Assembly (NCBI RefSeq): GCF_900230225.1
Contig: NZ_OCNH01000005.1
Coordinates: 248,001-312,000 of the forward strand
Reading direction: 5' to 3'
Length of the DNA stretch: 64,000 nucleotides
Origin: Spirosoma fluviale
Lineage (GTDB): Bacteria > Bacteroidota > Bacteroidia > Cytophagales > Spirosomataceae
The notes beneath the pieces were generated by a model. The model was not told the origin of the DNA, searched no databases, and worked only from the letters and a program-made list of their open reading frames with translations. The translations under genes were made by a program, and so were the position numbers. Position 1 is the first letter of the stretch; each line of letters opens with the position of its first letter. This document shows, piece after piece, positions 1-64,000 of the stretch.

Positions 1-69
1 CCTTCCGTTTGGGCCGGTATAGACCGCTGTTGGTTTGCTGCCTATGGTAAGGTAAATGTGAAAGTTCGG

Positions 70-114
70 AAAAAAATTAATGCCGCCCACCACCAAAGAG
101 GGTAATGGGCGGCA
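70..114 (-). terminator. Rho-independent terminator of prfB
   Basis: A perfect 9-bp inverted repeat (TGCCGCCCA at 81-89, TGGGCGGCA at 106-114) is followed, reading the minus strand, by TTAA and a run of seven T. It lies about 75 bases after the prfB stop codon. The first 70 bases of the window show nothing else I can identify. Confidence 0.75.
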
Positions 115-189
115 GACTTTCTGCACTAACTGCGCATTGACTCTATAGTAGACATGTCCCGTTACCAGGCAAATCCATACGGCCAGGAC

Positions 190-1267
190 TTACTCCTGCT
201 CCAGCAGAAACGCCTTGATAAACGGGTCGAGGTCGCCATCGAGTACGGCTTCCGTGTTCGACGTCTGGTAACCGGTACGGTGGTCCTTCACCCGACGGTC
301 ATCGAGGACGTACGAACGGATTTGCGAACCCCACTCAATCTTTTGCTTGCTGGCTTCTACTTCGGCCCGGGCGGCATTGCGTTTCTGAACCTCAATTTCG
401 TATAGCTTGGACTTGAGCAGTCGAATGGCCACTTCTTTGTTCTGCAATTGGCTCCGTTCCTGCTGACATTCGATAATCAGGCCGGATGGTTTGTGTTTGA
501 GACGAACGGCCGTTTCAACTTTGTTTACGTTCTGGCCACCCGCACCCCCCGACCGGAATGTATCCCAGTCAATATCCGCCGGATTTACTTCAATGTTGAT
601 CGTATCGTCAATCAATGGATACGCATAAACGGAGGCAAATGATGTATGCCGACGGGCGTTGGAATCGAACGGCGAAATACGCACCAGCCGGTGAACGCCG
701 TTCTCGGATTTCAAAAATCCATAGGCCAGCGGACCATCGACTTCAATCGTGGCGGATTTAATGCCCGCCGTATCGCCTTCCTGATAATCGACCTGCTTCA
801 GTCCGTAGCCGTGTTTTTCGGCCCAGCGCATGTACATCCGGTACAGCATATCGGCCCAGTCCTGGCTTTCTGTACCACCTGCCCCAGCGTTTATTTCGAG
901 AACGGCGCTAAGCTGGTCCTCTTCATTACCGAGCATTTTCTTGAGTTCGAGTTCTTCGAGGGTAGTAGTCACCTTGCGGCCCTCTTCGTCGACCTCTTCT
1001 TCCGTTACATCGCCCGCTTCGTAAAATTCAAACAAGGTTTCGAGGTCGCCGAACTGGCTGTTCAATTTCTCGTAGCCGGTGGTCCAGCCTTTCAGGCCGC
1101 GTACCTGTTTCATGACGCCTTCGGCACGGGCCGCATCGGTCCAAAACTCAGGTTGAAATGTTTGCTGTTCGAGTTCAGCTAGTTGTTCTTTCTTATTATC
1201 GTAGTCAAAGATACCCCCTCAGGGCCTCTACTCTGGCTCTCAAGTCGGTCAACTGGTCGGTTGTCAT
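190..1267 (-). CDS. prfB: Peptide chain release factor 2 (RF2), made by programmed +1 frameshift
   Basis: RF2 reads UGA and UAA stop codons on the ribosome and triggers peptide release. The gene is in two frames. A 20-codon first part starts at ATG 1267-1265 ([20 protein letters not shown]) and ends at an in-frame TGA at 1207-1205. After skipping one base, the second frame runs to TAA at 190 and gives about 358 residues in total, a normal RF2 length. The second part holds the catalytic GGQ motif in [17 protein letters not shown] and the usual RF2 N-terminal helical domain. An ORF caller sees only a 307-residue fragment starting at an internal ATG at 1113. The low-RF2 frameshift autoregulation is established knowledge; the two-frame reading is seen directly in the sequence. 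Confidence 0.95.
1205..1219 (-). promoter_or_regulatory. prfB programmed +1 frameshift site
   Basis: Reading the minus strand, AGG GGG TAT CTT TGA C contains an internal Shine-Dalgarno-like AGGGGG, the slippery CTT codon and the UGA read by RF2 itself. From memory this matches the E. coli prfB site base for base. When RF2 is scarce the ribosome shifts +1 and completes the protein. Confidence 0.95.
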
Positions 1268-1301
1268 GAACTTGTCGTACTTGTTTGAAAAATTGGATTT
1301 T

Positions 1302-1396
1302 GACACAGAGATGCACCAAGGAGCACAAAGAGACACTAAGGTATTTTTCTAATCTTTCTCTGTGAGTCTCTGTGCTCCTTGGTGCATCTCTGTGTC
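1302..1396. repeat. Long inverted repeat in the prfB/lpdA intergenic region
   Basis: Two arms of about 31-33 bases (1302-1334 and 1366-1396) are reverse complements except for a two-base bulge. The core is ACAGAGATGCACCAAGGAGC. The hairpin lies between the candidate prfB promoter and the prfB start, so it would be transcribed as part of the prfB leader. It looks like a dispersed intergenic palindrome rather than a terminator, since no T-run follows. Confidence 0.75.
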
Positions 1397-1402
1397 GTAC
1401 CA

Positions 1403-1410
1403 CAAAGATA
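1403..1410 (-). promoter_or_regulatory. Candidate prfB promoter (-7 element)
   Basis: On the minus strand TATCTTTG fits the Bacteroidota primary sigma -7 consensus TAnnTTTG. It lies about 136 bases upstream of the prfB start. A convincing -33 element was not seen. Confidence 0.4.
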
Positions 1411-1461
1411 GAACAAAACAAGCTGGGGTAAGGGTTTACGTCGGGTATCAACTTTTCAGCC

Positions 1462-1469
1462 TACCTTTG
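1462..1469 (+). promoter_or_regulatory. Candidate lpdA promoter (-7 element)
   Basis: TACCTTTG matches TAnnTTTG and lies 57 bases upstream of the lpdA start. It diverges from the candidate prfB promoter. Confidence 0.5.
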
Positions 1470-1526
1470 CGTTCTCTTTTTAAGACGAGTTTATTTATTC
1501 ATTCTACATTATTCATTCATTAACTA

Positions 1527-2927
1527 ATGGCTTCACAGTACGATGTAATCGTTGTGGGTAGCGGGCCGGGCGGCTATGTGGCCGCTATCCGGGCGTCGCA
1601 GTTGGGTCTGAAAACGGCCGTCATCGAGCGCGAAAGCCTCGGCGGCATTTGTCTGAACTGGGGCTGTATCCCAACCAAAGCCCTGCTGAAATCGGCGCAG
1701 GTTTTTGAATATATCAAGCACTCGGCAGATTATGGGATCACCATTTCGGGCGAGTCGAAAGCTGATTTTGGTGCCGTCATCAAGCGGAGCCGTGGCGTTG
1801 CCGACAGCATGAGCAAAGGTGTTCAGTTCTTGATGAAAAAGAACAAGATTGATGTCATCAACGGCTTTGGTAAAGTAAAAGCAGGTAAAAAAGTAGAGGT
1901 AACGGCTGCCGATGGTACCGTTACGACCTACGATGCTAAACATATTATCATTGCTACCGGAAGCCGTGCCCGTCAATTGCCCAGCGTCCCCATTGATGGG
2001 AACAAAGTAATTGAGTACCGGAAGGCCATGACGCTCGAAAAGCGCCCTGACAGTCTGCTGGTCATTGGTTCCGGCGCTATCGGTGTTGAGTTTGCTTACG
2101 TCTACGCCAGCATGGGTACTAAAGTGACCATTATCGAGTTCATGCCCAATATAGTGCCTATCGAAGACGAAGAAATTTCGAAAGAACTGGCCAAGCAGTA
2201 CAAGAAGCTCGGGGTCGATATTTATACGAAGTCTGAAGTAACCAAAGTAGACACCAGCGGCAACGGCTGCAAAGTGTTCGTAAAAACACCAGACGGAGAG
2301 AAAACTTTCGACGTCGATATTGTGCTTTCAGCCGCCGGTATTGTCGCTAACGTAGAGAATATAGGCCTGGAAGAACTGGGTATTTCGGTCGACCGGGGCA
2401 AGATTGTCACGGACGATTACTATCGCACGAATGTAGAAGGTTTCTACGCCATCGGTGACGTAACGAAAGGCCAGGCCCTGGCGCACGTAGCTTCTGCCGA
2501 AGCGATTATCTGTATCGAGAAAATTGCCGGTTTACCCCACGTTGAACCACTCAACTACAACAACATTCCAGGCTGTACGTACTGCTCTCCTGAAATTGCT
2601 TCGGTTGGCTATACTGAAAAAGCCGCGCGTGAAGCGGGTTACGAGCTGAAAGTGGGTAAGTTTCCGTTCTCGGCATCGGGTAAAGCGAAAGCTGGTGGTG
2701 TTCCGGAAGGTTTCGTGAAAGTTATTTTCGATGCCAAGTACGGCGAGTTCCTAGGCGCTCACTTCATTGGAGCGAACGTAACGGAAATGATTGCCGAAGT
2801 GGTAACGGCTCGTAAACTGGAAACAACGGGGGAGGAAATTCTCAAAGCGGTTCACCCGCACCCAACCATGTCGGAAGCCATCAAAGATGCGACCGAAGCG
2901 GCTTACGGCGAAGCCATTCACCTGTAG
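1527..2927 (+). CDS. lpdA: Dihydrolipoyl dehydrogenase (E3)
   Basis: This flavoprotein reoxidises dihydrolipoamide with NAD+ as the shared E3 subunit of pyruvate and 2-oxoglutarate dehydrogenase and of glycine cleavage. Its 466 residues are typical. Visible motifs are the FAD-binding GSGPGG near residue 11, the redox disulfide CLNWGC (C42 and C47), the NAD-binding GSGAIGVEFA, the second FAD motif YAIGDV, and the C-terminal HPHPTMSEA with the His-Glu pair acting on the partner subunit. No E1 or E2 gene is adjacent, so it is a stand-alone lpd. A strong terminator follows immediately. Confidence 0.96.
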   Translation: MASQYDVIVVGSGPGGYVAAIRASQLGLKTAVIERESLGGICLNWGCIPTKALLKSAQVFEYIKHSADYGITISGESKADFGAVIKRSRGVADSMSKGVQFLMKKNKIDVINGFGKVKAGKKVEVTAADGTVTTYDAKHIIIATGSRARQLPSVPIDGNKVIEYRKAMTLEKRPDSLLVIGSGAIGVEFAYVYASMGTKVTIIEFMPNIVPIEDEEISKELAKQYKKLGVDIYTKSEVTKVDTSGNGCKVFVKTPDGEKTFDVDIVLSAAGIVANVENIGLEELGISVDRGKIVTDDYYRTNVEGFYAIGDVTKGQALAHVASAEAIICIEKIAGLPHVEPLNYNNIPGCTYCSPEIASVGYTEKAAREAGYELKVGKFPFSASGKAKAGGVPEGFVKVIFDAKYGEFLGAHFIGANVTEMIAEVVTARKLETTGEEILKAVHPHPTMSEAIKDATEAAYGEAIHL

Positions 2928-2950
2928 TAAGCTGTTCAATTAGTAACACA

Positions 2951-2987
2951 AAACGGCCGCGTTGACATGTCAACGCGGCCGTTTTTT
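2951..2987 (+). terminator. lpdA terminator
   Basis: A perfect 34-base palindrome (2951-2984) of AAACGGCCGCGTTGAC and its complement around ACATGT ends in TTTTTT. It begins 23 bases after the lpdA stop. Confidence 0.9.
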
Positions 2988-2988
2988 A

Positions 2989-3055
2989 TGTAGTACCGAC
3001 CGTCCCGGTCGGGTGTGAAAAGATAACTCACCCGACCGGGACGGTCGGCACTACA
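2989..3055. repeat. Dispersed palindrome, GTAGTACCGACCG family, copy 1
   Basis: The arms TGTAGTACCGACCGTCCCGG and its complement (27 bases each, one mismatch) flank a short A-rich loop. Related elements are at 47777-47871 and 59302-59379. The element sits between the lpdA terminator and the convergent glycosyltransferase gene. Confidence 0.85.
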
Positions 3056-3063
3056 CAAAACTC

Positions 3064-3804
3064 CTACTTCAGTACTTTCCAGTTAAACAAACCAAGCTTG
3101 GTCAGGAAATAAAGGAAAGAAGTCCGCAACACACCGAGCCCGTAGATGGAACTACGCCGGAAGTTGATGGAGGAGGCTTCTTTAAAATATTTGGTTGGAC
3201 AGGTCACTTCGCCGATTTCGTAGCCTTTGTAGAAAATCTGGGCTACCATTTCGTTGTCGAAGATGAAATCGTCGGAATTGTGGGTAAAATCCAGACTGCG
3301 GAGCACTTCCCCCGAAAAAGCCCGATACCCCGTGTGGTATTCAGACAGTTTCTGGTTCATCAAGACGTTCTGTGATAAGGTAAGAAAGCGGTTAGCGATG
3401 TATTTATACATCGGCATGCCCCCTTTCAGGGCCCCTTTTCCTAAGATTCGAGACGCGAAGACAACAGGATATAATTCATTGCCAATAATGGAAATTATAG
3501 CCGGTAAAAGCAGGGGAGTGTATTGGTAATCAGGGTGAAGCATAACTACAATGTCGGCCCCGAGTTCGAGGGCTTTGGCATAGCAGGTTTTCTGATTTCC
3601 GCCATACCCCTTGTTGCGATCATGCCGGATTATGTGCCGGATGCCCAATTGCGTAGCTACCTCAACGGTATTGTCTGGGCTGGCATCATCAACTAAAATG
3701 ACATCGTCGACTAAATCGAGCGGAATTTCTCGGTAAGTACGTTCCAGCGTTAAGGCTGCCCGGTAGGCGGGCATCACGACAATTACCTTCTTATTGTTAA
3801 ACAT
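3064..3804 (-). CDS. Glycosyltransferase family 2 (GT-A fold)
   Basis: The 246-residue protein opens with VIVVMPAYRAALTLERTY, and VDDASPDNT follows near residue 40. Then come RHDRNKGYGGNQKTCY and VMLHPDYQY, the last in place of the usual DxD nucleotide-sugar/metal motif. These are the hallmarks of DPM1-like or polyprenol-phosphate glycosyltransferases. No transmembrane tail is obvious, so the enzyme is probably cytosolic or peripheral. The acceptor cannot be told from sequence. The gene is alone, convergent with lpdA and divergent from the TerC gene. Confidence 0.88.
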   Translation of the reverse strand: MFNNKKVIVVMPAYRAALTLERTYREIPLDLVDDVILVDDASPDNTVEVATQLGIRHIIRHDRNKGYGGNQKTCYAKALELGADIVVMLHPDYQYTPLLLPAIISIIGNELYPVVFASRILGKGALKGGMPMYKYIANRFLTLSQNVLMNQKLSEYHTGYRAFSGEVLRSLDFTHNSDDFIFDNEMVAQIFYKGYEIGEVTCPTKYFKEASSINFRRSSIYGLGVLRTSFLYFLTKLGLFNWKVLK

Positions 3805-3809
3805 TAGAG

Positions 3810-3817
3810 CAAAATTA
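3810..3817 (-). promoter_or_regulatory. Candidate promoter very close to the GT2 start
   Basis: On the minus strand TAATTTTG fits TAnnTTTG and ends six bases before the ATG at 3804. If used, the transcript would be nearly or fully leaderless. Confidence 0.3.
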
Positions 3818-3882
3818 AGCGGTGGGTGTTATCTAGCCAATAAATTTGACAATTAAAGCCATTTCGTATGACATAATGGCCG

Positions 3883-3890
3883 TAGATTTG
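3883..3890 (+). promoter_or_regulatory. Candidate promoter of the TerC gene
   Basis: TAGATTTG fits the -7 consensus TAnnTTTG, 58 bases before the start codon at 3949. Confidence 0.35.
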
Positions 3891-3948
3891 TTGTTTAACC
3901 GGGAGCACCATTGGGCCAAAGGCTTCATTATCTGTTCATTTTTACATC

Positions 3949-5013
3949 ATGTTATCTAGCGAAACCATTTTTTTCCTTGCCTTTGCTGCCTTTGTTCTAA
4001 TTATAATGGCGTTGGATCTGGGCGTTTTTTCCAAGCGTAAAAGCCACGTTGTTCAGTTCAAAGAAGCGGCTATCTGGAGTGCAATCTGGGTTGCCTTATC
4101 AATCGCTTTTTATTTTTTCCTGCAAAATTACGGGTATCTGGTTCATGGTATTACCGATATGGCGCGGCTTCAGGAAGTGCGCAATAAATACGCTGAGCAT
4201 GTTGAGTTAATCCCCGGCAATTTTTCGGCCAGTTTAGCACGTTTTCAGGCTAACATGTCGCTGGAGTACATCACGGGTTATCTGGTGGAGTATTCGCTGT
4301 CGGCCGATAATATCTTTGTATTTATCCTGATTTTCAGCTCGTTTGGCGTTCGTGAACGGTACTATAAAAAAATTCTGGTGTGGGGTATTCTGGGTGCCAT
4401 TGTTCTTCGCTTCGTTTTTATTTTCCTGGGGTCTGCTTTGATTCAGCGCTTTGAATGGATCATGTACCTGTTCGGAGCTTTTCTGGTATATACGGGTGTT
4501 CAGTTGTTTTTTCAGAAAGAGGAAGATGAGAAAATTGACCCGTCAAATCACCCGGTGGTCCGTTTTGCCAGCAAATACCTGAATGTGTATAACCGAAATG
4601 TTACCGATAATTTTTTTATTCGCCGAAAATCGGATCAAAAGCTTTTCGTAACCCCGCTATTTCTAATTGTGATTGTAGTGGCTTTTACGGACTTAGTGTT
4701 CGCCGTTGATTCCATTCCGGCTATTTTTTCGATTACGAAAGACCCCTACATTGTCTTTTTCTCGAACGTATTTGCCATTATGGGCTTACGGTCGATGTTC
4801 TTTTTCCTGTCCAGTATCATGGATCAGTTCCGTTTCCTGAAAGTAGGTCTGGCTGTATTGCTGACTTTTATTGGAGCGAAAATGCTGGCCGAGCACTGGC
4901 TGGCCGAGCAAGGGTTTAAGCCGGTCTATTCCCTGTATATCATTATTGCTATTTTGGGTATCAGTGTTTTAGCCTCCTGGCTCATCCCCGAAAAGAAAGA
5001 AGCAGGGGCGTAA
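3949..5013 (+). CDS. TerC/Alx family integral membrane protein
   Basis: The 354-residue protein has about eight hydrophobic segments. It carries the TerC signatures EYSLSADNIFVFILIFSSF near residue 120 and TDLVFAVDSIPAIFSITKDP near residue 245, whose acidic residues lie inside membrane helices. Family members are linked to manganese or other divalent cation export and tellurite resistance (established for Alx/MntP-type and TerC proteins). The exact substrate is not visible here. It is monocistronic, with its own candidate promoter and terminator. Confidence 0.92.
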   Translation: MLSSETIFFLAFAAFVLIIMALDLGVFSKRKSHVVQFKEAAIWSAIWVALSIAFYFFLQNYGYLVHGITDMARLQEVRNKYAEHVELIPGNFSASLARFQANMSLEYITGYLVEYSLSADNIFVFILIFSSFGVRERYYKKILVWGILGAIVLRFVFIFLGSALIQRFEWIMYLFGAFLVYTGVQLFFQKEEDEKIDPSNHPVVRFASKYLNVYNRNVTDNFFIRRKSDQKLFVTPLFLIVIVVAFTDLVFAVDSIPAIFSITKDPYIVFFSNVFAIMGLRSMFFFLSSIMDQFRFLKVGLAVLLTFIGAKMLAEHWLAEQGFKPVYSLYIIIAILGISVLASWLIPEKKEAGA

Positions 5014-5040
5014 ACCAAGCAATTTGCAGAGTGCATGCAG

Positions 5041-5074
5041 AAGCCGTCGAGAGTTCTATCTCGACGGCTTTTTA
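5041..5074 (+). terminator. Terminator after the TerC gene
   Basis: A 12-bp stem AAGCCGTCGAGA / TCTCGACGGCTT with a six-base loop is followed by TTTATCTTATTTTTT. It begins 27 bases after the stop codon. Confidence 0.9.
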
Positions 5075-5146
5075 TCTTATTTTTTACCTATATCAATAAT
5101 TGCTATAAACTTTCTGATAAAGATGTACGAGTAATCACCGTGTTTC

Positions 5147-5154
5147 TACTTTTG
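5147..5154 (+). promoter_or_regulatory. Candidate promoter of the siderophore receptor operon
   Basis: TACTTTTG fits TAnnTTTG and lies 24 bases before the start at 5178. No convincing Fur box was picked out by eye. Confidence 0.45.
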
Positions 5155-5177
5155 TATTAGAATTAGTCTAAATAAGA

Positions 5178-7559
5178 ATGAAAACACTTTTCTATACATA
5201 TCGACACTATATAACAGCCTTGGGTTTGCTGTGGGGAACTTTAGGAAGTCTGGTGAGCCTGGCGCAAACCAATGGAACCATTACGGGGCGGGTTCTTGCC
5301 GTCGACGCTCAACCAATGGCACAGGTAACCGTACGGCTGACCAATGGCCGTACAGGGACGTTGACGAACGAACAGGGCGAGTTTACACTCAATCATGTTC
5401 CCGCCGGTACGCACACACTGTTGATTAGCCGGATGGGGTACAGCCGCATTCGACAATCGGTGACGGTAGGCGCCGGAGAAACCGTAACCCTGACTGATAT
5501 TACTCTGATGGAAAGCAGTGAGTCGCTTCAGGAAGTGACGGTCGAGGGCAAAAACTCTTACAAAGCTGATATTCCTTCTTACAGTTTGCGAGTGAAAACG
5601 CCCCTCATTGAACTGCCCCAGAACATTCAGGTTATCAATCGGCAGCTTATTGCCGATCAGCAGATCTTCGATATGCTGGAAGGTGTTTCGCGTAATGTAA
5701 GCGGGGTGACCAAACAGGAACACTGGGACAATTATGCTCGGCTGAACATGCGCGGTTCTCGCGTGGCACCCTTTAGAAACGGGATGAATGTCCAGTCGAC
5801 CTGGGGGCCGCTGGCGGAAGATATGTCGATGGTCGAGCGGATTGAATTTGTAAAAGGCCCTGCAGGTTTCATGATGGCCAACGGCGAACCCAGTGGTTTT
5901 TACAATGTAGTGACCAAGAAACCAACGGGTGTCTCGAAAGGTGAAGTGAACATGACAACGGGAAGTTTCGACACTTACCGCGCCACCCTCGATCTGGACG
6001 GCAAACTCAAGCAGGACGGTAGCTTATTGTATCGGCTGAACGTAATGGGGCAGGCAAGGGGCTCGTTCCGCGATTTTGAGTACAACAACCGCTACACGGT
6101 GGCACCTGTACTAAAATACAAATTGAGCGAGCAAACGTCGATAACGGCCGAGTATACGTACCAGTATTCACAAATGTCCGCCATTGGTTCGGCTTATGTT
6201 TTCAATGCCACGGGCATGGGTAATCTTCCCCGTGCCTCAACCGCGGCCTCAGCGAACCTCGACCCAACGAACGTCCATGACCACAGCGCCTTTCTGATTC
6301 TGGAGCATCAGCTTAACCCGAACTGGAAGCTGACCGGCCAACTGGCTTATTTTAACATGAGTCAGGCAGGTAGCTCCATCTGGGCCGACTCCGCTAAAGC
6401 GGATGGCACGGTCTACCGAAATACCAGTATCTGGGACGCGGCCAACGAAGGGAAATTTGCCCAGATTTTCGTGAATGGTGATGTAAAAACAGGCGGTATC
6501 ACCCACCGCATTCTGGCCGGTCTTGATTTAGGTAATAAAAAATACATGGCCGACTGGGGCCAGAGTTTCCCGCTCTATAGCAAGGAGTTCGTTTTCAACG
6601 TTAATGCACCTAATTATTACTTGCCATCTAGTCTACTGCCCAAGTTCGACCGGACGCAAAGCTTGCGAAACCGCGCCGGAGCCAATGTGCTAAGCCAATC
6701 CTACAGCGGTATCTATTTGCAGGACGAGTTACGCTTTTTGCAGGACCGCATTCGCCTGACGCTAGCTGGACGCGTAACCTCGGCAAAAGATAGCCAATAT
6801 GGCTCGGGAACAAACGAAACCGTCTTCACGCCCCGTGTCGGTATTAGCGCATCGCTCACGAAACAAACCTCACTCTATGCGCTTTACGATCAGGCGTTTG
6901 TTCCCCAGGCGGGTGTCGACCGGGCTGGAAATGCCTTCAAGCCAATTACTGGCAACAACATGGAAGTTGGTCTAAAGAGAGACTGGGCTGGTGGACGCTG
7001 GAATTCGACCCTGTCGTTGTATCAGATCACGAAAAATAACGTGCTCACCACCGATCCAACCAATCCCAACTACTCCATTCAGCTCGGTCAGACGGAAACG
7101 AAAGGTATTGAATTTGACCTGCGGGGCGAATTATTGCCGGGCCTGAATCTGGTCGCCAACTACGCGTACACTGACTCAAAAATCACGAAAGACACTAGAT
7201 CGGAGAATGTAGGGATGCCGGTACCGGGCTATAGCAAGCACATAACCAATGCCTGGCTTGCCTACCGCGTACGGGAGGGAAATTTGCAGGGTCTGGGCGT
7301 TTCGCTCGGGTATCAGTGGCAACTCGACCGGTATGCCTGGTTTTCAGATGCCACGTCAAAAGAGCCGACCTTACCGAATACCTTCCGGGCAGACGGTGCT
7401 ATTTCGTGGCAGAACAGCCGTGTTAACATCGCGCTTAATGTCAATAATCTCTTCGATGCCTACCTGTATTCGGGAGCTTATTACCCATACGGCGGCTATT
7501 ACTACTATCAGGCAGAAGCCCCGCGCAATTTCCGTTTGAGCATGGGGTATAAATTTTAA
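5178..7559 (+). CDS. TonB-dependent siderophore receptor
   Basis: This outer-membrane receptor is probably for a ferric siderophore. The 793 residues begin with a signal peptide (about 1-30, ending near SLAQ). A carboxypeptidase-regulatory-like beta domain follows (GTITGRVLAVDAQPMAQVTV to SRMGYSRI, about 34-100). The plug has IELPQNIQVINRQLI, LNMRGSR and VERIEFVKGPAGFMMANGEP, as in the FhuA/FepA-type TonB-siderophore family. A 22-strand barrel follows, ending in the aromatic-terminated FRLSMGYKF. The downstream PepSY membrane protein, 18 bases away, supports a role in ferric-siderophore uptake. Ligand identity is unknown. Confidence 0.93.
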   Translation: MKTLFYTYRHYITALGLLWGTLGSLVSLAQTNGTITGRVLAVDAQPMAQVTVRLTNGRTGTLTNEQGEFTLNHVPAGTHTLLISRMGYSRIRQSVTVGAGETVTLTDITLMESSESLQEVTVEGKNSYKADIPSYSLRVKTPLIELPQNIQVINRQLIADQQIFDMLEGVSRNVSGVTKQEHWDNYARLNMRGSRVAPFRNGMNVQSTWGPLAEDMSMVERIEFVKGPAGFMMANGEPSGFYNVVTKKPTGVSKGEVNMTTGSFDTYRATLDLDGKLKQDGSLLYRLNVMGQARGSFRDFEYNNRYTVAPVLKYKLSEQTSITAEYTYQYSQMSAIGSAYVFNATGMGNLPRASTAASANLDPTNVHDHSAFLILEHQLNPNWKLTGQLAYFNMSQAGSSIWADSAKADGTVYRNTSIWDAANEGKFAQIFVNGDVKTGGITHRILAGLDLGNKKYMADWGQSFPLYSKEFVFNVNAPNYYLPSSLLPKFDRTQSLRNRAGANVLSQSYSGIYLQDELRFLQDRIRLTLAGRVTSAKDSQYGSGTNETVFTPRVGISASLTKQTSLYALYDQAFVPQAGVDRAGNAFKPITGNNMEVGLKRDWAGGRWNSTLSLYQITKNNVLTTDPTNPNYSIQLGQTETKGIEFDLRGELLPGLNLVANYAYTDSKITKDTRSENVGMPVPGYSKHITNAWLAYRVREGNLQGLGVSLGYQWQLDRYAWFSDATSKEPTLPNTFRADGAISWQNSRVNIALNVNNLFDAYLYSGAYYPYGGYYYYQAEAPRNFRLSMGYKF

Positions 7560-7577
7560 TGAGTTAACTGACTAACC

Positions 7578-8744
7578 ATGACAGCGAAAAAACTGATTGG
7601 TAAAGTACACCTCTGGCTCGGACTCTCGTCCGGGCTATTGGTGTTTGTAGTGGCCATTACGGGCTGCGTGCTGGCGTTCGAGCAGGAAATCAAGACCGTG
7701 CTGCGGCCTTATCAATTTATCGAACCGGTTGCGAATGGGGTTGTACTGCCACCCTCTCAGCTAAAAGCCATTGCCGGGAAAGTTGTGCCGGGTAAGCCTG
7801 CTAAAGCCGTCATTTACGGAGATGGGGAGCATAGTGCCATCGTGCCTTTTTATGGGGTTGCCCCGGATTCCTACTACCAGGTGTACATCAATCCATATAC
7901 GGGCAAGGTGCTGCATGTACACGATGAGGAAACAGATTTCTTTCACTTCATCCTCCACGGGCATTATTACTTGTGGCTGCCCGAAACGATTGGCCAGCCG
8001 GTGGTAGCTTACGGGACGCTGGTATTTGCGGTGATGTTGATTACCGGTCTAGTGTTGTGGTGGCCCAAAAACCTAAAAAAGGCCAACCGGGAGAAAAGTT
8101 TCCGCATCAAGTGGAAAGCTAAATGGCGTCGGGTCAATTATGACCTGCACAATGTTCCCGGTTTTTACGCGCTGTCCATCGGTCTGGTACTGGCGTTGAC
8201 GGGAATGATCTTTGGTATTCAGTGGTTCGCCGATTCTGTATATTGGGTTAGCTCCGGTGGGAAAACAGCCCCGGTCTACCAGTTACCATTGTCCGATACA
8301 ACGGCCGTTCGACGGTTTTCTGCACCGGAAGACCGCGTCTGGCAACAGCTGTCGAAAGGTAAGCCGAATACGGCCGGGCTGTACATCTCCTTCCCTGAGA
8401 AAGCGTCGGAATCCATTTACGCGTTTGTCAATTACAAACCCGGCACGTACTACAAAATGGATTACTACTCGTTTGACCAGAACACGCTAAAGCCGTTGAT
8501 TAGCGAAGGGCCTTATTCTGGCACGTACGCAAAAGCTGGTTTTGGCGATAAGCTTCGCCGGATGAACTACGACATTCATACGGGAGCCATCTTGAGTTTG
8601 CCCGGCAAAATACTGGCTTTTTGTGCCAGTTTGATCTGTGCCAGTTTACCCGTAACCGGAACGATTATCTGGTGGGGGCGCCGGAAGAAGAAGTCGCCTA
8701 ACATAAAACAGCACTCCAGTTCACGGGTCAGGGAAAAAGTCTGA
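7578..8744 (+). CDS. PepSY-associated membrane protein (PiuB-like)
   Basis: The 388-residue inner-membrane protein has four main membrane segments: near residues 12-33, 143-162 (GTLVFAVMLITGLVLWWPKN), 195-218 and 340-365 (followed by WWGRRKKK). The long periplasmic stretches contain PepSY-like repeats and conserved His residues (HVHDEETDFFHFILHGHYY and NYDIHTGAI). Proteins of this family (COG3182) sit next to siderophore receptors and are thought to act as ferric reductases or in siderophore handling. It starts 18 bases after the receptor gene, so the two form an operon. Confidence 0.88.
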   Translation: MTAKKLIGKVHLWLGLSSGLLVFVVAITGCVLAFEQEIKTVLRPYQFIEPVANGVVLPPSQLKAIAGKVVPGKPAKAVIYGDGEHSAIVPFYGVAPDSYYQVYINPYTGKVLHVHDEETDFFHFILHGHYYLWLPETIGQPVVAYGTLVFAVMLITGLVLWWPKNLKKANREKSFRIKWKAKWRRVNYDLHNVPGFYALSIGLVLALTGMIFGIQWFADSVYWVSSGGKTAPVYQLPLSDTTAVRRFSAPEDRVWQQLSKGKPNTAGLYISFPEKASESIYAFVNYKPGTYYKMDYYSFDQNTLKPLISEGPYSGTYAKAGFGDKLRRMNYDIHTGAILSLPGKILAFCASLICASLPVTGTIIWWGRRKKKSPNIKQHSSSRVREKV

Positions 8745-8781
8745 GGTAGCAGACGAATGATTTAGCGGATTTTTCTGGATT

Positions 8782-11700
8782 TTGCGTTATAATCCTGCCT
8801 ATCAGAAAAATCCTGTGGAAATCCCGGTCCAGACTGTATTAAAGACATTCCGTCGACGCTTAACCAACCTCAGCAGCCGTAATCGGTCGCTTTTACTGAC
8901 AAGCTTACCGGCTGGTCAATATCTGGATTTACAGGAAACGGATTTCCTGCTCAACAAACCGGCCTTCACCATTATTACCGACCTGATTGGTCGGAAAAGC
9001 TCGATATCGTTGTGCGATGTGCTCGACCCCCGTCAGGAGCGCAGCAACGAAGTAAGCAAAAAACTACGGCGTATTGACCGAACCGCCCGTTTTATTGAAG
9101 AGGAGCGGGGCACGGAAGATTTATACGTGGGCTGGCCTTTTGTAAAAGGTAAATTTCTTGATGAGTCGGTGGTTCACGGGCCGCTTTTGTTCTTCCCCGT
9201 TCAGATTGAGCAGCAGGGTAAATGCTGGAAACTTACTCGTCGGGGCGATGAGCTGGCGTTTCTGAATCCAACCCTTTTACTGGCCTACGGGCAATTCAAT
9301 CAGATAAAGCTCACGGAAGAAGTCATCGAGAAATCCGTCGATGATTTCGACCGCGACCCGCTCGTATTTCGTACTCAACTCTACGAATGGCTCAAAGCCA
9401 GTCCGCTGGAGCTGAATTTCAATCAAGAGCTGTTCACCGACAAACTTCAGTTTTTCAATAAACAAAGTGCCAAAGACCTCGCCCAGCTCGAACATTCCGG
9501 CGAGTTAAAACTCTACCCTGAAGCCGTTCTTGGCATATTTCCGCAAGCGGGATCGTTCCTGGTCCCTGATTACGAGAAGCTGCTAGAAAGGAGCGAGGAG
9601 CGAGGAGCGAGGACGGGGCCGCCCGGCGGTGAGGAGCCGTCCGGTGGTGAAGAACCATCCCGCGGGCGGGAGCTAGTAGTTGGTGAAGAACTCTCCAACT
9701 CACTTTTTTCTTTTTTGCTCCCGGACGGCTCCTCACCGCCGGGCGGCCCCGTCCTTGCTCCTCGCTCCTCGCTCCTTAAAGAGCGCCAGCTCCACACCCC
9801 CCTGCCTCTCGATGCGTCGCAGGAGACGGCGGTTCGGGCGGTGAAAGAAGGGCAGTCGCTGGTGGTGCAGGGACCGCCGGGAACGGGGAAGTCGCAGCTG
9901 ATCGCGAATCTCATGGCCGACGCGGCAGCGGCCGGGAAACGAGTGTTGCTGGTGTGTCAGAAACGGGCCGCGCTGGATGTTGTACAGCATCGTCTTGAGG
10001 AAGTGGGCATGGCTCCCTTTCTGGCACTGGTACACGATTTCCAGAATGACCGGCGGGCGCTTTTCACCCAGATCGCAAGCCAGATTGAGCGGATCGACGC
10101 CTATCGTCAGCAGAACAATGGCCTAAACGCCGTTTTGCTGGAGCGGGATTTCGACGTGGAGAGCCGCCGGATTGACGACGCCATTGCCGAGTTGCAATCC
10201 TTCAAAACGGCTCTGTTCGACACCGCTGAAAGTGGCGTCTCCGCCAAAGAGTTGTACCTGACATTGCTTTCCGGTGACAGTTATCAACAGCTAATCGATC
10301 TTAATGGTAGTTATCCACAGTTTCGTCTGGATAATGTGGATAACTATCGGCAACGCTTAACCAATTATGCAGCTTATCAACAGGCATTAGGCCTCAATCA
10401 TAGCTGGGCGGATCGGGTTAATTTTTCGTCATTTACCAATGCCGATTTAGGTAAGGCAGATCAAACCATTATAGGTTGGCAGCAAGTCCGACAAATAATT
10501 ATCGACCAAATGACGACTCTCCTGGGTCAGCCACTTTCGCTTACCAACCTTCTGAATTGGCAGGCGCATGATTGGGAGTTAACGGCTCTTTTGCATCTTC
10601 TCGATGCACCCGACGCTTCTAGATTATGGGCAACTACCCGGCATTTACTGGCCAATACCGCTCACTCGGTTCTAATTATCGACGAAACACGGTTCGATCA
10701 ATTGGCCGAACGTTGGGAAGAAACTTTACTGCCGCCTGGCCCGGAAACTTCATTATCGACCAGTGAATTAAGGGCTTTTCGTGATCTTCTGGCTGATGCC
10801 CTGAGCGCCCGGTCGTCGTGGGTGAGCTGGAACTGGTGGCAGTTGACCCATTCGGGAAAGACGCAACTTCAAACGGTTGTCTCGGCTAACGGCCTGACGC
10901 TTTCCGAATCCGATTTGCAAACCCTTGCCACAAAGGTTAATCAGCGAATTTTGCTGGAAGCGATACGTCACGAAGCCAATTCATTACTGGCCGGTTTGTC
11001 GCTCACCGAGGCTCCGGAGAGTTTACGGCTTCTGCATCGTGCGCGCCATCTGGCCGAACGCTTAACGACCCTGACCGTCTTGCGATCATTGCCTGAAACG
11101 CATTGGCAGACGCCTACAGTATTTGCAGAGAGTGTTCGAACGATGAGCCAACTGGCCACTACGGTTGCCCGGCAACAGGCTGAATCGGCCACGTACCTCA
11201 CGGCTGAACAACTGGTGAAAAGCTGGGAAGATACTGTCTATGCTGCCGAACTCCGCCGAACACTTCGGGCTGATTTCGATTTGCTCGTTGAAGCAGATCG
11301 CTTGCAGGAAGGCTTTTCTACCGTTGAACGAACGGTTATTGACCAATTGAGTACCCACAAACCCGAACGTTGGGTTGACATATTCATGGATAGCCTGCGG
11401 ACCGCGTGGCTCGATCATATTGAGCGACAATATCCTGAACTTCGTGCCGTATCATCGCTTAAAATGGCCCAGCTTGAACAGACGTTACAGGCCAGTATTC
11501 GGCGGAAACAGGCATTAAGCCGGGAAAACCTGCTGGTTAAACTTCGGGAGCAGACGTATCGAAACCTGACGTTCAACCGCCTGAACAACGTGGTTACCTA
11601 CCGCGATCTGCAGCATCAGGTGACTAAAAAACGCAGTGTGTGGCCGGTACGGAAGCTGATGGAATCCTTCGCCGATGAGGTGTTCAAACTGGTGCCCTGC

Positions 11701-12894
11701 TGGCTGGCTTCGCCCGAGTCGGTATCGGCAATGTTTCCGCTTCGGGAAGGACTTTTCGATCTGGTCATTTTTGATGAAGCCTCGCAGTGCTTTGCCGAGA
11801 ATGGCATTCCGGCCATGGCGAGGGGCAAGCAGGTCGTCATTACCGGCGACAGCCAGCAGCTTCGCCCGAGCGATCTCTACCGAATCCGCCTGGATGATGA
11901 GACCGACGAGGAAACGCCAGCCGCCCTCGAAGTGGAGTCGTTACTTGAACTGGCCGCTCAATACCTGCCGCAGGTGTCGCTGACCGAACACTACCGGAGC
12001 CATTCGCTCGATCTGATCACCTTCTCGAATGAGCATTTTTACCAAAATAAACTGTCGTTGCTACCGCATTTCGACGACATTAACCGGCGTGAACCGGCTA
12101 TTCGGTACATGAACGTGAAAGGCGTCTGGCAGCATAATACGAACCGGGCCGAAGCAGAGGTTATTCTAACCCTCCTCGACAAGCTGGCGGTTGAGCTTCC
12201 CGGCCGCTCTATTGGCATTGTTACGTTCAACTATCCCCAACAGCAATTGATTCAGGACATGCTGGAGGGAAGTGTAGCCGGGCAACCCCAGGCTGCAGAA
12301 CCGCCCCGAAGATATCCGGCGTCGCTCTTCGTCAAAAACATTGAGAACGTACAGGGTGATGAACGGGACGTTATCATTTTCTCCGTTGGCTACGCACCGG
12401 ATGAGCGCGGCCGCTTGGCTATGCAGTTTGGTAGCCTAAACGCCAAAGGGGGCGAAAACCGACTCAACGTCGCCGTGACGCGGGCGCGGGAGCGGGTGTA
12501 TGTAGTTACCAGCCTCTGGCCCGAACAACTTACCGTAGCCGATACGGCCAACGACGGCCCCCGATTCCTCAAAGCGTACCTCACCTACGCACTTGATGTG
12601 GCGCAGGAGCGGTTTCGACCAATGCCCAAACCACAACAAATTATCCCATCGGGGACGTTGTTAAAAGATAAATTGGCTGCTCAGCACACCAACTGGCAAC
12701 CTGAACTTCCCTTTGCCGATCTGACGGTGAAGGCAACGAATGATACGTATGAATCCATCATCCTGACTGATGACGATGCCTATTATCAGCAGACGACGAA
12801 GCAGGCTCATGCGTATCTGCCCATGGCGTTGCAAGGCCGAAACTGGCCCTTTCAGCGCATCTGGAGCCGTGAATTCTGGCGGGCAAATACATAG
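8782..12894 (+). CDS. Large UPF1-like superfamily 1 helicase, DUF4011-type
   Basis: The 1370-residue protein has all SF1 helicase motifs: Walker A QGPPGTGKSQL (about 364-371), Walker B/motif II DEASQ (998-1002), motif III VITGDSQQLRPS, motif IV TEHYRSHS (about 1068-1075), motif V NVQGDERDVI and motif VI NRLNVAVTRARERV (about 1226-1239). The N-terminal part (RRRLTNLSSRNRSLLLTSLP) resembles the domain found in AAA_11/AAA_12 helicases. About 600 residues between Walker A and DEASQ are helical. No ATG is available; the start is TTG at 8782 or GTG at 8815, downstream of an in-frame stop at 8758. Residues about 269-332 are encoded by a palindromic insertion (see 9588-9777). The role is unknown; RNA/DNA remodelling is inferred. 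Confidence 0.85.
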   Translation: MRYNPAYQKNPVEIPVQTVLKTFRRRLTNLSSRNRSLLLTSLPAGQYLDLQETDFLLNKPAFTIITDLIGRKSSISLCDVLDPRQERSNEVSKKLRRIDRTARFIEEERGTEDLYVGWPFVKGKFLDESVVHGPLLFFPVQIEQQGKCWKLTRRGDELAFLNPTLLLAYGQFNQIKLTEEVIEKSVDDFDRDPLVFRTQLYEWLKASPLELNFNQELFTDKLQFFNKQSAKDLAQLEHSGELKLYPEAVLGIFPQAGSFLVPDYEKLLERSEERGARTGPPGGEEPSGGEEPSRGRELVVGEELSNSLFSFLLPDGSSPPGGPVLAPRSSLLKERQLHTPLPLDASQETAVRAVKEGQSLVVQGPPGTGKSQLIANLMADAAAAGKRVLLVCQKRAALDVVQHRLEEVGMAPFLALVHDFQNDRRALFTQIASQIERIDAYRQQNNGLNAVLLERDFDVESRRIDDAIAELQSFKTALFDTAESGVSAKELYLTLLSGDSYQQLIDLNGSYPQFRLDNVDNYRQRLTNYAAYQQALGLNHSWADRVNFSSFTNADLGKADQTIIGWQQVRQIIIDQMTTLLGQPLSLTNLLNWQAHDWELTALLHLLDAPDASRLWATTRHLLANTAHSVLIIDETRFDQLAERWEETLLPPGPETSLSTSELRAFRDLLADALSARSSWVSWNWWQLTHSGKTQLQTVVSANGLTLSESDLQTLATKVNQRILLEAIRHEANSLLAGLSLTEAPESLRLLHRARHLAERLTTLTVLRSLPETHWQTPTVFAESVRTMSQLATTVARQQAESATYLTAEQLVKSWEDTVYAAELRRTLRADFDLLVEADRLQEGFSTVERTVIDQLSTHKPERWVDIFMDSLRTAWLDHIERQYPELRAVSSLKMAQLEQTLQASIRRKQALSRENLLVKLREQTYRNLTFNRLNNVVTYRDLQHQVTKKRSVWPVRKLMESFADEVFKLVPCWLASPESVSAMFPLREGLFDLVIFDEASQCFAENGIPAMARGKQVVITGDSQQLRPSDLYRIRLDDETDEETPAALEVESLLELAAQYLPQVSLTEHYRSHSLDLITFSNEHFYQNKLSLLPHFDDINRREPAIRYMNVKGVWQHNTNRAEAEVILTLLDKLAVELPGRSIGIVTFNYPQQQLIQDMLEGSVAGQPQAAEPPRRYPASLFVKNIENVQGDERDVIIFSVGYAPDERGRLAMQFGSLNAKGGENRLNVAVTRARERVYVVTSLWPEQLTVADTANDGPRFLKAYLTYALDVAQERFRPMPKPQQIIPSGTLLKDKLAAQHTNWQPELPFADLTVKATNDTYESIILTDDDAYYQQTTKQAHAYLPMALQGRNWPFQRIWSREFWRANT
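9588..9777. repeat. 190-bp palindromic element inserted in frame inside the helicase gene
   Basis: Two 57-base arms (9588-9644 and 9721-9777) are reverse complements with a single mismatch. They begin AAGGAGCGAGGAGCGAGGAG and end in CCTCGCTCCTCGCTCCTT. The 76-base centre has its own small repeats. The element is translated without a stop into a Gly/Pro/Ser/Glu-rich stretch between the DUF4011-like part and Walker A. A 19-base motif CTCCTCGCTCCTCGCTCCT is shared with the intergenic element at 52174-52388. Confidence 0.9.
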
Positions 12895-12989
12895 TGCATC
12901 GGAAATAAGAGGTAGTATGCGTTCAATGACAGGCTTTTAGCTAATATTGCATACTCCTTCATCTTGTAGCGCTCTCAAGCCAAACGCGT

Positions 12990-13634
12990 ATGGTATCATC
13001 ACCTATACAAGCCACCAATTCGCCGGAAAAGCTACAGGTTCTATGGGCGGGTGTCCGTCGGCAGCACTACCAAAGCCTGACGGAGCTTTATCAGCAGATG
13101 TATACCGATCTGCTAAACTTCGGGTTGTTCTTCGGTCACGACAGCGTCGCTGCAAAAGATGCGGTCAATCAGATATTCCTCGAAATCTGGGAGCGCGGTA
13201 ACAGTTTGCCCGCTGTTGACAATGTACGCTCCTATCTGATTACTTACCTCCGCCGGAAGCTCCTCCGCGAGTTCGAACACGGAAACCGGTTTGTTGAGTT
13301 GACGGATAGCGAAATCATGAGCCAGCGTTCGTACGAAGAGGTTATCGTGCAGGCTCAGCAGGAGGAACGTATCAAAAAACGGTTACAGGCCGCCCTTGCC
13401 GAACTAACGCCCCGCCAGAAGGAGCTGATCGAGATGCGGTTCTTTCGAAATTTATCCAACGAGGCCATCAGTCAGGAAACGGGTATGCACATCAACACAG
13501 TGTATAACACCACTTCGTCGGCTCTAAAAACGCTTCGGCAACAGTTAGGGCAGGAAGATTATTATAATCTACTAACGGTGTGGCCATTGCTGTTTCCGTT
13601 GCTTTTTCAGGCCGATTCGCTGACCTATAGCTGA
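12990..13634 (+). CDS. RNA polymerase sigma factor, sigma-70/ECF type
   Basis: The 214-residue protein has a region 2 with DAVNQIFLEIWERG near residues 55-70 and a region 4 HTH (LTPRQKELIEMRFFRNLSNE, then AISQETGMHINTVYNTTSSA, about 137-180), as in the FecI-like sigma factors of Bacteroidota. It directs transcription of a TonB-receptor locus. It is followed about 105 bases later by the cognate FecR, then a TonB receptor and a DUF4249 lipoprotein. This is the classical cell-surface signalling cassette. Confidence 0.9.
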   Translation: MVSSPIQATNSPEKLQVLWAGVRRQHYQSLTELYQQMYTDLLNFGLFFGHDSVAAKDAVNQIFLEIWERGNSLPAVDNVRSYLITYLRRKLLREFEHGNRFVELTDSEIMSQRSYEEVIVQAQQEERIKKRLQAALAELTPRQKELIEMRFFRNLSNEAISQETGMHINTVYNTTSSALKTLRQQLGQEDYYNLLTVWPLLFPLLFQADSLTYS

Positions 13635-13738
13635 AAATTTTATAAAATTCTCTGTGAGATTCCCGTTGGTTAGCGCACTATAAGGTAGTACACCTCATCA
13701 ACAGAAATTTTAGTTACGGACTACGGTCTATTTAACAA

Positions 13739-14737
13739 ATGAATTACGAAAACTACACGGTCGACGACTTTCTGATGGACGATCAGTTTCTGGCGTACTG
13801 TCAGGGGAGCGATTCGGCGGCCGTGTTGTTTTGGGAGACGTGGCAATTGGGGAAACCGCCCAACATCTTTGCTTTTCAGGAAGCTGAAAGATTATGCAGG
13901 CTCCTGAATGGGCAAAAGCCACGGCTGAACGAATCGCTGCGAGAGTTGGACGATCTGATTCGCAGCCGGGATCGTCCGGTGCCGATTATCCCATTGCCCG
14001 TGTCCCGTGGCTTTCAGCGATGGGTCGTGGCGGCATCGGTTTTACTCGCTATAGGGCTTTGCTGGGCTGGATACCAGTACTGGAACAATCAGTACATCAG
14101 CTACGAAACGGGCTACAACCAGCAACGTACGGTTTCTTTGCCCGATGGGTCGCGCGTGGTACTCAACAGCCATTCGGTGCTGCGGCATCGACGAAATGGA
14201 TTTTCGGGTAACGAACGGGTCGTTGAACTAACAGGCGAAGGGTATTTCTCCGTTCGGCACCTGGTGCCGCTTACGCCTTTTCGGGTCGTAACCAACGATG
14301 CCTTCGATGTGCAGGTGTTAGGAACGGAGTTTACCCTGTCTAACCGACCGACTCTCCACCGTGTTGTGCTGAATTCCGGTCGTATACGGGTCAGCTTTCA
14401 CGACAACCGTCCGGCGGTGGTGATGCAGCCCGGTCAACTGGTCGAGGTAGATGACAGCACCCGGAGGCTTCGGCAGCGTGCTGTTCGGGCCGATCAGTAT
14501 AATGCCTGGCTTCGCAATCAGTTCTTGTTCGACAACACCAGCCTAACAGACGTGATCCACCAAATTGAAGAGCAGTTTGGCGTAACCGTGCAAATTGACG
14601 GCGACAAACTCGCGGAACAAACCGTAACGGGTATTCTACCGATCAGCAAGCCCGAAACGGTGCTGGAGGCCGTTGCTGCGTTGGCTCAGTTAAAGGTTCG
14701 CAAGACGAAGAACGTGTTTATCCTTAGCAAAAATTAA
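13739..14737 (+). CDS. FecR-family anti-sigma regulator
   Basis: The 332-residue inner-membrane protein has a cytoplasmic N-terminus (1-93) and one membrane helix (about 95-114, WVVAASVLLAIGLCWAGYQY). A periplasmic FecR domain follows (about 120-215, with RTVSLPDGSRVVLNSHSVLR and VVELTGEGYFSV), then a C-terminal DUF4974-like domain (about 255-332). It senses the state of the partner TonB receptor and controls the upstream sigma factor. It ends 21 bases before the receptor start, so they share an operon. Confidence 0.92.
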   Translation: MNYENYTVDDFLMDDQFLAYCQGSDSAAVLFWETWQLGKPPNIFAFQEAERLCRLLNGQKPRLNESLRELDDLIRSRDRPVPIIPLPVSRGFQRWVVAASVLLAIGLCWAGYQYWNNQYISYETGYNQQRTVSLPDGSRVVLNSHSVLRHRRNGFSGNERVVELTGEGYFSVRHLVPLTPFRVVTNDAFDVQVLGTEFTLSNRPTLHRVVLNSGRIRVSFHDNRPAVVMQPGQLVEVDDSTRRLRQRAVRADQYNAWLRNQFLFDNTSLTDVIHQIEEQFGVTVQIDGDKLAEQTVTGILPISKPETVLEAVAALAQLKVRKTKNVFILSKN

Positions 14738-14758
14738 TTGCCGTTACAAAAGCACTCT

Positions 14759-17425
14759 ATGTTATCTGCTCTGATTGGGCGGGTATTAGCTATTACCTGG
14801 CTTACGGGTAATCTGCTGGCCGTTGGCTCCATCGCCTTCGGGCAGACCCCTATGCCCCTGCGGGATGGTTTGAAAAAATTAAATCAGAAACGGGGTACCT
14901 ATTTTTTATACGACCCCAAACTAATTGATGGCCAGCTTATAAGGGATCAGCCTAACTGGAAAGCCGATACCGAGCCACTGTTGACCCAGCTTTTAGCTGG
15001 AACACATTTATCCTTCCGCAAAGTTGGTGATTGCTACGTTATCGAACCGCTAACGGAAAAGGTTAACCCGTTGCCCATTCGGCCCAAAATCACCCGGCAG
15101 TTTACCATCAGCGGCTTCGTTAAAGAACAGCATAGTGGTGAGCAACTGATTGGTGCAACGGTTTTTGTTGACGGTAAATCGGGGACTGTTACGAATAATT
15201 ACGGTTTTTATGCCTTCTCCCTCCCCGAAACCGATGAGGTAGAGCTGATTGTTTCACTGGTTGGCTATCAGCGGGCGTATCGGCGGATTCGGTTAGACCA
15301 GCCCGTATCACTTACCGTCGAACTGACCCCCGATGATCTCCTCGATGAAGTTATTCTCACGTCCGATGCCACGGAACGAGCCGGGGCAAACCCACAAACG
15401 AGCCAACATACCGTCCCTATTCCGTTGGTGCAGAGTGCTCCGGCGGTTGCGGGCGAAAAAGATGTGTTGAAAACGCTTCAGTTTCTTCCGGGTATTCAGA
15501 AAGGACTCGATGGGCAGGCTGGGTTGCATGTGCGGGGGGGAGGAGCCGACCAGAACCTGCTTATCCTGGACGAAGCACCCGTTTATAATGCCAACCACCT
15601 GTTTGGATTTGTGTCGGTTTTTAACGTCGATGCGCTCAAGAACGTCCGGTTGCAGAAAGGTGGTTTTTCGCCCCGCTACGGCGGTCGATTATCGTCGGTG
15701 GTGGAAATGAACATGCGAGAGGGTAGTAAAGAAAGTTTGCACGGTGAGGTAGGCACTGGCCTGATTACCTCCCGGCTCATGCTCGAAGGGCCACTCATTC
15801 GCAATAAGGCATCGTTTCTGCTCACAGCCCGGCATACCAACTTTAGTTCGCTGCTGGGAGGATTTGTGGCCGGTTTGGTAGGAAATTACACCGGCACAAA
15901 CTGGAAAGCGAATTTTTATGACCTGAACGCCAAGGTAAATTTTCAGTTGAACCGCCGAAACCAGCTTTACCTGAGCGGCTACTTCGGGCGCGATTTCTTC
16001 GGCGGGGGTGATAGTCTGGACCGAAATCGTCGGTGGGAGAATGTCGTGCGCTGGGGTAATTCAACGGGTACGCTGCGCTGGAATCACCTGTTTAGCGAAC
16101 GCCTTTTCTCCAACCTGTCGCTCATTTATAGCAACTACGATTTCACGACGCACACCAAATACATTCCCATCGATCCGTCAGACCCGACGGTAAGCCAGAA
16201 TACCTGGCGGTATTTCGATGGGGTAACGGATTTCACCCTGAAATATGACCTCGATTATTTCCCGACGCTTAAGCACCAGATTCATGCCGGTTTTACAACC
16301 ACGCAACGGTCGTTTCGGCTCAACGGGTACGACGTGATCGCTTCTGCCGAACAAATTCACCGGACGCACCACGAAGCTAGCCGATCTACCGAAACGTCGG
16401 CTTATGCCGAGGATAACTGGGAGGTCAATTCCTGGCTGAAGGCCCTCATCGGTGCCCGAGCTACAGTCTACCAGATGCAGGATCAATTGTACACACGGGT
16501 AGAACCCCGGCTTTCGCTGTCGGCCAAGATGAGTGGGAGCACGGCCGTACGAGCCTCGTACTCGGTCATGAACCAGTTTATCCACCAATTGTCTAATACC
16601 GGCGAAGTGCTTCCTACCGATCTCTGGGTTCCGGCCACGGCCCAGGTAAAACCGCAGCAATCACAGCAGGCAGTACTGGGCATTGTGCATGACCTGACGC
16701 CAAAATGGCAGCTGACTGTAGAGGCCTATCAGAAAAGGATGCGACATATTATAGGCTATCACCAAAATGCCGACTTTATCGGAATTACCAATGCCCAGCG
16801 GGCCGAGGGAATACAGTGGGAGAAAAACGTGACCAGTGGTAACGGCGATGCGTACGGCGTTGAACTGATGCTTCAGCGAAAAACGGGCCGGTTATCGGGC
16901 TGGGTAGGCTACACCTGGGCATTGACACGCTTGGTTTTGGATGAACTCAACAACGGGCAGCCGTTTTACCCCGCTCATGATCGTCGGCATACGCTAACCT
17001 GGGTAGGAGCCTATGAATTCACTTCTTCGTTGAAGTTATCGGCGTCCTGGTCATACAGTTCGGGCAATCCGCAGTCGCTTCCAGTATCGGGCGTACCCAG
17101 TTTTGGCCACTTAGGGCTGGGAAAGGGTGATAGTCCGGTTACCCCGGCCGATCAGCTTTTTGGCACCGAAGGTCCGCTGGTACAGGTTCGCCGGTCGTAC
17201 AACAGTTTCCGGGCAGAGCCCTTTCATCGGCTCGATCTCAGTCTGCAAAAGACGTTTACGGCCCGTCGGGTCAGGCATGTACTGGAAGCAACCGTTGTCA
17301 ATGTCTATGGACGCCGGAATCCTTTCTATTATGATCTGCAAGTCGATAACGCCAGTCAACTGACGCTCAGGCGGGTTTCGCTGTTCACCTTTCTGCCCTC
17401 CATCAATTACACATTCCGATTCTAA
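14759..17425 (+). CDS. TonB-dependent receptor with STN and carboxypeptidase-regulatory domains
   Basis: An outer-membrane transducer and transporter of about 888 residues. The ORF can be extended to a TTG at 14738, but the ATG at 14759 sits right before a proper signal peptide (MLSALIGRVLAITWLTGNLL). After it come an STN domain (DGLKKLNQKRGTYFLYDP) that contacts FecR, a carboxypeptidase-regulatory beta domain (QFTISGFVKEQHSGEQLIGA), a plug (FLPGIQKGLDGQAGLHVRGG, about residue 240-265, and LQKGGFSPRYGGRLSSVVEM) and a barrel ending in SINYTFRF. No SusD partner is present. A DUF4249 lipoprotein follows, a common pairing. Substrate unknown. Confidence 0.92.
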   Translation: MLSALIGRVLAITWLTGNLLAVGSIAFGQTPMPLRDGLKKLNQKRGTYFLYDPKLIDGQLIRDQPNWKADTEPLLTQLLAGTHLSFRKVGDCYVIEPLTEKVNPLPIRPKITRQFTISGFVKEQHSGEQLIGATVFVDGKSGTVTNNYGFYAFSLPETDEVELIVSLVGYQRAYRRIRLDQPVSLTVELTPDDLLDEVILTSDATERAGANPQTSQHTVPIPLVQSAPAVAGEKDVLKTLQFLPGIQKGLDGQAGLHVRGGGADQNLLILDEAPVYNANHLFGFVSVFNVDALKNVRLQKGGFSPRYGGRLSSVVEMNMREGSKESLHGEVGTGLITSRLMLEGPLIRNKASFLLTARHTNFSSLLGGFVAGLVGNYTGTNWKANFYDLNAKVNFQLNRRNQLYLSGYFGRDFFGGGDSLDRNRRWENVVRWGNSTGTLRWNHLFSERLFSNLSLIYSNYDFTTHTKYIPIDPSDPTVSQNTWRYFDGVTDFTLKYDLDYFPTLKHQIHAGFTTTQRSFRLNGYDVIASAEQIHRTHHEASRSTETSAYAEDNWEVNSWLKALIGARATVYQMQDQLYTRVEPRLSLSAKMSGSTAVRASYSVMNQFIHQLSNTGEVLPTDLWVPATAQVKPQQSQQAVLGIVHDLTPKWQLTVEAYQKRMRHIIGYHQNADFIGITNAQRAEGIQWEKNVTSGNGDAYGVELMLQRKTGRLSGWVGYTWALTRLVLDELNNGQPFYPAHDRRHTLTWVGAYEFTSSLKLSASWSYSSGNPQSLPVSGVPSFGHLGLGKGDSPVTPADQLFGTEGPLVQVRRSYNSFRAEPFHRLDLSLQKTFTARRVRHVLEATVVNVYGRRNPFYYDLQVDNASQLTLRRVSLFTFLPSINYTFRF

Positions 17426-17429
17426 GCCG

Positions 17430-18293
17430 ATGCGGGTTTGGGTTGCTTTCATACTCTGTCTGATAATGGCCGGTTGTCTCAAAACAACGGATCAGGTGGA
17501 TATTGGCTTGCTGCTTCCGGAACGAGATTCAAAATTGTATGTCATCTGCTTTATTTCTCCGCAGGATACCGTGCTGGCGGCTAAAGTGGCCCTGTCAGAT
17601 CCGGCTGTCAGCCCCACGGCTGAACCGTCATTGCTGGTTGAAACGGCTACCGTTACCATTACCGATGAGCAGACCAGCGTTCGTTTACCGTACGACAATG
17701 CGCTGGGGTATTACCGATTGAAAATAGGAAGTAAGTTTTCAATAAAAGCGGGCCAAACCTACCAACTCACCGTTCAACTAGGCGAGGGACGTCGGGTAAC
17801 GGCTCAGACTACCGTGCCAATGGCCGTGCCCATCCAGCGGGTTCAGCGGGATTCATCCATTACGGCAACGGCTACGAATCAGTCTATTCTTTACAGAACA
17901 ACTATTTTCTGGAATGCGCCGGGGGGTGTTAATTATTATCGGGGATATGGTGAGGTTCGTCAGTCGATTGTTAACCAGCAGGGTGCTTTGCTGGAAACGC
18001 GTGTCAGTCAGCCTTCGTTTTTTGTTGACCGCGAAACCAGCCCCGGCCCTGCAATTCGTTCGCTTACCGGCACACATACGCTTGTTATACCGTTGAATGC
18101 CAGTGTTCGAACGGGCGTGTCGCGAATCGGGCTGTTCACTACCGATTTAAATTACTACCGCTATCACGAAACGCTACGGGATCAGATCAATGCGCCCAAT
18201 AATTCATTTGCCGCATCGACAGTGTTGTTTTCCAATATAGTGGGAGGATACGGTGTTTTTGCTGCTTACAACGCAATGTACATAACGTTATGA
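17430..18293 (+). CDS. DUF4249 domain lipoprotein
   Basis: The 287-residue protein starts four bases after the receptor stop. The signal peptide ends in a lipobox (ILCLIMAGC, Cys about residue 16), so it is lipidated and probably in the outer membrane. The rest is beta-rich, with the DUF4249 pattern of an early immunoglobulin-like part and a C-terminal region that includes RIGLFTTDLNYYRYHETL. In Bacteroidota DUF4249 proteins follow STN-type TonB receptors and may be surface substrate binders, but the function is not established. Confidence 0.85.
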   Translation: MRVWVAFILCLIMAGCLKTTDQVDIGLLLPERDSKLYVICFISPQDTVLAAKVALSDPAVSPTAEPSLLVETATVTITDEQTSVRLPYDNALGYYRLKIGSKFSIKAGQTYQLTVQLGEGRRVTAQTTVPMAVPIQRVQRDSSITATATNQSILYRTTIFWNAPGGVNYYRGYGEVRQSIVNQQGALLETRVSQPSFFVDRETSPGPAIRSLTGTHTLVIPLNASVRTGVSRIGLFTTDLNYYRYHETLRDQINAPNNSFAASTVLFSNIVGGYGVFAAYNAMYITL

Positions 18294-18299
18294 ATAAAA

Positions 18300-18328
18300 A
18301 TAAGGAGCAGGTAATACCCGCCCCTTAT
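18300..18328. terminator. Bidirectional hairpin between convergent genes
   Basis: An imperfect palindrome (ATAAGGAGCAGGTAATACC and its near complement) separates the DUF4249 gene from the convergent fasciclin gene. No long T-run is present, so termination efficiency is uncertain. Confidence 0.45.
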
Positions 18329-18348
18329 CTGTCCCACCGAGCTTCCAT

Positions 18349-20151
18349 TTAAGGTAATAAGACCTGATTGATTACGTGTACAATGCCGTTGCGGGTTATT
18401 ACATCGCCGATTACTACGTTCGAAGGAGTTGCATTCCCATTTCCTTTAACCGTTATGGCCTGATTAGGCCCCACGGCTACCAGAACATCCAGACCCCGTA
18501 AGGTCGTTACTTGTCCACTACGTAACGTAGACGAAAGTTCGCGTCCTGCCACAACATGATACGTCAGGATACGGGCGAGCACATCCGGATCTGCCGCCCG
18601 AACAGCCTCGATTGTCGGGAAGCCCGCTGCCTGAAACGCACTATTAGTTGGCGCAAAAACGGTTAAGGCACCCGCCGAGGCAACTGTTTGCACCAGTCCG
18701 GCCCGTTGCAGAGCGGCTACCAGATACGTCAGATTCGGATTAGCTGCGGCCACTTCGGCCAGATTTCCGGTAGGCGGAATAAGCACTTTGTTGATGACAT
18801 GAATAACCCCGTTGGTTGCCTGTATATTGGCTTGTTCAACAAATATGCCGTTTACCGAGATGTTTTGCCGTTTGGCAACGAATACTTCATCGCCCTGAAG
18901 CGTTTTGTAGCCCGTAACGTTCGTTGACAGGATTTGGGTTGGGAAACGGTTGCCAACAACGTGGTAAAGGAGAATGTTACGCAATACGTTTACATCGGCG
19001 TTGTTGATGGCGTCGGTATTAGCAAAGCCAGCCGCCTGAAAAGCCGCATCCGTTGGCGCAAAGACAGTCAGGTTTCCGGTTGCCAGCGCACCGGCAAGTC
19101 CGGCTTTTATCACGGCGGCTTCCAACAGGGAGAAGGCAGGATTCGCTACCACAATATCTGTGATGGATGTTGTTATGGTGCCGCCATCGGGGAGTAAAAC
19201 CTGGTCAATCACATGAACTACCCCGTTTGTTGTCACTATATCCGACAACAGAACAGACGCTGGCGAACTGTTGCCCAGCCCCTTCACTGTTGCTTTGGCG
19301 GGTGTTTTGGTTGTTGCCAGTGCGTTGCCCTGAATGCTTGTGAGGCTTCCTTCACTAAGCTGAGAGGAAAAGAAACGACTCCGAACAATGTGATAACGGA
19401 GAATGCGGCCCAGCACGTTTGGATCGACGGCTCTGATCGATTCTATAGTTGGAAAGCCAGCGGCCATAAAAGCGGCATTAGTTGGCGCAAATACCGTGAA
19501 CCGTTCACTTAGCAGAATCTGTAAAACATTGATCTCTCCCTGACTGGCACGCTGAACAGCCGCCACCAGATAGGTGAGATTAGGATTGGCAACGGCCACC
19601 TCGACGGTGTTCCCGGCGGGGGGTAGCAGCACTTTGTCGATCACGTGAATAACCCCGTTGTTGGTGTTCAGGTCCGCTTGCGACACCGGGACACCATTTA
19701 CAGAAAGACCTCCTAACCGGGTGGCAAATACTTCCTGGCCCTGTAGCGTGGTAAAGCCCGTCAGGTTTTCGGAAATCCGGTCTTCGAAGAACCGTTCTGT
19801 CCCAATAACATGATAGAGCAGAATGTTACGCAGTGCGTTTACATCAGCATTGTTAATGGCATCGGCATTAGCAAACCCGGCCGCCTGAAAAGCCGCATCT
19901 GTTGGGGCAAAGACAGTCAGGTTGCCACTAGCCAGCGCATCTGCCAGTCCTGCTTTTATCACCGCAGCTTCTAATAGAGAAAAATTAGGGGAATTGACAA
20001 CGACTTGAGTAATTGTTTGATTGAATTGAATCCGGGCACCAGATTTCCGGGCTGGTTCCTGTGGTTGAATGGCCCTGTCGCAGGCACCAATGGTTAGCAG
20101 AGTCAGGAAGAGTAGCCCTACGCATTGCGAAAAAAGGGTTAAGTGTTTCAT
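18349..20151 (-). CDS. Lipoprotein with four fasciclin (FAS1) domains
   Basis: The 600-residue secreted protein has a lipobox (LFLTLLTIGAC, Cys about 24) and four tandem FAS1 domains of about 135 residues each. Each carries the H1-like box TVFAPTDAAFQAAGF (or TVFAPTNAAFMAAGF, TVFAPTNSAFQAAGF) and the H2-like NGVIHVIDKVLLP. Domains 1 and 3 are nearly identical over long stretches, as are the endings of 2 and 4, which points to duplication of a two-domain unit. FAS1 proteins mediate adhesion or matrix contacts. The gene is monocistronic, convergent with the DUF4249 gene. Confidence 0.93.
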   Translation of the reverse strand: MKHLTLFSQCVGLLFLTLLTIGACDRAIQPQEPARKSGARIQFNQTITQVVVNSPNFSLLEAAVIKAGLADALASGNLTVFAPTDAAFQAAGFANADAINNADVNALRNILLYHVIGTERFFEDRISENLTGFTTLQGQEVFATRLGGLSVNGVPVSQADLNTNNGVIHVIDKVLLPPAGNTVEVAVANPNLTYLVAAVQRASQGEINVLQILLSERFTVFAPTNAAFMAAGFPTIESIRAVDPNVLGRILRYHIVRSRFFSSQLSEGSLTSIQGNALATTKTPAKATVKGLGNSSPASVLLSDIVTTNGVVHVIDQVLLPDGGTITTSITDIVVANPAFSLLEAAVIKAGLAGALATGNLTVFAPTDAAFQAAGFANTDAINNADVNVLRNILLYHVVGNRFPTQILSTNVTGYKTLQGDEVFVAKRQNISVNGIFVEQANIQATNGVIHVINKVLIPPTGNLAEVAAANPNLTYLVAALQRAGLVQTVASAGALTVFAPTNSAFQAAGFPTIEAVRAADPDVLARILTYHVVAGRELSSTLRSGQVTTLRGLDVLVAVGPNQAITVKGNGNATPSNVVIGDVITRNGIVHVINQVLLP

Positions 20152-20360
20152 AAAATCGGTGAACAGTTTTAGTTGAAGATGTAGTTAGTGCGTCCGGTCT
20201 GTCAGGAAGCGTTTCAACGGATAGTGCCACGGATTCACCTTATCTCACAAAAATTTTTGAGAAATTTTACACGGAATAACTAAAGCTGGGTAACCGGCTA
20301 ACCTTTACTGCTTTGTTTTTGCGTGTGTACAGCAGGCCTTACTGACTGATTAGCAGGGGC

Positions 20361-20414
20361 ATATCATAAAAAGAGCCGCCTTGATTTATTTCAAGGCGGC
20401 TCTTTTTATGATAT
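20361..20414. terminator. Bidirectional terminator between carA and the FAS1 gene
   Basis: A perfect 24-bp inverted repeat (ATATCATAAAAAGAGCCGCC... and complement) with a six-base loop gives T-runs on both strands. It terminates carA on the minus strand. Confidence 0.9.
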
Positions 20415-20426
20415 ACTCTAGGCTTT

Positions 20427-21530
20427 CTACTCCTTCATCATCCCTACAAACTGGTCGAAGAGGTAATGTGAATCGTGCGGACCGGGCGACGATTCGGGGT
20501 GGTACTGCACCGAAAACGCTGGTTTATCCTTCCGGCGGATACCTTCAATGGTATTGTCATTCAGGTTGATGTGCGTTAGCTCAACGTTGGCGTGATCCAT
20601 CACTTCTTCTGCCCGAACGGCAAAGCCGTGGTTTTGGGAGGTAATTTCACAAAGGCCGGTTGTTAGGTTTTTCACAGGATGATTCAGACCACGATGACCA
20701 TTGTGCATTTTATACGTTGAAATGCCACTGGCCAGGGAAAGAATCTGGTGACCCAGGCAAATTCCGAACAAAGGTTTATCAGTTTCCAATGCCTGCTTTA
20801 CGGTTTCGACGGCATAGGGCATGGCCGCTGGATCGCCAGGGCCGTTGGCGATGAAGTAGCCGTTGGGTTTCCAGGCTGCTAGTTCGGCATGAGACGTCCG
20901 GGCCGGAAATACCTTACAGAATACACCCCGCTCATTAAAGTTGCTCAGAATGCTTCTTTTGACGCCTAAATCAAGTACCGCAACGCGCAGATCGGCTTCC
21001 GGGTTGCCCTGTTCATACGCTTCTTTCGTGCAAACCTCGGAGGATAGCTCCAGACCGTCCATGTCAGGCACTTTATTCAACTCGGCGAGAAGGATAGCAG
21101 GGTCCAGAATCTCGGATGAGATAATGCAGTTCATGACGCCTTTCGACCGGATATAACGTACCAATTGCCGGGTATCGACCCCGTGAATACCAACTATATT
21201 AGCGCGTTCGAAGTATTCCTGCAACGATCCGTCGGCCGTATAGCGTGAATGGATATTCGAGAAGAAGTTACAAACCATGCCCCGGATCTTCACACTACCC
21301 GATTCCTGTTCGGCATTGTTCAACACACCATAATTGCCAATGTGCGAGGTTGTGTTGATAATTACCTGACCATAGTACGATGGGTCGGTGTAAATTTCCT
21401 GGTAACCGGTCATGCCGGTGTTGAAGCATATTTCACCTCCGGCTGTACCAATCTTACCAAGTGCCAGGCCTCGGTAAACGGTTCCGTCTTGTAAAACCAA
21501 CAGGGCTTCAGGTTGCTGTGTATGTTTCAT
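20427..21530 (-). CDS. carA: Carbamoyl-phosphate synthase small (glutaminase) subunit
   Basis: CarA releases ammonia from glutamine and channels it to CarB for carbamoyl phosphate, feeding pyrimidine and arginine synthesis. The 367 residues have the N-terminal CPSase domain (LLVLQDGTVYRGLALG, GYQEIYTDPSYYGQ) and the class I amidotransferase domain with nucleophile Cys in FGICLGHQIL and the His/Glu pair in VQYHPESSPGPHD. It lies downstream of rplQ on the same strand but behind a strong terminator, with only about 23 bases between terminator and start. carB is not in the window. Confidence 0.96.
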   Translation of the reverse strand: MKHTQQPEALLVLQDGTVYRGLALGKIGTAGGEICFNTGMTGYQEIYTDPSYYGQVIINTTSHIGNYGVLNNAEQESGSVKIRGMVCNFFSNIHSRYTADGSLQEYFERANIVGIHGVDTRQLVRYIRSKGVMNCIISSEILDPAILLAELNKVPDMDGLELSSEVCTKEAYEQGNPEADLRVAVLDLGVKRSILSNFNERGVFCKVFPARTSHAELAAWKPNGYFIANGPGDPAAMPYAVETVKQALETDKPLFGICLGHQILSLASGISTYKMHNGHRGLNHPVKNLTTGLCEITSQNHGFAVRAEEVMDHANVELTHINLNDNTIEGIRRKDKPAFSVQYHPESSPGPHDSHYLFDQFVGMMKE

Positions 21531-21553
21531 TGTTCGGTTTGACTTGATAGGCT

Positions 21554-21585
21554 AAAAAAAAGGGCTAACCGTTTCCGGCTAACCC
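21554..21585 (-). terminator. Terminator at the end of the ribosomal operon
   Basis: Reading the minus strand, GGGTTAGCCG-GAAA-CGGTTAGCCC forms a 10-bp stem (two G-U pairs) with a GNRA loop followed by eight T. It is 59 bases after the rplQ stop and just ahead of carA. Confidence 0.88.
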
Positions 21586-21643
21586 ATTTTCTATATGATA
21601 TGTGTGTAAATCACTCAGTTTTTCGCTTTATAAGCTAACGACC

Positions 21644-22255
21644 TTACGCTTCTTTGGGTTCATCCGACGAATCAGATGGAGTGATTTGTTCATCCTGTGT
21701 CGGTGCTTCTTCAGCAGCCGATGCCTCAACGGCTGGTGTTTCTTCAACCACTTCGGCTTCGGCAATGGGCGTTTCAACCACCTCAGCAGCAGCAACGGGT
21801 GCAGCCGCATCAGCTTTAGCACCTGATCCACGACGGCTACGACGAGTTTTCGTGGTGGTAGCAGCTGTTTTCTCAGCAGCAGCGGCCAGCAACAGTTCGT
21901 TGAAGTCAACCAGTTCGATCAGGCAGGTATCAGCGTTATCACCTAACCGGTTGCCCAGTTTGATGATGCGGGTGTATCCGCCGGGACGGCTGGCGATTTT
22001 GTCAGCTACCGTTCCGAACAATTCCTTCATGGTCTCTTTGTCATTCAATGACCGAAACACAATCCGACGATTCTGAAAGGTATCGTCTTTGGCCCGTGTC
22101 AGAATGGGCTCCACAAATTTGCGGAGTTCTTTTGCTTTCGCGACCGTGGTTTCGATTCGCTTATGCAGGATGAGCGACGACGCCATGTTCTGCAACATCG
22201 CTTCGCGGTGCGAATGTGTGCGACTTAGGTGATTATCTTTTTTACCGTGTCTCAT
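21644..22255 (-). CDS. rplQ: 50S ribosomal protein L17 with long acidic C-terminal tail
   Basis: The first 120 residues are standard L17 ([20 protein letters not shown], then [20 protein letters not shown]), which binds 23S rRNA near the exit tunnel. Residues from about 125 to 203 are an Ala/Glu/Pro-rich, mostly acidic low-complexity tail ([20 protein letters not shown]), beginning with a basic patch [11 protein letters not shown]. The tail is absent from short L17 forms. The gene follows rpoA, the usual alpha-operon order. Confidence 0.95.
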
Positions 22256-22268
22256 TATCTTTTTGGCT

Positions 22269-22319
22269 TAGGGCTTGGGGCATAGGGTAGGAGTTTGAAC
22301 CCCTGTGCCCCAAGCCCTA
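22269..22319. repeat. Inverted repeat between rplQ and rpoA
   Basis: Perfect 14-base arms TAGGGCTTGGGGCA / TGCCCCAAGCCCTA with a 23-base loop sit in the rplQ-rpoA gap. A weaker relative lies at 34654-34719. Confidence 0.75.
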
Positions 22320-22329
22320 TTCCCAAATC

Positions 22330-23319
22330 TTAGTCTTCGTCTAGTCTGTACTTAGCGACGTCCATACCGAACGTCAGGTTTTTTTCTGCAACAAGTTGCT
22401 CAAGTTCCGTTAGCGACTTCTTACCGAAGTTGCGGAACTTCATCATGTCGGAAATTTCTAACCGAACAAGATCACCCAATGTCCGAACGTCAGCCGATTT
22501 GAGACAGTTGTAAGCCCGTACCGACAGATCGAGATCTGCCAATGACGTTTTCAGAAGCTTGCGCATGTGCAGTACTTCTTCATCCACAACATTTTCTTCT
22601 TCCGGTTTAGCCGTTTCAAACGTCATCGTCTGATCTGAGAACAGCATGAAGTGCTGAATCAGGATGTAAGCCGCACCTTTCAGCGCTTCTTCCGGGTGAA
22701 TAGATCCATCCGTTTCGATGTCTAACAGCAACCGCTCGTAGTCGGTTTTCTGCTCAACCCGAGTATTTTCAACACTATATTTCACGTTTTTGATTGGCGT
22801 GTAAATAGCATCGATTGGAATATGACCGAAAGGCAGTTCATTAATCCGTGGCTCATCGGATGGAACGTATCCACGACCTTTTTCCACGAAAATTTCCATT
22901 TCCAGGTCACGCGTGTCGTCGATGTGGCAGATTTCCAGTTCTGGATTCAGCACCTCGAACGAAGGCGAAAACTTAGATATATCACCGGCTTTGAGAACCG
23001 ATTGTTTCTTTATATTGACGGTGATCTTGTTGTCGACCATGTCATTGATCTTCTTGAAGCGAACCATTTTCAGGTTCAGAATGATCTCCGTCACGTCTTC
23101 AACGACGCCCTCAATTGATGAAAACTCATGCAACACACCGGGAAATTTTACGCTTGTGATGGCGTATCCTTCCAGTGATGACAGCAAAATACGCCGAAGC
23201 GCATTACCGATTGTTACACCGTATCCTTTTTCAAGGGGTTTGAATTCAAACACCCCGTGAAAGTCGTCAGCTTTCTCCACTACGACTTTGTCGGGCATTT
23301 GGAACGCTAAAATTGACAT
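22330..23319 (-). CDS. rpoA: RNA polymerase alpha subunit
   Basis: The 329 residues are standard. The N-terminal domain has [20 protein letters not shown] near 33-52 for dimerisation and beta/beta-prime assembly. The C-terminal domain has [20 protein letters not shown] and [11 protein letters not shown] for UP-element and activator contact. It is cotranscribed with the ribosomal genes. Confidence 0.98.
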
Positions 23320-23371
23320 ACGTTTCGTATTTTACAGCAGTTCTCTGCCTTGGCGTGAAGACTGAAATTGT

Positions 23372-23459
23372 GTTTACGGTTTTCAGGTCTTCGGTTTCTA
23401 TACTCTCTTGGGTTAATGACTAGCCTCCAACTGAAAACCAATCACCCGTAACCGTAAAC
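23372..23459. repeat. Imperfect palindrome between rpoA and rpsD
   Basis: GTTTACGGTTTTCAG on the left is matched by CTGAAAACC and CCGTAACCGTAAAC on the right of an 88-base block in the 185-base gap between rpoA and rpsD. Confidence 0.5.
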
Positions 23460-23504
23460 TATATAAAGGCGGCAGATGCCGGAAGCATCTGCCAACCCAA
23501 TGAA

Positions 23505-24110
23505 TTACTTCGAATACAATTCGACGATGGCTTGCTCGTTGAAGTTCTCAGGAATTTGATCGCGCTCAGGGTAACTGATGAATTTGCCAACCAATTGCTG
23601 ACCATCCCATTCAACCCAGTTGTACCGCTTGGTGTTCCGGGCCGACAAGCTTGTCGATACGGCTTCCAGCGACTTCGATTTTTCACGAACGCCGATCAGC
23701 TGACCTGGCTTCAGTGAATACGAAGGAATGTTAACAACTTCGCCATCGACGATGATGTGCTTGTGAGATACTAACTGACGAGCAGCCCGGCGAGAAGAAG
23801 CAATGCCCATGCGATAAACGGTATTATCTAAACGGGCTTCGCACAATTTGAGCAGGTTTTCACCCGTAATTCCCTCGCGAACCTGTGCCCGGTGGAACAA
23901 GGCACGGAACTGACGCTCCAGGATACCATATGTATATTTTACCTTCTGCTTTTCCAGAAGTTGGAGCGCATATTCGGATTGTTTCCGCTTGCGACCCCGA
24001 CCGTGCATACCCGGTCCGTAATTCTTTTTCTGAAGCGCTTTGCTCGGGCCCATAATTGGCTCTCCGAACTTGCGCGAAATTTTGGCTTTTGGCCCAATGT
24101 AACGTGCCAT
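23505..24110 (-). CDS. rpsD: 30S ribosomal protein S4
   Basis: A 16S-binding assembly-initiator protein of 201 residues. The N-terminus ([20 protein letters not shown]) lacks zinc-ligand cysteines, so it is the zinc-free type. The S4 RNA-binding domain begins near [20 protein letters not shown]. Alpha-operon position. Confidence 0.97.
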
Positions 24111-24187
24111 TCTTCAATGAATGAATAAGTGTGAAACAATGAACAGACACAACCTAATGTCACCTGTTCCTATTCATGCCATCCGTG

Positions 24188-24583
24188 TTATACGCGACGA
24201 CGTTTTGGCGGCCGGCACCCATTGTGCGGCAGCGGGGTAATGTCACGAATCGTGGTTACTTCGATTCCCGAATTCTGAATGGTACGGATAGCCGACTCAC
24301 GACCTGATCCTGGACCTTTCACGAAAACTTCGGCTTTCCGCATACCCAGATCATGGGCAACGGCAGCACAGTTAGAAGCGGCAGTTTGTGCAGCGTACGG
24401 CGTGTTCTTCTTAGAACCACGGAAGCCCATTTTACCGGCCGATGCCCAGGAAATAACCTGGCCGTTCATGTTGGTGATCGAGATGATGATGTTGTTGAAC
24501 GTAGCCCGGATGTGTACCTGACCAACGGGTTCAACAACTACCACCCGCTTTTTCGCTTTGTCTTTGCGTTTTGCTTGAGCCAT
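24188..24583 (-). CDS. rpsK: 30S ribosomal protein S11
   Basis: 131 residues, ending in the conserved [37 protein letters not shown] and the GRESAIRT loop are typical. Platform protein of the small subunit. Confidence 0.98.
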
Positions 24584-24687
24584 TGTTTGTAGGTAATCGT
24601 CAATGTGTCACCGGTGTCATTACTTGCCAGTTGATTAGTTAACCAACCAGCCACAAATGGTCCGTATGACGATGAGCGACCGATTTA

Positions 24688-25065
24688 TTATTTCGTTACT
24701 TTCTTCTTGTTAGCAACAGTCTTCCGCTTACCTTTCCGGGTACGGGAGTTGTTTTTGGTATGCTGACCACGAACCGGCAGACCTTTACGGTGCCGCAGAC
24801 CCCGGTAGCAACCGATGTCCATTAGTCGTTTAATGCTCAGCTGCACTTCGGAGCGCAACTGACCTTCAACCTTGTATTCGTTCGAGATGGCGTTACGAAC
24901 GGCACTCGCTTCTTCATCAGACCATTCGCTGGCTTTCTTATCAACGCTGATACCAGCGTCGGTCAGAATTTTTTTCGCCCGACTACGGCCGATGCCAAAA
25001 ATGTATGTGAGCGCAATCTCGCCACGCTTCTTGTCTGGAATATCAACACCTGCAATACGTGCCAT
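24688..25065 (-). CDS. rpsM: 30S ribosomal protein S13
   Basis: 125 residues, starting [20 protein letters not shown], with the H2TH part and the basic tail [20 protein letters not shown]. It contacts 16S rRNA and the P-site tRNA in the subunit head. It starts two bases after the rpmJ stop. Confidence 0.98.
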
Positions 25066-25067
25066 GC

Positions 25068-25184
25068 TTAGCCTTGTCTTTGTTTATAACGGGGATTCTT
25101 TTTGTTGATCACGTACAGCTTTCCTTTCCGACGGATCACGATGCAGTCTTCGCTGCGCTTCTTGATTGACGCTTTAACTTTCAT
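25068..25184 (-). CDS. rpmJ: 50S ribosomal protein L36 (zinc-free type)
   Basis: A 38-codon gene too short for ordinary ORF listing. It starts at ATG 25184 ([20 protein letters not shown]) and ends NPRYKQRQG before TAA at 25068. Only one of the four zinc ligands (Cys14) remains, so this is the zinc-independent form. It sits in its expected place between infA and rpsM. Confidence 0.95.
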
Positions 25185-25294
25185 CTGTTTGGAGTTAAGA
25201 GTAAAAATTGATGAGTAATGAGTGAAAATTGAAGAGAAATTACATACTGACGTAATAGCCCTTGATTCTCAATTGGTAACTCTTCATTCTCTAC

Positions 25295-25513
25295 TTACTT
25301 GTATCGGTACACAATTCGCGCCTTACTCAAATCATAAGGCGACATTTCTAATTTTACGCGATCTCCAGGCAAAATCTTGATGTAGTTCATCCGCATTTTG
25401 CCAGAGATGTGAGCAATTACTTCATGCTTGTTGGCCAATTCGACCCGAAACATTGCATTCGATAATGCCTCCAAAATCACACCGTCCTGTTCTATAGAAT
25501 TCTGCTTTGCCAT
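25295..25513 (-). CDS. infA: Translation initiation factor IF-1
   Basis: The 72-residue OB-fold protein ([40 protein letters not shown]) occupies the ribosomal A site during initiation. It follows map by seven bases. The 110-base gap to rpmJ is AT-rich with partial inverted repeats. Confidence 0.97.
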
Positions 25514-25520
25514 ATTCGCT

Positions 25521-26360
25521 TTAAGCCGCCATCATTTCTTGTGTGTCGACCATCAGACTTGTGTTCGCGGTCACTGCTTCTATGTATTCAAAAGTGGTCA
25601 GGATTTCGGCTTTCCCTTTCCGTACAGCTACTGTGTGTTCAAAGTGAGCTGATGGTTTACGATCTACCGTTCGAATGGTCCAGCCATCCCGTTCCTGAAC
25701 AACCCCTTTCTTACCAAAGTTAATCATTGGCTCAATCGCTAAAATCATTCCTTCTTTTAGCTTGGGACCTTGTCCACGTTTACCATAGTTAGGTACTTCC
25801 GGAGCTTCGTGCAGATTCTCACCTACGCCGTGGCCTACCAGTTCCCGAACTACTGAATACCCGAATTTTTCGGCATATGTCTGAATCCCGTAACCAATAT
25901 CCCCAACTCGGTTTCCATCTATCGCTTGTTCAATACCGATATAAAGGGATTCCTTGGTGCGGGTGAGTAATCGGCGTACTGCCGGGTTTACGTCGCCCAC
26001 GGGATATGTGTAAGCGCTATCACTGTGATAGCCGTTCAGTTTTACACCGCAGTCAATCGAGATAATATCACCGTCTTTTAGTTCGTAGCGGCTTGGGAAA
26101 CCATGTACCACTACGTCGTTGACCGAAATACAGAGTGAAGCTGGAAACTTGTTGTATCCTAAAAATGAAGGAGATCCTCCATTATCTTTGATAAACGTTT
26201 CGGCAACCTTATCAAGTTCCTTTGTGGCTATGCCGGGTCGGATAAGTTTTGCCACTTCTGCATGGGCTTTGCCAAGCACCTGTGCACTGATTCTAATCAA
26301 AGCGATCTCTTCGTCGCTCCGGAGAAAAATCGTTTTATCCTTCTTATCGGAACTACTCAT
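25521..26360 (-). CDS. map: Methionine aminopeptidase, type I
   Basis: It removes the initiator methionine from nascent proteins. The 279 residues hold the metal ligands: Asp in [20 protein letters not shown], His in [20 protein letters not shown], and Glu residues in [10 protein letters not shown] and FEHTVAV. It lies between secY and infA, the normal Bacteroidota order. There is a short lysine-rich N-terminal extension ([15 protein letters not shown]). Confidence 0.96.
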
Positions 26361-26364
26361 TTTG

Positions 26365-27684
26365 TTAGACGGCTACTGTCTCGCTATTAGCACGTCCCTG
26401 TACACGACCTGATTTCATCAGACCTTCGTACCGGCGCATCAATAGATAGCTTTCTACTTGTTGCAGTGTGTCAAGTACTACACCTACCATGATTAGCAAT
26501 GATGTGCCGCCAAAGAACTGAGCAAAGCCACTAGTCATGCCTAATAAATTGGCAATGGCTGGCAGGATAGCTACAATAGCGAGCATTACAGCACCTGGTA
26601 AGGTAATCCGGTCCAGTACAGTTCCTATGTACTCTGATGTCTGAAGACCAGGCTTAACGCCTGGAATGAATCCACCACTACGCTTCATGTCATCAGCAAT
26701 CTGAACGGGGTTAACCGAGATAGCTGTGTAGAAGAATGTAAAGATGATAATCAGCAGAGAAAATAACAGGTTGTACTGCCAGGTCGTGTAGCTTTGAAAC
26801 GCGTTTTGAACACTAGCGGCAAAATCGCTCTTCTCAGCAAACAGTCCCGCAACGTAAGTTGGAATAAACATCAGTGCCTGAGCAAAGATGATAGGCATAA
26901 CGCCAGCTGCATTTAACTTTAGAGGTAAATACTGCCGCTGACCGCCTACAACTTTGTTGCCTATTACCTGTTTTGCGTATTGGATAGGAATGCGTCGAAC
27001 AGCTTGCGTTAACACAACCGCACCCATAATAACGAAGAACAGACCAACTAATTCCAGTACGAAAATCAACGAACCGCCTGTACCGCGTGATAACGCTTCA
27101 CCGTAGATAGCACCTGGCAGCCGTGACACGATCCCGATCATAATGATCATCGAGATACCGTTACCAATTCCTTTGTCGGTGATCCGCTCGCCCAACCACA
27201 TACAAAATATGGTACCAGCGGTTAAGATGAACAACGATGAAATGGTAAATAAGCCGCGGTCAATCAACAGCGCTTCGGCTGGAATCGTTGTCCGAACGTA
27301 GGTAATTGCCTGTACAGCCGTTACACCAATCGTTAGTACACGCGTGATTTGATTCAATCGCTTACGTCCTGATTCGCCTTCCTTCTGCATTTTCTGGAAG
27401 TAAGGCAATGCCAGCGTTAATAATTGAATAGCAATCGAAGCCGAGATGTACGGCATGATTCCCAACGCAAAAATTGACGCTTTGCTGAACGCACCACCTA
27501 AAAAGGTATCCAGCAAACCAAGTAATCCTTGCGGATTAAGGTTGAGTTTGTTTGGATCAACACCAGGCAGTACAATAGCCGAGCCAAGACGGAATGCCGT
27601 TATGAACAACAACGTGTTCAGGATTCGACCCCGCAACTCGTCAATTGCAAAAATATTTTTAAACGTGGTGATGAGTCGATTCAT
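26365..27684 (-). CDS. secY: Protein translocase subunit SecY
   Basis: The 439-residue, ten-helix pore of the Sec translocon. Recognisable are ILNTLLFITAFRLGSAIVLP at the N-terminus, FKGxx-type cytoplasmic loops, ADDMKRSGGFIPGVKPG and the C-terminal helices. It is cotranscribed with ribosomal genes and ends four bases before map. Confidence 0.97.
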   Translation of the reverse strand: MNRLITTFKNIFAIDELRGRILNTLLFITAFRLGSAIVLPGVDPNKLNLNPQGLLGLLDTFLGGAFSKASIFALGIMPYISASIAIQLLTLALPYFQKMQKEGESGRKRLNQITRVLTIGVTAVQAITYVRTTIPAEALLIDRGLFTISSLFILTAGTIFCMWLGERITDKGIGNGISMIIMIGIVSRLPGAIYGEALSRGTGGSLIFVLELVGLFFVIMGAVVLTQAVRRIPIQYAKQVIGNKVVGGQRQYLPLKLNAAGVMPIIFAQALMFIPTYVAGLFAEKSDFAASVQNAFQSYTTWQYNLLFSLLIIIFTFFYTAISVNPVQIADDMKRSGGFIPGVKPGLQTSEYIGTVLDRITLPGAVMLAIVAILPAIANLLGMTSGFAQFFGGTSLLIMVGVVLDTLQQVESYLLMRRYEGLMKSGRVQGRANSETVAV

Positions 27685-27716
27685 AGAAGTAGGTCGGACG
27701 TTACAGTGATCACAAC

Positions 27717-28193
27717 TTAGTTAGCTGCTTCCTCTTTCGCTTGCTTAACGGGAACAATTGCTTTGCCCCCCGCTTTTTCAATCGCTTCTTTTGCGCTGCT
27801 GGAGAACGCATGGGCATGAACTTCAACAGCTGCTGTCAGCTCACCCCGGTTTAATACTTTCACAAGGTCTTTCTTGCTTACCAGGCCATGCTGGAGCAGG
27901 AAGTCCATGTCAACTACAGTTGCTTTGGTTTCTTCAACCAGTGCCTGGATAGAGTCCAGGTTAAGAGGCTTGTATTCGACGCGGTTGATGTTTTTGAAGC
28001 CGAATTTAGGAACACGACGTTGAAGCGGCATCTGACCACCCTCGAAGTGTACTTTACGACTGTATCCTGAGCGCGACTGCGCTCCTTTGTGACCACGCGT
28101 GGACGTTCCGCCCATGCCTGATCCCTGCCCGCGTCCGACTCGCTTGCGCTCTCTGACGGAACCTTTTGCCGGTCTAAGGTTGCTTAAATTCAT
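27717..28193 (-). CDS. rplO: 50S ribosomal protein L15
   Basis: 158 residues. The glycine/arginine-rich N-terminus (RPAKGSVRERKRVGRGQGSG, TSTRGHKGAQSRSG) and the globular C-terminal part are typical. It is slightly longer than average, with a KQAKEEAAN tail. Confidence 0.97.
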   Translation of the reverse strand: MNLSNLRPAKGSVRERKRVGRGQGSGMGGTSTRGHKGAQSRSGYSRKVHFEGGQMPLQRRVPKFGFKNINRVEYKPLNLDSIQALVEETKATVVDMDFLLQHGLVSKKDLVKVLNRGELTAAVEVHAHAFSSSAKEAIEKAGGKAIVPVKQAKEEAAN

Positions 28194-28300
28194 TTGATTT
28201 GCTGGACTAAAGAAGGTAAACTAAGTTTGAGAGTAGTCATAAATAAATTACTCTCTTTCCAAGTTTGCTGCTCGCATCCGTATTTAGATGTAAAAAAGAT

Positions 28301-28362
28301 GATTCTTTTGGCCTTTCGGCACGCCTTATTAAAGCCAAGACTGCCTGAAAACCAAAAGAATC
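28301..28362. repeat. Inverted repeat between rplO and rpmD
   Basis: GATTCTTTTGG (28301-28311) and CCAAAAGAATC (28352-28362) flank a 40-base spacer in a 179-base gap of the spc operon. Confidence 0.6.
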
Positions 28363-28372
28363 GCAAAGATAC

Positions 28373-28552
28373 TTAAATTTCTTCAACCTTCACCAAGTGC
28401 TGCACCTTAATGATAGCACCTTTCAACGCGTCGTTATATTCTAATTCGACGCTGCGGTTGATTTTGCCCAAGCCTAACGACTTGATAGCGTTTTTCTGAG
28501 ATAGCGGTCGTTTGATGGTGCTGCTGACCTGCGTGATGCGTACTCGTGCCAT
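28373..28552 (-). CDS. rpmD: 50S ribosomal protein L30
   Basis: A 59-codon gene read directly from the minus strand. It starts MARVRITQVSSTIKRPLSQK, continues NAIKSLGLGKINRSVELEYN, and ends VKVEEI before TAA at 28373. Length and position between rpsE and rplO are as expected. It is below the size limit of the supplied ORF set. Confidence 0.95.
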   Translation of the reverse strand: MARVRITQVSSTIKRPLSQKNAIKSLGLGKINRSVELEYNDALKGAIIKVQHLVKVEEI

Positions 28553-28570
28553 GTCTGTTGCTCCTGTTTA

Positions 28571-29089
28571 TTAACCGTTAAATACTTTAGCCAGGCTGAT
28601 CTGACGCTGGAACGCTACCTGGTGAGGTAAACGCATTTTCAGCAGTGCAGCAAGCGTTGCTTTTACTACGTTGTGTGGGTTTGACGAACCTTTCGATTTA
28701 GCCAGGATGTCGTGGATACCAGCTGATTCAAGAACAGCTCGCATAGCACCACCAGCAATCACACCTGTACCAGGAGCAGCTGGTTTCAGCAGGACAAAGC
28801 CACCGCTGAATTTACCTTCCATCTCGTGAGGAACTGTACGCTTCAAAAGAGGAATCTGAACCAGATTCTTTTTCGCGTCTTCCACGCCTTTGGCGATAGC
28901 GTCCGTTACTTCATTGGCCTTGCCTAATCCGTAACCAACGACACCGTTACCGTCGCCAACCACGACAATAGCCGAGAAGCTGAACCGTCGGCCACCTTTT
29001 ACCACCTTCGCTACGCGGTTGATGGCTACAACCTTTTCTTTAAGGTCGGCTTCGTTAAATTTTGTCGGTCTTGCTGAATTGATGTTCAT
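28571..29089 (-). CDS. rpsE: 30S ribosomal protein S5
   Basis: 172 residues with the double-stranded RNA-binding N-terminal part ([20 protein letters not shown]) and the S5 C-terminal domain ([20 protein letters not shown]). It acts in decoding accuracy. It is tightly coupled to rplR. Confidence 0.98.
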
Positions 29090-29092
29090 CGC

Positions 29093-29446
29093 TTAGAACT
29101 TAAGGCCTCCCTCGCGGGCTGCATCGGCCAATGCTTTTACTTTACCGTGATATAAGTAGCCGTTACGGTCGAACACAGCCGCGCTGATGTTCTGTGCAAC
29201 TGCTTTTTCAGCCAACCGCTGGCCTACTTTTTTCGCCGTTTCGATGGTGTTGCCATCAGCTTCGCTCTTCAATTCTACCGATGATGCAGCTGCAAGCGTG
29301 CGGCCGGCAATATCGTCGATGAGTTGTGCGTAGATCGCTTTGTTAGAGCGGAAAACGGACAGACGGGGGCGTTCTGCAGTACCCGATACTTTCGCCCGGA
29401 TACCAAACTTGATCCGCTGTCTTCTTTCTTGTTTATTCGTTGCCAT
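29093..29446 (-). CDS. rplR: 50S ribosomal protein L18
   Basis: 117 residues; binds 5S rRNA. Typical [20 protein letters not shown] and a C-terminus [20 protein letters not shown]. Three bases from rpsE. Confidence 0.97.
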
Positions 29447-29494
29447 GTTATTTGATTCCGACCAAATAGGCGTTTAAAATGTATTTGGTAATGC

Positions 29495-29537
29495 GTTTTC
29501 GGTTCGAAGCTGTGAAGACAAACCTCAAACCGAAAAC
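29495..29537. repeat. Inverted repeat between rplR and rplF
   Basis: Perfect 10-base arms GTTTTCGGTT / AACCGAAAAC separated by 23 bases, in the 105-base gap. Confidence 0.55.
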
Positions 29538-29551
29538 CATAGACCAACGTA

Positions 29552-30109
29552 TTATTTCTTGGACGAAGATTTACCAGCTTTCCGGCGAACTTGCTCACCA
29601 ATGAAGCGGATACCTTTGCCTTTGTACGGTTCAACTTTACGGAGCGAACGGATTTTAGCCGCTACATCGCCAAGAAGTTGCTTATCCGAACCTTCCAGAT
29701 ATACCTTAGGGTTCTGACCTTTCTCAGTTACGGCTGTTACTTTAATCTCTGTTGGAACGGCCAGATACACATTGTGTGAGTAGCCAAGTTGCAATTCGAG
29801 AATGTTGTTCGCAACAGATGCTTTATAACCAACCCCGATTACTTCGAGATTCAGTTTAAAACCTTCACTCACACCCACAACCATATTGCTCACCAGCGAA
29901 CGGTATAGACCGTGCAGGGCTTTGTGACGCTTCTGTTCTGTGGGGCGTGATACCTGAATTTGACCTTCTTCAACGGCTACCGAAATATCCGGATCAACCA
30001 CTTGAGTCAAGGTGCCTTTAGGCCCTTTTACCGTGACGATGTTTTGATCGTCGACAGACAATGTTACATTGCTGGGTAGGGCGATGGGTTTCTTACCTAT
30101 ACGTGACAT
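29552..30109 (-). CDS. rplF: 50S ribosomal protein L6
   Basis: 185 residues with two repeated L6 domains: MSRIGKKPIALPSNVTLSVD at the start, and the signature KVEPYKGKGIRFIGEQVRRK at the end. It lies near the factor-binding site of the large subunit. Confidence 0.98.
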   Translation of the reverse strand: MSRIGKKPIALPSNVTLSVDDQNIVTVKGPKGTLTQVVDPDISVAVEEGQIQVSRPTEQKRHKALHGLYRSLVSNMVVGVSEGFKLNLEVIGVGYKASVANNILELQLGYSHNVYLAVPTEIKVTAVTEKGQNPKVYLEGSDKQLLGDVAAKIRSLRKVEPYKGKGIRFIGEQVRRKAGKSSSKK

Positions 30110-30121
30110 CGTTCGTTCGGA

Positions 30122-30520
30122 TTAATATACGTAACACAATACTTCTCCGCCGACGTTCAGCGTCTTGGCTTCTTTATCCGTCATTACACCTTTGGAGGTA
30201 GAAATGATAGCGACACCCAAGCCATTCAGGATACGCGGCAGATTGTCGGCACCCCGATACTGGCGCAGACCTGGACGACTGATGCGTTGCAGATCAACGA
30301 TAGCAGGCTGCTTCGTAGTTGGGTTGTACTTGAGCGCTATCTTGATAGAGCCCTGTGGGGTGCTGTCGTCGAACTTATAGTTCTGGATGTACCCTTTTTC
30401 GTACAAAACCTTGGTAATTTCTTTTTTTATGTTGGAAGCAGGGATCTCTACAACCCGGTGCTTAGCCCGGATGGCGTTTCTAACGCGGGTGAGAAAGTCT
30501 GCTATTGGGTCTGTATTCAT
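30122..30520 (-). CDS. rpsH: 30S ribosomal protein S8
   Basis: 132 residues ([40 protein letters not shown]). Binds the central domain of 16S rRNA. Confidence 0.98.
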
Positions 30521-30610
30521 TCGTTGCGTTGCGTTACTTGCAAACCCCTGTTTTTTAGAAAGTTCGCAAAATTACGGAAACTGAATTACAAATAGAAATG
30601 GAATCTGGAA

Positions 30611-30880
30611 TTACCAGCTTGCTTTGGTTACACCCGGAATCTTCCCTGCCGATGCCATTTCCCGGAATGTTACCCGTGAAATACCAAACTTACGCATGTA
30701 GCCCCGAGGACGACCTGTTAGTTTGCAACGGTTGTGCAGACGTACAGGAGACGAATTCTTAGGCAGTTTATCCAGACCGATGTAATCACCGGCGGCTTTT
30801 AAAGCGGCCCGCTTGGTAGCATATTTCGCTACCATTGCTTCGCGTTTCCGTTCCCGTGCTTTTATTGATTCTTTTGCCAT
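30611..30880 (-). CDS. rpsN: 30S ribosomal protein S14 (long, zinc-free type)
   Basis: 89 residues ([40 protein letters not shown]). The long form without the CxxC zinc motif. Confidence 0.97.
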
Positions 30881-30903
30881 TATCTTAACCTTTAAATCGG
30901 TTG

Positions 30904-31458
30904 TTATTTACCACTTTTAGCAAACGGCATACCCATCGCTTTCAGCAACTCGTAACTCTCATTATCGGTGTCGGCAGTCGTCACAAATGTGATGTCCATT
31001 CCCGAAATGCGGGCTACTTTATCAATGCTGATTTCAGGGAAGATAATCTGCTCCTGCACCCCGAAGGTGTAGTTGCCACGGCCATCAAACCCTTTATCGC
31101 TAATGCCTTTGAAGTCACGAACACGGGGCAACGATACAGTTGTTAACCGGTCCATGAACTCATACATCTTCACACCACGCAGCGTAACTTTCGCACCGAT
31201 GGGCATTTTCTCCCGCAGTTTGAAGTTCGAGACAGCCTTTTTCGACAGCGTCGGAACGGCTTTCTGGCCCGTGATGGTCGTCAATTCTTCGACGCCCACG
31301 TCCACCAATTTTTTATCGGCGACAGCGGCTCCAATACCTTTGTTGATGACAATTTTGCTCAGGCGGGGCACTTGCATGACCGACTTGTACTGAAATTTGT
31401 CTTTCAACTGAGGTACGACTTCGCTTAAGTATTTTTCTTTAAGTCTTGGCGTTGCCAT
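30904..31458 (-). CDS. rplE: 50S ribosomal protein L5
   Basis: 184 residues; a 5S rRNA-binding protein of the central protuberance. [20 protein letters not shown] and [20 protein letters not shown] are characteristic. Confidence 0.98.
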
Positions 31459-31478
31459 TTTCTTAGACCTGCTTAAGG

Positions 31479-31850
31479 TTATTTACGACCCGCCTGGGCG
31501 GACTGATCAGGGATGAAGTTGCCTGTCTTCTTGGAGAAGCGCTGTAACTTACCCTTTTCGTTTACTTTACGTCCCGTGCGGGTAGGTTCGCCGGTGGCAG
31601 GATCAACCAGTTTCAGATTACTGATGTGGATAGAACCTTCCGTTTTTACCAGGCTCCCCTGCGGGTTAGAAGCCGTTGGCTTCATGTGCTTGGTAATCAT
31701 AGCGACGCCCTCAACCCGAGCACGATCTTTTTCTACGATTACTTCTGTCACTACACCGCGCTGACCTTTCGAGTTACCACCAATCACGACGACAGTATCG
31801 CCCGATTTGATGTGAAATTTGTGTTTCGGTAGCGTTATTTTCTTCTCCAT
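31479..31850 (-). CDS. rplX: 50S ribosomal protein L24
   Basis: 123 residues with the KOW motif near [20 protein letters not shown]. Assembly initiator of the large subunit. Longer than the minimal form of about 105 residues, with a basic C-terminal extension ([16 protein letters not shown]). Confidence 0.97.
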
Positions 31851-31853
31851 TGC

Positions 31854-32222
31854 TTACAATACCTCCGGGGCTAACGATACGATTTTCATAAACTGCTTCT
31901 CACGCAATTCACGGGCTACTGGCCCGAAAATCCGGGTGCCGCGAGGCTCATCGTTGTTATTGAGCAATACGGCGGCATTGTCTTCAAAGCGGATATACGA
32001 TCCATCTTTCCGACGCACTTCCTTCTTGGTCCGAACAACTACGGCTTTCGAAACCGTACCTTTCTTCATACTGCTGGACGACAGGGCTTGTTTCACCGTC
32101 ACGACAATCTTGTCACCGACTGATGCATACCGCTTACCTGTACCGCCCAGGACGCGGATAACGAGCACTTCTTTAGCGCCACTGTTATCGGCTACTCCTA
32201 ATCTTGATTCTTGCTGTACCAT
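31854..32222 (-). CDS. rplN: 50S ribosomal protein L14
   Basis: 122 residues ([40 protein letters not shown]). Inter-subunit bridge protein. Start three bases after the rpsQ stop region. Confidence 0.98.
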
Positions 32223-32225
32223 GGC

Positions 32226-32588
32226 TTACTTCGCTTTTTCGATGATTTCGACTAAACGCCAACGCTTATTCTTGCTCAATGGGCGGGTTTCCATAACACG
32301 AACCGTGTCGCCGATACCACACTCATTTTTCTCGTCATGAACCGTCAGTTTTTTCGTCTTGTTCATGAACTTGCCATACATCGGGTGTTTCACCTTGCGA
32401 TCAATCGCTACAGTGATGGTCTTCTGCATTTTATTGCTGGTCACCCGTCCGATACGCTCTTTCCGAGCGTTGCGCTCCGAAGCCGCTACAGTGGCGCTCG
32501 TTGTGGGAGCGGCTGTGGTAGGCTGTTCTGTTGCTGCTGCCACCGGGGTTACTTCCTCCTGTGGTGCTGGTGCTTGTTGCTCTTCCAT
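32226..32588 (-). CDS. rpsQ: 30S ribosomal protein S17 with N-terminal low-complexity extension
   Basis: The S17 OB-fold core starts near residue 40 ([20 protein letters not shown]) and is normal. Residues 1-38 are a Pro/Ala/Thr/Glu-rich extension ([20 protein letters not shown]) absent from standard S17 of about 85 residues. No alternative ATG lies close to the core, so the extension is likely translated. Confidence 0.95.
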
Positions 32589-32600
32589 CGTCGTGTCTTA

Positions 32601-32795
32601 TTAGGCTTGCCGCGATTTAACCGTCAGTTCAGTGTTCAGGCGAGCAATCCGTTTGCGGCTCTCGCGGATGCGCATTGGGTTCTCGATTGGAGAGACCGCA
32701 TGCGCGAACTTGAGTTTTAACAGTCGGTCCTGTTCTGCACCAATCTCGGTGCGGATCTCGTCGGCCGACAACCCTTTCAAATCTTCTTTTTTCAT
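32601..32795 (-). CDS. rpmC: 50S ribosomal protein L29
   Basis: 64 residues, two helices (MKKEDLKGLSADEIRTEIGA; NPMRIRESRKRIARLNTELT). Exit-tunnel protein and SRP docking site. Confidence 0.97.
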   Translation of the reverse strand: MKKEDLKGLSADEIRTEIGAEQDRLLKLKFAHAVSPIENPMRIRESRKRIARLNTELTVKSRQA

Positions 32796-32816
32796 TTTGT
32801 TCGTCGCTTAGGGGTA

Positions 32817-33248
32817 CTAGTCTTCGACTTGCTCCTGATAATCACGCCGGACAACAAACTTGGTCCGAACTGGCAATTTCTGAGCCGCCAGGCGCAGGGC
32901 TTCCATACCCGTTGCCAGATCAACGCCCGTCGTTTCGAACATAATCGTGCCGGGCTTTACTACGGCTACCCAATACTCGGGTGCACCTTTACCTTTACCC
33001 ATCCGAACTTCGGCTGGTTTCTTGGTGATTGGTTTGTCGGGGAATATGCGAATCCAAACCTGGCCTTCGCGTTTCATTGCCCGCGTTACGGAAATACGAG
33101 CGGCTTCAATCTGGCGAGCGGTAATCCGACCTGGTTCCAGTGATTTGATACCGAACGTTCCGAAGGCGATTTCGTGACCGCGTGATGCGATGCCTGGAAT
33201 CCTGCCTTTATGTTGTTTACGGAATTTAGTTCTTTTTGGCTGTAACAT
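32817..33248 (-). CDS. rplP: 50S ribosomal protein L16
   Basis: 143 residues ([40 protein letters not shown]). Positions the A-site tRNA. Confidence 0.98.
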
Positions 33249-33337
33249 AGCTCTGAAAGTTAGCGTCGATAGTGGTTAGTTGTTTGTCGCTGTAGTTTGT
33301 GAACTGACGACTGTGAACTGACAACTGACGACAGAAT

Positions 33338-34249
33338 TTATCGTCTTGGTCCGCCACCACCGCGGTTGCCACCCTGGCCACCAGCGCCACCCCGGTTGCC
33401 GCCTGGGCCGCCACCACGATTACCGCCCTGACCACCACCAGCAGCACCACCACGGGCGTTGCCACCCCGGTCACCACCGCGATCTCCGCCACGGCCACGA
33501 CCACCACGGTCGTTACCATCCCGGTCACCACGTGGGCCACGACGGTCGCCACGATCGTTTGCCGAAGCAGTACGCTCACCGGCTTGCGCCTGGCTCATCA
33601 TAGCTGCCGGAGACAGATCACGCTTACCGTAAACCTCACCTTTGAAAATCCACACTTTGATGCCGATTTTACCGTATACGGTTTGGGCTTCAGAGATAGC
33701 ATAGTCAATATCAGCACGCAATGTGTGCAGCGGTACACGACCTTCTTTGTATTGTTCCGAGCGGGCAATTTCTGCACCACCTAAACGACCTGACACTTTC
33801 ACTTTGATACCCTGAGCACCTACCCGAATCGCCGATTGGATAGCTTGCTTCATGGCACGACGGAATGAAATACGAGCCTGTAACTGCTGGGCAATTGCTT
33901 CGCCAACCAGTTTAGCATCGATTTCAGGGCGTTTGATTTCGAAGATATTGATCTGGACATCTTTGCCCGTGATCTTTTTCAGCTCTTCTTTGATCTTGTC
34001 GACCTCTCCACCACCTTTACCGATAACAATACCCGGACGAGCCGTGTGAATTGTTAGGGTTACGCGCTTCAGGGTACGCTCGATAACGACCCGCGCAATG
34101 GCGCCTTTCGGGATACGGGCTGCTACGTATTTCCGGATTTTCTCGTCTTCAACAAGTTTCTCCGAAAACTCTTTGCCGCCGTACCAGCTCGACTCCCAGC
34201 CCCGAACAATACCAAGTCGCAGGCCAATTGGATTTATTTTTTGTCCCAT
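33338..34249 (-). CDS. rpsC: 30S ribosomal protein S3 with long Gly/Arg/Asn-rich tail
   Basis: Residues 1-215 are a normal S3, with the KH domain [20 protein letters not shown] and the C-terminal S3 domain ending at [12 protein letters not shown]. Residues about 216-303 are an 88-residue tail dominated by RGG, DRGG and GGN repeats (for example [15 protein letters not shown]), which resembles eukaryotic RGG RNA-binding tails. S3 lies at the mRNA entry channel, so the tail would sit where mRNA enters. The DNA of the tail is a GC-rich repeat. Confidence 0.96.
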
Positions 34250-34255
34250 TTCTGT

Positions 34256-34648
34256 CTATTGTTCATTTTCAGGGGTAGAAACTTCAGCCTGGCTCAATAC
34301 CGTATCAGCAGCGCTGTCTACCACAAGTGTAATGTGGTTTGACCGCTTCCGAATCCGGTGGCCACGGCCTTGTGGTGCTGGCCGAAGACGCTTCAGCATC
34401 GGACCGCCATCAACAAAAATCGTTTTTACATACAGATCGGCATCTTCAATGCGCTGATCTTCGTTCTTCTGCTGCCAGTTGGCAACGGCCGACAAAAGCA
34501 CTTTCTGCAATACGTCGGCACCAGCCTGTGGCTGATATTTTAACAGGCCCAACGCCCGGCTAACGCGCTGACCACGAATGAGGTCGGCGATTAACCGCAT
34601 CTTACGGGGCGACGTGGGCACATCTTTAAGTTTTGCTACTGCTTCCAT
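34256..34648 (-). CDS. rplV: 50S ribosomal protein L22
   Basis: 130 residues ([40 protein letters not shown]). The beta-hairpin lines the exit tunnel. Confidence 0.98.
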
Positions 34649-34653
34649 GTTTG

Positions 34654-34719
34654 TATGGCTTTGGGTTCGGGGCAGAGGGTGGAGGGCTTAATACCCTTGG
34701 CCCAATGCCCAACGCCCTA
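34654..34719. repeat. Imperfect palindrome between rplV and rpsS
   Basis: TATGGCTTTGGGTTCGGGGC and the downstream GGCCCAATGCCCAACGCCCT form an imperfect inverted repeat. It is the same style as the rplQ-rpoA element at 22269-22319. Confidence 0.5.
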
Positions 34720-34726
34720 TGCTAGT

Positions 34727-35005
34727 TTATCGTTTGCCCTTGTCTTTCTTTGCGGTGTGACCCCGGAAGTTGCGCGTTGGTGAAAATTCACCGAGCTTGT
34801 GACCTACCATGTTCTCCGTTACATAAACCGGGATAAACTTGTTGCCGTTATGCACAGCGAAGGTGTGGCCTACGAAATCCGGCGAAATCATCGAACGACG
34901 CGACCAGGTTTTGATGACCGATTTCTTGCCCGAATCATTCTGAGCCTGAACTTTATTGTCCAGACGGAAATCAATATATGGGCCTTTTTTGAGTGAACGT
35001 GCCAT
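34727..35005 (-). CDS. rpsS: 30S ribosomal protein S19
   Basis: 92 residues ([40 protein letters not shown]). Head protein near the A site. Confidence 0.98.
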
Positions 35006-35014
35006 GTTTATCTG

Positions 35015-35839
35015 TTACTTTTTGCGTCGGCTAATAATCATGCTTTCAGATGCCTTGTTCTTGTTACGGGTCTTCTGACCTTTCGCGAACTGGCCATTGC
35101 GTGAGCGTGGGTGACCACCCGATGCCCGACCTTCGCCACCACCCATTGGGTGATCGACAGGGTTCATAACTACCGCACGAACACGGGGACGACGACCTAA
35201 CCAGCGATTACGGCCAGCTTTACCGACGACAACGTTCATGTGGTCGGGGTTCGATACCGAACCTACCGTTGCCATGCCTGCGCTCAGAACCCGACGTGTT
35301 TCACCCGAAGGTAAACGCAGGATAGCGTACTTGTCTTCACGACCAACCAACTGGGCGTATGTGCCAGCCGAACGGGCCATGGCACCACCTTTACCTGGTG
35401 TCAATTCAATGTTGTGAACGATGGTACCGATTGGCATCAGAGCCAGTGGCAGTGCGTTACCAACATCGGGAGTTGACCCTTCGCCCGACCGGATGGTCTG
35501 GCCTACGGTGATACCCTGTGGTGCGATGATGTAGCGTTTTTCGCCGTCAGCATATTGCACCAAAGCGATGCGTGCTGTACGGTTTGGATCGTATTCTACA
35601 GTCAAAACTTCGGCAGGCTGGCCGACTTTATCGCGCTTGAAGTCAATAATACGGTATTGCCGCTTGTGACCTCCTCCAATGTAGCGCATAGTGCGGTGAC
35701 CTTCGTTATTACGGCCACCGGTTCTCTTAATGGGCTCCAGCAGACTTTTTTCTGGCTTGGAGGCTGTTATTTCCGCAAAGTCGGGTGCCACGCGAAAACG
35801 TGTACTCGGCGTTATTGGTCTTAGTTTTTTAACTCCCAT
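35015..35839 (-). CDS. rplB: 50S ribosomal protein L2
   Basis: 274 residues. The catalytic-centre loop [20 protein letters not shown] is intact, including the conserved histidine. Confidence 0.99.
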
Positions 35840-35869
35840 GACTGATTAATTGGTAGAGCAGTGCTCGGT

Positions 35870-36157
35870 TTACAGGTCAGCGTAGATATCAATTACTTCG
35901 CCTTCGGCAACCGTAACAATTGCTTTCTTAGTGGTTGGGGTCTTGCCCGATACAACACGTCCGTTGATGTTCTTGCTGCGTTTCTTTCCGTATACCCGGA
36001 AGGTGTTGACAGCTTCAACGTTTACGCCATACATTTTCTCGATGGCTTTGCCGATTTCGAGTTTGTTGGCTTTTAGTTCAACCTCAAAAGCATACTTCCC
36101 CTGCTTGTTAAGGCCCGTCATTTTTTCAGTGACGATTGGTCGTTTTAGTACGCTCAT
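35870..36157 (-). CDS. rplW: 50S ribosomal protein L23
   Basis: 95 residues (MSVLKRPIVTEKMTGLNKQG; IEKMYGVNVEAVNTFRVYGK). Trigger factor and SRP docking protein at the exit tunnel. Confidence 0.97.
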   Translation of the reverse strand: MSVLKRPIVTEKMTGLNKQGKYAFEVELKANKLEIGKAIEKMYGVNVEAVNTFRVYGKKRSKNINGRVVSGKTPTTKKAIVTVAEGEVIDIYADL

Positions 36158-36160
36158 GGT

Positions 36161-36790
36161 TTATTTGTCGAACAACGTTTGGATGGTTGACAGCGCGTCT
36201 TCGCTGATGAGCAGTTGGTCGGCGTTCATCAGATCGTAGGTGTTCACCTGCGAAGCTGTCGTAACTTTCGCCTTCTGTACGTTCCGGCTCGACAACACAA
36301 CATTGGTGTTTACGTCGGGCAGGATCAGCAGCGTTTTCTTGCCCGTTACATTCAGATCGCTCAGGAACTGGATGTAATCTTTCGTGCGGGGAGCTTCCAG
36401 CGCAATGCTGTCGATAACTGAAATCTTTTCAGCTTTTGCTTTAACGGCGTAAGCCGACTGGCGAGCCAGTGCTTTCACTTTCTTGTTCAGTTTGAAGCTG
36501 TAATCACGGGGGCGAGGTCCGAAAATTGTACCACCACCAATGAATACCGGCGACTTGGCGCTACCGGCACGGGCACCACCTGTACCTTTTTGCTTCTTCA
36601 GTTTGCGGGTTGAGTGGGCATTTTCAGCACGCTCTTTCGCTTTGTGCGTTCCCTGGCGCTGATTGGCCAGGTATTGTTTCACGTCGAGGTAAATCGCGTG
36701 TTGGTTCGGCTCAATACCGAAAACCTCTTCCGGAAGCGTGACCTTTTTGCCTGTGTCCTCGCCTTTGCTGTTATATACGATTACTTCCAT
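36161..36790 (-). CDS. rplD: 50S ribosomal protein L4
   Basis: 209 residues. The tunnel loop KQKGTGGARAGSAKSPVFIG is intact. In E. coli L4 also represses its own operon; no such site was sought here. Confidence 0.98.
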   Translation of the reverse strand: MEVIVYNSKGEDTGKKVTLPEEVFGIEPNQHAIYLDVKQYLANQRQGTHKAKERAENAHSTRKLKKQKGTGGARAGSAKSPVFIGGGTIFGPRPRDYSFKLNKKVKALARQSAYAVKAKAEKISVIDSIALEAPRTKDYIQFLSDLNVTGKKTLLILPDVNTNVVLSSRNVQKAKVTTASQVNTYDLMNADQLLISEDALSTIQTLFDK

Positions 36791-36793
36791 GAC

Positions 36794-37414
36794 CTACTTC
36801 TCGATAATAACGTATGAATTTTTGGCTCCTGGAATTGAACCGCTAACAACGAGCAGGTTTTGCTCAGGCAGAACACGCAAAACGCGTAGGTTTTGAACCT
36901 TCACACGGTTGCCGCCCATACGGCCGGCCATCCGAAGACCTTTGAACACACGCGATGGGAACGAACAGGCACCGATCGAACCTGGGTGACGACCCCGGTT
37001 ATGCTGACCGTGCGTTTGACCGCCTACACCACCGAATCCGTGACGTTTCACAACGCCCTGGAAACCACGACCTTTTGCTGTTCCAACTACGTCAACGAAG
37101 TCAGTTTCTGCAAATACGTCGGCTACCGTAAGTGTTGCACCTAGAGCCAGTTCCTGTTCGAATTCTTTGAATTCAACCAGTTTCCGCTTAGGTGTGGTGC
37201 CCGCTTTTTTGAAGTGGCCCATCTCCGGCTTGTTGCTGTGCTTTTCTTTTTTGTCGCCATAACCCAGCTGCACAGCTGTGTAGCCATCTTTCTCGACGCT
37301 ACGAACTTGAGTTACGACACAGGGACCCGTCTCAATCACTGTACATGCCAGAGCCTGCCCGTCCGCATTGTACACGCTGGTCATCCCGATTTTCTTGCCA
37401 ATTAAACCAGACAT
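36794..37414 (-). CDS. rplC: 50S ribosomal protein L3
   Basis: 206 residues from the ATG at 37414 ([20 protein letters not shown]). The open frame extends to 37531, but the extra 39 residues overlap the promoter and are not L3-like. The central signature [20 protein letters not shown] is present. It is the first gene of the operon here; rpsJ, normally just upstream, is absent. Confidence 0.97.
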
Positions 37415-37486
37415 TTGTGTTTGTTTAAAGTAAGCAGGTAAAAAATAGGTATTCATTTCCCCGTTCGGACCTTCCGAATCGGGGCG

Positions 37487-37494
37487 CAAAGGTA
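37487..37494 (-). promoter_or_regulatory. Candidate promoter of the ribosomal protein operon
   Basis: On the minus strand TACCTTTG matches TAnnTTTG, 73 bases upstream of the rplC start. It supports the start at 37414 and marks rplC as the operon's first gene. Confidence 0.55.
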
Positions 37495-37549
37495 GGAAAA
37501 TAATCAGACGAATCCTATATCTGCTTAACAATCAGTCCCAAAACGACAT

Positions 37550-37580
37550 AAAAAAAGGTCGGGCGCAAAGCACCTGACCT
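37550..37580 (-). terminator. Terminator of the small transcription unit upstream of rplC
   Basis: Reading the minus strand, AGGTCAGGTGC-TTT-GCGCCCGACCT forms a stem with two mismatches followed by seven T. It abuts the TGA stop of the 25-codon ORF at 37580-37657. Confidence 0.75.
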
Positions 37581-37657
37581 CAAATGGCAGACAGCACGAT
37601 GCACTGCAACGTTCGCTTGCCGAAAAAGTCAGATGTGGTTTCCTTGCGGACCTTCAT
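37580..37657 (-). CDS. Possible 25-residue small protein
   Basis: ATG at 37657 opens a 25-codon frame (MKVRKETTSDFFGKRTLQCI, then VLSAI), ending in TGA directly against a terminator stem. GAGG precedes the ATG with almost no spacing. Promoter, leader hairpin, ORF and terminator fit together neatly, but the ORF overlaps predicted RNA hairpins, so it could be chance. Function unknown. Confidence 0.35.
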   Translation of the reverse strand: MKVRKETTSDFFGKRTLQCIVLSAI

Positions 37658-37698
37658 CCTCGTATGTCGTTAGACTCGATGTTCCGAGTTTGGGAGTG

Positions 37699-37706
37699 CA
37701 AAAGTA
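37699..37706 (-). promoter_or_regulatory. Candidate promoter of the small transcription unit
   Basis: Minus-strand TACTTTTG fits TAnnTTTG and lies just upstream of the first hairpin of the putative small RNA. Confidence 0.45.
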
Positions 37707-37756
37707 TGAAATAGTTAGGAGAAATAGAAAATTTATTTTAAAGAAAGTTTTTTGAA

Positions 37757-37889
37757 GGCAGATCATACAGTCTATAGCTACGACGTCGCTGTTATAGTCA
37801 TTACCAATTAGTTTAACGGATAAGTCGTGTTTGAGCATAAAGAGCTGATGATCCTGGTTATAGTAGGGCTTTACATAAAAGCGCGTCAA
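37757..37889 (-). pseudogene. Possible N-terminal remnant of an IS transposase
   Basis: The frame begins MTRFYVKPYYNQDHQLFMLK and continues HDLSVKLIGNDYNSDVVAID. The pattern YNQxQ..ML..DLS..I...D....V..ID resembles the start of IS1182/IS5-type transposases from memory. After about 44 residues it runs into unrelated AT-rich sequence. No rest of the gene and no terminal repeats were found, so this is a weak call. Confidence 0.3.
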
Positions 37890-37935
37890 TTCTGAGCAGA
37901 TACTAGGTAGCGTAGGCTGGGAAAACGATTGTTGC

Positions 37936-38118
37936 GTCGCTACGCGACTTGGAGCCTTAATGGGATACGGTTAGGCTACAGACATTTCGTCGCTAACGCG
38001 ACATCCTGGGGTACTTTTGAGTTAGTTTAATCCGGGCAAAAGGGTAACGTTTCTGTCGCATAGCGACCTGATGTTTGTAGCTCAAGATAGTAACCAGTTT
38101 CTTAAGTCGCGTAGCGAC
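37936..38118. repeat. Left REP cluster beside the transposase
   Basis: Four short hairpins: GTCGCTACGCGAC (37936-37948), GTCGCTAACGCGAC (37989-38002), GTCGCATAGCGAC (38055-38067) and GTCGCGTAGCGAC (38106-38118). The first two have the reverse orientation (R), the last two the forward (F). The spacing within each pair is 51-53 bases. Confidence 0.9.
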
Positions 38119-38137
38119 GAAATACAAGTATCAGCCA

Positions 38138-38599
38138 CTATTCCAATGGCTTAAAGAGATAGCGATCATCATAGGGCACGTCAAACTTTTGTAAGAATGC
38201 TGTATACTCTTCTGCAAAAGTGCGCTTTCGATGATGCTCTTCCTGACTTAGAATATACTGTATGACCCCATCAATCTGTGAGTGGCCATACGAAAAGGCA
38301 CCATATCCAGATTGCCACTCAAAATATCCTTTGACAATACCCTTTTCGTTAATCCACTTCGATGAACTGCCTTTGAGGTCTTGCATCATATCAGAAATGG
38401 ATTGTTTAGGATTGATGCCTATGAAAACGTGAACATGATCTGACATTCCATTGATGGCTAGTAATTTATGCCCCTGATTTTGCACGATGCCAGTCATATA
38501 TCTGTACAAATCTTCCTTCCAAGGTTGTAGTATGAGGCCATAACGGTGCTTGACCGCAAATACGGTGTGTAAATAAATTTGAGTGTAGGTGTTTGGCAT
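38138..38599 (-). CDS. REP-associated tyrosine transposase (IS200/Y1 type, RAYT)
   Basis: The 153-residue HUH-superfamily single-strand transposase has the metal-binding HUH motif HVHVFIG near residue 70 and a catalytic Tyr in GVIQYILSQEEHHRK near residue 118. The family opening NTYTQIYLHTVFAVKHRYGL follows the chosen ATG at 38599; the frame extends upstream to 38620 without support. It is flanked on both sides by paired REP hairpins, as in RAYT/REP systems. No second gene (tnpB) is present. Confidence 0.9.
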   Translation of the reverse strand: MPNTYTQIYLHTVFAVKHRYGLILQPWKEDLYRYMTGIVQNQGHKLLAINGMSDHVHVFIGINPKQSISDMMQDLKGSSSKWINEKGIVKGYFEWQSGYGAFSYGHSQIDGVIQYILSQEEHHRKRTFAEEYTAFLQKFDVPYDDRYLFKPLE

Positions 38600-38627
38600 G
38601 TTTCTTAGACGGGGATACATCCGTTCG

Positions 38628-38812
38628 GTCGCTATGCGACTATAAATAGGGTTGATTCATCTTGGTGCTACAACTATCAAGTCGCTAACGCGACTAAGTG
38701 GGGGGATGAGTAGGTAATTGGGTTTAGTTAGCGGTTAACGCTTTAGTCGCGTTAGCGACCTAATGTTTATAGCCTATTATAGTTCAACTACGTTCTCAAG
38801 TCGCGTATCGAC
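38628..38812. repeat. Right REP cluster beside the transposase
   Basis: Four hairpins in the same R R F F order as the left cluster: GTCGCTATGCGAC (38628-38640), GTCGCTAACGCGAC (38681-38694), GTCGCGTTAGCGAC (38746-38759) and GTCGCGTATCGAC (38800-38812). Pair spacing is 53-54 bases. Together with the transposase this fills the 384-base gap; nothing else is seen there. Confidence 0.9.
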
Positions 38813-38983
38813 GAAACTCTGTGATATAGGGCCAAGGTTGATATTGTTGGAAACCCTTCATCGTTAAGATAACCTGAATAGGCTCCCCTATTTAAAATCT
38901 TACCGATAGTACTGTACAGTAGGTTTGCCCTATTTCTTCATTTATTATAGGTATTCCAAAAACGCCTGAATTCTTAGCTCTTC

Positions 38984-39928
38984 ATGTCTCAATCTGTAAC
39001 TCGCCGTCAAACGCTCGCGGCTCTGACTGCCTCTGTAGGCGCATCACTATCGACCAATTCGCTGCAAGCCATGCCTGTGCCAGCCGCTCAGTCTCCGTTC
39101 ACGATTTGCCTGAACATGAGTACCATTCGGGGGCAAAAGCTTGGCTTTGTGAAAGAACTAGAAGCCGCTTCGAAAGCTGGGTTCCGGTCGGTTGAAATAT
39201 GGATTGAGACGTTACAGACTTACCTGAAAAACGGCGGAACAACGGCAGAGGCTCGCCGGATTCTGAGTGATAACGGAATAAAGGTTGAAAATGCCATTGG
39301 CTTTGCTCCCTGGATCATCGACGATGAAACGGCCCGCGCCAAAGGACTTGCTCAACTGAAGAGCGAGATGGAAATGCTGGCCGAAGTCGGTTGCAAGCGC
39401 GTCGCGACTCCGCCCATTGGCGCACAATCGCCGGGGAGCCCCAAAGTCGATCTATATAAAGCGGCCGAACGCTACCGGGCTATTCTCGAAATAGGCGACA
39501 AAACCGGTGTGGTGCCGCAACTGGAACTATGGGGTTTTTCTCCTAACCTGAGCCGACTGGGCGAGGTGATGTTTGTTGCCATTGAAAGTGGCCACCCATC
39601 GGCACGGGTACTGCTGGACATTTATCATCTGTACAAAGGCGGTTCAGGGAATACAATGCTCCCGCTGGTGGGGAAATCGGCCATTGAGGTATTTCACGTG
39701 AATGACTATACGGCCAACTTCACCCGTGAGAAGATCGTTGATGCTGACCGCGTTTTTCCAGGCGATGGCGTGGCACCGATTCGCGAGACGCTAAAACTCA
39801 TCAAGCGAACCGACCAGCCTATTGTTCTCTCCCTGGAGGTTTTCAACAAAGAGTATTATGCGCAGGACGCCCTGACCGTTACCAAAACGGCCATGGCGAA
39901 AATGAAAGCAATGGTAGCCGGAGTTTAA
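38984..39928 (+). CDS. Secreted TIM-barrel sugar isomerase/epimerase-like protein
   Basis: 314 residues. The N-terminus [20 protein letters not shown] is a likely Tat signal peptide. The mature part is a xylose-isomerase-like TIM barrel ([45 protein letters not shown], with metal-ligand-type Glu, Asp and His). In Bacteroidota such Tat-exported isomerase-like proteins act on oxidised sugars. Substrate unknown. It overlaps the convergent SDR gene by four bases. Confidence 0.85.
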
Positions 39929-40698
39929 TACGCCCAGGCCATCAGACCACCATCCGCCGAGATCGTTTGCCCCGTCACGTAGCTTGATGCGGGCATACAG
40001 AGGAACGACACCACCGACGCCACTTCTACCGGTTCGCCGACGCGATTCATGGGCGTTCGTTTCAGAATACCCGCTAATTTCTCAGGATTGGTCAGTACGG
40101 GAGTTGCCAAAGGGGTATTGATGTACCAGGGCGCGACCGAATTGACCCGAATGCCATCCGCAGCCCATTCGACCGCCAGGTTCCGGGTAAGCTGGATCAT
40201 GGCCGCTTTGGTCATGCCGTATAGCGAGCCGCTGCTGGTATGCGCCAACCCCGATACCGACGAAATCATGACAACTTTCCCACCCGAAGACGATTCTTTT
40301 AAGAGGGCATAAGCCGCCTGGGTAAGTTCATAGGCCGATCGCAGGTTCGTATTTAGCACATGGTCATACTCCGCCGGGCTGTACTCGGCGGTGGGTTTTC
40401 GAATGTTGGTGCCCGCATTATTGACCAGAATGTCCAGACTCCCCCAATTTGTCGTTACGGCTTCTATTACCTGAGCCGATGTGCCGGGTTGGCTCATGTC
40501 GACGGCCAGTCCATCCACAGTATGGCCCTGTTGCCGGTAATCGGTTAGTTGTTGCTGGAGAAGCGTATTGTCCCGCGCTACAATGAAAACAGAAGCGCCG
40601 AGGTCGAGGAATTGCCGCACGATGGCTTCGCCAATTCCTTTAGTTCCGCCCGTTACGAGGGCACGTTGGCCGTTAAGCGACCAGAGTGATTGGTTCAT
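39925..40698 (-). CDS. SDR-family oxidoreductase
   Basis: The 257-residue Rossmann enzyme has the NAD(P)-binding TGGTKGIG near residue 16, NNAG in [10 protein letters not shown], catalytic Ser in MISSVSG and YxxxK in LYGMTKAAM. The closest styles are tropinone-reductase or gluconate-5-dehydrogenase-like SDRs. It probably works with the neighbouring sugar isomerase, an inference from position only. Confidence 0.9.
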
Positions 40699-40747
40699 GA
40701 GCTAAAGGTCATTAATTTTAGCTTTTCACCAAACTAAAACTGCTCCC

Positions 40748-42091
40748 ATGGACAAACGAATGAGGCTTCTGGCCGTACTGACGCTCGTTACAGGCGTTGT
40801 GCTGGCGCAGAATAAGCCTAAAGCCGAGGATGTACAAACGTTCACGCTGAAGAACGGCATGAAATTCATGGTTCTCGAAGATCACTCCATTCCCAACGCC
40901 AATTTTTACACGTTCTGGAAAGTTGGCTCCCGTAACGAAGTACATGGTATAACGGGCCTATCGCACTTTTTTGAACACATGATGTTCAACGGTGCCAAAA
41001 AGTACGGCCCTAAACAGTTCGACCGCGTGATGGAAGCCAATGGCGGATCGAACAATGCCTACACCACGCAAAATACGACGGTGTATACCGACTGGTTTCA
41101 AAGCGGTGCCCTTGAAACAATCTTCGATCTCGAAGCCGACCGGATTCGTGATTTGGCCATTGACCCCAAGATGGTCGACAGTGAGCGGGGCGTCGTTTTG
41201 TCGGAGCGGAGTACGGGGCTGGAAAACAGCAACTACCGGGTTATCAGCGAACTGGTACAGGCAACGGCCTTTGTCGAACATCCGTATATGTTTCCGGTGA
41301 TTGGTTTCGAGTCGGACATTAAGAAATGGACGCAGGCCGATCTGGAACGGTATTTTAAAACGTATTACTCATCAAACAACGCCGTAGCCGTTGTGGTGGG
41401 TGATGTAACGGCCGCGCAGGTGAAGAAGCTGGCGGAGCAATACATCGAGCCTATTCCGGCCCAGAAACTCCCCGATAGTCTGCGAACCGTTGAGCCACCC
41501 CAGAACGGCGAACGACGTGTGACGACCTACAAGGACGTGGCCACACCGAATATTCTGATGGCTTACCATACCCCAGCCACAAGTCATCCGGATTACTACG
41601 CCCTCGATCTGCTAAGTGGTGTGTTAAGCTCGGGAAACTCATCACGACTGGTGAAATCGCTGGTGCTCGACTCAACCATCGCATCGCGGGCCTTTACCAG
41701 CTTTGGCGAATCATTCGACCCGAGTCTATTCTCAATCTACGCCATTGCCGCCAGTGGTATTTCGGCCGAAAAACTGGAACAGTCCGTGCTGCATCAGATT
41801 GACAAAGTAATCAACGAGGGCATTACGGATGCGGAACTGCAAAAGCTGAAGAATCAGAAACTGATGGAGTTTTACCGAACAATGGAGTCAATCAACGGGA
41901 AAGCTAATTCGCTGGGTACCTACGAACTGTTTTTCGGTGATTATAAAAAACTCTACGAGGCCCCGGCTCTCTACGAAAAGGTGACCAAAGAAGACGTTCA
42001 GCGGGTAGCTAAAACATATCTGACCAACCGAAATCGGACCGTTGGTTATCTCCTGCCGGAACCCAAAGCTAACCCGGTCAAGAACAATTAA
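40748..42091 (+). CDS. M16-family zinc peptidase, catalytic member
   Basis: The 447-residue protein has a signal peptide (VLTLVTGVVLAQ) and the inverted zinc motif HFFEH (in GLSHFFEHMMFNG, about residue 76) with the distal Glu region (EADRIRDLAID). This is the active half of a two-subunit peptidase as in mitochondrial processing peptidase or PqqL-like proteins. The second M16 gene follows after 217 bases. It is likely periplasmic. Confidence 0.92.
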   Translation: MDKRMRLLAVLTLVTGVVLAQNKPKAEDVQTFTLKNGMKFMVLEDHSIPNANFYTFWKVGSRNEVHGITGLSHFFEHMMFNGAKKYGPKQFDRVMEANGGSNNAYTTQNTTVYTDWFQSGALETIFDLEADRIRDLAIDPKMVDSERGVVLSERSTGLENSNYRVISELVQATAFVEHPYMFPVIGFESDIKKWTQADLERYFKTYYSSNNAVAVVVGDVTAAQVKKLAEQYIEPIPAQKLPDSLRTVEPPQNGERRVTTYKDVATPNILMAYHTPATSHPDYYALDLLSGVLSSGNSSRLVKSLVLDSTIASRAFTSFGESFDPSLFSIYAIAASGISAEKLEQSVLHQIDKVINEGITDAELQKLKNQKLMEFYRTMESINGKANSLGTYELFFGDYKKLYEAPALYEKVTKEDVQRVAKTYLTNRNRTVGYLLPEPKANPVKNN

Positions 42092-42106
42092 ACAACTCAA
42101 TTTTCG

Positions 42107-42272
42107 GTCGCATAGCGACTAGATGTTTGTAGAAACCCGCTTGTCCTTCTTGGTTCCTGGTCGCGTAGCGATCGAATGATGCCATTGACAAGTAAAATAA
42201 TAGGTTTCGTCGCTAAGCGACTAAGTACATCCCTAATCGAAATAACTACAAACATTTCGTCGCTAACGCGAC
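42107..42272. repeat. Transposase-less REP element between the M16 genes
   Basis: Four hairpins in F F R R order: GTCGCATAGCGAC (42107), GTCGCGTAGCGATC (42160), GTCGCTAAGCGAC (42209-42221) and GTCGCTAACGCGAC (42259-42272). Pair spacings are 53 and 50 bases. The ends carry AGATGTTTGTAG and its complement CTACAAACATTT. It has the layout seen immediately around the transposase (F F tnpA R R), without the gene. Confidence 0.9.
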
Positions 42273-42308
42273 CCGTATGTCGATTCAAAAATTAACTGAC
42301 ATCCCTCA

Positions 42309-43685
42309 ATGAAATATATACTTACCTTATTCATTACCTTGATCATAACGGGAGCGTCATGGGCGCAGACGTTTAAAGTGCCACCCTATCAAAAAGTAAA
42401 GTTAAAGAATGGGCTGACGGTCTATTTGATGGAACAGCATGAGGTACCGCTCATCAATGTCTCGGCCGTGTTCGATGCGGGGGCGGTGCAGGATGGGAAT
42501 CGGTACGGGTTGGCCAGCATGACGGCCGATGCGCTGCTGTTTGGCAGTTCAAAGTACACTAAGGCACAACTGGAAGAGAAAATCGAATACGTAGGAGCCA
42601 GTGTGGATACCTATGCCGGGAAAGAAGTGGCTAAACTAAGTGCCTCGTTTGCCGTAAAAGATCAGGATCTGCTCTTCGACATTATTCAGGACGTACTTAC
42701 GAAGCCAACCTTCGATCAGGGTGAATTTGATAAGTACAAACAACGCCAGTTACTCCAGTTGACCCAGCAGAAAGAAAGCCCACGGGGCGTTGTGGGATCG
42801 TACTTCAATAAGTTTGTATTTGAGGGCCACCCCTATGCGAACCCACTGACCGGGACGCCTAACTCGGTATCGGCTATCTCGGCGAACGATGTCCGGCAGT
42901 TTTATCAGAAGAACTTCACGACCGACCGGGCGGCCATTGCCATCGTGGGCGACTTCAACACAGCGGCCATGAAGAAACGCATCACCGACCTGTTTGGTAC
43001 CTGGAAAACAGCTCCCGCCACATCGCCCGCGCTAACGGACCCGGTCGTTTCGTTCGACAAAAGTCGCGTGTTGCTCGTCAATAAGGATGATGCTCGTGAA
43101 ACAACGTTCTTGATTGGCGGAAAAGGCATCACCCAGAATAACCCCGATTTCATACCTGTTACCGTTGTCAACACCATTTTGGGCGGGCGGTTTACGTCCT
43201 GGCTGAACGATGCTCTGCGCGTAAATTCCGGCCTGACGTACGGGGCCAGTAGCCGGTTTGGCACATTCCGCAAGAGTGGTACCTTCGCTATCTCGACATT
43301 TACGAAGGTCAGCACGACCACGCAGGCGATCGACATGGCGATACAGGTACTCGACAGTCTGCACCGGACGGGCATCGATGAAAAAACGCTTTCGTCGGCT
43401 AAAAACTACGTTAAAGCCGACTTCCCGCCGAGGTACGAATCGGCCGCTGAACTGGCTAACCTGTTGACGGATATGTTCAGTCTGGGCTTCGATGAGTCGT
43501 TCATCAACAACTTTCAGAAGAACGTCGACGGGCTTACAGTGGCCAGAACCCGGCAGATTATTGATCAGTACTTCCCTAAAGACAAGCTTCAGTTCGTCCT
43601 GATCGGCAAAGCGGAAACCATTCGCGACAAGGTGAAGAAATACGGAACCATCACCGAAAAAGAAATTAAAGCCGAAGGGTTTTAA
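42309..43685 (+). CDS. M16-family peptidase homologue lacking the zinc motif
   Basis: 458 residues with a signal peptide (ILTLFITLIITGASWAQ). The fold matches the partner, but the zinc position reads YGLASMTADALLFGSS instead of HxxEH, so this subunit is non-catalytic. The glycine-rich and C-terminal R/Y region (RVNSGLTYGASSRFGTFRKS) is kept. It is the structural partner of the upstream gene, like alpha/beta pairs of processing peptidases. Confidence 0.92.
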   Translation: MKYILTLFITLIITGASWAQTFKVPPYQKVKLKNGLTVYLMEQHEVPLINVSAVFDAGAVQDGNRYGLASMTADALLFGSSKYTKAQLEEKIEYVGASVDTYAGKEVAKLSASFAVKDQDLLFDIIQDVLTKPTFDQGEFDKYKQRQLLQLTQQKESPRGVVGSYFNKFVFEGHPYANPLTGTPNSVSAISANDVRQFYQKNFTTDRAAIAIVGDFNTAAMKKRITDLFGTWKTAPATSPALTDPVVSFDKSRVLLVNKDDARETTFLIGGKGITQNNPDFIPVTVVNTILGGRFTSWLNDALRVNSGLTYGASSRFGTFRKSGTFAISTFTKVSTTTQAIDMAIQVLDSLHRTGIDEKTLSSAKNYVKADFPPRYESAAELANLLTDMFSLGFDESFINNFQKNVDGLTVARTRQIIDQYFPKDKLQFVLIGKAETIRDKVKKYGTITEKEIKAEGF

Positions 43686-43705
43686 ATAAGTAGCGCTACT
43701 AATAA

Positions 43706-43760
43706 AAAGCGGCACTGGGAACACAATGAATAGATTTCTTCGTGTTCCCAGTGCCGCTTT
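43706..43760 (+). terminator. Terminator after the M16 pair
   Basis: Perfect 19-bp stem AAAGCGGCACTGGGAACAC / complement with a 17-base loop, 20 bases after the stop. Confidence 0.75.
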
Positions 43761-43773
43761 GTGTAAATAACCC

Positions 43774-43781
43774 TACCTTTG
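43774..43781 (+). promoter_or_regulatory. Candidate promoter of the B12 operon
   Basis: TACCTTTG fits TAnnTTTG just upstream of the cobalamin riboswitch. Confidence 0.5.
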
Positions 43782-43789
43782 CTGTCGAG

Positions 43790-44049
43790 TTATCGGTGCC
43801 TGATGCTGTTTCGTAGCAGCTTTCAAGGCTTAAAAGGGAAGTTGGTGCAATACCAGCGCTGTCCCCGCAACTGTAAGTCTTACCTAAAATCGGTTCAATC
43901 TACATGACCACTGCGCTGACTATCAGCATGGGAAGGTCCGAACCGACAAGACGAGCCAGGAGACCTGCCGAAGACCATCCGTTGTTCTGGCGTTCGGAGG
44001 AAACGCCCCAACCGCGTGCTGTCGGTCACTTTGGTGCGCTGGCGTTTAT
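43790..44049 (+). promoter_or_regulatory. Cobalamin riboswitch and expression platform
   Basis: The B12 box AGCCAGGAGACCTGCC is exact at 43954-43969. The conserved core GTTGGTGCAATACCAGCGCT and GTCCCCGCAACTG are at about 43841-43872. The aptamer spans roughly 43790-43985. Downstream, GGCGTT (43989) can pair with AACGCC (44002-44007), and a second GGCGTTT (44041-44047) immediately before the start can pair with the same AAACGCC. This suggests a translation or termination switch. It controls the btuB operon. Confidence 0.93.
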
Positions 44050-46008
44050 ATGCACATTTTGTTCAGGAAGATAGTGGGAAAGAAAGCCCTTTATTGGTGG
44101 CTGCTGATGCCGTTTGTCGGTCCGTTTATGGCGTATAACGGATATGGGCAAATGGATTCGTCGGTCGTGTCATTATCGGCGGTGACAGTGCGGGCCATCG
44201 CACCCGAACGGTTTCTGGCAGGGCAGAAGCTCCAGCGTATTGACTCGGCCACGCTGCTTCAATTCCGGTTCGGTTCGCTGACCGATCTGCTGGCGTTGAA
44301 TACGCCGATAGCATTCAAGAATTACGGGCCGGGACAATTGGCTACGGTGGCCTTTCGGGGTACATCGGCCAGTCATACGGCGGTGCTCTGGAATGGCATC
44401 AACATCAACCAGCCGAATCTGGGTCTGACAGATTTTTCTACCCTGCCCATCGCGGGTTTCGACCGGCTGGCGGTTCAGTACGGCTCGTCGGCCAGCGTGG
44501 TTGGCTCCGATGCCGTGGGGGGCAGTATTCTGCTGGGCAGTAGCCCCGTTTGGAAGTCCGGCGTTCAGGTAACGATTGGGCAGCAACTGGCCAGCTTTCA
44601 GAATAATAATACGCAGGTGGGCGTTCGTTACAGCACCGGGCTGGGGCCGTCCTGGACGTTATCGGGCAAGACATTTGCTTACCGAAACCAGTTTAACAAT
44701 GCCTATCCGTATACCGAGCGCCGAAACTATTTTCTTGAACGATCTACAACGGCGCAGCGAGGCCTTGTTCAGGATTTGTACTTCATGCACAAAAGCGGTC
44801 GGCAATTGTCCGTCAATGCCTGGATTACGGACAACGATCTGGTACTGGCACCACAGGACCCTATTGCGCGGGAACGCACCCGGACGCAGTCGGCACGGTT
44901 TCTGACCACCTACGAAACCAACCTCCTTACCCTGCGGCTGGGCTGGATTCACGATGTGCTGGACTACGGAAAAGGAGACTTCGTATCGCCCGACCATACC
45001 GAAACGGATCGGTTCATTAGCCGCGTTGAGCGGGAGTTTTCCTTAATTCCTCACAAAGAGAATCTGTCGCTGAACCTGCGCGTTGGGGGCGAGTGGTCGC
45101 ACTACCGCACCCGGACGGATGGGTACGGCGATCAATTGATTCAGGAAGATCGGGGCGATTTGTATGCTTTACTCCGCTTACAAACCAGTCGCTGGCTGCT
45201 GTCGGCCAATATACGGCAGGCGTTTGTTACGCGCTTCAATCCGCCCGTCACGCCATCCCTCGGTGCTGAATACAAACTGGCACAGGGCAACCGGTTCGCG
45301 CTGACCGCCAAAGGGGCCGTTAGCCGTAGTTACCGCGTCCCGACCTTGAATGAACGCTACTGGATTGAGCTGGGCGACCCAAATTTATTGCCCGAAGACG
45401 GATTCAATCTGGAAGCCGGACTTGCCTCGACCGTTGTCCTGAACGAACACCTTACGCTAACATCGGACCTGACAGCCTACCGAAATCGGGTAGATAACTG
45501 GACGTACTGGAATCCAACGACCAATTACCACGTCGAAAACCTGCAACTGGTGGTGGCGCGTGGGGGCGAGTTGACCTTAAACCTCGCTTACGCGCGTGAC
45601 AGCTGGCGGGCGGGGGTTCGGGCGGGTTATGCGCTGACGCGGTCGTCGCAGGAGCGGGCGTATGACGCCTACTCGCAGGATGTGATCGGCAAGCAACTGG
45701 TCTATGTGCCGCTTCATACCGAAACCATCAACGCTTATCTTCAACGGGGCAAAACCCGGCTGACGGTGCAAACGCAAGCCAACTCCCGCCGGTATATCAC
45801 CTTCGACAACAGCCAGTTTTTCAAGGGGTCTACGCTAACCAATGTGTTACTGGAAACGACTACCAAACTAGGCCCGGTGCCAGTTCGGCTTCAGGGACAG
45901 ATCAATAACGTATTCGACGCGCTGACGTTCAGTGTGAAGCGGAATGCTTTGCCGGGGCGCAACTGGGCACTCAATGTTCTTATCAATTTACCATCTAATA
46001 CCCAATGA
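44050..46008 (+). CDS. btuB: TonB-dependent cobalamin receptor, BtuB-like
   Basis: The 652-residue outer-membrane receptor has a plug (SSVVSLSAVTVRAIAPERFL; LATVAFRGTSASHTAVLWNG; YGSSASVVGSDAVGGSILLG) and barrel ending in NWALNVLINLPSNTQ. The preceding cobalamin riboswitch and the following BtuG-like gene make vitamin B12 import its probable function. The signal peptide is at the start (WWLLMPFVGPFMAYNGYGQ). Confidence 0.92.
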   Translation: MHILFRKIVGKKALYWWLLMPFVGPFMAYNGYGQMDSSVVSLSAVTVRAIAPERFLAGQKLQRIDSATLLQFRFGSLTDLLALNTPIAFKNYGPGQLATVAFRGTSASHTAVLWNGININQPNLGLTDFSTLPIAGFDRLAVQYGSSASVVGSDAVGGSILLGSSPVWKSGVQVTIGQQLASFQNNNTQVGVRYSTGLGPSWTLSGKTFAYRNQFNNAYPYTERRNYFLERSTTAQRGLVQDLYFMHKSGRQLSVNAWITDNDLVLAPQDPIARERTRTQSARFLTTYETNLLTLRLGWIHDVLDYGKGDFVSPDHTETDRFISRVEREFSLIPHKENLSLNLRVGGEWSHYRTRTDGYGDQLIQEDRGDLYALLRLQTSRWLLSANIRQAFVTRFNPPVTPSLGAEYKLAQGNRFALTAKGAVSRSYRVPTLNERYWIELGDPNLLPEDGFNLEAGLASTVVLNEHLTLTSDLTAYRNRVDNWTYWNPTTNYHVENLQLVVARGGELTLNLAYARDSWRAGVRAGYALTRSSQERAYDAYSQDVIGKQLVYVPLHTETINAYLQRGKTRLTVQTQANSRRYITFDNSQFFKGSTLTNVLLETTTKLGPVPVRLQGQINNVFDALTFSVKRNALPGRNWALNVLINLPSNTQ

Positions 46009-47060
46009 ATTACCAACCAACGAAAGGAATCCTGATGGGCTTACTGGCCCTGACCCTCTGGAACTGTAAAACCACTGACCCAGAGCCAACGCCCTACGAG
46101 TCGGGCGTACTTATATTGAATCAGGGTAACTTCTCCCAGAATAACGGGACAATTTCGTTTCTGTCACGTACCGGCACTTCCGTGGCTACCAGTATCTTTC
46201 AAACCGCAAACCCGTCGATGTCGATTAGCGGTAGCTTACAGGGGTATACTGATGTAAACGGCAAAGGCCTGATTCTGGTCGATAACAGTACCGCCGGTCA
46301 GGATAAGGTTGAGATTGTGGAGTCTGCAACCTTTAAATCGCGGGCTACGCTGAAAACTCCAGATATCGAAAACCCACGTCAGGTTATTTCGGCAGGTCCG
46401 AACAAGGCGTATATCAGTTGCTGGGACGTTTCCGGCGATTTCAGTGCAGGCACGTTTTACAAAGATCCTGGCTACATTGCCGTTGTCGATTTAAATACCA
46501 ACGCGGTGATCAAGAAAATACCCGCCGTGAAGGGTGTTGAAAAGATGGTCGTTGCCGGAACTGAAGTGTTTGTAGGCAGTGGCAGCTACACCGGTAGCAA
46601 AACACTCTTGATCATTGATTTGAACACAGACACGGAGAAACAACGGATCGACTTCGGTTCAACTCCCGAACCCATTGCGGTCGATGCAACTGGTAAACTG
46701 TGGATACAGGCAGGTAATGATCTGGTACAGATTGACCCGGCAAGCCGGATCGTTGCTAAACGAATAACGTTTGCAGCCGCGCCGAGTTCGGTAGTAATCA
46801 GCGCTGACAAAAGGGCCTTTTATTACACATTGAGTGGTAAAACCTACCGCCTGCCCATTGAGGCTACTGCGGCTCCGGGTAGCCAGATTGTAGCGCGCTC
46901 GTTTAGTGCGTTAGGGATCGACCCGCAAACCAAACGAATTTATGGCAGTGTCATTCCGTCCTACGCACAAGCGGGATACGTACTTCGCTATGAAGAAAGT
47001 GGCGCATTGGTCGACTCGGTTAGAGCTGAAATTGCCCCTTTCGGGTTTTATTTCCGGTGA
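46005..47060 (+). CDS. Surface lipoprotein beta-propeller, BtuG-like (YncE/DUF5074 type)
   Basis: 351 residues; overlaps btuB by four bases (ATGA). The lipobox is MGLLALTLWNC (Cys about 21). The rest shows YncE-like propeller repeats (VDLNTNAVIKKIPAVKG, IIDLNTDTEKQRIDFG, PEPIAVDATGKLWIQAGNDL). In Bacteroides, BtuG is a surface propeller that captures B12 with very high affinity next to BtuB (established). Assignment here is by fold and context. Confidence 0.85.
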   Translation: MNYQPTKGILMGLLALTLWNCKTTDPEPTPYESGVLILNQGNFSQNNGTISFLSRTGTSVATSIFQTANPSMSISGSLQGYTDVNGKGLILVDNSTAGQDKVEIVESATFKSRATLKTPDIENPRQVISAGPNKAYISCWDVSGDFSAGTFYKDPGYIAVVDLNTNAVIKKIPAVKGVEKMVVAGTEVFVGSGSYTGSKTLLIIDLNTDTEKQRIDFGSTPEPIAVDATGKLWIQAGNDLVQIDPASRIVAKRITFAAAPSSVVISADKRAFYYTLSGKTYRLPIEATAAPGSQIVARSFSALGIDPQTKRIYGSVIPSYAQAGYVLRYEESGALVDSVRAEIAPFGFYFR

Positions 47061-47791
47061 GTCGCCAGCGAGCCATCATGAACTGGAGCGGGGGCAAAGA
47101 TTCGGCCCTCGCTCTGTATCATAGCCTCCGTTCCGAGCGGTGGGATATACAAACATTACTAACCAGCGTCAACGAACAGTTTGGCCGGGTGAGTATGCAC
47201 GGCGTTCGTACGGAGCTGCTGACTGCCCAGGCCGAGCGGCTCGGTATTCCGTTAACCTTATTAAAGCTCCCCGGCGATGTGTCGATGGAGGAGTATGACG
47301 ACCGGATGCAAACGACGCTTCAGGCATTGACGCAACAGGGTAGTACCCATTCTATTTTTGGGGATATTTTTCTCGAAGACCTGCGTCAGTACCGGGAGGA
47401 GCAATTGAAGCGGGTAAACATCATCGGCGCGTTTCCTCTCTGGCAACGTAACACCACCGAACTGATCCATGAGTTTGTGGATTTGGGCTTCCGGGCGGTG
47501 CTTGTCTGCGTCAATGACAAGCAACTTGGTGCGGAGTTCGTCGGGCGTGAGCTGGATCTGGATTTATTAAGAGACCTCCCCAAAAACGTCGACCCTTGTG
47601 GCGAAAATGGCGAGTACCACTCGTTCGTGTACGACGGGCCTATCTTTTCAAGCCCCATTTCCTTCACAAAAGGCGACATCGTCCGCCGAACGTATGCGCC
47701 CTCTGGCGGCACCGACTGCCATTCCGATCAGGCCGATAGTCGTTGGGATACGGGCTTCTGGTATCAGGATTTAGTAGTGCCGGGCTTGTAG
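47057..47791 (+). CDS. Dph6-like ATP pyrophosphatase (diphthine-ammonia ligase family)
   Basis: The 244-residue PP-loop enzyme has SGGKDSALAL at about residues 11-20 and the Dph6 signature EHTFGEDG-like NVDPCGENGEYHSFVYDGPI near 175-195. The GTG start overlaps the previous stop (GTGA) and is preferred over ATG 47078, because RAIMNW completes the first beta strand. Bacteria do not make diphthamide, so in this B12-regulated operon it may act in cobamide salvage or remodelling. The TAG stop lies inside a palindromic repeat. Confidence 0.82.
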   Translation: MSRQRAIMNWSGGKDSALALYHSLRSERWDIQTLLTSVNEQFGRVSMHGVRTELLTAQAERLGIPLTLLKLPGDVSMEEYDDRMQTTLQALTQQGSTHSIFGDIFLEDLRQYREEQLKRVNIIGAFPLWQRNTTELIHEFVDLGFRAVLVCVNDKQLGAEFVGRELDLDLLRDLPKNVDPCGENGEYHSFVYDGPIFSSPISFTKGDIVRRTYAPSGGTDCHSDQADSRWDTGFWYQDLVVPGL

Positions 47792-47871
47792 TACCGACCG
47801 TTCCGGTCGGGCGATTATGACTATTTTTTATATACACCCGACCGGGACGGTCGGTACTACAAGCCCGGCAC
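47777..47871. repeat. Dispersed palindrome, GTAGTACCGACCG family, copy 2
   Basis: 35-base arms (47777-47811 and 47837-47871) with one mismatch: GTGCCGGGCTTGTAGTACCG and onward, and its complement. The left arm encodes the last codons (VPGL) and stop of the Dph6-like gene. Confidence 0.9.
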
Positions 47872-48083
47872 CACAGGCTCGTATTCTCCAACAGCACTAG
47901 CGGCAGGTAGCTATTCCAGGTGGAGGTGAACTTCACTTCGTTCAATAAGCCCGTCAAGTGGGTGCCCAGCACAACTACCGCAGCCCAGCGCCAGACGGGT
48001 AACTGTTGCCAGACAACAGGCTGTACAAATGGAGCCAGTTCCTGAAAGGGGATACTGATAAAACGAATCAGCTGTGGCATCAT
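47872..48083 (-). other. Possible truncated membrane-protein remnant
   Basis: On the minus strand, ATG at 48083 opens MMPQLIRFISIPFQELAPFV with a hydrophobic stretch (WRWAAVVVLGTHLTGLLNEV). It enters the palindromic element at about residue 71 and then continues antisense into the Dph6 gene. It may be a gene broken by the palindrome, or chance. The remaining part of this 463-base gap (48084-48254) shows nothing clear. Confidence 0.25.
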
Positions 48084-48254
48084 TTACTTATGGAATATGA
48101 ATAGTTGCAGGGAATGTTCGGTTGATAAGATACCGTGCAACAAAAAAGCAATTTCGGAGTAGAAGCGTTAACAGGAAAGTAAGAACAGGTTTGAGGGTTT
48201 CGATTAGGTATAGCACGGGTTAAAACCCGTAGGTACATTTAGGCAGTCAACGTT

Positions 48255-48659
48255 ATGAAAAAGCAATTGGTAGCATTAGCATCGCTATGTCTGATGAGCT
48301 TGTCGGTTATAGCGCAAACAAAAACAGCACCGGCTGTTCCGTCATCCATTGTCGCGGCCATCGAGGGAATTACCAGCAAAAGGTTCGTGGCCGACACCAC
48401 CTATGGTGCATTAACGACGCAGGACGATTCTCTGCTGGCCAAAGAACCAAGAGCCAACTGGAGTCTGCTTCAGGAATCGGGTAATATGAGCTACTCGAAC
48501 CTGGTAATTGGCACCCGTTCGTATCAGTTGTTAATCACAAAGTCGCCGAAAGACGTACATGCAACGGCAACCCTGCTTCGGTACACAACGCCAAAATCCA
48601 AACCCGAACCCATTGCGCGGGGAACATTACAGCCAAAAGCGGAGGATAAGTCAAAGTAA
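48255..48659 (+). CDS. Secreted hypothetical protein
   Basis: 134 residues. A signal peptide (MKKQLVALASLCLMSLSVIA, then Q) is clear. The mature part has no motif I recognise; it includes KRFVADTTYGALTTQDDSLL, a NLVIGTRSYQLLITK stretch and a Lys/Pro-rich tail. It is likely periplasmic. It lies 29 bases upstream of the nucleoside hydrolase gene and may be cotranscribed. Confidence 0.7.
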   Translation: MKKQLVALASLCLMSLSVIAQTKTAPAVPSSIVAAIEGITSKRFVADTTYGALTTQDDSLLAKEPRANWSLLQESGNMSYSNLVIGTRSYQLLITKSPKDVHATATLLRYTTPKSKPEPIARGTLQPKAEDKSK

Positions 48660-48688
48660 AAACGGAGCTATAACTGGCTTTTCCTGCC

Positions 48689-49711
48689 ATGTTAAAGAAA
48701 GGATACTTTATGTTTCTGCTGCTCCTGATGGCAGTTTCTGTAAGAGCGATTGGCCAAAATGCCTCTGGTCAAACCAGTATTATGCCCCGAATGCGGGTAA
48801 TTGTCGATAACGACTTTAGTGGCGACCCGGACGGCCTGTTCCAGTTGGCTCATTTGTTGCTGTCGCCTTCGGTTGAGGTGAGGGCTATAATCGGTTCGCA
48901 TCTACGCGTAGGAGACGGGTTCGATAATTCGACTACCCAGGCCGATAATGCCGCCCAAAAGGCAAGGGAGCTTGTCCAGATGATGGGCTTGAAGACCGCC
49001 TTTCCCATCATGGCGGGGTCGAACACCGCTATGCCAAACGACAGTACACCCGTAAAAAGCGAAGCGGTGGCGTTTATCATCCGGGAAGCCTTACGCACCG
49101 ATACAAAATTGCCTTTGTATGTTCTCTGCGGGGCCGGGCTTACCGAAGTGGCTTCGGCATTGCTGACCAATCCGCAAATCGCCAATAAACTGACGCTGGT
49201 CTGGATCGGCGGCCCGGAATACACCGATCTGGCACTTCCGCCACCAAATTATTCTACGCCGGAGTATAACCTTAATATAGACATTGCCGCAGCGCGGGTT
49301 GTGTTTAACCGAACAACCCTGCCGATCTGGCAAATACCCAGAAATGCTTACCGGCAGGCCCTGCTGCCCTATTCGCAGCTTTTAGTAAAGGTGAAACCAC
49401 ACGGTAAAGTGGGGAAGTATCTGGTTGATGTTCTTGAGCAGCTAATGGCCCGGATGAAGCAGTATGGACTCAACATTGGGGAAACGTATGTGCTTGGCGA
49501 TAGTCCGCTGGTGTTGCTCACGGCCTTGCAATCCTCCTTCGAGGCCGACCCATCTTCCAGCGAGTATGCGCTTAGACTGTCTCCGCGCATTACGCCACAA
49601 GGGACGTACGAATACAACCATGCCGGTCGGCTGATCCGGGTGTATAACCGGTTGGATATTCAATTGATGTTTACGGATTTCTTTGCCAAGCTGGAGTTGA
49701 TGAACAGGTAA
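48689..49711 (+). CDS. Secreted nucleoside hydrolase-like protein (IunH fold)
   Basis: 340 residues with a signal peptide (FLLLLMAVSVRAIGQ). The calcium-binding N-terminal signature VDNDFSGDPDGLFQLAHLL starts near residue 35 and fits DxDxxxDD-type nucleoside hydrolases. EYNLNIDIAAARVVF matches the second conserved segment. Substrates may be ribonucleosides or related N-glycosides. Periplasmic location is inferred. Confidence 0.82.
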   Translation: MLKKGYFMFLLLLMAVSVRAIGQNASGQTSIMPRMRVIVDNDFSGDPDGLFQLAHLLLSPSVEVRAIIGSHLRVGDGFDNSTTQADNAAQKARELVQMMGLKTAFPIMAGSNTAMPNDSTPVKSEAVAFIIREALRTDTKLPLYVLCGAGLTEVASALLTNPQIANKLTLVWIGGPEYTDLALPPPNYSTPEYNLNIDIAAARVVFNRTTLPIWQIPRNAYRQALLPYSQLLVKVKPHGKVGKYLVDVLEQLMARMKQYGLNIGETYVLGDSPLVLLTALQSSFEADPSSSEYALRLSPRITPQGTYEYNHAGRLIRVYNRLDIQLMFTDFFAKLELMNR

Positions 49712-49807
49712 GGTGCAAATCTTAAAATTTGCTTAGAGTTTACTTTATCCTCAACCAGATAGATAGTTCGGTCGTTTAGTAGGCATTAAAGATTTATCTA
49801 CTACCGA

Positions 49808-51208
49808 ATGGCCGATAGACCTTCCCGATATGCGCAGGTGCTGGCCTGGCTCGATCAACACATTATTCGGCGGCTATATACCGAGCGCATTCGCCGGGTT
49901 ATTCTGCAAAGTTTGCCGTTCTGGGTCGCTTCGCTGCTTACCGGCCTTGTGGCAGTCGGTTATGAAGAACTGTTCGTATTAGCGGAAGATATTAGTTTCA
50001 CCTGGATTGAGGCAAATCCACTGCTGGTGTTTGTGCTGACGCCTTTGGGTTTTATTCTGGCCTGGCTGCTGGTACGAAAACTGGCTCCGGCGGCAAGGGG
50101 AAGCGGTATTCCGCAGGTAATGGCCGGTATCGAACTCTCCAATCCTACATCGCACGGACGTATTGGCTACCTGTTGAATTTGCGGGTGGTAGCGGTAAAA
50201 ATTGTGAGCAGTCTGGTCTTGCTGGCGGGCGGTGGGGTCATTGGTCGGGAAGGGCCAACGATTCAGATTTCGGCGGCTATTTTTCGGGCTATTAATCGAT
50301 TACAACCGGCGGGCTGGCCTCAATTGTCTCGCCAGATTGCCCTCGTTACGGGTGGAGCTGCCGGGCTGGCGGCTGCATTCAATACACCCCTTGGCGGAAT
50401 CGTTTTTGTGGTCGAAGAACTTACGCAGACGCATATCACCCGCTTTCGGACCGCAGTGTTTACGGCCGTTATCATTGCCGGTATGACGGCGCAGGCCATT
50501 CAGGGGCCTTATCTCTACCTTGGTTTCCCCAAAGTCACGGCCTCCACCGGCTGGTTTCTGGGCATCGTGGTGCTGGTGGCTATGTTCTGCGGACTGGCGG
50601 GTGCCGTATTCGCCAAAACCCTGTTGTGGGTGAATGCCTATCGACGTCGGTTCACCACATTGTCCCAGCAGGCCGCCTGGGTAGCCGGTTGTGGGCTGAT
50701 CATGGCAACTCTGGCGTATGTAATCGGTACCGATGCCGTTGGAACGGGTAAACCCATCATCAATCGGTTGCTGTTTCAAAATGATCACCTGACCCCTTGG
50801 TATCTCTTCCCGGTCCGATTTGCGGGTATGGCACTCAGCTACAGCAGTGGAGCCGCCGGGGGCGTTTTTGCGACTTCGCTCAGTGCGGGGGCTATTCTTG
50901 GTGATGCCCTCTCCCGGTTAGCCCGCGTAACCCCGAGCGATACAAATCTGGTTATTCTGGTCAGCATGGTCAGCTTCCTGACGGGCGTCGTTCGGTCGCC
51001 ATTCACGGCGGCTATTCTTGTGCTGGAAATGACCGACCGGCATTCGGCCATTTTCCAGTTGCTCCTTGGTGGCCTTATGGCGCAGGGAGCCGCATCGCTG
51101 ATCGACCCGGTTTCGTTCTATGAGCATTTAAAAGAAGGATTTATCAAGGAAACACTGGCGCAACCTGGCGCGTCGCCACCGGCCGTTGTGCGGAGAGAGA
51201 CCGACTAA
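49808..51208 (+). CDS. ClC-family chloride channel/transporter
   Basis: The 466-residue polytopic membrane protein has the three ClC selectivity motifs: GSGIPQV near residue 98, GREGPTIQ near 140 (with the gating Glu), and GAAGGVFATSLSAGA near 350. There is no C-terminal CBS pair. It probably exchanges chloride for protons. It appears monocistronic. Confidence 0.93.
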   Translation: MADRPSRYAQVLAWLDQHIIRRLYTERIRRVILQSLPFWVASLLTGLVAVGYEELFVLAEDISFTWIEANPLLVFVLTPLGFILAWLLVRKLAPAARGSGIPQVMAGIELSNPTSHGRIGYLLNLRVVAVKIVSSLVLLAGGGVIGREGPTIQISAAIFRAINRLQPAGWPQLSRQIALVTGGAAGLAAAFNTPLGGIVFVVEELTQTHITRFRTAVFTAVIIAGMTAQAIQGPYLYLGFPKVTASTGWFLGIVVLVAMFCGLAGAVFAKTLLWVNAYRRRFTTLSQQAAWVAGCGLIMATLAYVIGTDAVGTGKPIINRLLFQNDHLTPWYLFPVRFAGMALSYSSGAAGGVFATSLSAGAILGDALSRLARVTPSDTNLVILVSMVSFLTGVVRSPFTAAILVLEMTDRHSAIFQLLLGGLMAQGAASLIDPVSFYEHLKEGFIKETLAQPGASPPAVVRRETD

Positions 51209-51228
51209 TATTCTTTTCCGAAAGCGGC

Positions 51229-51426
51229 CCTAGGTCAACATAATGGGCGCTTTCGAGTCGAGTTCGAGACAGCAACGGGCCAGCGTAAACGGAATCAGAA
51301 TAGCCAGATAGGGCGACAGCAGAACAATCAGGATAACCAGTACATAGATGGGCCAGTAGGAGATGTGAAAGTCGATCACCACAAGCTCAATACCGATCAG
51401 GAAACGTAGTCGACGGTAAGGTTGCC
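51229..51426 (-). pseudogene. Possible remnant of a membrane protein
   Basis: The minus strand encodes an open stretch without an ATG (YRRLRFLIGIELVVIDFHIS, then YWPIYVLVILIVLLSPYLAI, ending KAPIMLT and TAG at 51231). It has one or two hydrophobic helices and looks like the tail of a lost gene. The remaining part of this 426-base gap to 51634 is AT-rich and shows nothing else clear. Confidence 0.3.
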
Positions 51427-51634
51427 TTTAGTTGACGAATCAAAAAATACCTGGGTAGTTTGTTCTTGTTTTTTAATGCCATCCTGTGTAGATGCTTCAT
51501 CGAAAAATAGAAAGAATCAAACATTTATCTGGTTTATTATGAGTTCACAATCAGGCTTTTTGGCATTAATTCCTTAGTATTGGAGAAAACTTTGTTTATC
51601 AAACCTTACTATACTAACAATACTCATCTCATAT

Positions 51635-52165
51635 ATGCAACGTAGAGAAGCCCTACAACAGGCAGCCTTAATGATGGGGGTTATGCTATCGGCTCCCACG
51701 CTGGCGGGTGCTATGGGGCGCGTGACCAATACGGGTCCAAGCCTAGCCGTCTCGCCCGATCAGGAAGCCTTGCTGGCCGAGGTAGCCGATGTGATCATCC
51801 CAACTACCAGCACACCAGGAGCCAAAGCGGCCGGTGCTGAAAAATTCATTGTTCGGGTTATGCGTGATTGCTACCCCAAAGCCGATCAGGAAAAATTTTA
51901 CGCAGGTTTGGCCAAGCTGGATGCCGACAGTAAAACTAAATTTGGCAAAGGCTTTGCCGCACTGGAAGGAGCCCAGAAAATTGAGATGGTCAAACAAACC
52001 ATGACTGCCGACAAACCCTTCTTCCTGCGTATGAAAGAGCTAACCACTACCGGGTACTTTACCTCCGAAATTGGTGCCACCAAAGCCCTAGAATATCTAC
52101 CCGTTCCGGGCCAGTTTAACGGGTGTATGCCCATGAAACCCGGCCAGAAAGCGTGGGCATTGTAA
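51635..52165 (+). CDS. Gluconate 2-dehydrogenase subunit 3 family protein
   Basis: 176 residues. A Tat-type start (MQRREALQQAALMMGVMLSA) is followed by the subunit 3 domain (EVADVIIPTTSTPGAKAAGA; GYFTSEIGATKALEYLPVPG). It is the small subunit that accompanies membrane or periplasmic GMC-type sugar dehydrogenases, consistent with the GMC gene that follows. Confidence 0.9.
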   Translation: MQRREALQQAALMMGVMLSAPTLAGAMGRVTNTGPSLAVSPDQEALLAEVADVIIPTTSTPGAKAAGAEKFIVRVMRDCYPKADQEKFYAGLAKLDADSKTKFGKGFAALEGAQKIEMVKQTMTADKPFFLRMKELTTTGYFTSEIGATKALEYLPVPGQFNGCMPMKPGQKAWAL

Positions 52166-52173
52166 ATAGTATG

Positions 52174-52388
52174 TAGGAGCGAGTAGTGAGGAGCCATCCG
52201 GCGGCATTCATCATGCCTCAGCCCTCCTCACTCCTAGTACTCACTCCTAGTACTGACTCTTAACAAATGAGTAAGTAGTAAGCAGTGAACAGGGTGATCG
52301 CGCCATCAAACGGCATGCCGGTCCGCCGACCGGCTGAGGCTGCGGTGCGGTCAGCCCTCCTCACTCCTCGCTCCTCGCTCCTAACTCC
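52174..52388. repeat. GAGGAGCGAGGAG-family palindromic element, intergenic copy
   Basis: The left side carries TAGGAGCGAGTAGTGAGGAG, the right side CTCCTCACTCCTCGCTCCTC and an inner partial copy near 52210-52250. The 19-base CTCCTCGCTCCTCGCTCCT at 52364-52382 is identical to part of the element inside the helicase gene. The arms are imperfect. Confidence 0.75.
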
Positions 52389-52398
52389 TCAAAAAAAC

Positions 52399-54111
52399 AT
52401 GTATCTCAATATAGATTCCATTAAAGACCAGACTTACGATGCCATTGTCATTGGGTCGGGCATATCGGGTGGCTGGGCCGCTAAAGAATTGACCGAAAAG
52501 GGCCTCCGGGTACTAATGCTCGAAAAAGGGCATAAACTCGATCACGTAACGGACTACGAGTACGCCATGAAAGATCCCTGGCAGACCCAGTACAATGGTC
52601 GGCTGACGGAAGAGCAGAAGGAGTCGCACCCGAAGCTGGCGCGCGATTACCCGTACAACGAGATGACCCAGAATTACTGGATGAAGGATACCGACTCGAA
52701 CTACAAAGAAGTAAAGCGGTTCGACTGGTACCGGCCAAATATTGTTGGTGGTAAATCCATTATGTGGGGTCGGCAGTCGTACCGGCTGAGTGATATTGAT
52801 TTTGGTGCCAATGAGCGGGAAGGTATTGCCGTCGACTGGCCTATTCGGTATAAAGACGTAGCGCCCTGGTATTCCTACGTCGAGAAGTTTGCCGGTATTT
52901 CAGGGGAAAAACTAAACCTGCCCCAACTGCCCGACAGTGAGTTTCTGCCACCCATGGAAATGTATTGCGTGGAGAAGGAAGTTCGCAAGCGGATCGAGAA
53001 GAACTTCCCCGGCCGAACCATGACCATCGGACGGGTAGCTAACCTGTCGAAAGCCGCTCAGGCGCAGATGGGCGTTGGCCGGGCCTCGTGCCAGTACCGG
53101 AACAAATGTTCGCTGGGTTGCCCGTACGGTGCTTACTTCAGTACGCAGTCGTGTACGTTGCCACCAGCCGCCAAAACGGGCCGGTTAACCCTGCGTCCCG
53201 ATTCGGTCGTGACCGAAGTGATGTACGACGAGAACAAAAAGCGGGCAACGGGCGTCCGCATCGTCGATGCCGTGACCTTACAGCCTAAAGAATATTACGC
53301 CAGCATCATCTTCGTGTGTGGCAGTACGCTGGGCTCAACAACGGTGTTGCTGAACTCAAAATCGAACCGCTTCCCAAATGGTCTGGGTAACGACTCGGAG
53401 CAATTGGGTCATAACCTCATGGATCACCACTTCCGCATCGGTGCATCGGGCGATTGGGAAGGCGATCTGGACAAATACTACATTGGTCGGCGGGCCAATG
53501 GTATTTACGTACCCCGCTACCGTAACATTGGTGCCGACAAGCGCGATTATGTGCGAGGCTTCGGTTATCAGGGTGGTGGCAGCCGTCAGGGCTGGCAGCG
53601 CAACGTGGCGGAATTAAGCTTCGGGGCCGATTATAAGGAAGAGCTGACCAAACCCGGTCCCTGGACAATGGGCTTGGCCGGTTTCGGTGAGACGCTTCCT
53701 TACCACGAAAACCGGATGTATCTCGATAAAAACGAGAAAGACAAATGGGGTATGCCGCTGGTGGTGTTCGATGCCGAACTTAAGGAAAACGAAAAGAAAA
53801 TGCGGATCGACATGATGAACGATGCCAAAGAAATGCTGGAGGCATCGGGCGTTAAAAATGTCAAATCCTATGACCGGGGCTCGTATCTGGGCATGGCGAT
53901 TCACGAAATGGGTACCGCCCGTATGGGTAGCGATCCCAAAACATCGGTACTAAACGGCAATAACCAGATGCACGCCGTCAAGAACGTTTTCGTAACGGAC
54001 GGTGCCTGTATGACCTCGGCCTCCTGCGTGAACCCCTCGCTAACGTACATGGCCCTCACCGCCCGCGCGGCCGACTTCGCCGTTAAAGAGATGAAGCGGA
54101 AGGTTATTTAA
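52399..54111 (+). CDS. GMC-type FAD-dependent sugar oxidoreductase
   Basis: 570 residues from ATG 52399 (MYLNIDSIKDQTYDAIVIGS). An upstream frame extends to 52285 but would translate the palindromic repeat. It has the FAD motif GSGISGG near residue 18, a C-terminal catalytic region with HEMGTARMG and SCVNPSLTYMALTARAADFA, and a Cys cluster CQYRNKCSLGC near 231-241 at a position where related dehydrogenases hold an Fe-S centre (inference). It pairs with the upstream subunit 3 gene; electrons could pass to a cytochrome. Confidence 0.92.
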   Translation: MYLNIDSIKDQTYDAIVIGSGISGGWAAKELTEKGLRVLMLEKGHKLDHVTDYEYAMKDPWQTQYNGRLTEEQKESHPKLARDYPYNEMTQNYWMKDTDSNYKEVKRFDWYRPNIVGGKSIMWGRQSYRLSDIDFGANEREGIAVDWPIRYKDVAPWYSYVEKFAGISGEKLNLPQLPDSEFLPPMEMYCVEKEVRKRIEKNFPGRTMTIGRVANLSKAAQAQMGVGRASCQYRNKCSLGCPYGAYFSTQSCTLPPAAKTGRLTLRPDSVVTEVMYDENKKRATGVRIVDAVTLQPKEYYASIIFVCGSTLGSTTVLLNSKSNRFPNGLGNDSEQLGHNLMDHHFRIGASGDWEGDLDKYYIGRRANGIYVPRYRNIGADKRDYVRGFGYQGGGSRQGWQRNVAELSFGADYKEELTKPGPWTMGLAGFGETLPYHENRMYLDKNEKDKWGMPLVVFDAELKENEKKMRIDMMNDAKEMLEASGVKNVKSYDRGSYLGMAIHEMGTARMGSDPKTSVLNGNNQMHAVKNVFVTDGACMTSASCVNPSLTYMALTARAADFAVKEMKRKVI

Positions 54112-54240
54112 TGAGTTCTTAAGCTAAGTAGTAGCCCCCGTTGTGACAGAAACTGGTCACGGCGGGGGCTAGTTTTTGCTGTACATTGATAATTAGTTCA
54201 GACAAACTGGGGGCTATTGCAAAACTCTGGAGGTAGTTGA

Positions 54241-54280
54241 ATAAGTTTACTTTGTTAGTAAAATAGCAAAGTAAACTTAT
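54241..54280. repeat. Short perfect inverted repeat
   Basis: ATAAGTTTACTTTG (54241-54254) and CAAAGTAAACTTAT (54267-54280) around a 12-base loop, upstream of the outer-membrane protein gene. It has no T-run and may be an operator or small repeat. Confidence 0.5.
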
Positions 54281-54327
54281 ATGAAATTACACTTATTCAA
54301 TGGTTTTTGTTTTTAACCTATAACACT

Positions 54328-54972
54328 ATGACAAAAATCTACTTCCGAATAGTTATCGTGAGTCTGTTTCTAAGCTGTGAAGTTTTCGGTCAGGAACCAA
54401 CGAAACGTAGCTTCTTTGCTATTAGAACGGGTTATGTACACTCTGCCAGCAACCTGATTTATTCACCAGATGCGATGAATTATGGAACAAATGTAGTTGG
54501 CGTAGCTGATAAAAGCGGGTTTTATGGAGGAGCTTTCTATCAACATACTGTAGGAAAATCATTCGCCTATCGGGTAGACCTTACTTATCAGGAAAAAGGG
54601 TCAACCCAAAACGACCAGCTCGGCAACTATATGTATTCACTACCCTATAATTATGTTGGCGTGACGCCACTGGTTGGTATTACACCCGTAACTGGACTAG
54701 GGATTTTTGTTGGTCCTGAAGCCAATTTACGCGTCAATTCGATACCAACTGGATCAGGTACTCTTACCGTGTCGCCCACAGCAATTGAGCTGGGTATAAG
54801 CAGTCGGCTGTCCTATCGTTATAAAGCAATAGGCGTGGAGGTAAGCTATTTTAAAGGCCTGAACCAGTATTATACGTTCAATCTGGGAGGACCCGTAAAA
54901 GTCGACTTTAAGAATCAGAATTGGCAGGCAGGTATTTTCATCATACTGTTTCAATCCAAACAAAATAAGTGA
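54328..54972 (+). CDS. Outer-membrane beta-barrel protein
   Basis: 214 residues from ATG 54328 (the frame extends to a TTG at 54307). A signal peptide (MTKIYFRIVIVSLFLSCEVF, then GQ) precedes alternating beta strands (FYGGAFYQHTVGKSFAYRVD, AIELGISSRLSYRYKAIGVE). It resembles PorT-like small barrels; function unknown. Confidence 0.75.
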   Translation: MTKIYFRIVIVSLFLSCEVFGQEPTKRSFFAIRTGYVHSASNLIYSPDAMNYGTNVVGVADKSGFYGGAFYQHTVGKSFAYRVDLTYQEKGSTQNDQLGNYMYSLPYNYVGVTPLVGITPVTGLGIFVGPEANLRVNSIPTGSGTLTVSPTAIELGISSRLSYRYKAIGVEVSYFKGLNQYYTFNLGGPVKVDFKNQNWQAGIFIILFQSKQNK

Positions 54973-55091
54973 GTTATACCGGCAGACTTTACCTAACTTA
55001 ATGGGTATAAATAGCTGTAAATCTCACTTTAAGGAGCAGTACTCAGCTCTCTAAATCAAACAGCTACTTACAGCTTAAGTAGATCATCTAT

Positions 55092-58000
55092 ATGAATCGA
55101 TCAGTATTAGCGAAACGCTCGGCATTTACGCGCCGGGTAATTGCTCTGTCGGCCGCCGGATTAGTGGTTGGTGGAGCCTTTATTGGGGCTTATCAGAACA
55201 AGAACCTTAACGGGGCGTCAAATCCGTACCTGACGAGCCTGTTCGCCCAGTTAAGCGATGATGACAAGCACGACCCCAAATACGCGGTTGGTAGCTTAAA
55301 CGTAGCAGCGGGCCTCGAAGCAACTCTGTTTGCCGCCGAGCCTATGCTGACTAACCCAACCGACATTGATGTCGATGCACGCGGGCGGGTCTGGGTTTGC
55401 GAAGCGTACAACTACCGGCCGGCGATCAACGGAAATCCGACCCGTAAGGAAGGCGACCGTATCGTCATCCTGGAAGATACCAATGGCGATGGTAAAGCTG
55501 ATGTAACAAAGGTGTTTTATCAGGACCCTAGCATTGAATCACCCCTCGGTATCTGGGTGCAGGGCAACAAAGTCATCGTGTCCGACAGCCCGAACGTGTG
55601 GGTGCTAACCGATGAAAACGGCGACGATAAAGCCGACAAAAAAGAGCTTCTCTTTACCGGCATCGGTGGCGAACAGCACGACCACGGCATGCACACCTTC
55701 GTATTCGGCCCTGATGGAAAATGGTACTTCAACTTCGGTAACGCGGGCGAGCAACTTCTCGATAAGGACGGCAAACCGGTCATCGACATTGCTACGGGCA
55801 AAGCGATTAATAAGCAGAACTTCAAACAAGGCATGGTTTTCCGTTGCGACCCCGACGGAAAGAATGTAGAACTCCTCGGTCAGAACTTCCGCAATAACTA
55901 CGAAGTGGCGGTCGATTCGTACGGTACGCTTTGGCAGTCGGATAACGACGACGACGGCAACAAAGGCGTTCGTATCAACTACGTCATGGAGTATGGCAAC
56001 TACGGCTATACCGACGAGCTGACCGGCGCAGGCTGGCAGGCGAATCGGGAAAACATCGAACCCGAAATTCCACGGCGTCACTGGCACCTCAACGACCCCG
56101 GTGCTATGCCTAACCTGCTTCAGACGGGAGCCGGTTCGCCAACGGGTATGATCGTATATGAGGGAAATCTGCTCCCAGAAGTGTTCCGGAACCAGATGAT
56201 TCACTGCGATGCCGGTCCGAATGTGGTACGGTCGTATCCGGTTCAGAAAGATGGCGCGGGTTACAAAGCTGAAATCGTGAACGTGCTGGAAGGTGCCCGC
56301 GATCAGTGGTTCCGGCCCGCCGATGTTTGCGTGGCTCCCGATGGCTCACTCATTATTGCCGACTGGTACGATCCCGGCGTGGGTGGACACCAGGCCGGTG
56401 ACCAGAATCGGGGACGCGTGTACCGGGTGGCTCCGCCAAATTCGCCCTATAAAATGCCAAAAGTTGACGTAACAACCGTCGACGGCGCTATTGAAGCACT
56501 TCAAAGCCCAAACATGTCGATTCGGTATGCGGGCTGGCAGTCGCTGCGAACCATGGATAAGAAGGCGGAAAAGGCACTGGCGAAACTCTACAAAACGTCA
56601 GCTAACCCACGGATGCAGGCTCGCGCGTTGTGGTTGTTAAGCAAGCTGGACAAAGGTCAGAAATACATCGAAACGGCCCTGAAAAGCGATAATTCCGACA
56701 TGCGGATTACGGCACTTCGGGCCGCTCGTGAGCTGAAAGGCGATATCACGCCGTACATCAAGCAATTGGTGAACGACCCCGAACCACAAGTTCGGCGGGA
56801 GTGCGCCATTGCGTTGCGGAAGAACCTGTCTACCGGGCCGCAATCGCCCGAAGCACCTGCTTTGTGGGCGCAATTGGCGAGTCAGTACGATGGCAAAGAC
56901 CGTTGGTACTTAGAAGCCCTCGGTATTGGTGCCGATGGCAGTTGGGATACGTATTACACCGCCTGGGTGAAGCAAATGAACAACGACCCCCTCGCCAACG
57001 CCGGTGGACGTGACATTGTGTGGCGAGCCCGCACCAAGGAGTCGATACCAATGCTGGCCAAACTGGCGGGTGATCAGTCGGTGAATGTGAGCCAGCGGCT
57101 GCGCTACTTCCGGGCGTTTGATTTCAACCCCGCTGCGCTTGAAAAGTCAAATGCCTTGCTCGGCATCTTACAGGCAAACAGTAACTCGACCGACGTAACC
57201 AAGCTGGCTCTGCGTCACCTTGATCCGGATTTTGTTAAAAACTCTCCTGTAGCAACAACGGCACTCACCAAAGTAATGAACGATGTATATGGCACTCCCG
57301 AATACATTGATCTGGTCAGTCGTTACGAACCCACTTCCGAAAACGCCCGGCTGAAGCAGTTAGCCGTTCAAAAGGCGAGTGACGGTATGGGGCGTGATGC
57401 GGCCCGGCAATTATTGAAGCAAAAAGGCGCTTCAATGGCCTGGGAGGTGATTAACGGAAATGACGCCGATGCTGCCGCTAATATGCTGGTAGCCTTACGT
57501 CGGGTAGGAAATAAAGAATCCATCGACATGCTGAAGACCGTGGCGCTCGATGAAAAGAAACCGGCAACTTTACGTCGGGAAGCAACTCGTTCGCTGGGCG
57601 GTAGCTCGGAAGGGGCCGATCTGGTGGTGGCGCTGCTTAAATCCGGCGATATCAAAGGCGACTTCAAAAAGGCGGCTGTTCAGGGCGTAAGCAACGACTG
57701 GCGTAAAAGCATCCGGCAGCAAGCCGCCAGCTTTCTTGACGGTGGACAAAGCGCCGAAGGGAAAAAACTGCCTAATATTCAGGAGTTGATAGCTATGAAC
57801 GGCGATGCCGCCCGAGGTGTATCGGTGTTCAAGAACAACTGTAACATCTGTCACCAGGTCAACGGAGAGGGCATGGACTTCGGGCCTAAGCTGTCGGAGA
57901 TTGGTGCCAAATTGCCCAAAGAAGGTCAGTATTTGGCCATTCTGCACCCCGATGCCGGTATCAGTTTCGGCTATGAAGGCTGGGAAGTGAAGTTTAAAGA

Positions 58001-58214
58001 CGGTAGCTCCATGGCCGGCATCGTGTCCAGCAAAACCGAAACCGACCTGCAAATGAAGTTTCCGGGGGGCGTGGTCCAGAATTACAAAATGGCCGACGTC
58101 GTTTCGATGAAGCAGATGGAAAACTCTATGATGCCATCCGGTTTACAGGAAGCCATGAGTACCAAAGATTTAGTGGATTTAGTAGAATATTTAGCCAGTT
58201 TAAAAAAGAAGTAG
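55092..58214 (+). CDS. PVC-type heme-binding CxxCH protein (propeller, HEAT repeats, cytochrome c)
   Basis: The 1040-residue exported protein has a membrane-anchor or signal helix near 14-34, then a membrane-dehydrogenase-like beta propeller (NPTDIDVDARGRVWVCEAYN to APDGSLIIADWYDP, about 60-450). HEAT-like helical repeats follow (about 480-890), then a cytochrome c domain with CNICH at 917-921. Such proteins oxidise sugars or alcohols, or pass electrons from them, at the periplasmic face. It fits the GMC and isomerase neighbours. The TAG stop touches a long palindrome. Confidence 0.9.
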   Translation: MNRSVLAKRSAFTRRVIALSAAGLVVGGAFIGAYQNKNLNGASNPYLTSLFAQLSDDDKHDPKYAVGSLNVAAGLEATLFAAEPMLTNPTDIDVDARGRVWVCEAYNYRPAINGNPTRKEGDRIVILEDTNGDGKADVTKVFYQDPSIESPLGIWVQGNKVIVSDSPNVWVLTDENGDDKADKKELLFTGIGGEQHDHGMHTFVFGPDGKWYFNFGNAGEQLLDKDGKPVIDIATGKAINKQNFKQGMVFRCDPDGKNVELLGQNFRNNYEVAVDSYGTLWQSDNDDDGNKGVRINYVMEYGNYGYTDELTGAGWQANRENIEPEIPRRHWHLNDPGAMPNLLQTGAGSPTGMIVYEGNLLPEVFRNQMIHCDAGPNVVRSYPVQKDGAGYKAEIVNVLEGARDQWFRPADVCVAPDGSLIIADWYDPGVGGHQAGDQNRGRVYRVAPPNSPYKMPKVDVTTVDGAIEALQSPNMSIRYAGWQSLRTMDKKAEKALAKLYKTSANPRMQARALWLLSKLDKGQKYIETALKSDNSDMRITALRAARELKGDITPYIKQLVNDPEPQVRRECAIALRKNLSTGPQSPEAPALWAQLASQYDGKDRWYLEALGIGADGSWDTYYTAWVKQMNNDPLANAGGRDIVWRARTKESIPMLAKLAGDQSVNVSQRLRYFRAFDFNPAALEKSNALLGILQANSNSTDVTKLALRHLDPDFVKNSPVATTALTKVMNDVYGTPEYIDLVSRYEPTSENARLKQLAVQKASDGMGRDAARQLLKQKGASMAWEVINGNDADAAANMLVALRRVGNKESIDMLKTVALDEKKPATLRREATRSLGGSSEGADLVVALLKSGDIKGDFKKAAVQGVSNDWRKSIRQQAASFLDGGQSAEGKKLPNIQELIAMNGDAARGVSVFKNNCNICHQVNGEGMDFGPKLSEIGAKLPKEGQYLAILHPDAGISFGYEGWEVKFKDGSSMAGIVSSKTETDLQMKFPGGVVQNYKMADVVSMKQMENSMMPSGLQEAMSTKDLVDLVEYLASLKKK

Positions 58215-58318
58215 AACCGGGATTTACCTGATTTTTTTGACCGACTATGATTAAATTAATGGCTTTTCTGGAAAGCAAAAATCATAGTCAGTCAGAGAAA
58301 TCATAAAAATCCCGGTTC
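58214..58318. repeat. Long imperfect palindrome starting at the CxxCH stop codon
   Basis: GAACCGGGATTT at the left and AAATCCCGGTTC at the right enclose further paired segments (GACTATGATT-type and complement). The element fills the gap before the TIM-barrel gene. Confidence 0.75.
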
Positions 58319-58331
58319 AGATACCCTCCTT

Positions 58332-59300
58332 ATGCAACGACGCAACTTTGTAAAATCAACTTTTGGTGTGGCTGGCTTAGGTGCGGCTGGCCTGGGCCTG
58401 ACTGGTGCCGCCGTAACCGCCAGCGAATCTGTAGCCGGTAACTGGCATTCGCAGCCTTCGTTTCTGGCCAAGAACAATTTCAAACTGAAATATGCCCCGC
58501 ACTTTGGCATGTTTGAAAACAGTGCGGGTAAAGACCCTATCGACCAGCTTAAATTCATGGCCGACCTGGGCTTTACGGCCTTGGAAGACAACGGCATGAT
58601 GGGCCGGGAGCCCGCTCTGCAAAGCAAGATAGGGGAGGAGATGGCCCGTTTGGGCATGACAATGGGTGTATTCGTCCTCGACAAAGGCGGCAACTCGCAG
58701 AACACATTAGCCGCTGGCAAACAGGAGTTTGTTGATATTTTCCTGAACGGATGTCGCAAAGCCGTTGAAACCGCCAAGCGCTGCAACACGAAATTCACAA
58801 CGGTGGTGCCGGGCGATTTCGAGCGGAATCTGCCCATTGGTATTCAGACGGGACACGTAATCGACGCGCTACGTCGGGGTGCCGACATTCTGGCGCCTGC
58901 CGGACTAACCATGGTGCTCGAACCCCTCAGCGATTCGCCGAACCTGTTCCTGCGCACGTCGGACCAGACCTACGAAATCTGCCGGGCGGTGAATAGTCCA
59001 GCCTGTAAAATTCTGTTCGATATTTACCACATGCAGAAGAACGAGGGGCACGTTATCCCTCATATTAACTGGTGCTGGAGCGAAATCGGGTACTTCCAGA
59101 TTGGTGATAACCCCGGCCGTAACGAGCCAACAACGGGTGAGATCAATTACAAGAATATCTTCAAGCACATCTACCAAAAGCAAAAAGCCGAGGGTAAGGA
59201 GTTTATCTTCGGCATGGAACACGGCAAGTCGCAGAAAGGGAAAGAAGGCGAAGTCGCCCTGGTCAAAGCCTACGTAGAATCGGATAGCTTTACGGTGTAA
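58332..59300 (+). CDS. Secreted TIM-barrel isomerase, hydroxypyruvate-isomerase-like
   Basis: 322 residues. A Tat signal (MQRRNFVKSTFGVAGLGAAG) precedes a xylose-isomerase-like barrel (KYAPHFGMFENSAGKDPIDQ, TMVLEPLSDSPNLFLRTSDQ, ILFDIYHMQKNEGHVIPHIN, GEINYKNIFKHI). The metal-binding Glu, Asp and His residues are present. It probably acts on oxidised sugars in the periplasm together with the oxidoreductases nearby. Confidence 0.87.
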   Translation: MQRRNFVKSTFGVAGLGAAGLGLTGAAVTASESVAGNWHSQPSFLAKNNFKLKYAPHFGMFENSAGKDPIDQLKFMADLGFTALEDNGMMGREPALQSKIGEEMARLGMTMGVFVLDKGGNSQNTLAAGKQEFVDIFLNGCRKAVETAKRCNTKFTTVVPGDFERNLPIGIQTGHVIDALRRGADILAPAGLTMVLEPLSDSPNLFLRTSDQTYEICRAVNSPACKILFDIYHMQKNEGHVIPHINWCWSEIGYFQIGDNPGRNEPTTGEINYKNIFKHIYQKQKAEGKEFIFGMEHGKSQKGKEGEVALVKAYVESDSFTV

Positions 59301-59301
59301 T

Positions 59302-59379
59302 ACCGAGCGTTGGCCCGGCGAGCGTCCCGCTCGGGCGTTTTGAGTAAGCAATTCGCCCGAGCGGGACGGTCGGTACTAT
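59302..59379. repeat. Dispersed palindrome, GTAGTACCGACCG family, divergent copy 3
   Basis: GCGTCCCGCTCGGGCG and CGCCCGAGCGGGACGGTCGG form the stem; the right end GGTCGGTACTAT matches the other copies. It is followed by a stem AAAAAAGGGGAATC with a complementary GATTCCCCTTTTTT (59381-59421) that may terminate the convergent gene. Confidence 0.75.
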
Positions 59380-59380
59380 G

Positions 59381-59421
59381 AAAAAAGGGGAATCTGACTG
59401 TTTAGCCGGATTCCCCTTTTT
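59381..59421. terminator. Bidirectional terminator
   Basis: AAAAAAGGGGAATC and GATTCCCCTTTTTT form a 14-bp stem with T-runs on either strand, between the TIM-barrel gene and the convergent glycogen-binding gene. Confidence 0.85.
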
Positions 59422-59439
59422 TGTAATCAAATGTCTTTG

Positions 59440-59742
59440 TTAAAGAACAACTACCGAGTTCTCGTCGTATGAAACACCGCTAGGAACGTATTTGTCAGCG
59501 GTCGAATCATTTGTCCATGTTGTACCATCCAAAACGTAACGGAATTGATATTCGCCACCAACGGGCAGTTCTACCGTCGTTTTGTAAGAACCATCTTTCT
59601 GTTTCTTCAGGGCCTGGGCATCCCAGCCATTGAATTCACCGGCCAGAGCGACCGTTTTAGCACCGTTGACGGCTTCGGCCGACAACTCAAATGTAACTTT
59701 CGCAAGAGGCTTGCTTTTGAGGAATTGTTTGGCAACTGCCAT
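59440..59742 (-). CDS. Stand-alone glycogen-binding (CBM48/E-set) domain protein
   Basis: The 100-residue protein consists of one early-set carbohydrate-binding domain (KTVALAGEFNGWDAQALKKQ; DGSYKTTVELPVGGEYQFRY; VLDGTTWTNDSTADKYVPSG), as in glycogen branching enzyme and AMPK beta. No enzyme domain and no signal peptide are present, so it is a cytosolic binder or adaptor. Its candidate promoter is TAATTTTG at 59782-59789. Confidence 0.88.
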   Translation of the reverse strand: MAVAKQFLKSKPLAKVTFELSAEAVNGAKTVALAGEFNGWDAQALKKQKDGSYKTTVELPVGGEYQFRYVLDGTTWTNDSTADKYVPSGVSYDENSVVVL

Positions 59743-59781
59743 AGAGGTTCACTGTTTGGTTTTCAGTGTAAAGTTATAGTA

Positions 59782-59789
59782 CAAAATTA
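59782..59789 (-). promoter_or_regulatory. Candidate promoter of the glycogen-binding gene
   Basis: Minus-strand TAATTTTG fits TAnnTTTG, 40 bases before the start. Confidence 0.4.
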
Positions 59790-59932
59790 GTAATATTATA
59801 ATTATCAGTAGGTTAACTAGCTATATTCTTATTTTTATTATAATTTATACCTCTTGTCTTATACTTGTCTGTCTAAAAATCGTACTAATTTCATATACTT
59901 GCCCGGCTCATTGATGGACAGTGGACAAGTAC

Positions 59933-60343
59933 CTACCGTTTACTAAAAACATACTCGCTTGTACCAGATGGGTTGAGAATTAACTGACTATTGGTTACAG
60001 ATACCATCCTTATTAACTGCCCATTGATAGACGACATACAAACAGCCCTGATTCGTAAGCTATCTCCTTCGATGGTGAAACTGCCACCGCCACATCCCAG
60101 AAAACTGTATTCAATCGGCTTTGTATTCTGGTAAGATTCGTTGAACTGCCCCCTATTATCAAAACTGATGAATACGCCTTTGTCAGCAGGTACAGTTATT
60201 GGTGTACAGGTTGAACTACTCGTTGGTTTGCAGTAGCTGATCAACTGCCATGTACCTACCAGCCCATTCGGTAATAGCCCACTGTCAGACTGCGAACAGG
60301 ATAACGTGGCAAAGGTGACGAGCAGAAGTATAAGGTGTTTCAT
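59933..60343 (-). CDS. Small lipoprotein, lipocalin-like pattern
   Basis: 136 residues. The lipobox LVTFATLSC (Cys about 16) makes it a lipoprotein. It opens with LVGTWQLISYCKP, typical of lipocalin-like domains, with four further Cys that could form disulfides, and ends SGTSEYVFSKR. Function unknown. Confidence 0.75.
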   Translation of the reverse strand: MKHLILLLVTFATLSCSQSDSGLLPNGLVGTWQLISYCKPTSSSTCTPITVPADKGVFISFDNRGQFNESYQNTKPIEYSFLGCGGGSFTIEGDSLRIRAVCMSSINGQLIRMVSVTNSQLILNPSGTSEYVFSKR

Positions 60344-60410
60344 TGGAGATATTCAGCCAGTTTATACACTAGACCCCTGTCGGTCAATATTGGTTGTAGT
60401 GTACTCATAT

Positions 60411-60482
60411 GTAGCTGGACGGCCACGTCCGGGAGTAATAAGTAATCAGCTATGATTTACCCGGACGTAGCCATCCAGGCTA
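60411..60482. repeat. Imperfect palindrome overlapping the pnuC stop
   Basis: GTAGCTGGACGGCCACGTCC on the left and GGACGTAGCCATCCAGGCTA on the right form a hairpin with a few mismatches. The right arm contains the TAG stop of the PnuC gene. Confidence 0.7.
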
Positions 60483-61148
60483 CGTGGGCTGTACTGGGTA
60501 GCTTCGGTATTCGCGCCACCAAAACCAGGCACCCTGAAAGGCGATCAGGCAAAAAACGGCGTACTCGACTCCCACCAGCTTTACTCCTTTCGTGAAATAC
60601 ATGTAAGTACTGATGATGTCGACGAGCAGCCATACCCACCAGCATTCCAGCTTTTTATGAATCATCATAAACGTACCAATGATGCTCATGACCGTGGTGA
60701 ACGAATCCAGATACGGAAACGCACTGGGCTGGTTGAACAGCACCGGAAACCAGATATGAAGGTTCTGCGCGAAGGTGCCCAGCATAGCGGTAGCCACCAG
60801 CCCGCCAAGGAGTGTCAGAACAAGTGGGCGACCAAGTAGTCGCGTAATGCGAAGTTCATTGCGGCTGTCGGCTTCCTGGGCTTTGGGGTGTGTCCAGCGC
60901 CACCAGCCGTGCAGGTTGGTGATGAAGAAAAACACCTGCAAAAACATATCGGGGTAAAGCTGAATCTGGTAGAACAGAAAGAAGAACAGCAGCACACTGG
61001 CTGCGCCGATGGGCCAGCTCCACACGTTCGCTTTAGCCGCCAGCCAGGTAGCCACCGCTCCCGATGCCGCCCCGAAGAATTCGAGGTAGCTCATGGGGTA
61101 GTCCCATAGCGTAAAGAAGATGGTATGGATGTCGAAAAAATCGGCCAT
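60480..61148 (-). CDS. pnuC: Nicotinamide riboside transporter PnuC
   Basis: The 222-residue membrane protein has seven hydrophobic segments. Typical PnuC motifs are present: ITNLHGWWRWTHPK and CWWVWLLVDIISTYMYFTKG, with conserved Trp residues for substrate stacking. It takes up nicotinamide riboside or a related vitamin for NAD salvage. No kinase (NadR) is adjacent. Confidence 0.9.
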   Translation of the reverse strand: MADFFDIHTIFFTLWDYPMSYLEFFGAASGAVATWLAAKANVWSWPIGAASVLLFFFLFYQIQLYPDMFLQVFFFITNLHGWWRWTHPKAQEADSRNELRITRLLGRPLVLTLLGGLVATAMLGTFAQNLHIWFPVLFNQPSAFPYLDSFTTVMSIIGTFMMIHKKLECWWVWLLVDIISTYMYFTKGVKLVGVEYAVFCLIAFQGAWFWWREYRSYPVQPT

Positions 61149-61226
61149 GGGTAAAAATAAACGGTGGGGGTTCTTTACTTTAACGCCACGAAAGTACGGA
61201 TTAACCCTTTACCTAAATCGTTACTT

Positions 61227-62420
61227 ATGCAACGTATTGCCATGCTTGGGGGCGGCTTCATTGGCCGCTTCTACGCCGAATCCATCCACGGCCAGCGCAG
61301 CCGCGACAAAGTAGTCGCCATTTATGCCCGCCGGGAAGAAACTGCCCAAAAATTTGCGACCGATTACGGCTGCGATTTCGCTTCGACCAACATGGAAGAA
61401 GTCATTGCCCACCCCGACGTCGATATGGTGTGTATCGCTCTGCCGAATAACATCCATGAAACGGCGGTCAACCTGTGTGCGAAACACAAAAAATCGGTGG
61501 TGTGTACCAAGCCGCTCGGCCGCAATGCTGAGGAAGCCCTGCGGATGATGCAGACGGTTGAGGAAGCCGGAATTTTTGCGGGTTATCTGGAAGACTTATG
61601 CTACACGCCAAAGTTCTTAAAATCGCTGGAAAGCGTTAAAAGCGGGGCGTTGGGCCGTATTCTTTGGGCAAAGTCCCGCGAAACGCACCCCGGTCCGCAC
61701 TCCGACTGGTTCTGGGACAAAGAACAGGCCGGGGGCGGCTGTATGCTCGATCTGGGTTGCCATTGCGTGGAGATTTCCCGGAATTTTATCGGTAAAGATG
61801 TACGGCCGGTTGAGGTGATGTGCTGGGCCGCCACGCAGGTGAAACCCATCGACGCCGAAGACCACGCCATTGCACTGGTGAAGTACGAGAACGGGGCCAT
61901 CGGGCAGTTTGAAGTGAGCTGGACCTTCCGGGGCGGTATGGACCTCCGCGACGAAGTGATGGGCACTGAAGGCACAATCTGGATCAACAACTTCCTGAGA
62001 ACAGGCTTCGAGATGTTTACCACGGGCAAAGGTGCCGACTACGTAGCCGAAAAAGCCGAATCCAACACGGGCTGGCTATTCCCCGTTGGCGACGAGGTGA
62101 ACGACCTGGGTTACAATCACATGTTTACCGACATGTTCAAGTCGCAGGAAGAAGGCCGCGACCCCGCCGAAACGTTTTATGATGGCTATATCGTAAACGC
62201 GGTGCTGGATGCAGCTTATAAATCAGCCGAAACGAAGCAATGGGAACCGGTGAATCTGCCCGTCTGGCGCGGTCAGGAGGGGCTTAAACCCGAATCGACC
62301 CTGGTCGAGTACGACGCTGATCATTACCTCATCAAGCAGGAAATGACCCACGACGGCCGGAATAAGGTGATCTTGAAAGAGAAAGCCAGCGGTAAGATTA
62401 TTGAGCGGGATATAGTGTAA
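61227..62420 (+). CDS. Gfo/Idh/MocA-family oxidoreductase
   Basis: 397 residues from ATG 61227 ([20 protein letters not shown]); an upstream GTG at 61164 is less likely. It has the N-terminal NAD(P) Rossmann fold (GGGFIG), the EKP-like segment [18 protein letters not shown] (Lys in CTKP), and a C-terminal domain with [20 protein letters not shown]. It acts on sugars, sugar alcohols or keto-sugars and fits the sugar-oxidation neighbourhood. Confidence 0.9.
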
Positions 62421-62470
62421 CAGGCCAACAAGGCGTGGGTCATGGACTCACGCTTCTTTTTGCTGGACAC

Positions 62471-62938
62471 TTACTTAAATAAATACCCCAGATCTATCTC
62501 CATACCTGTAATCGGGTCTTTCATAATCCCATTCGACCAAGTTTGAATAGAGCCGTCAGGCAGTATTGCCTGTGTAATGCGTAGTGTAGGAATTATTAAC
62601 CAGACAACCTGAACGCCCGCCGGGAAATATTGACTCATCGCTTTATCGGTTAAATCGGTAACGGCTTGCTTAGGCGAAAGTACTTCAACAGCAATTATTG
62701 GCGGCTGGGTATAATAGATAATGTCGTTGAACCAGTCGGATGGGAGATTTTTGTAAATAGCTACATCCGGCTTGCACTTACCTGTCGATAACTCAAGCTC
62801 TAATTCTGGAAAAACGTCGTATTCATCGTCATAGCGATCTAAGGCTACGCCAACACGATTGATAATACGGGAGTGATTCAATGACATAATGTCCTCTGAG
62901 TGGTATTCTTCTAAGAACTCTACCCGATTCGTCTCCAT
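62471..62938 (-). CDS. Uma2-family (DUF820) restriction-endonuclease-like protein
   Basis: 155 residues from ATG 62938; a candidate promoter TATCTTTG at 62957-62964 lies just before it, and the frame extension to 63028 would be upstream of that promoter. The PD-(D/E)xK-like core has CKPDVAIY and IIAVEVLSPKQ, then KAMSQYFPAGVQVVWLIIP. Shorter than typical Uma2 (about 190), with a compressed N-terminus. Function in vivo is unknown for this family. Confidence 0.85.
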   Translation of the reverse strand: METNRVEFLEEYHSEDIMSLNHSRIINRVGVALDRYDDEYDVFPELELELSTGKCKPDVAIYKNLPSDWFNDIIYYTQPPIIAVEVLSPKQAVTDLTDKAMSQYFPAGVQVVWLIIPTLRITQAILPDGSIQTWSNGIMKDPITGMEIDLGYLFK

Positions 62939-62956
62939 AGCGACTTGAGTTTTTAC

Positions 62957-62964
62957 CAAAGATA
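62957..62964 (-). promoter_or_regulatory. Candidate promoter of the Uma2 gene
   Basis: Minus-strand TATCTTTG fits TAnnTTTG, 19 bases before the chosen start codon. Confidence 0.45.
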
Positions 62965-63105
62965 AGCAAAAAGGGTAATTTTGAGCGGGATCAGAGGCTT
63001 CTATTAGACAGACGCTTATCCAAGGCATTGGTAACGAATATCTGAGGCTTTAGGGAAGTTCGTTTCTTACTATACAACTAATCAATCTGTATACTTATAC
63101 GTTTT

Positions 63106-63888
63106 ATGTGGTTGGAATCTAAAAAAATTGTGGTGGTGGGTGGCACTACCGGAATGGGCTTGTCGGCGGCACTGGCGTTTGTTCGGGAAGGGGCACAGGT
63201 CGTTGTAGTGGGGCGTAATCCGGAAAGCTGTACAACGGCGGAGAAACAACTGGATGGCAACGGGCTGGCCATGTCTGGCGATGCCTCCGACCCGCAAACG
63301 TCCCCCCAAGCCATTGCTCTCTGTCAGCAGATTTTCGGAGGGTTCGATGGTCTGTATCACGTAGCTGGTGGCAGCGGCCGACGCTTTGGCGATGGCCCCC
63401 TACACGACATTACGCTCGAAGGCTGGAATTATACCGTGAACCTTAACCTGACGTCGATGATGCTGTCGAATCAGGCAGCGGTGCGGGCGTTTCGAGCGCA
63501 GGGTGGGGGTGGCGTTATCCTCAACATGGGTTCGGTACTGGGGTCGCGGCCCTCACCGGCGTATTTTGGCACCCATGCCTATGCAGCCATGAAATCGGCG
63601 GTAATTGGCTTTAGTAAATCGGTGGCGGCTTACTATGCGAACGACAATATCCGTGTCAATGTGATTGCCCCGGCCCTGGTCGAAACCCCCATGGCCCAGC
63701 GTGCCACTAAAGACGATACGATCATGGCTTTCACGAAAACCAAACAGCCGCTCGATGGCGGGCGTATTGGTCAGCCGGACGACCTCGACGGGGCCGCCGT
63801 CTATTTCATGTCCGACTATTCGGCCTTCACCACCGGGCAGGTACTCACCGTCGATGGCGGCTGGAGTGTAAGCGAAGGGCAGATTTGA
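63106..63888 (+). CDS. SDR-family oxidoreductase
   Basis: The 260-residue Rossmann enzyme has the cofactor motif GGTTGMG near residue 13, VAGG in the NNAG position, Ser in LNMGSVLGS and YxxxK in HAYAAMKSAV. It ends VLTVDGGWSV, the typical SDR closing. Substrate unknown. The remaining 112 bases after it hold a short tandem ATTGAAC-rich stretch. Confidence 0.9.
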   Translation: MWLESKKIVVVGGTTGMGLSAALAFVREGAQVVVVGRNPESCTTAEKQLDGNGLAMSGDASDPQTSPQAIALCQQIFGGFDGLYHVAGGSGRRFGDGPLHDITLEGWNYTVNLNLTSMMLSNQAAVRAFRAQGGGGVILNMGSVLGSRPSPAYFGTHAYAAMKSAVIGFSKSVAAYYANDNIRVNVIAPALVETPMAQRATKDDTIMAFTKTKQPLDGGRIGQPDDLDGAAVYFMSDYSAFTTGQVLTVDGGWSVSEGQI

Positions 63889-64000
63889 ACGTTGCCGATT
63901 GGCCTGATAGGAACGCGGATTGAACAGATTGAACGGATAAAAACGGACAAAATCTTTATTATTGCCTGTAACTATTTGCCACCATGTACTTACTACAAAA

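Follow-up and report, generated by a model that had tools for sequence, protein, structure and literature searches.

A 190-bp near-perfect palindrome is read in frame inside a helicase gene of Spirosoma fluviale. We interpret it, with a probability of roughly two in three, as an STRR-like heptad-repeat palindromic element that has been spread and rewritten at fixed sites and is tolerated in flexible linkers. As judged from sequence comparison, the element was shown to be read in frame within a linker of variable sequence between two domains, to have both genic and intergenic relatives, and to be matched by differing heptads at the same site elsewhere. The whole stretch of DNA analyzed (64,000 nucleotides, hereafter the window) is part of a 7.8-Mb genome, and the features discussed below are listed in Table 1.

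Table 1. Coordinates of the palindromic element, its host gene, and related elements in the window.
Feature	Position	Strand	Remarks
Host gene	8782..12894	+	1370-aa DUF4011/AAA_11/AAA_12 superfamily-1 helicase; TTG start as listed
Palindrome left arm, 57 nt	9588..9644	+	
Segment between arms, 76 nt	9645..9720	+	In-frame
Palindrome right arm, 57 nt	9721..9777	+	1 mismatch vs left arm
Left-arm tandem heptads GGAGCGA	9589..9613	+	Arrays of GGAGCGA encode cyclic RSEERGA in all three frames
Right-arm matching heptads TCGCTCC (first is TTGCTCC)	9755..9776	+	Such arrays encode cyclic SLLAPRS in all frames
Stem core GGACGGGGCCGCCCGGCGG, left arm	9611..9629	+	
Stem core GGACGGGGCCGCCCGGCGG, right arm	9736..9754	-	
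rpoA-rplQ spacer palindrome	22261..22327		Heptad type GGGCTTG/GGGCATA
Composite intergenic elements, GGAG heptad type	52160..52392		Present in two sister species, altered

The sequence-only reading of this DNA had described two 57-base arms with a single mismatch inside the helicase open reading frame, with no stop codon, and these were recovered as described. The arms are 98% complementary and enclose a 76-nt loop. The palindrome encodes residues 269–332, just before the AAA_11 domain that begins at residue 343. Its outer stem consists of tandem GGAGCGA units, and its inner stem is a GC-rich core. The RNA of the palindrome region was predicted to fold with −174.8 kcal/mol, compared to −92.6 ± 4.7 kcal/mol for 200 shuffles (z = −17.5). 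This fold is very stable. The hairpin, with its one mismatch, is near-perfect rather than perfect as had been claimed. The palindrome score was 54 over the whole linker and 41 in the trimmed linker, and the latter value was reached by none of 200 shuffles (mean 7.8). Of note, the helicase resembles the anti-phage helicases ProA and Hhe (both below the NCBIfam cut-offs) and PADLOC PDC-S37, yet its orthologue was found in all 36 of the genus genomes searched.

The encoded segment is a variable and probably disordered linker. AlphaFold2 modeling of helicase residues 17–536 with 11 sequences yielded a weak model (mean pLDDT 60, pTM 0.45), in which residues 241–325 of the fragment, holding the element, had pLDDT < 50 and most blocks of the preceding domain had pLDDT of 71–88. 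The Walker A region of this model reached just 51–72, so low values also occur outside the linker. The helicase protein should tolerate the segment, for which a helicase function is unsupported.

Further copies of the arms exist in the genome, as the sequence-only reading had anticipated. Its 19-nt arm segment is present exactly at 52364–52382, where 28-nt matches of 89%–93% were found as well. A 42-nt stretch of the 57-nt arm is identical to another locus of the same genome. The stem core also occurs at 29034–29052 of contig C6; if one mismatch is allowed, 10 of the 36 genomes of the genus contain it. The stem units are tandem heptads GGAG(CG/TG/TT)A, with 219 of 225 units belonging to these three variants, and elsewhere in the genome the same design appears with GGAGCGA, GGAGTGA, and GGAGTTA units and various cores. 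Genome-wide, the heptad pattern gave 75 forward and 75 reverse matches. The reversed pattern, which served as a control although it overlaps with the heptad, gave 14 and 11. The heptad survey covered 100 pattern places and is incomplete, so the 47 distinct clusters (one of 48 was dropped as a duplicate sequence) are those examined. Of these, 41 were taken as intergenic and 6 as in frame in genes encoding the helicase, UvrA, MiaB (a name assigned on the protein of species G027), a FAD/Fe-S oxidoreductase, and two FG-GAP proteins. The copy at 29026–29144 of contig C6 has too few heptads for a cluster and was left uncounted. Two further candidates were not counted as genic because their frames were judged spurious: an in-ORF hairpin at L103, where the frame has 205 aa, and a heptad pair at L121, where it has 157 aa. 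A fixed-step sample (400 kb, drawn from three contigs together with the window) yielded 53 long hairpins of many types. Two of them were located in open frames, and only the helicase hairpin was convincing.

Several loci have the ends GTATTAGGAG...CTCCTAATAC in common. The peptide core ARTGPPGGEE was found in the helicase of this genome (G000) and of G027, in MiaB of G027, and in an Fe-S oxidoreductase paralogue of G009. The core is read alike in helicase, MiaB, and oxidoreductase, but no more than these three proteins share it, and pure heptad arms give the same peptide in every frame.

The window contains other repeats. GTAG-type palindromes (GTAGTACCGACCGTCCCGGTCGGG) are located at 2984–3060, 47774–47874, and 59319–59386; two of these three sites were comparable, and the sister-species stems there are altered, lengthened, or halved. 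At the 58214–58318 palindrome, G009 has a different sequence with the same end ACCGGGATTT, and G027 has a short remnant. An Rfam scan of the 64-kb window returned nothing but a cobalamin riboswitch (43777–43986). Immediately before it lies a hairpin with arms of 41 nt and 80% complementarity (whole feature 43690–43986), which is present in both sister species. Two direct-repeat pairs at 18693–19983, spaced 846–849 bp (one of 182 nt with 84% identity, the other of 122 nt with 75%), are perhaps tandem paralogues.

The helicase site was compared across the genus, where 28 of 30 loci could be parsed. The stretch from PQA to Walker A ranges from 74 to 117 residues. Palindromes in trimmed linkers exceeded shuffles at p < 0.01 in 6/28 and at p < 0.05 in 8/28 species, and the other 20 linkers had none at p < 0.05. 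The two sister species carry a related palindrome with other arms at this site. G027, the nearest species, has a diverged copy of the same element, and G009 a shorter palindrome with other arms, the left of which also pairs with the right flank (TTTAA). The G021 palindrome is of the GGAGTGA type, the GGAG-like hairpins of G032 and G007 are weaker and are cut into by linker trimming, and the linkers of the remaining species look like different heptad types or none. The four genomes with strong GGAG-type helicase palindromes are four of the five richest in that heptad (n = 34, p = 1e-4; p = 0.0015 with the hairpins of G032 and G007 added), and these p values overstate the association because three of the four genomes are sisters. 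Relative to G027, the left arm has 3 changes and the right arm 6; three positions changed on both sides, of which one is compensated, and these numbers are too small to support an argument.

Among the orthologues retrieved, the more distant ones (L060–L064) lack residues 269–332, in line with the sequence-only reading. A clean insertion into an otherwise constant protein does not describe the data, as the linker varies across the parsed orthologues and the sister palindromes have other arms. The claim of a dispersed family with genic and intergenic copies is supported. Because helicase orthologues carry related, other, or no palindromes at this site, the site is better described as one at which heptad elements arise repeatedly or have their sequence replaced than as the target of one jump.

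A rival explanation is a classical miniature transposon (MITE- or RPE-like), which some transposase would have inserted once in the ancestor of the three sister species and which would then have decayed. The long terminal inverted repeats, the dispersed copies, the ends shared by several loci, and the presence of the element in G000, G027, and G009 are all consistent with it. However, the types at the same site differ between species far beyond what decay would give, no target duplication was seen, and no Y1 transposase (the only class sought) was linked to the element; we regard this explanation as rather unlikely. The genome has eight Y1 transposase (Y1_Tnp) genes. Seven of them lack any hairpin of 7-nt periodicity within 1.5 kb. 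Near the eighth lies a single hairpin with arms of 19 nt and a periodicity of 0.58, which looks terminator-like. A REP/RAYT system was also rejected: heptad palindromes flanking the Y1 gene were absent in seven of the eight cases and doubtful in one. No insertion with a clean empty site or a target duplication was seen in the comparisons, where the flanks are too variable to define ends. A Y1 transposase gene (PF01797) at 38243–38587 of the window has GTCGC(T)AACGCGAC hairpins on its flanks (37975–38776) in a REP-like arrangement, and a GTAG-type palindrome (GTAGTACCGACCGTCCCGGTCGGG) also flanks the Y1 gene in locus L229.

Four genic loops, chosen because one genome showed an element there, were analyzed for 7-nt periodicity in linkers of 45 nt or more, with length-matched coding windows as controls. 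The periodicity mark of at least 0.42 was reached by 9/28 helicase, 10/22 UvrA, 9/28 oxidoreductase, and 6/20 MiaB linkers (34/98), compared to 0.05%–0.33% of the coding windows. The 19 helicase linkers below the mark include that of this genome (0.40), which has a long core. In UvrA, the loop before SHT(I/L)DFLTG contains GGAG palindromes in G000 and G009, whereas in G022, G023, and further species the heptads seem to be of other types; palindromes at p < 0.05 were found in 8 and not in 16 of the 24 loci parsed (out of 30). In some species, a second UvrA loop that also varies (loop 1, e.g., L164, G026) contains tandem inserts, for example GGQNAASPAGRGRNAASPTGRQ. The length of the oxidoreductase stretch is 35–61 residues (28/30 loci), and that of the MiaB stretch is 26–61 residues (22/30 loci). 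The MiaB core occurs in one arm only in G022 and in both arms in G027. No clean empty site was found at the MiaB or oxidoreductase loop among eight species aligned for each, and the loops without an element are themselves variable.

The linkers vary, and many show a 7-nt period with units that differ. This would also fit a purely local product of polymerase slippage on 7-nt units and hairpin-templated repair under weak linker constraint, with convergent heptads and no movement between loci. A tie between heptad slippage and DNA polymerase has been proposed (Mrazek et al. 2007, as described in PMC4679880). However, a local process hardly accounts for the 42-nt exact match between two loci or for a core not made of heptads that is shared by three unrelated proteins and by intergenic sites, and we consider it unlikely.

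A change of heptad type in place was evident in the rpoA-rplQ spacer, for which 33 genomes had a match and 30 yielded loci. Where the window has its palindrome, G027 and G009 have an array of the GGTTTAC type, with flanks 95%–98% identical; by the ungapped measure, these two arrays are not palindromic beyond shuffles. The spacers contain a heptad array with a best period of 7 or 14 in 29/30 species (none in G031), compared to 16.5% of shuffled spacers, and palindromes at p < 0.05 were found in 18/24 against dinucleotide shuffles and in 25/30 against base shuffles. The array types, labelled by eye, required 16 changes on the best tree (30 species, 723-column protein tree, 12/27 inner branches weakly supported), compared to 18.0 on average for shuffled labels, of which 25/200 were as low as 16. 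The heptad type is thus nearly independent of descent, with the array itself being kept. The number of GGTTTAY arrays per genome did not predict the type in this spacer: G029, with 61 hits, has another type there. In other genera of the family, a best period of 7 or 14 was found in 11/30 spacers, with ~5 heptad arrays recognizable by eye. Many of these genera have a conserved motif before rplQ, GTAATAGGTG...AACCGCAGCGATA...ACTTACGAA or AGTATTCTGTAGCGCG...CCGCTCGAAGC (L296–L325), at the place of the Spirosoma heptad arrays (window 22256–22329). The motif looks like a ribosomal-protein leader; an Rfam scan of nine such loci gave one hit, far below the gathering score, and no credible match.

The persistence of rpoA-rplQ arrays in 29/30 species, 25 of them palindromic beyond shuffles despite changed sequence, could also reflect a selected RNA hairpin in the message, e.g., a pause or processing site that in the helicase would lie between protein domains. 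The very stable helicase fold is consistent with such a role, but a significant palindrome occurs in a minority of helicase orthologues (6/28 at p < 0.01), which makes this explanation quite improbable. Long palindromes are hard to assemble, but an assembly error or a decayed gene is hardly credible given the open 1370-aa frame, the orthologue in 36/36 genomes, and the palindromes at the same site in two related genomes, one of them within an 8.08-Mb contig.

The heptad element reading is helped by the coding properties of the units. One-unit 7-nt arrays encode an identical cyclic peptide in all frames (for GGAGCGA, RSEERGA or, on the other strand sense of the stem, SLLAPRS), since 7 is not divisible by 3. 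Repeated GGAGCGA is stop-free, whereas repeated GGAGTGA and GGAGTTA contain stops. CG units made up 15/25 of the units in genic clusters and 57/200 in intergenic ones (Fisher p = 0.003), and open frames were counted in 20/36 for genic compared to 46/246 for intergenic clusters, with two of the genic clusters being short, which favors open frames.

We propose that copies spread or convert one another through a hairpin intermediate, either by template switching at the replication fork or by an enzyme acting in trans, and that one arm may be recopied from the other. A genic copy would survive only if the frame is kept, no stop arises, and the loop is flexible; pure heptad arrays would ease this survival, since the cyclic peptide of a one-unit array does not depend on the frame. 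The 42-nt match between loci and the shared ends hint at spread or rewriting through hairpins, and the MiaB core in one arm (G022) or both (G027), together with the arm-flank pairing in G009, hints at arm recopying. Against a simple spread model stand the lack of an empty site and of a linked Y1 gene, the unpredictive array number, and the single compensated change. It is possible, though we hold this tentatively, that Spirosoma has an active process that swaps hairpins in place, keeping site and fold and replacing the heptad type, both between genes and within proteins. If so, in-place exchange would amount to wholesale linker rewriting driven by DNA structure, with frame-independent heptads making the product translatable.

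Among known systems, REP/RAYT (Y1) elements share dispersed palindromes in a genome with eight Y1_Tnp genes. They differ in that, next to seven of the Spirosoma Y1 genes, hairpins either belong to other types or are missing, and the eighth case is doubtful. Pairing of opposite-arm units into a stem, an STRR-like feature, was found in the helicase element and in the rpoA-rplQ spacers. The heptanucleotide repeats of cyanobacteria are named STRR, and their unit sequences may be like those of Spirosoma. In the literature search, which covered titles and the start of abstracts and few subscription journals, none of the matches listed dealt with palindromic elements of Spirosoma or reported in-frame palindromes combined with heptad replacement. 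According to two accounts (PMC4679880, PMC4692102), heptanucleotide repeats occur in Cyanobacteria, Beggiatoaceae, and a few Bacteroidetes, mostly between genes, and the repeating peptide from TAACTGA arrays was noted by MacGregor. Such repeats (TAACTGA, GGGAATC) are likewise tandem 7-nt units with few variants, mostly intergenic. In contrast to the Spirosoma elements, they are described mainly as direct, some as inverted, and in-frame palindromes in conserved proteins are absent from the passages of those accounts that were considered. In the mitochondria of Nematomorpha, translated genes contain inverted repeats that are long and perfect (PMC6649704); their arms encode conserved protein regions, whereas the Spirosoma arms, which are part of a dispersed family, encode a linker that is variable and probably disordered.

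The nearest precedents are the Rickettsia palindromic elements (RPEs) for in-frame insertion and the Nostoc trnL P6b heptad stems for in-place replacement. RPEs are palindromic, lie in frame inside unrelated genes, and form several families with homologous copies in related species (PMC10969869, in part). The elements are of similar size, and six proteins of this genome likewise carry in-frame heptad clusters. The likeness to RPEs drawn by the sequence-only reading therefore holds as a way of working, whereas the heptad build is a different plan: the Spirosoma arms are tandem 7-nt units, 41 of 47 examined copies are intergenic, and the same loop holds different sequences in different species, RPEs being set beside them by description. 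In the Nostoc tRNA-Leu(UAA) intron, P6b is a 7-nt-repeat stem (Class I TDNGATT, Class II NNTGAGT) in which one repeat class repeatedly replaced the other at the same site with the structure kept (PMC4476775, in part). Spirosoma shares the 7-nt stem and the repeated in-place replacement of one class by another, but P6b concerns one RNA site of cyanobacteria and two repeat classes, whereas in Spirosoma many genomic sites, several types, and coding loops are involved. In-frame palindromic elements have thus been known chiefly from Rickettsia, and heptad-stem replacement in place from one Nostoc intron site. In Spirosoma, the two occur together, in several unrelated conserved genes and across ~30 species, so that two puzzles, how palindromes enter proteins and why bacteria prefer 7-nt repeats, can now be traced site by site. 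For the coding regions there is a plain reason why 7-nt units are suited: as long as the unit is free of stops, it yields a single peptide whichever frame is read.
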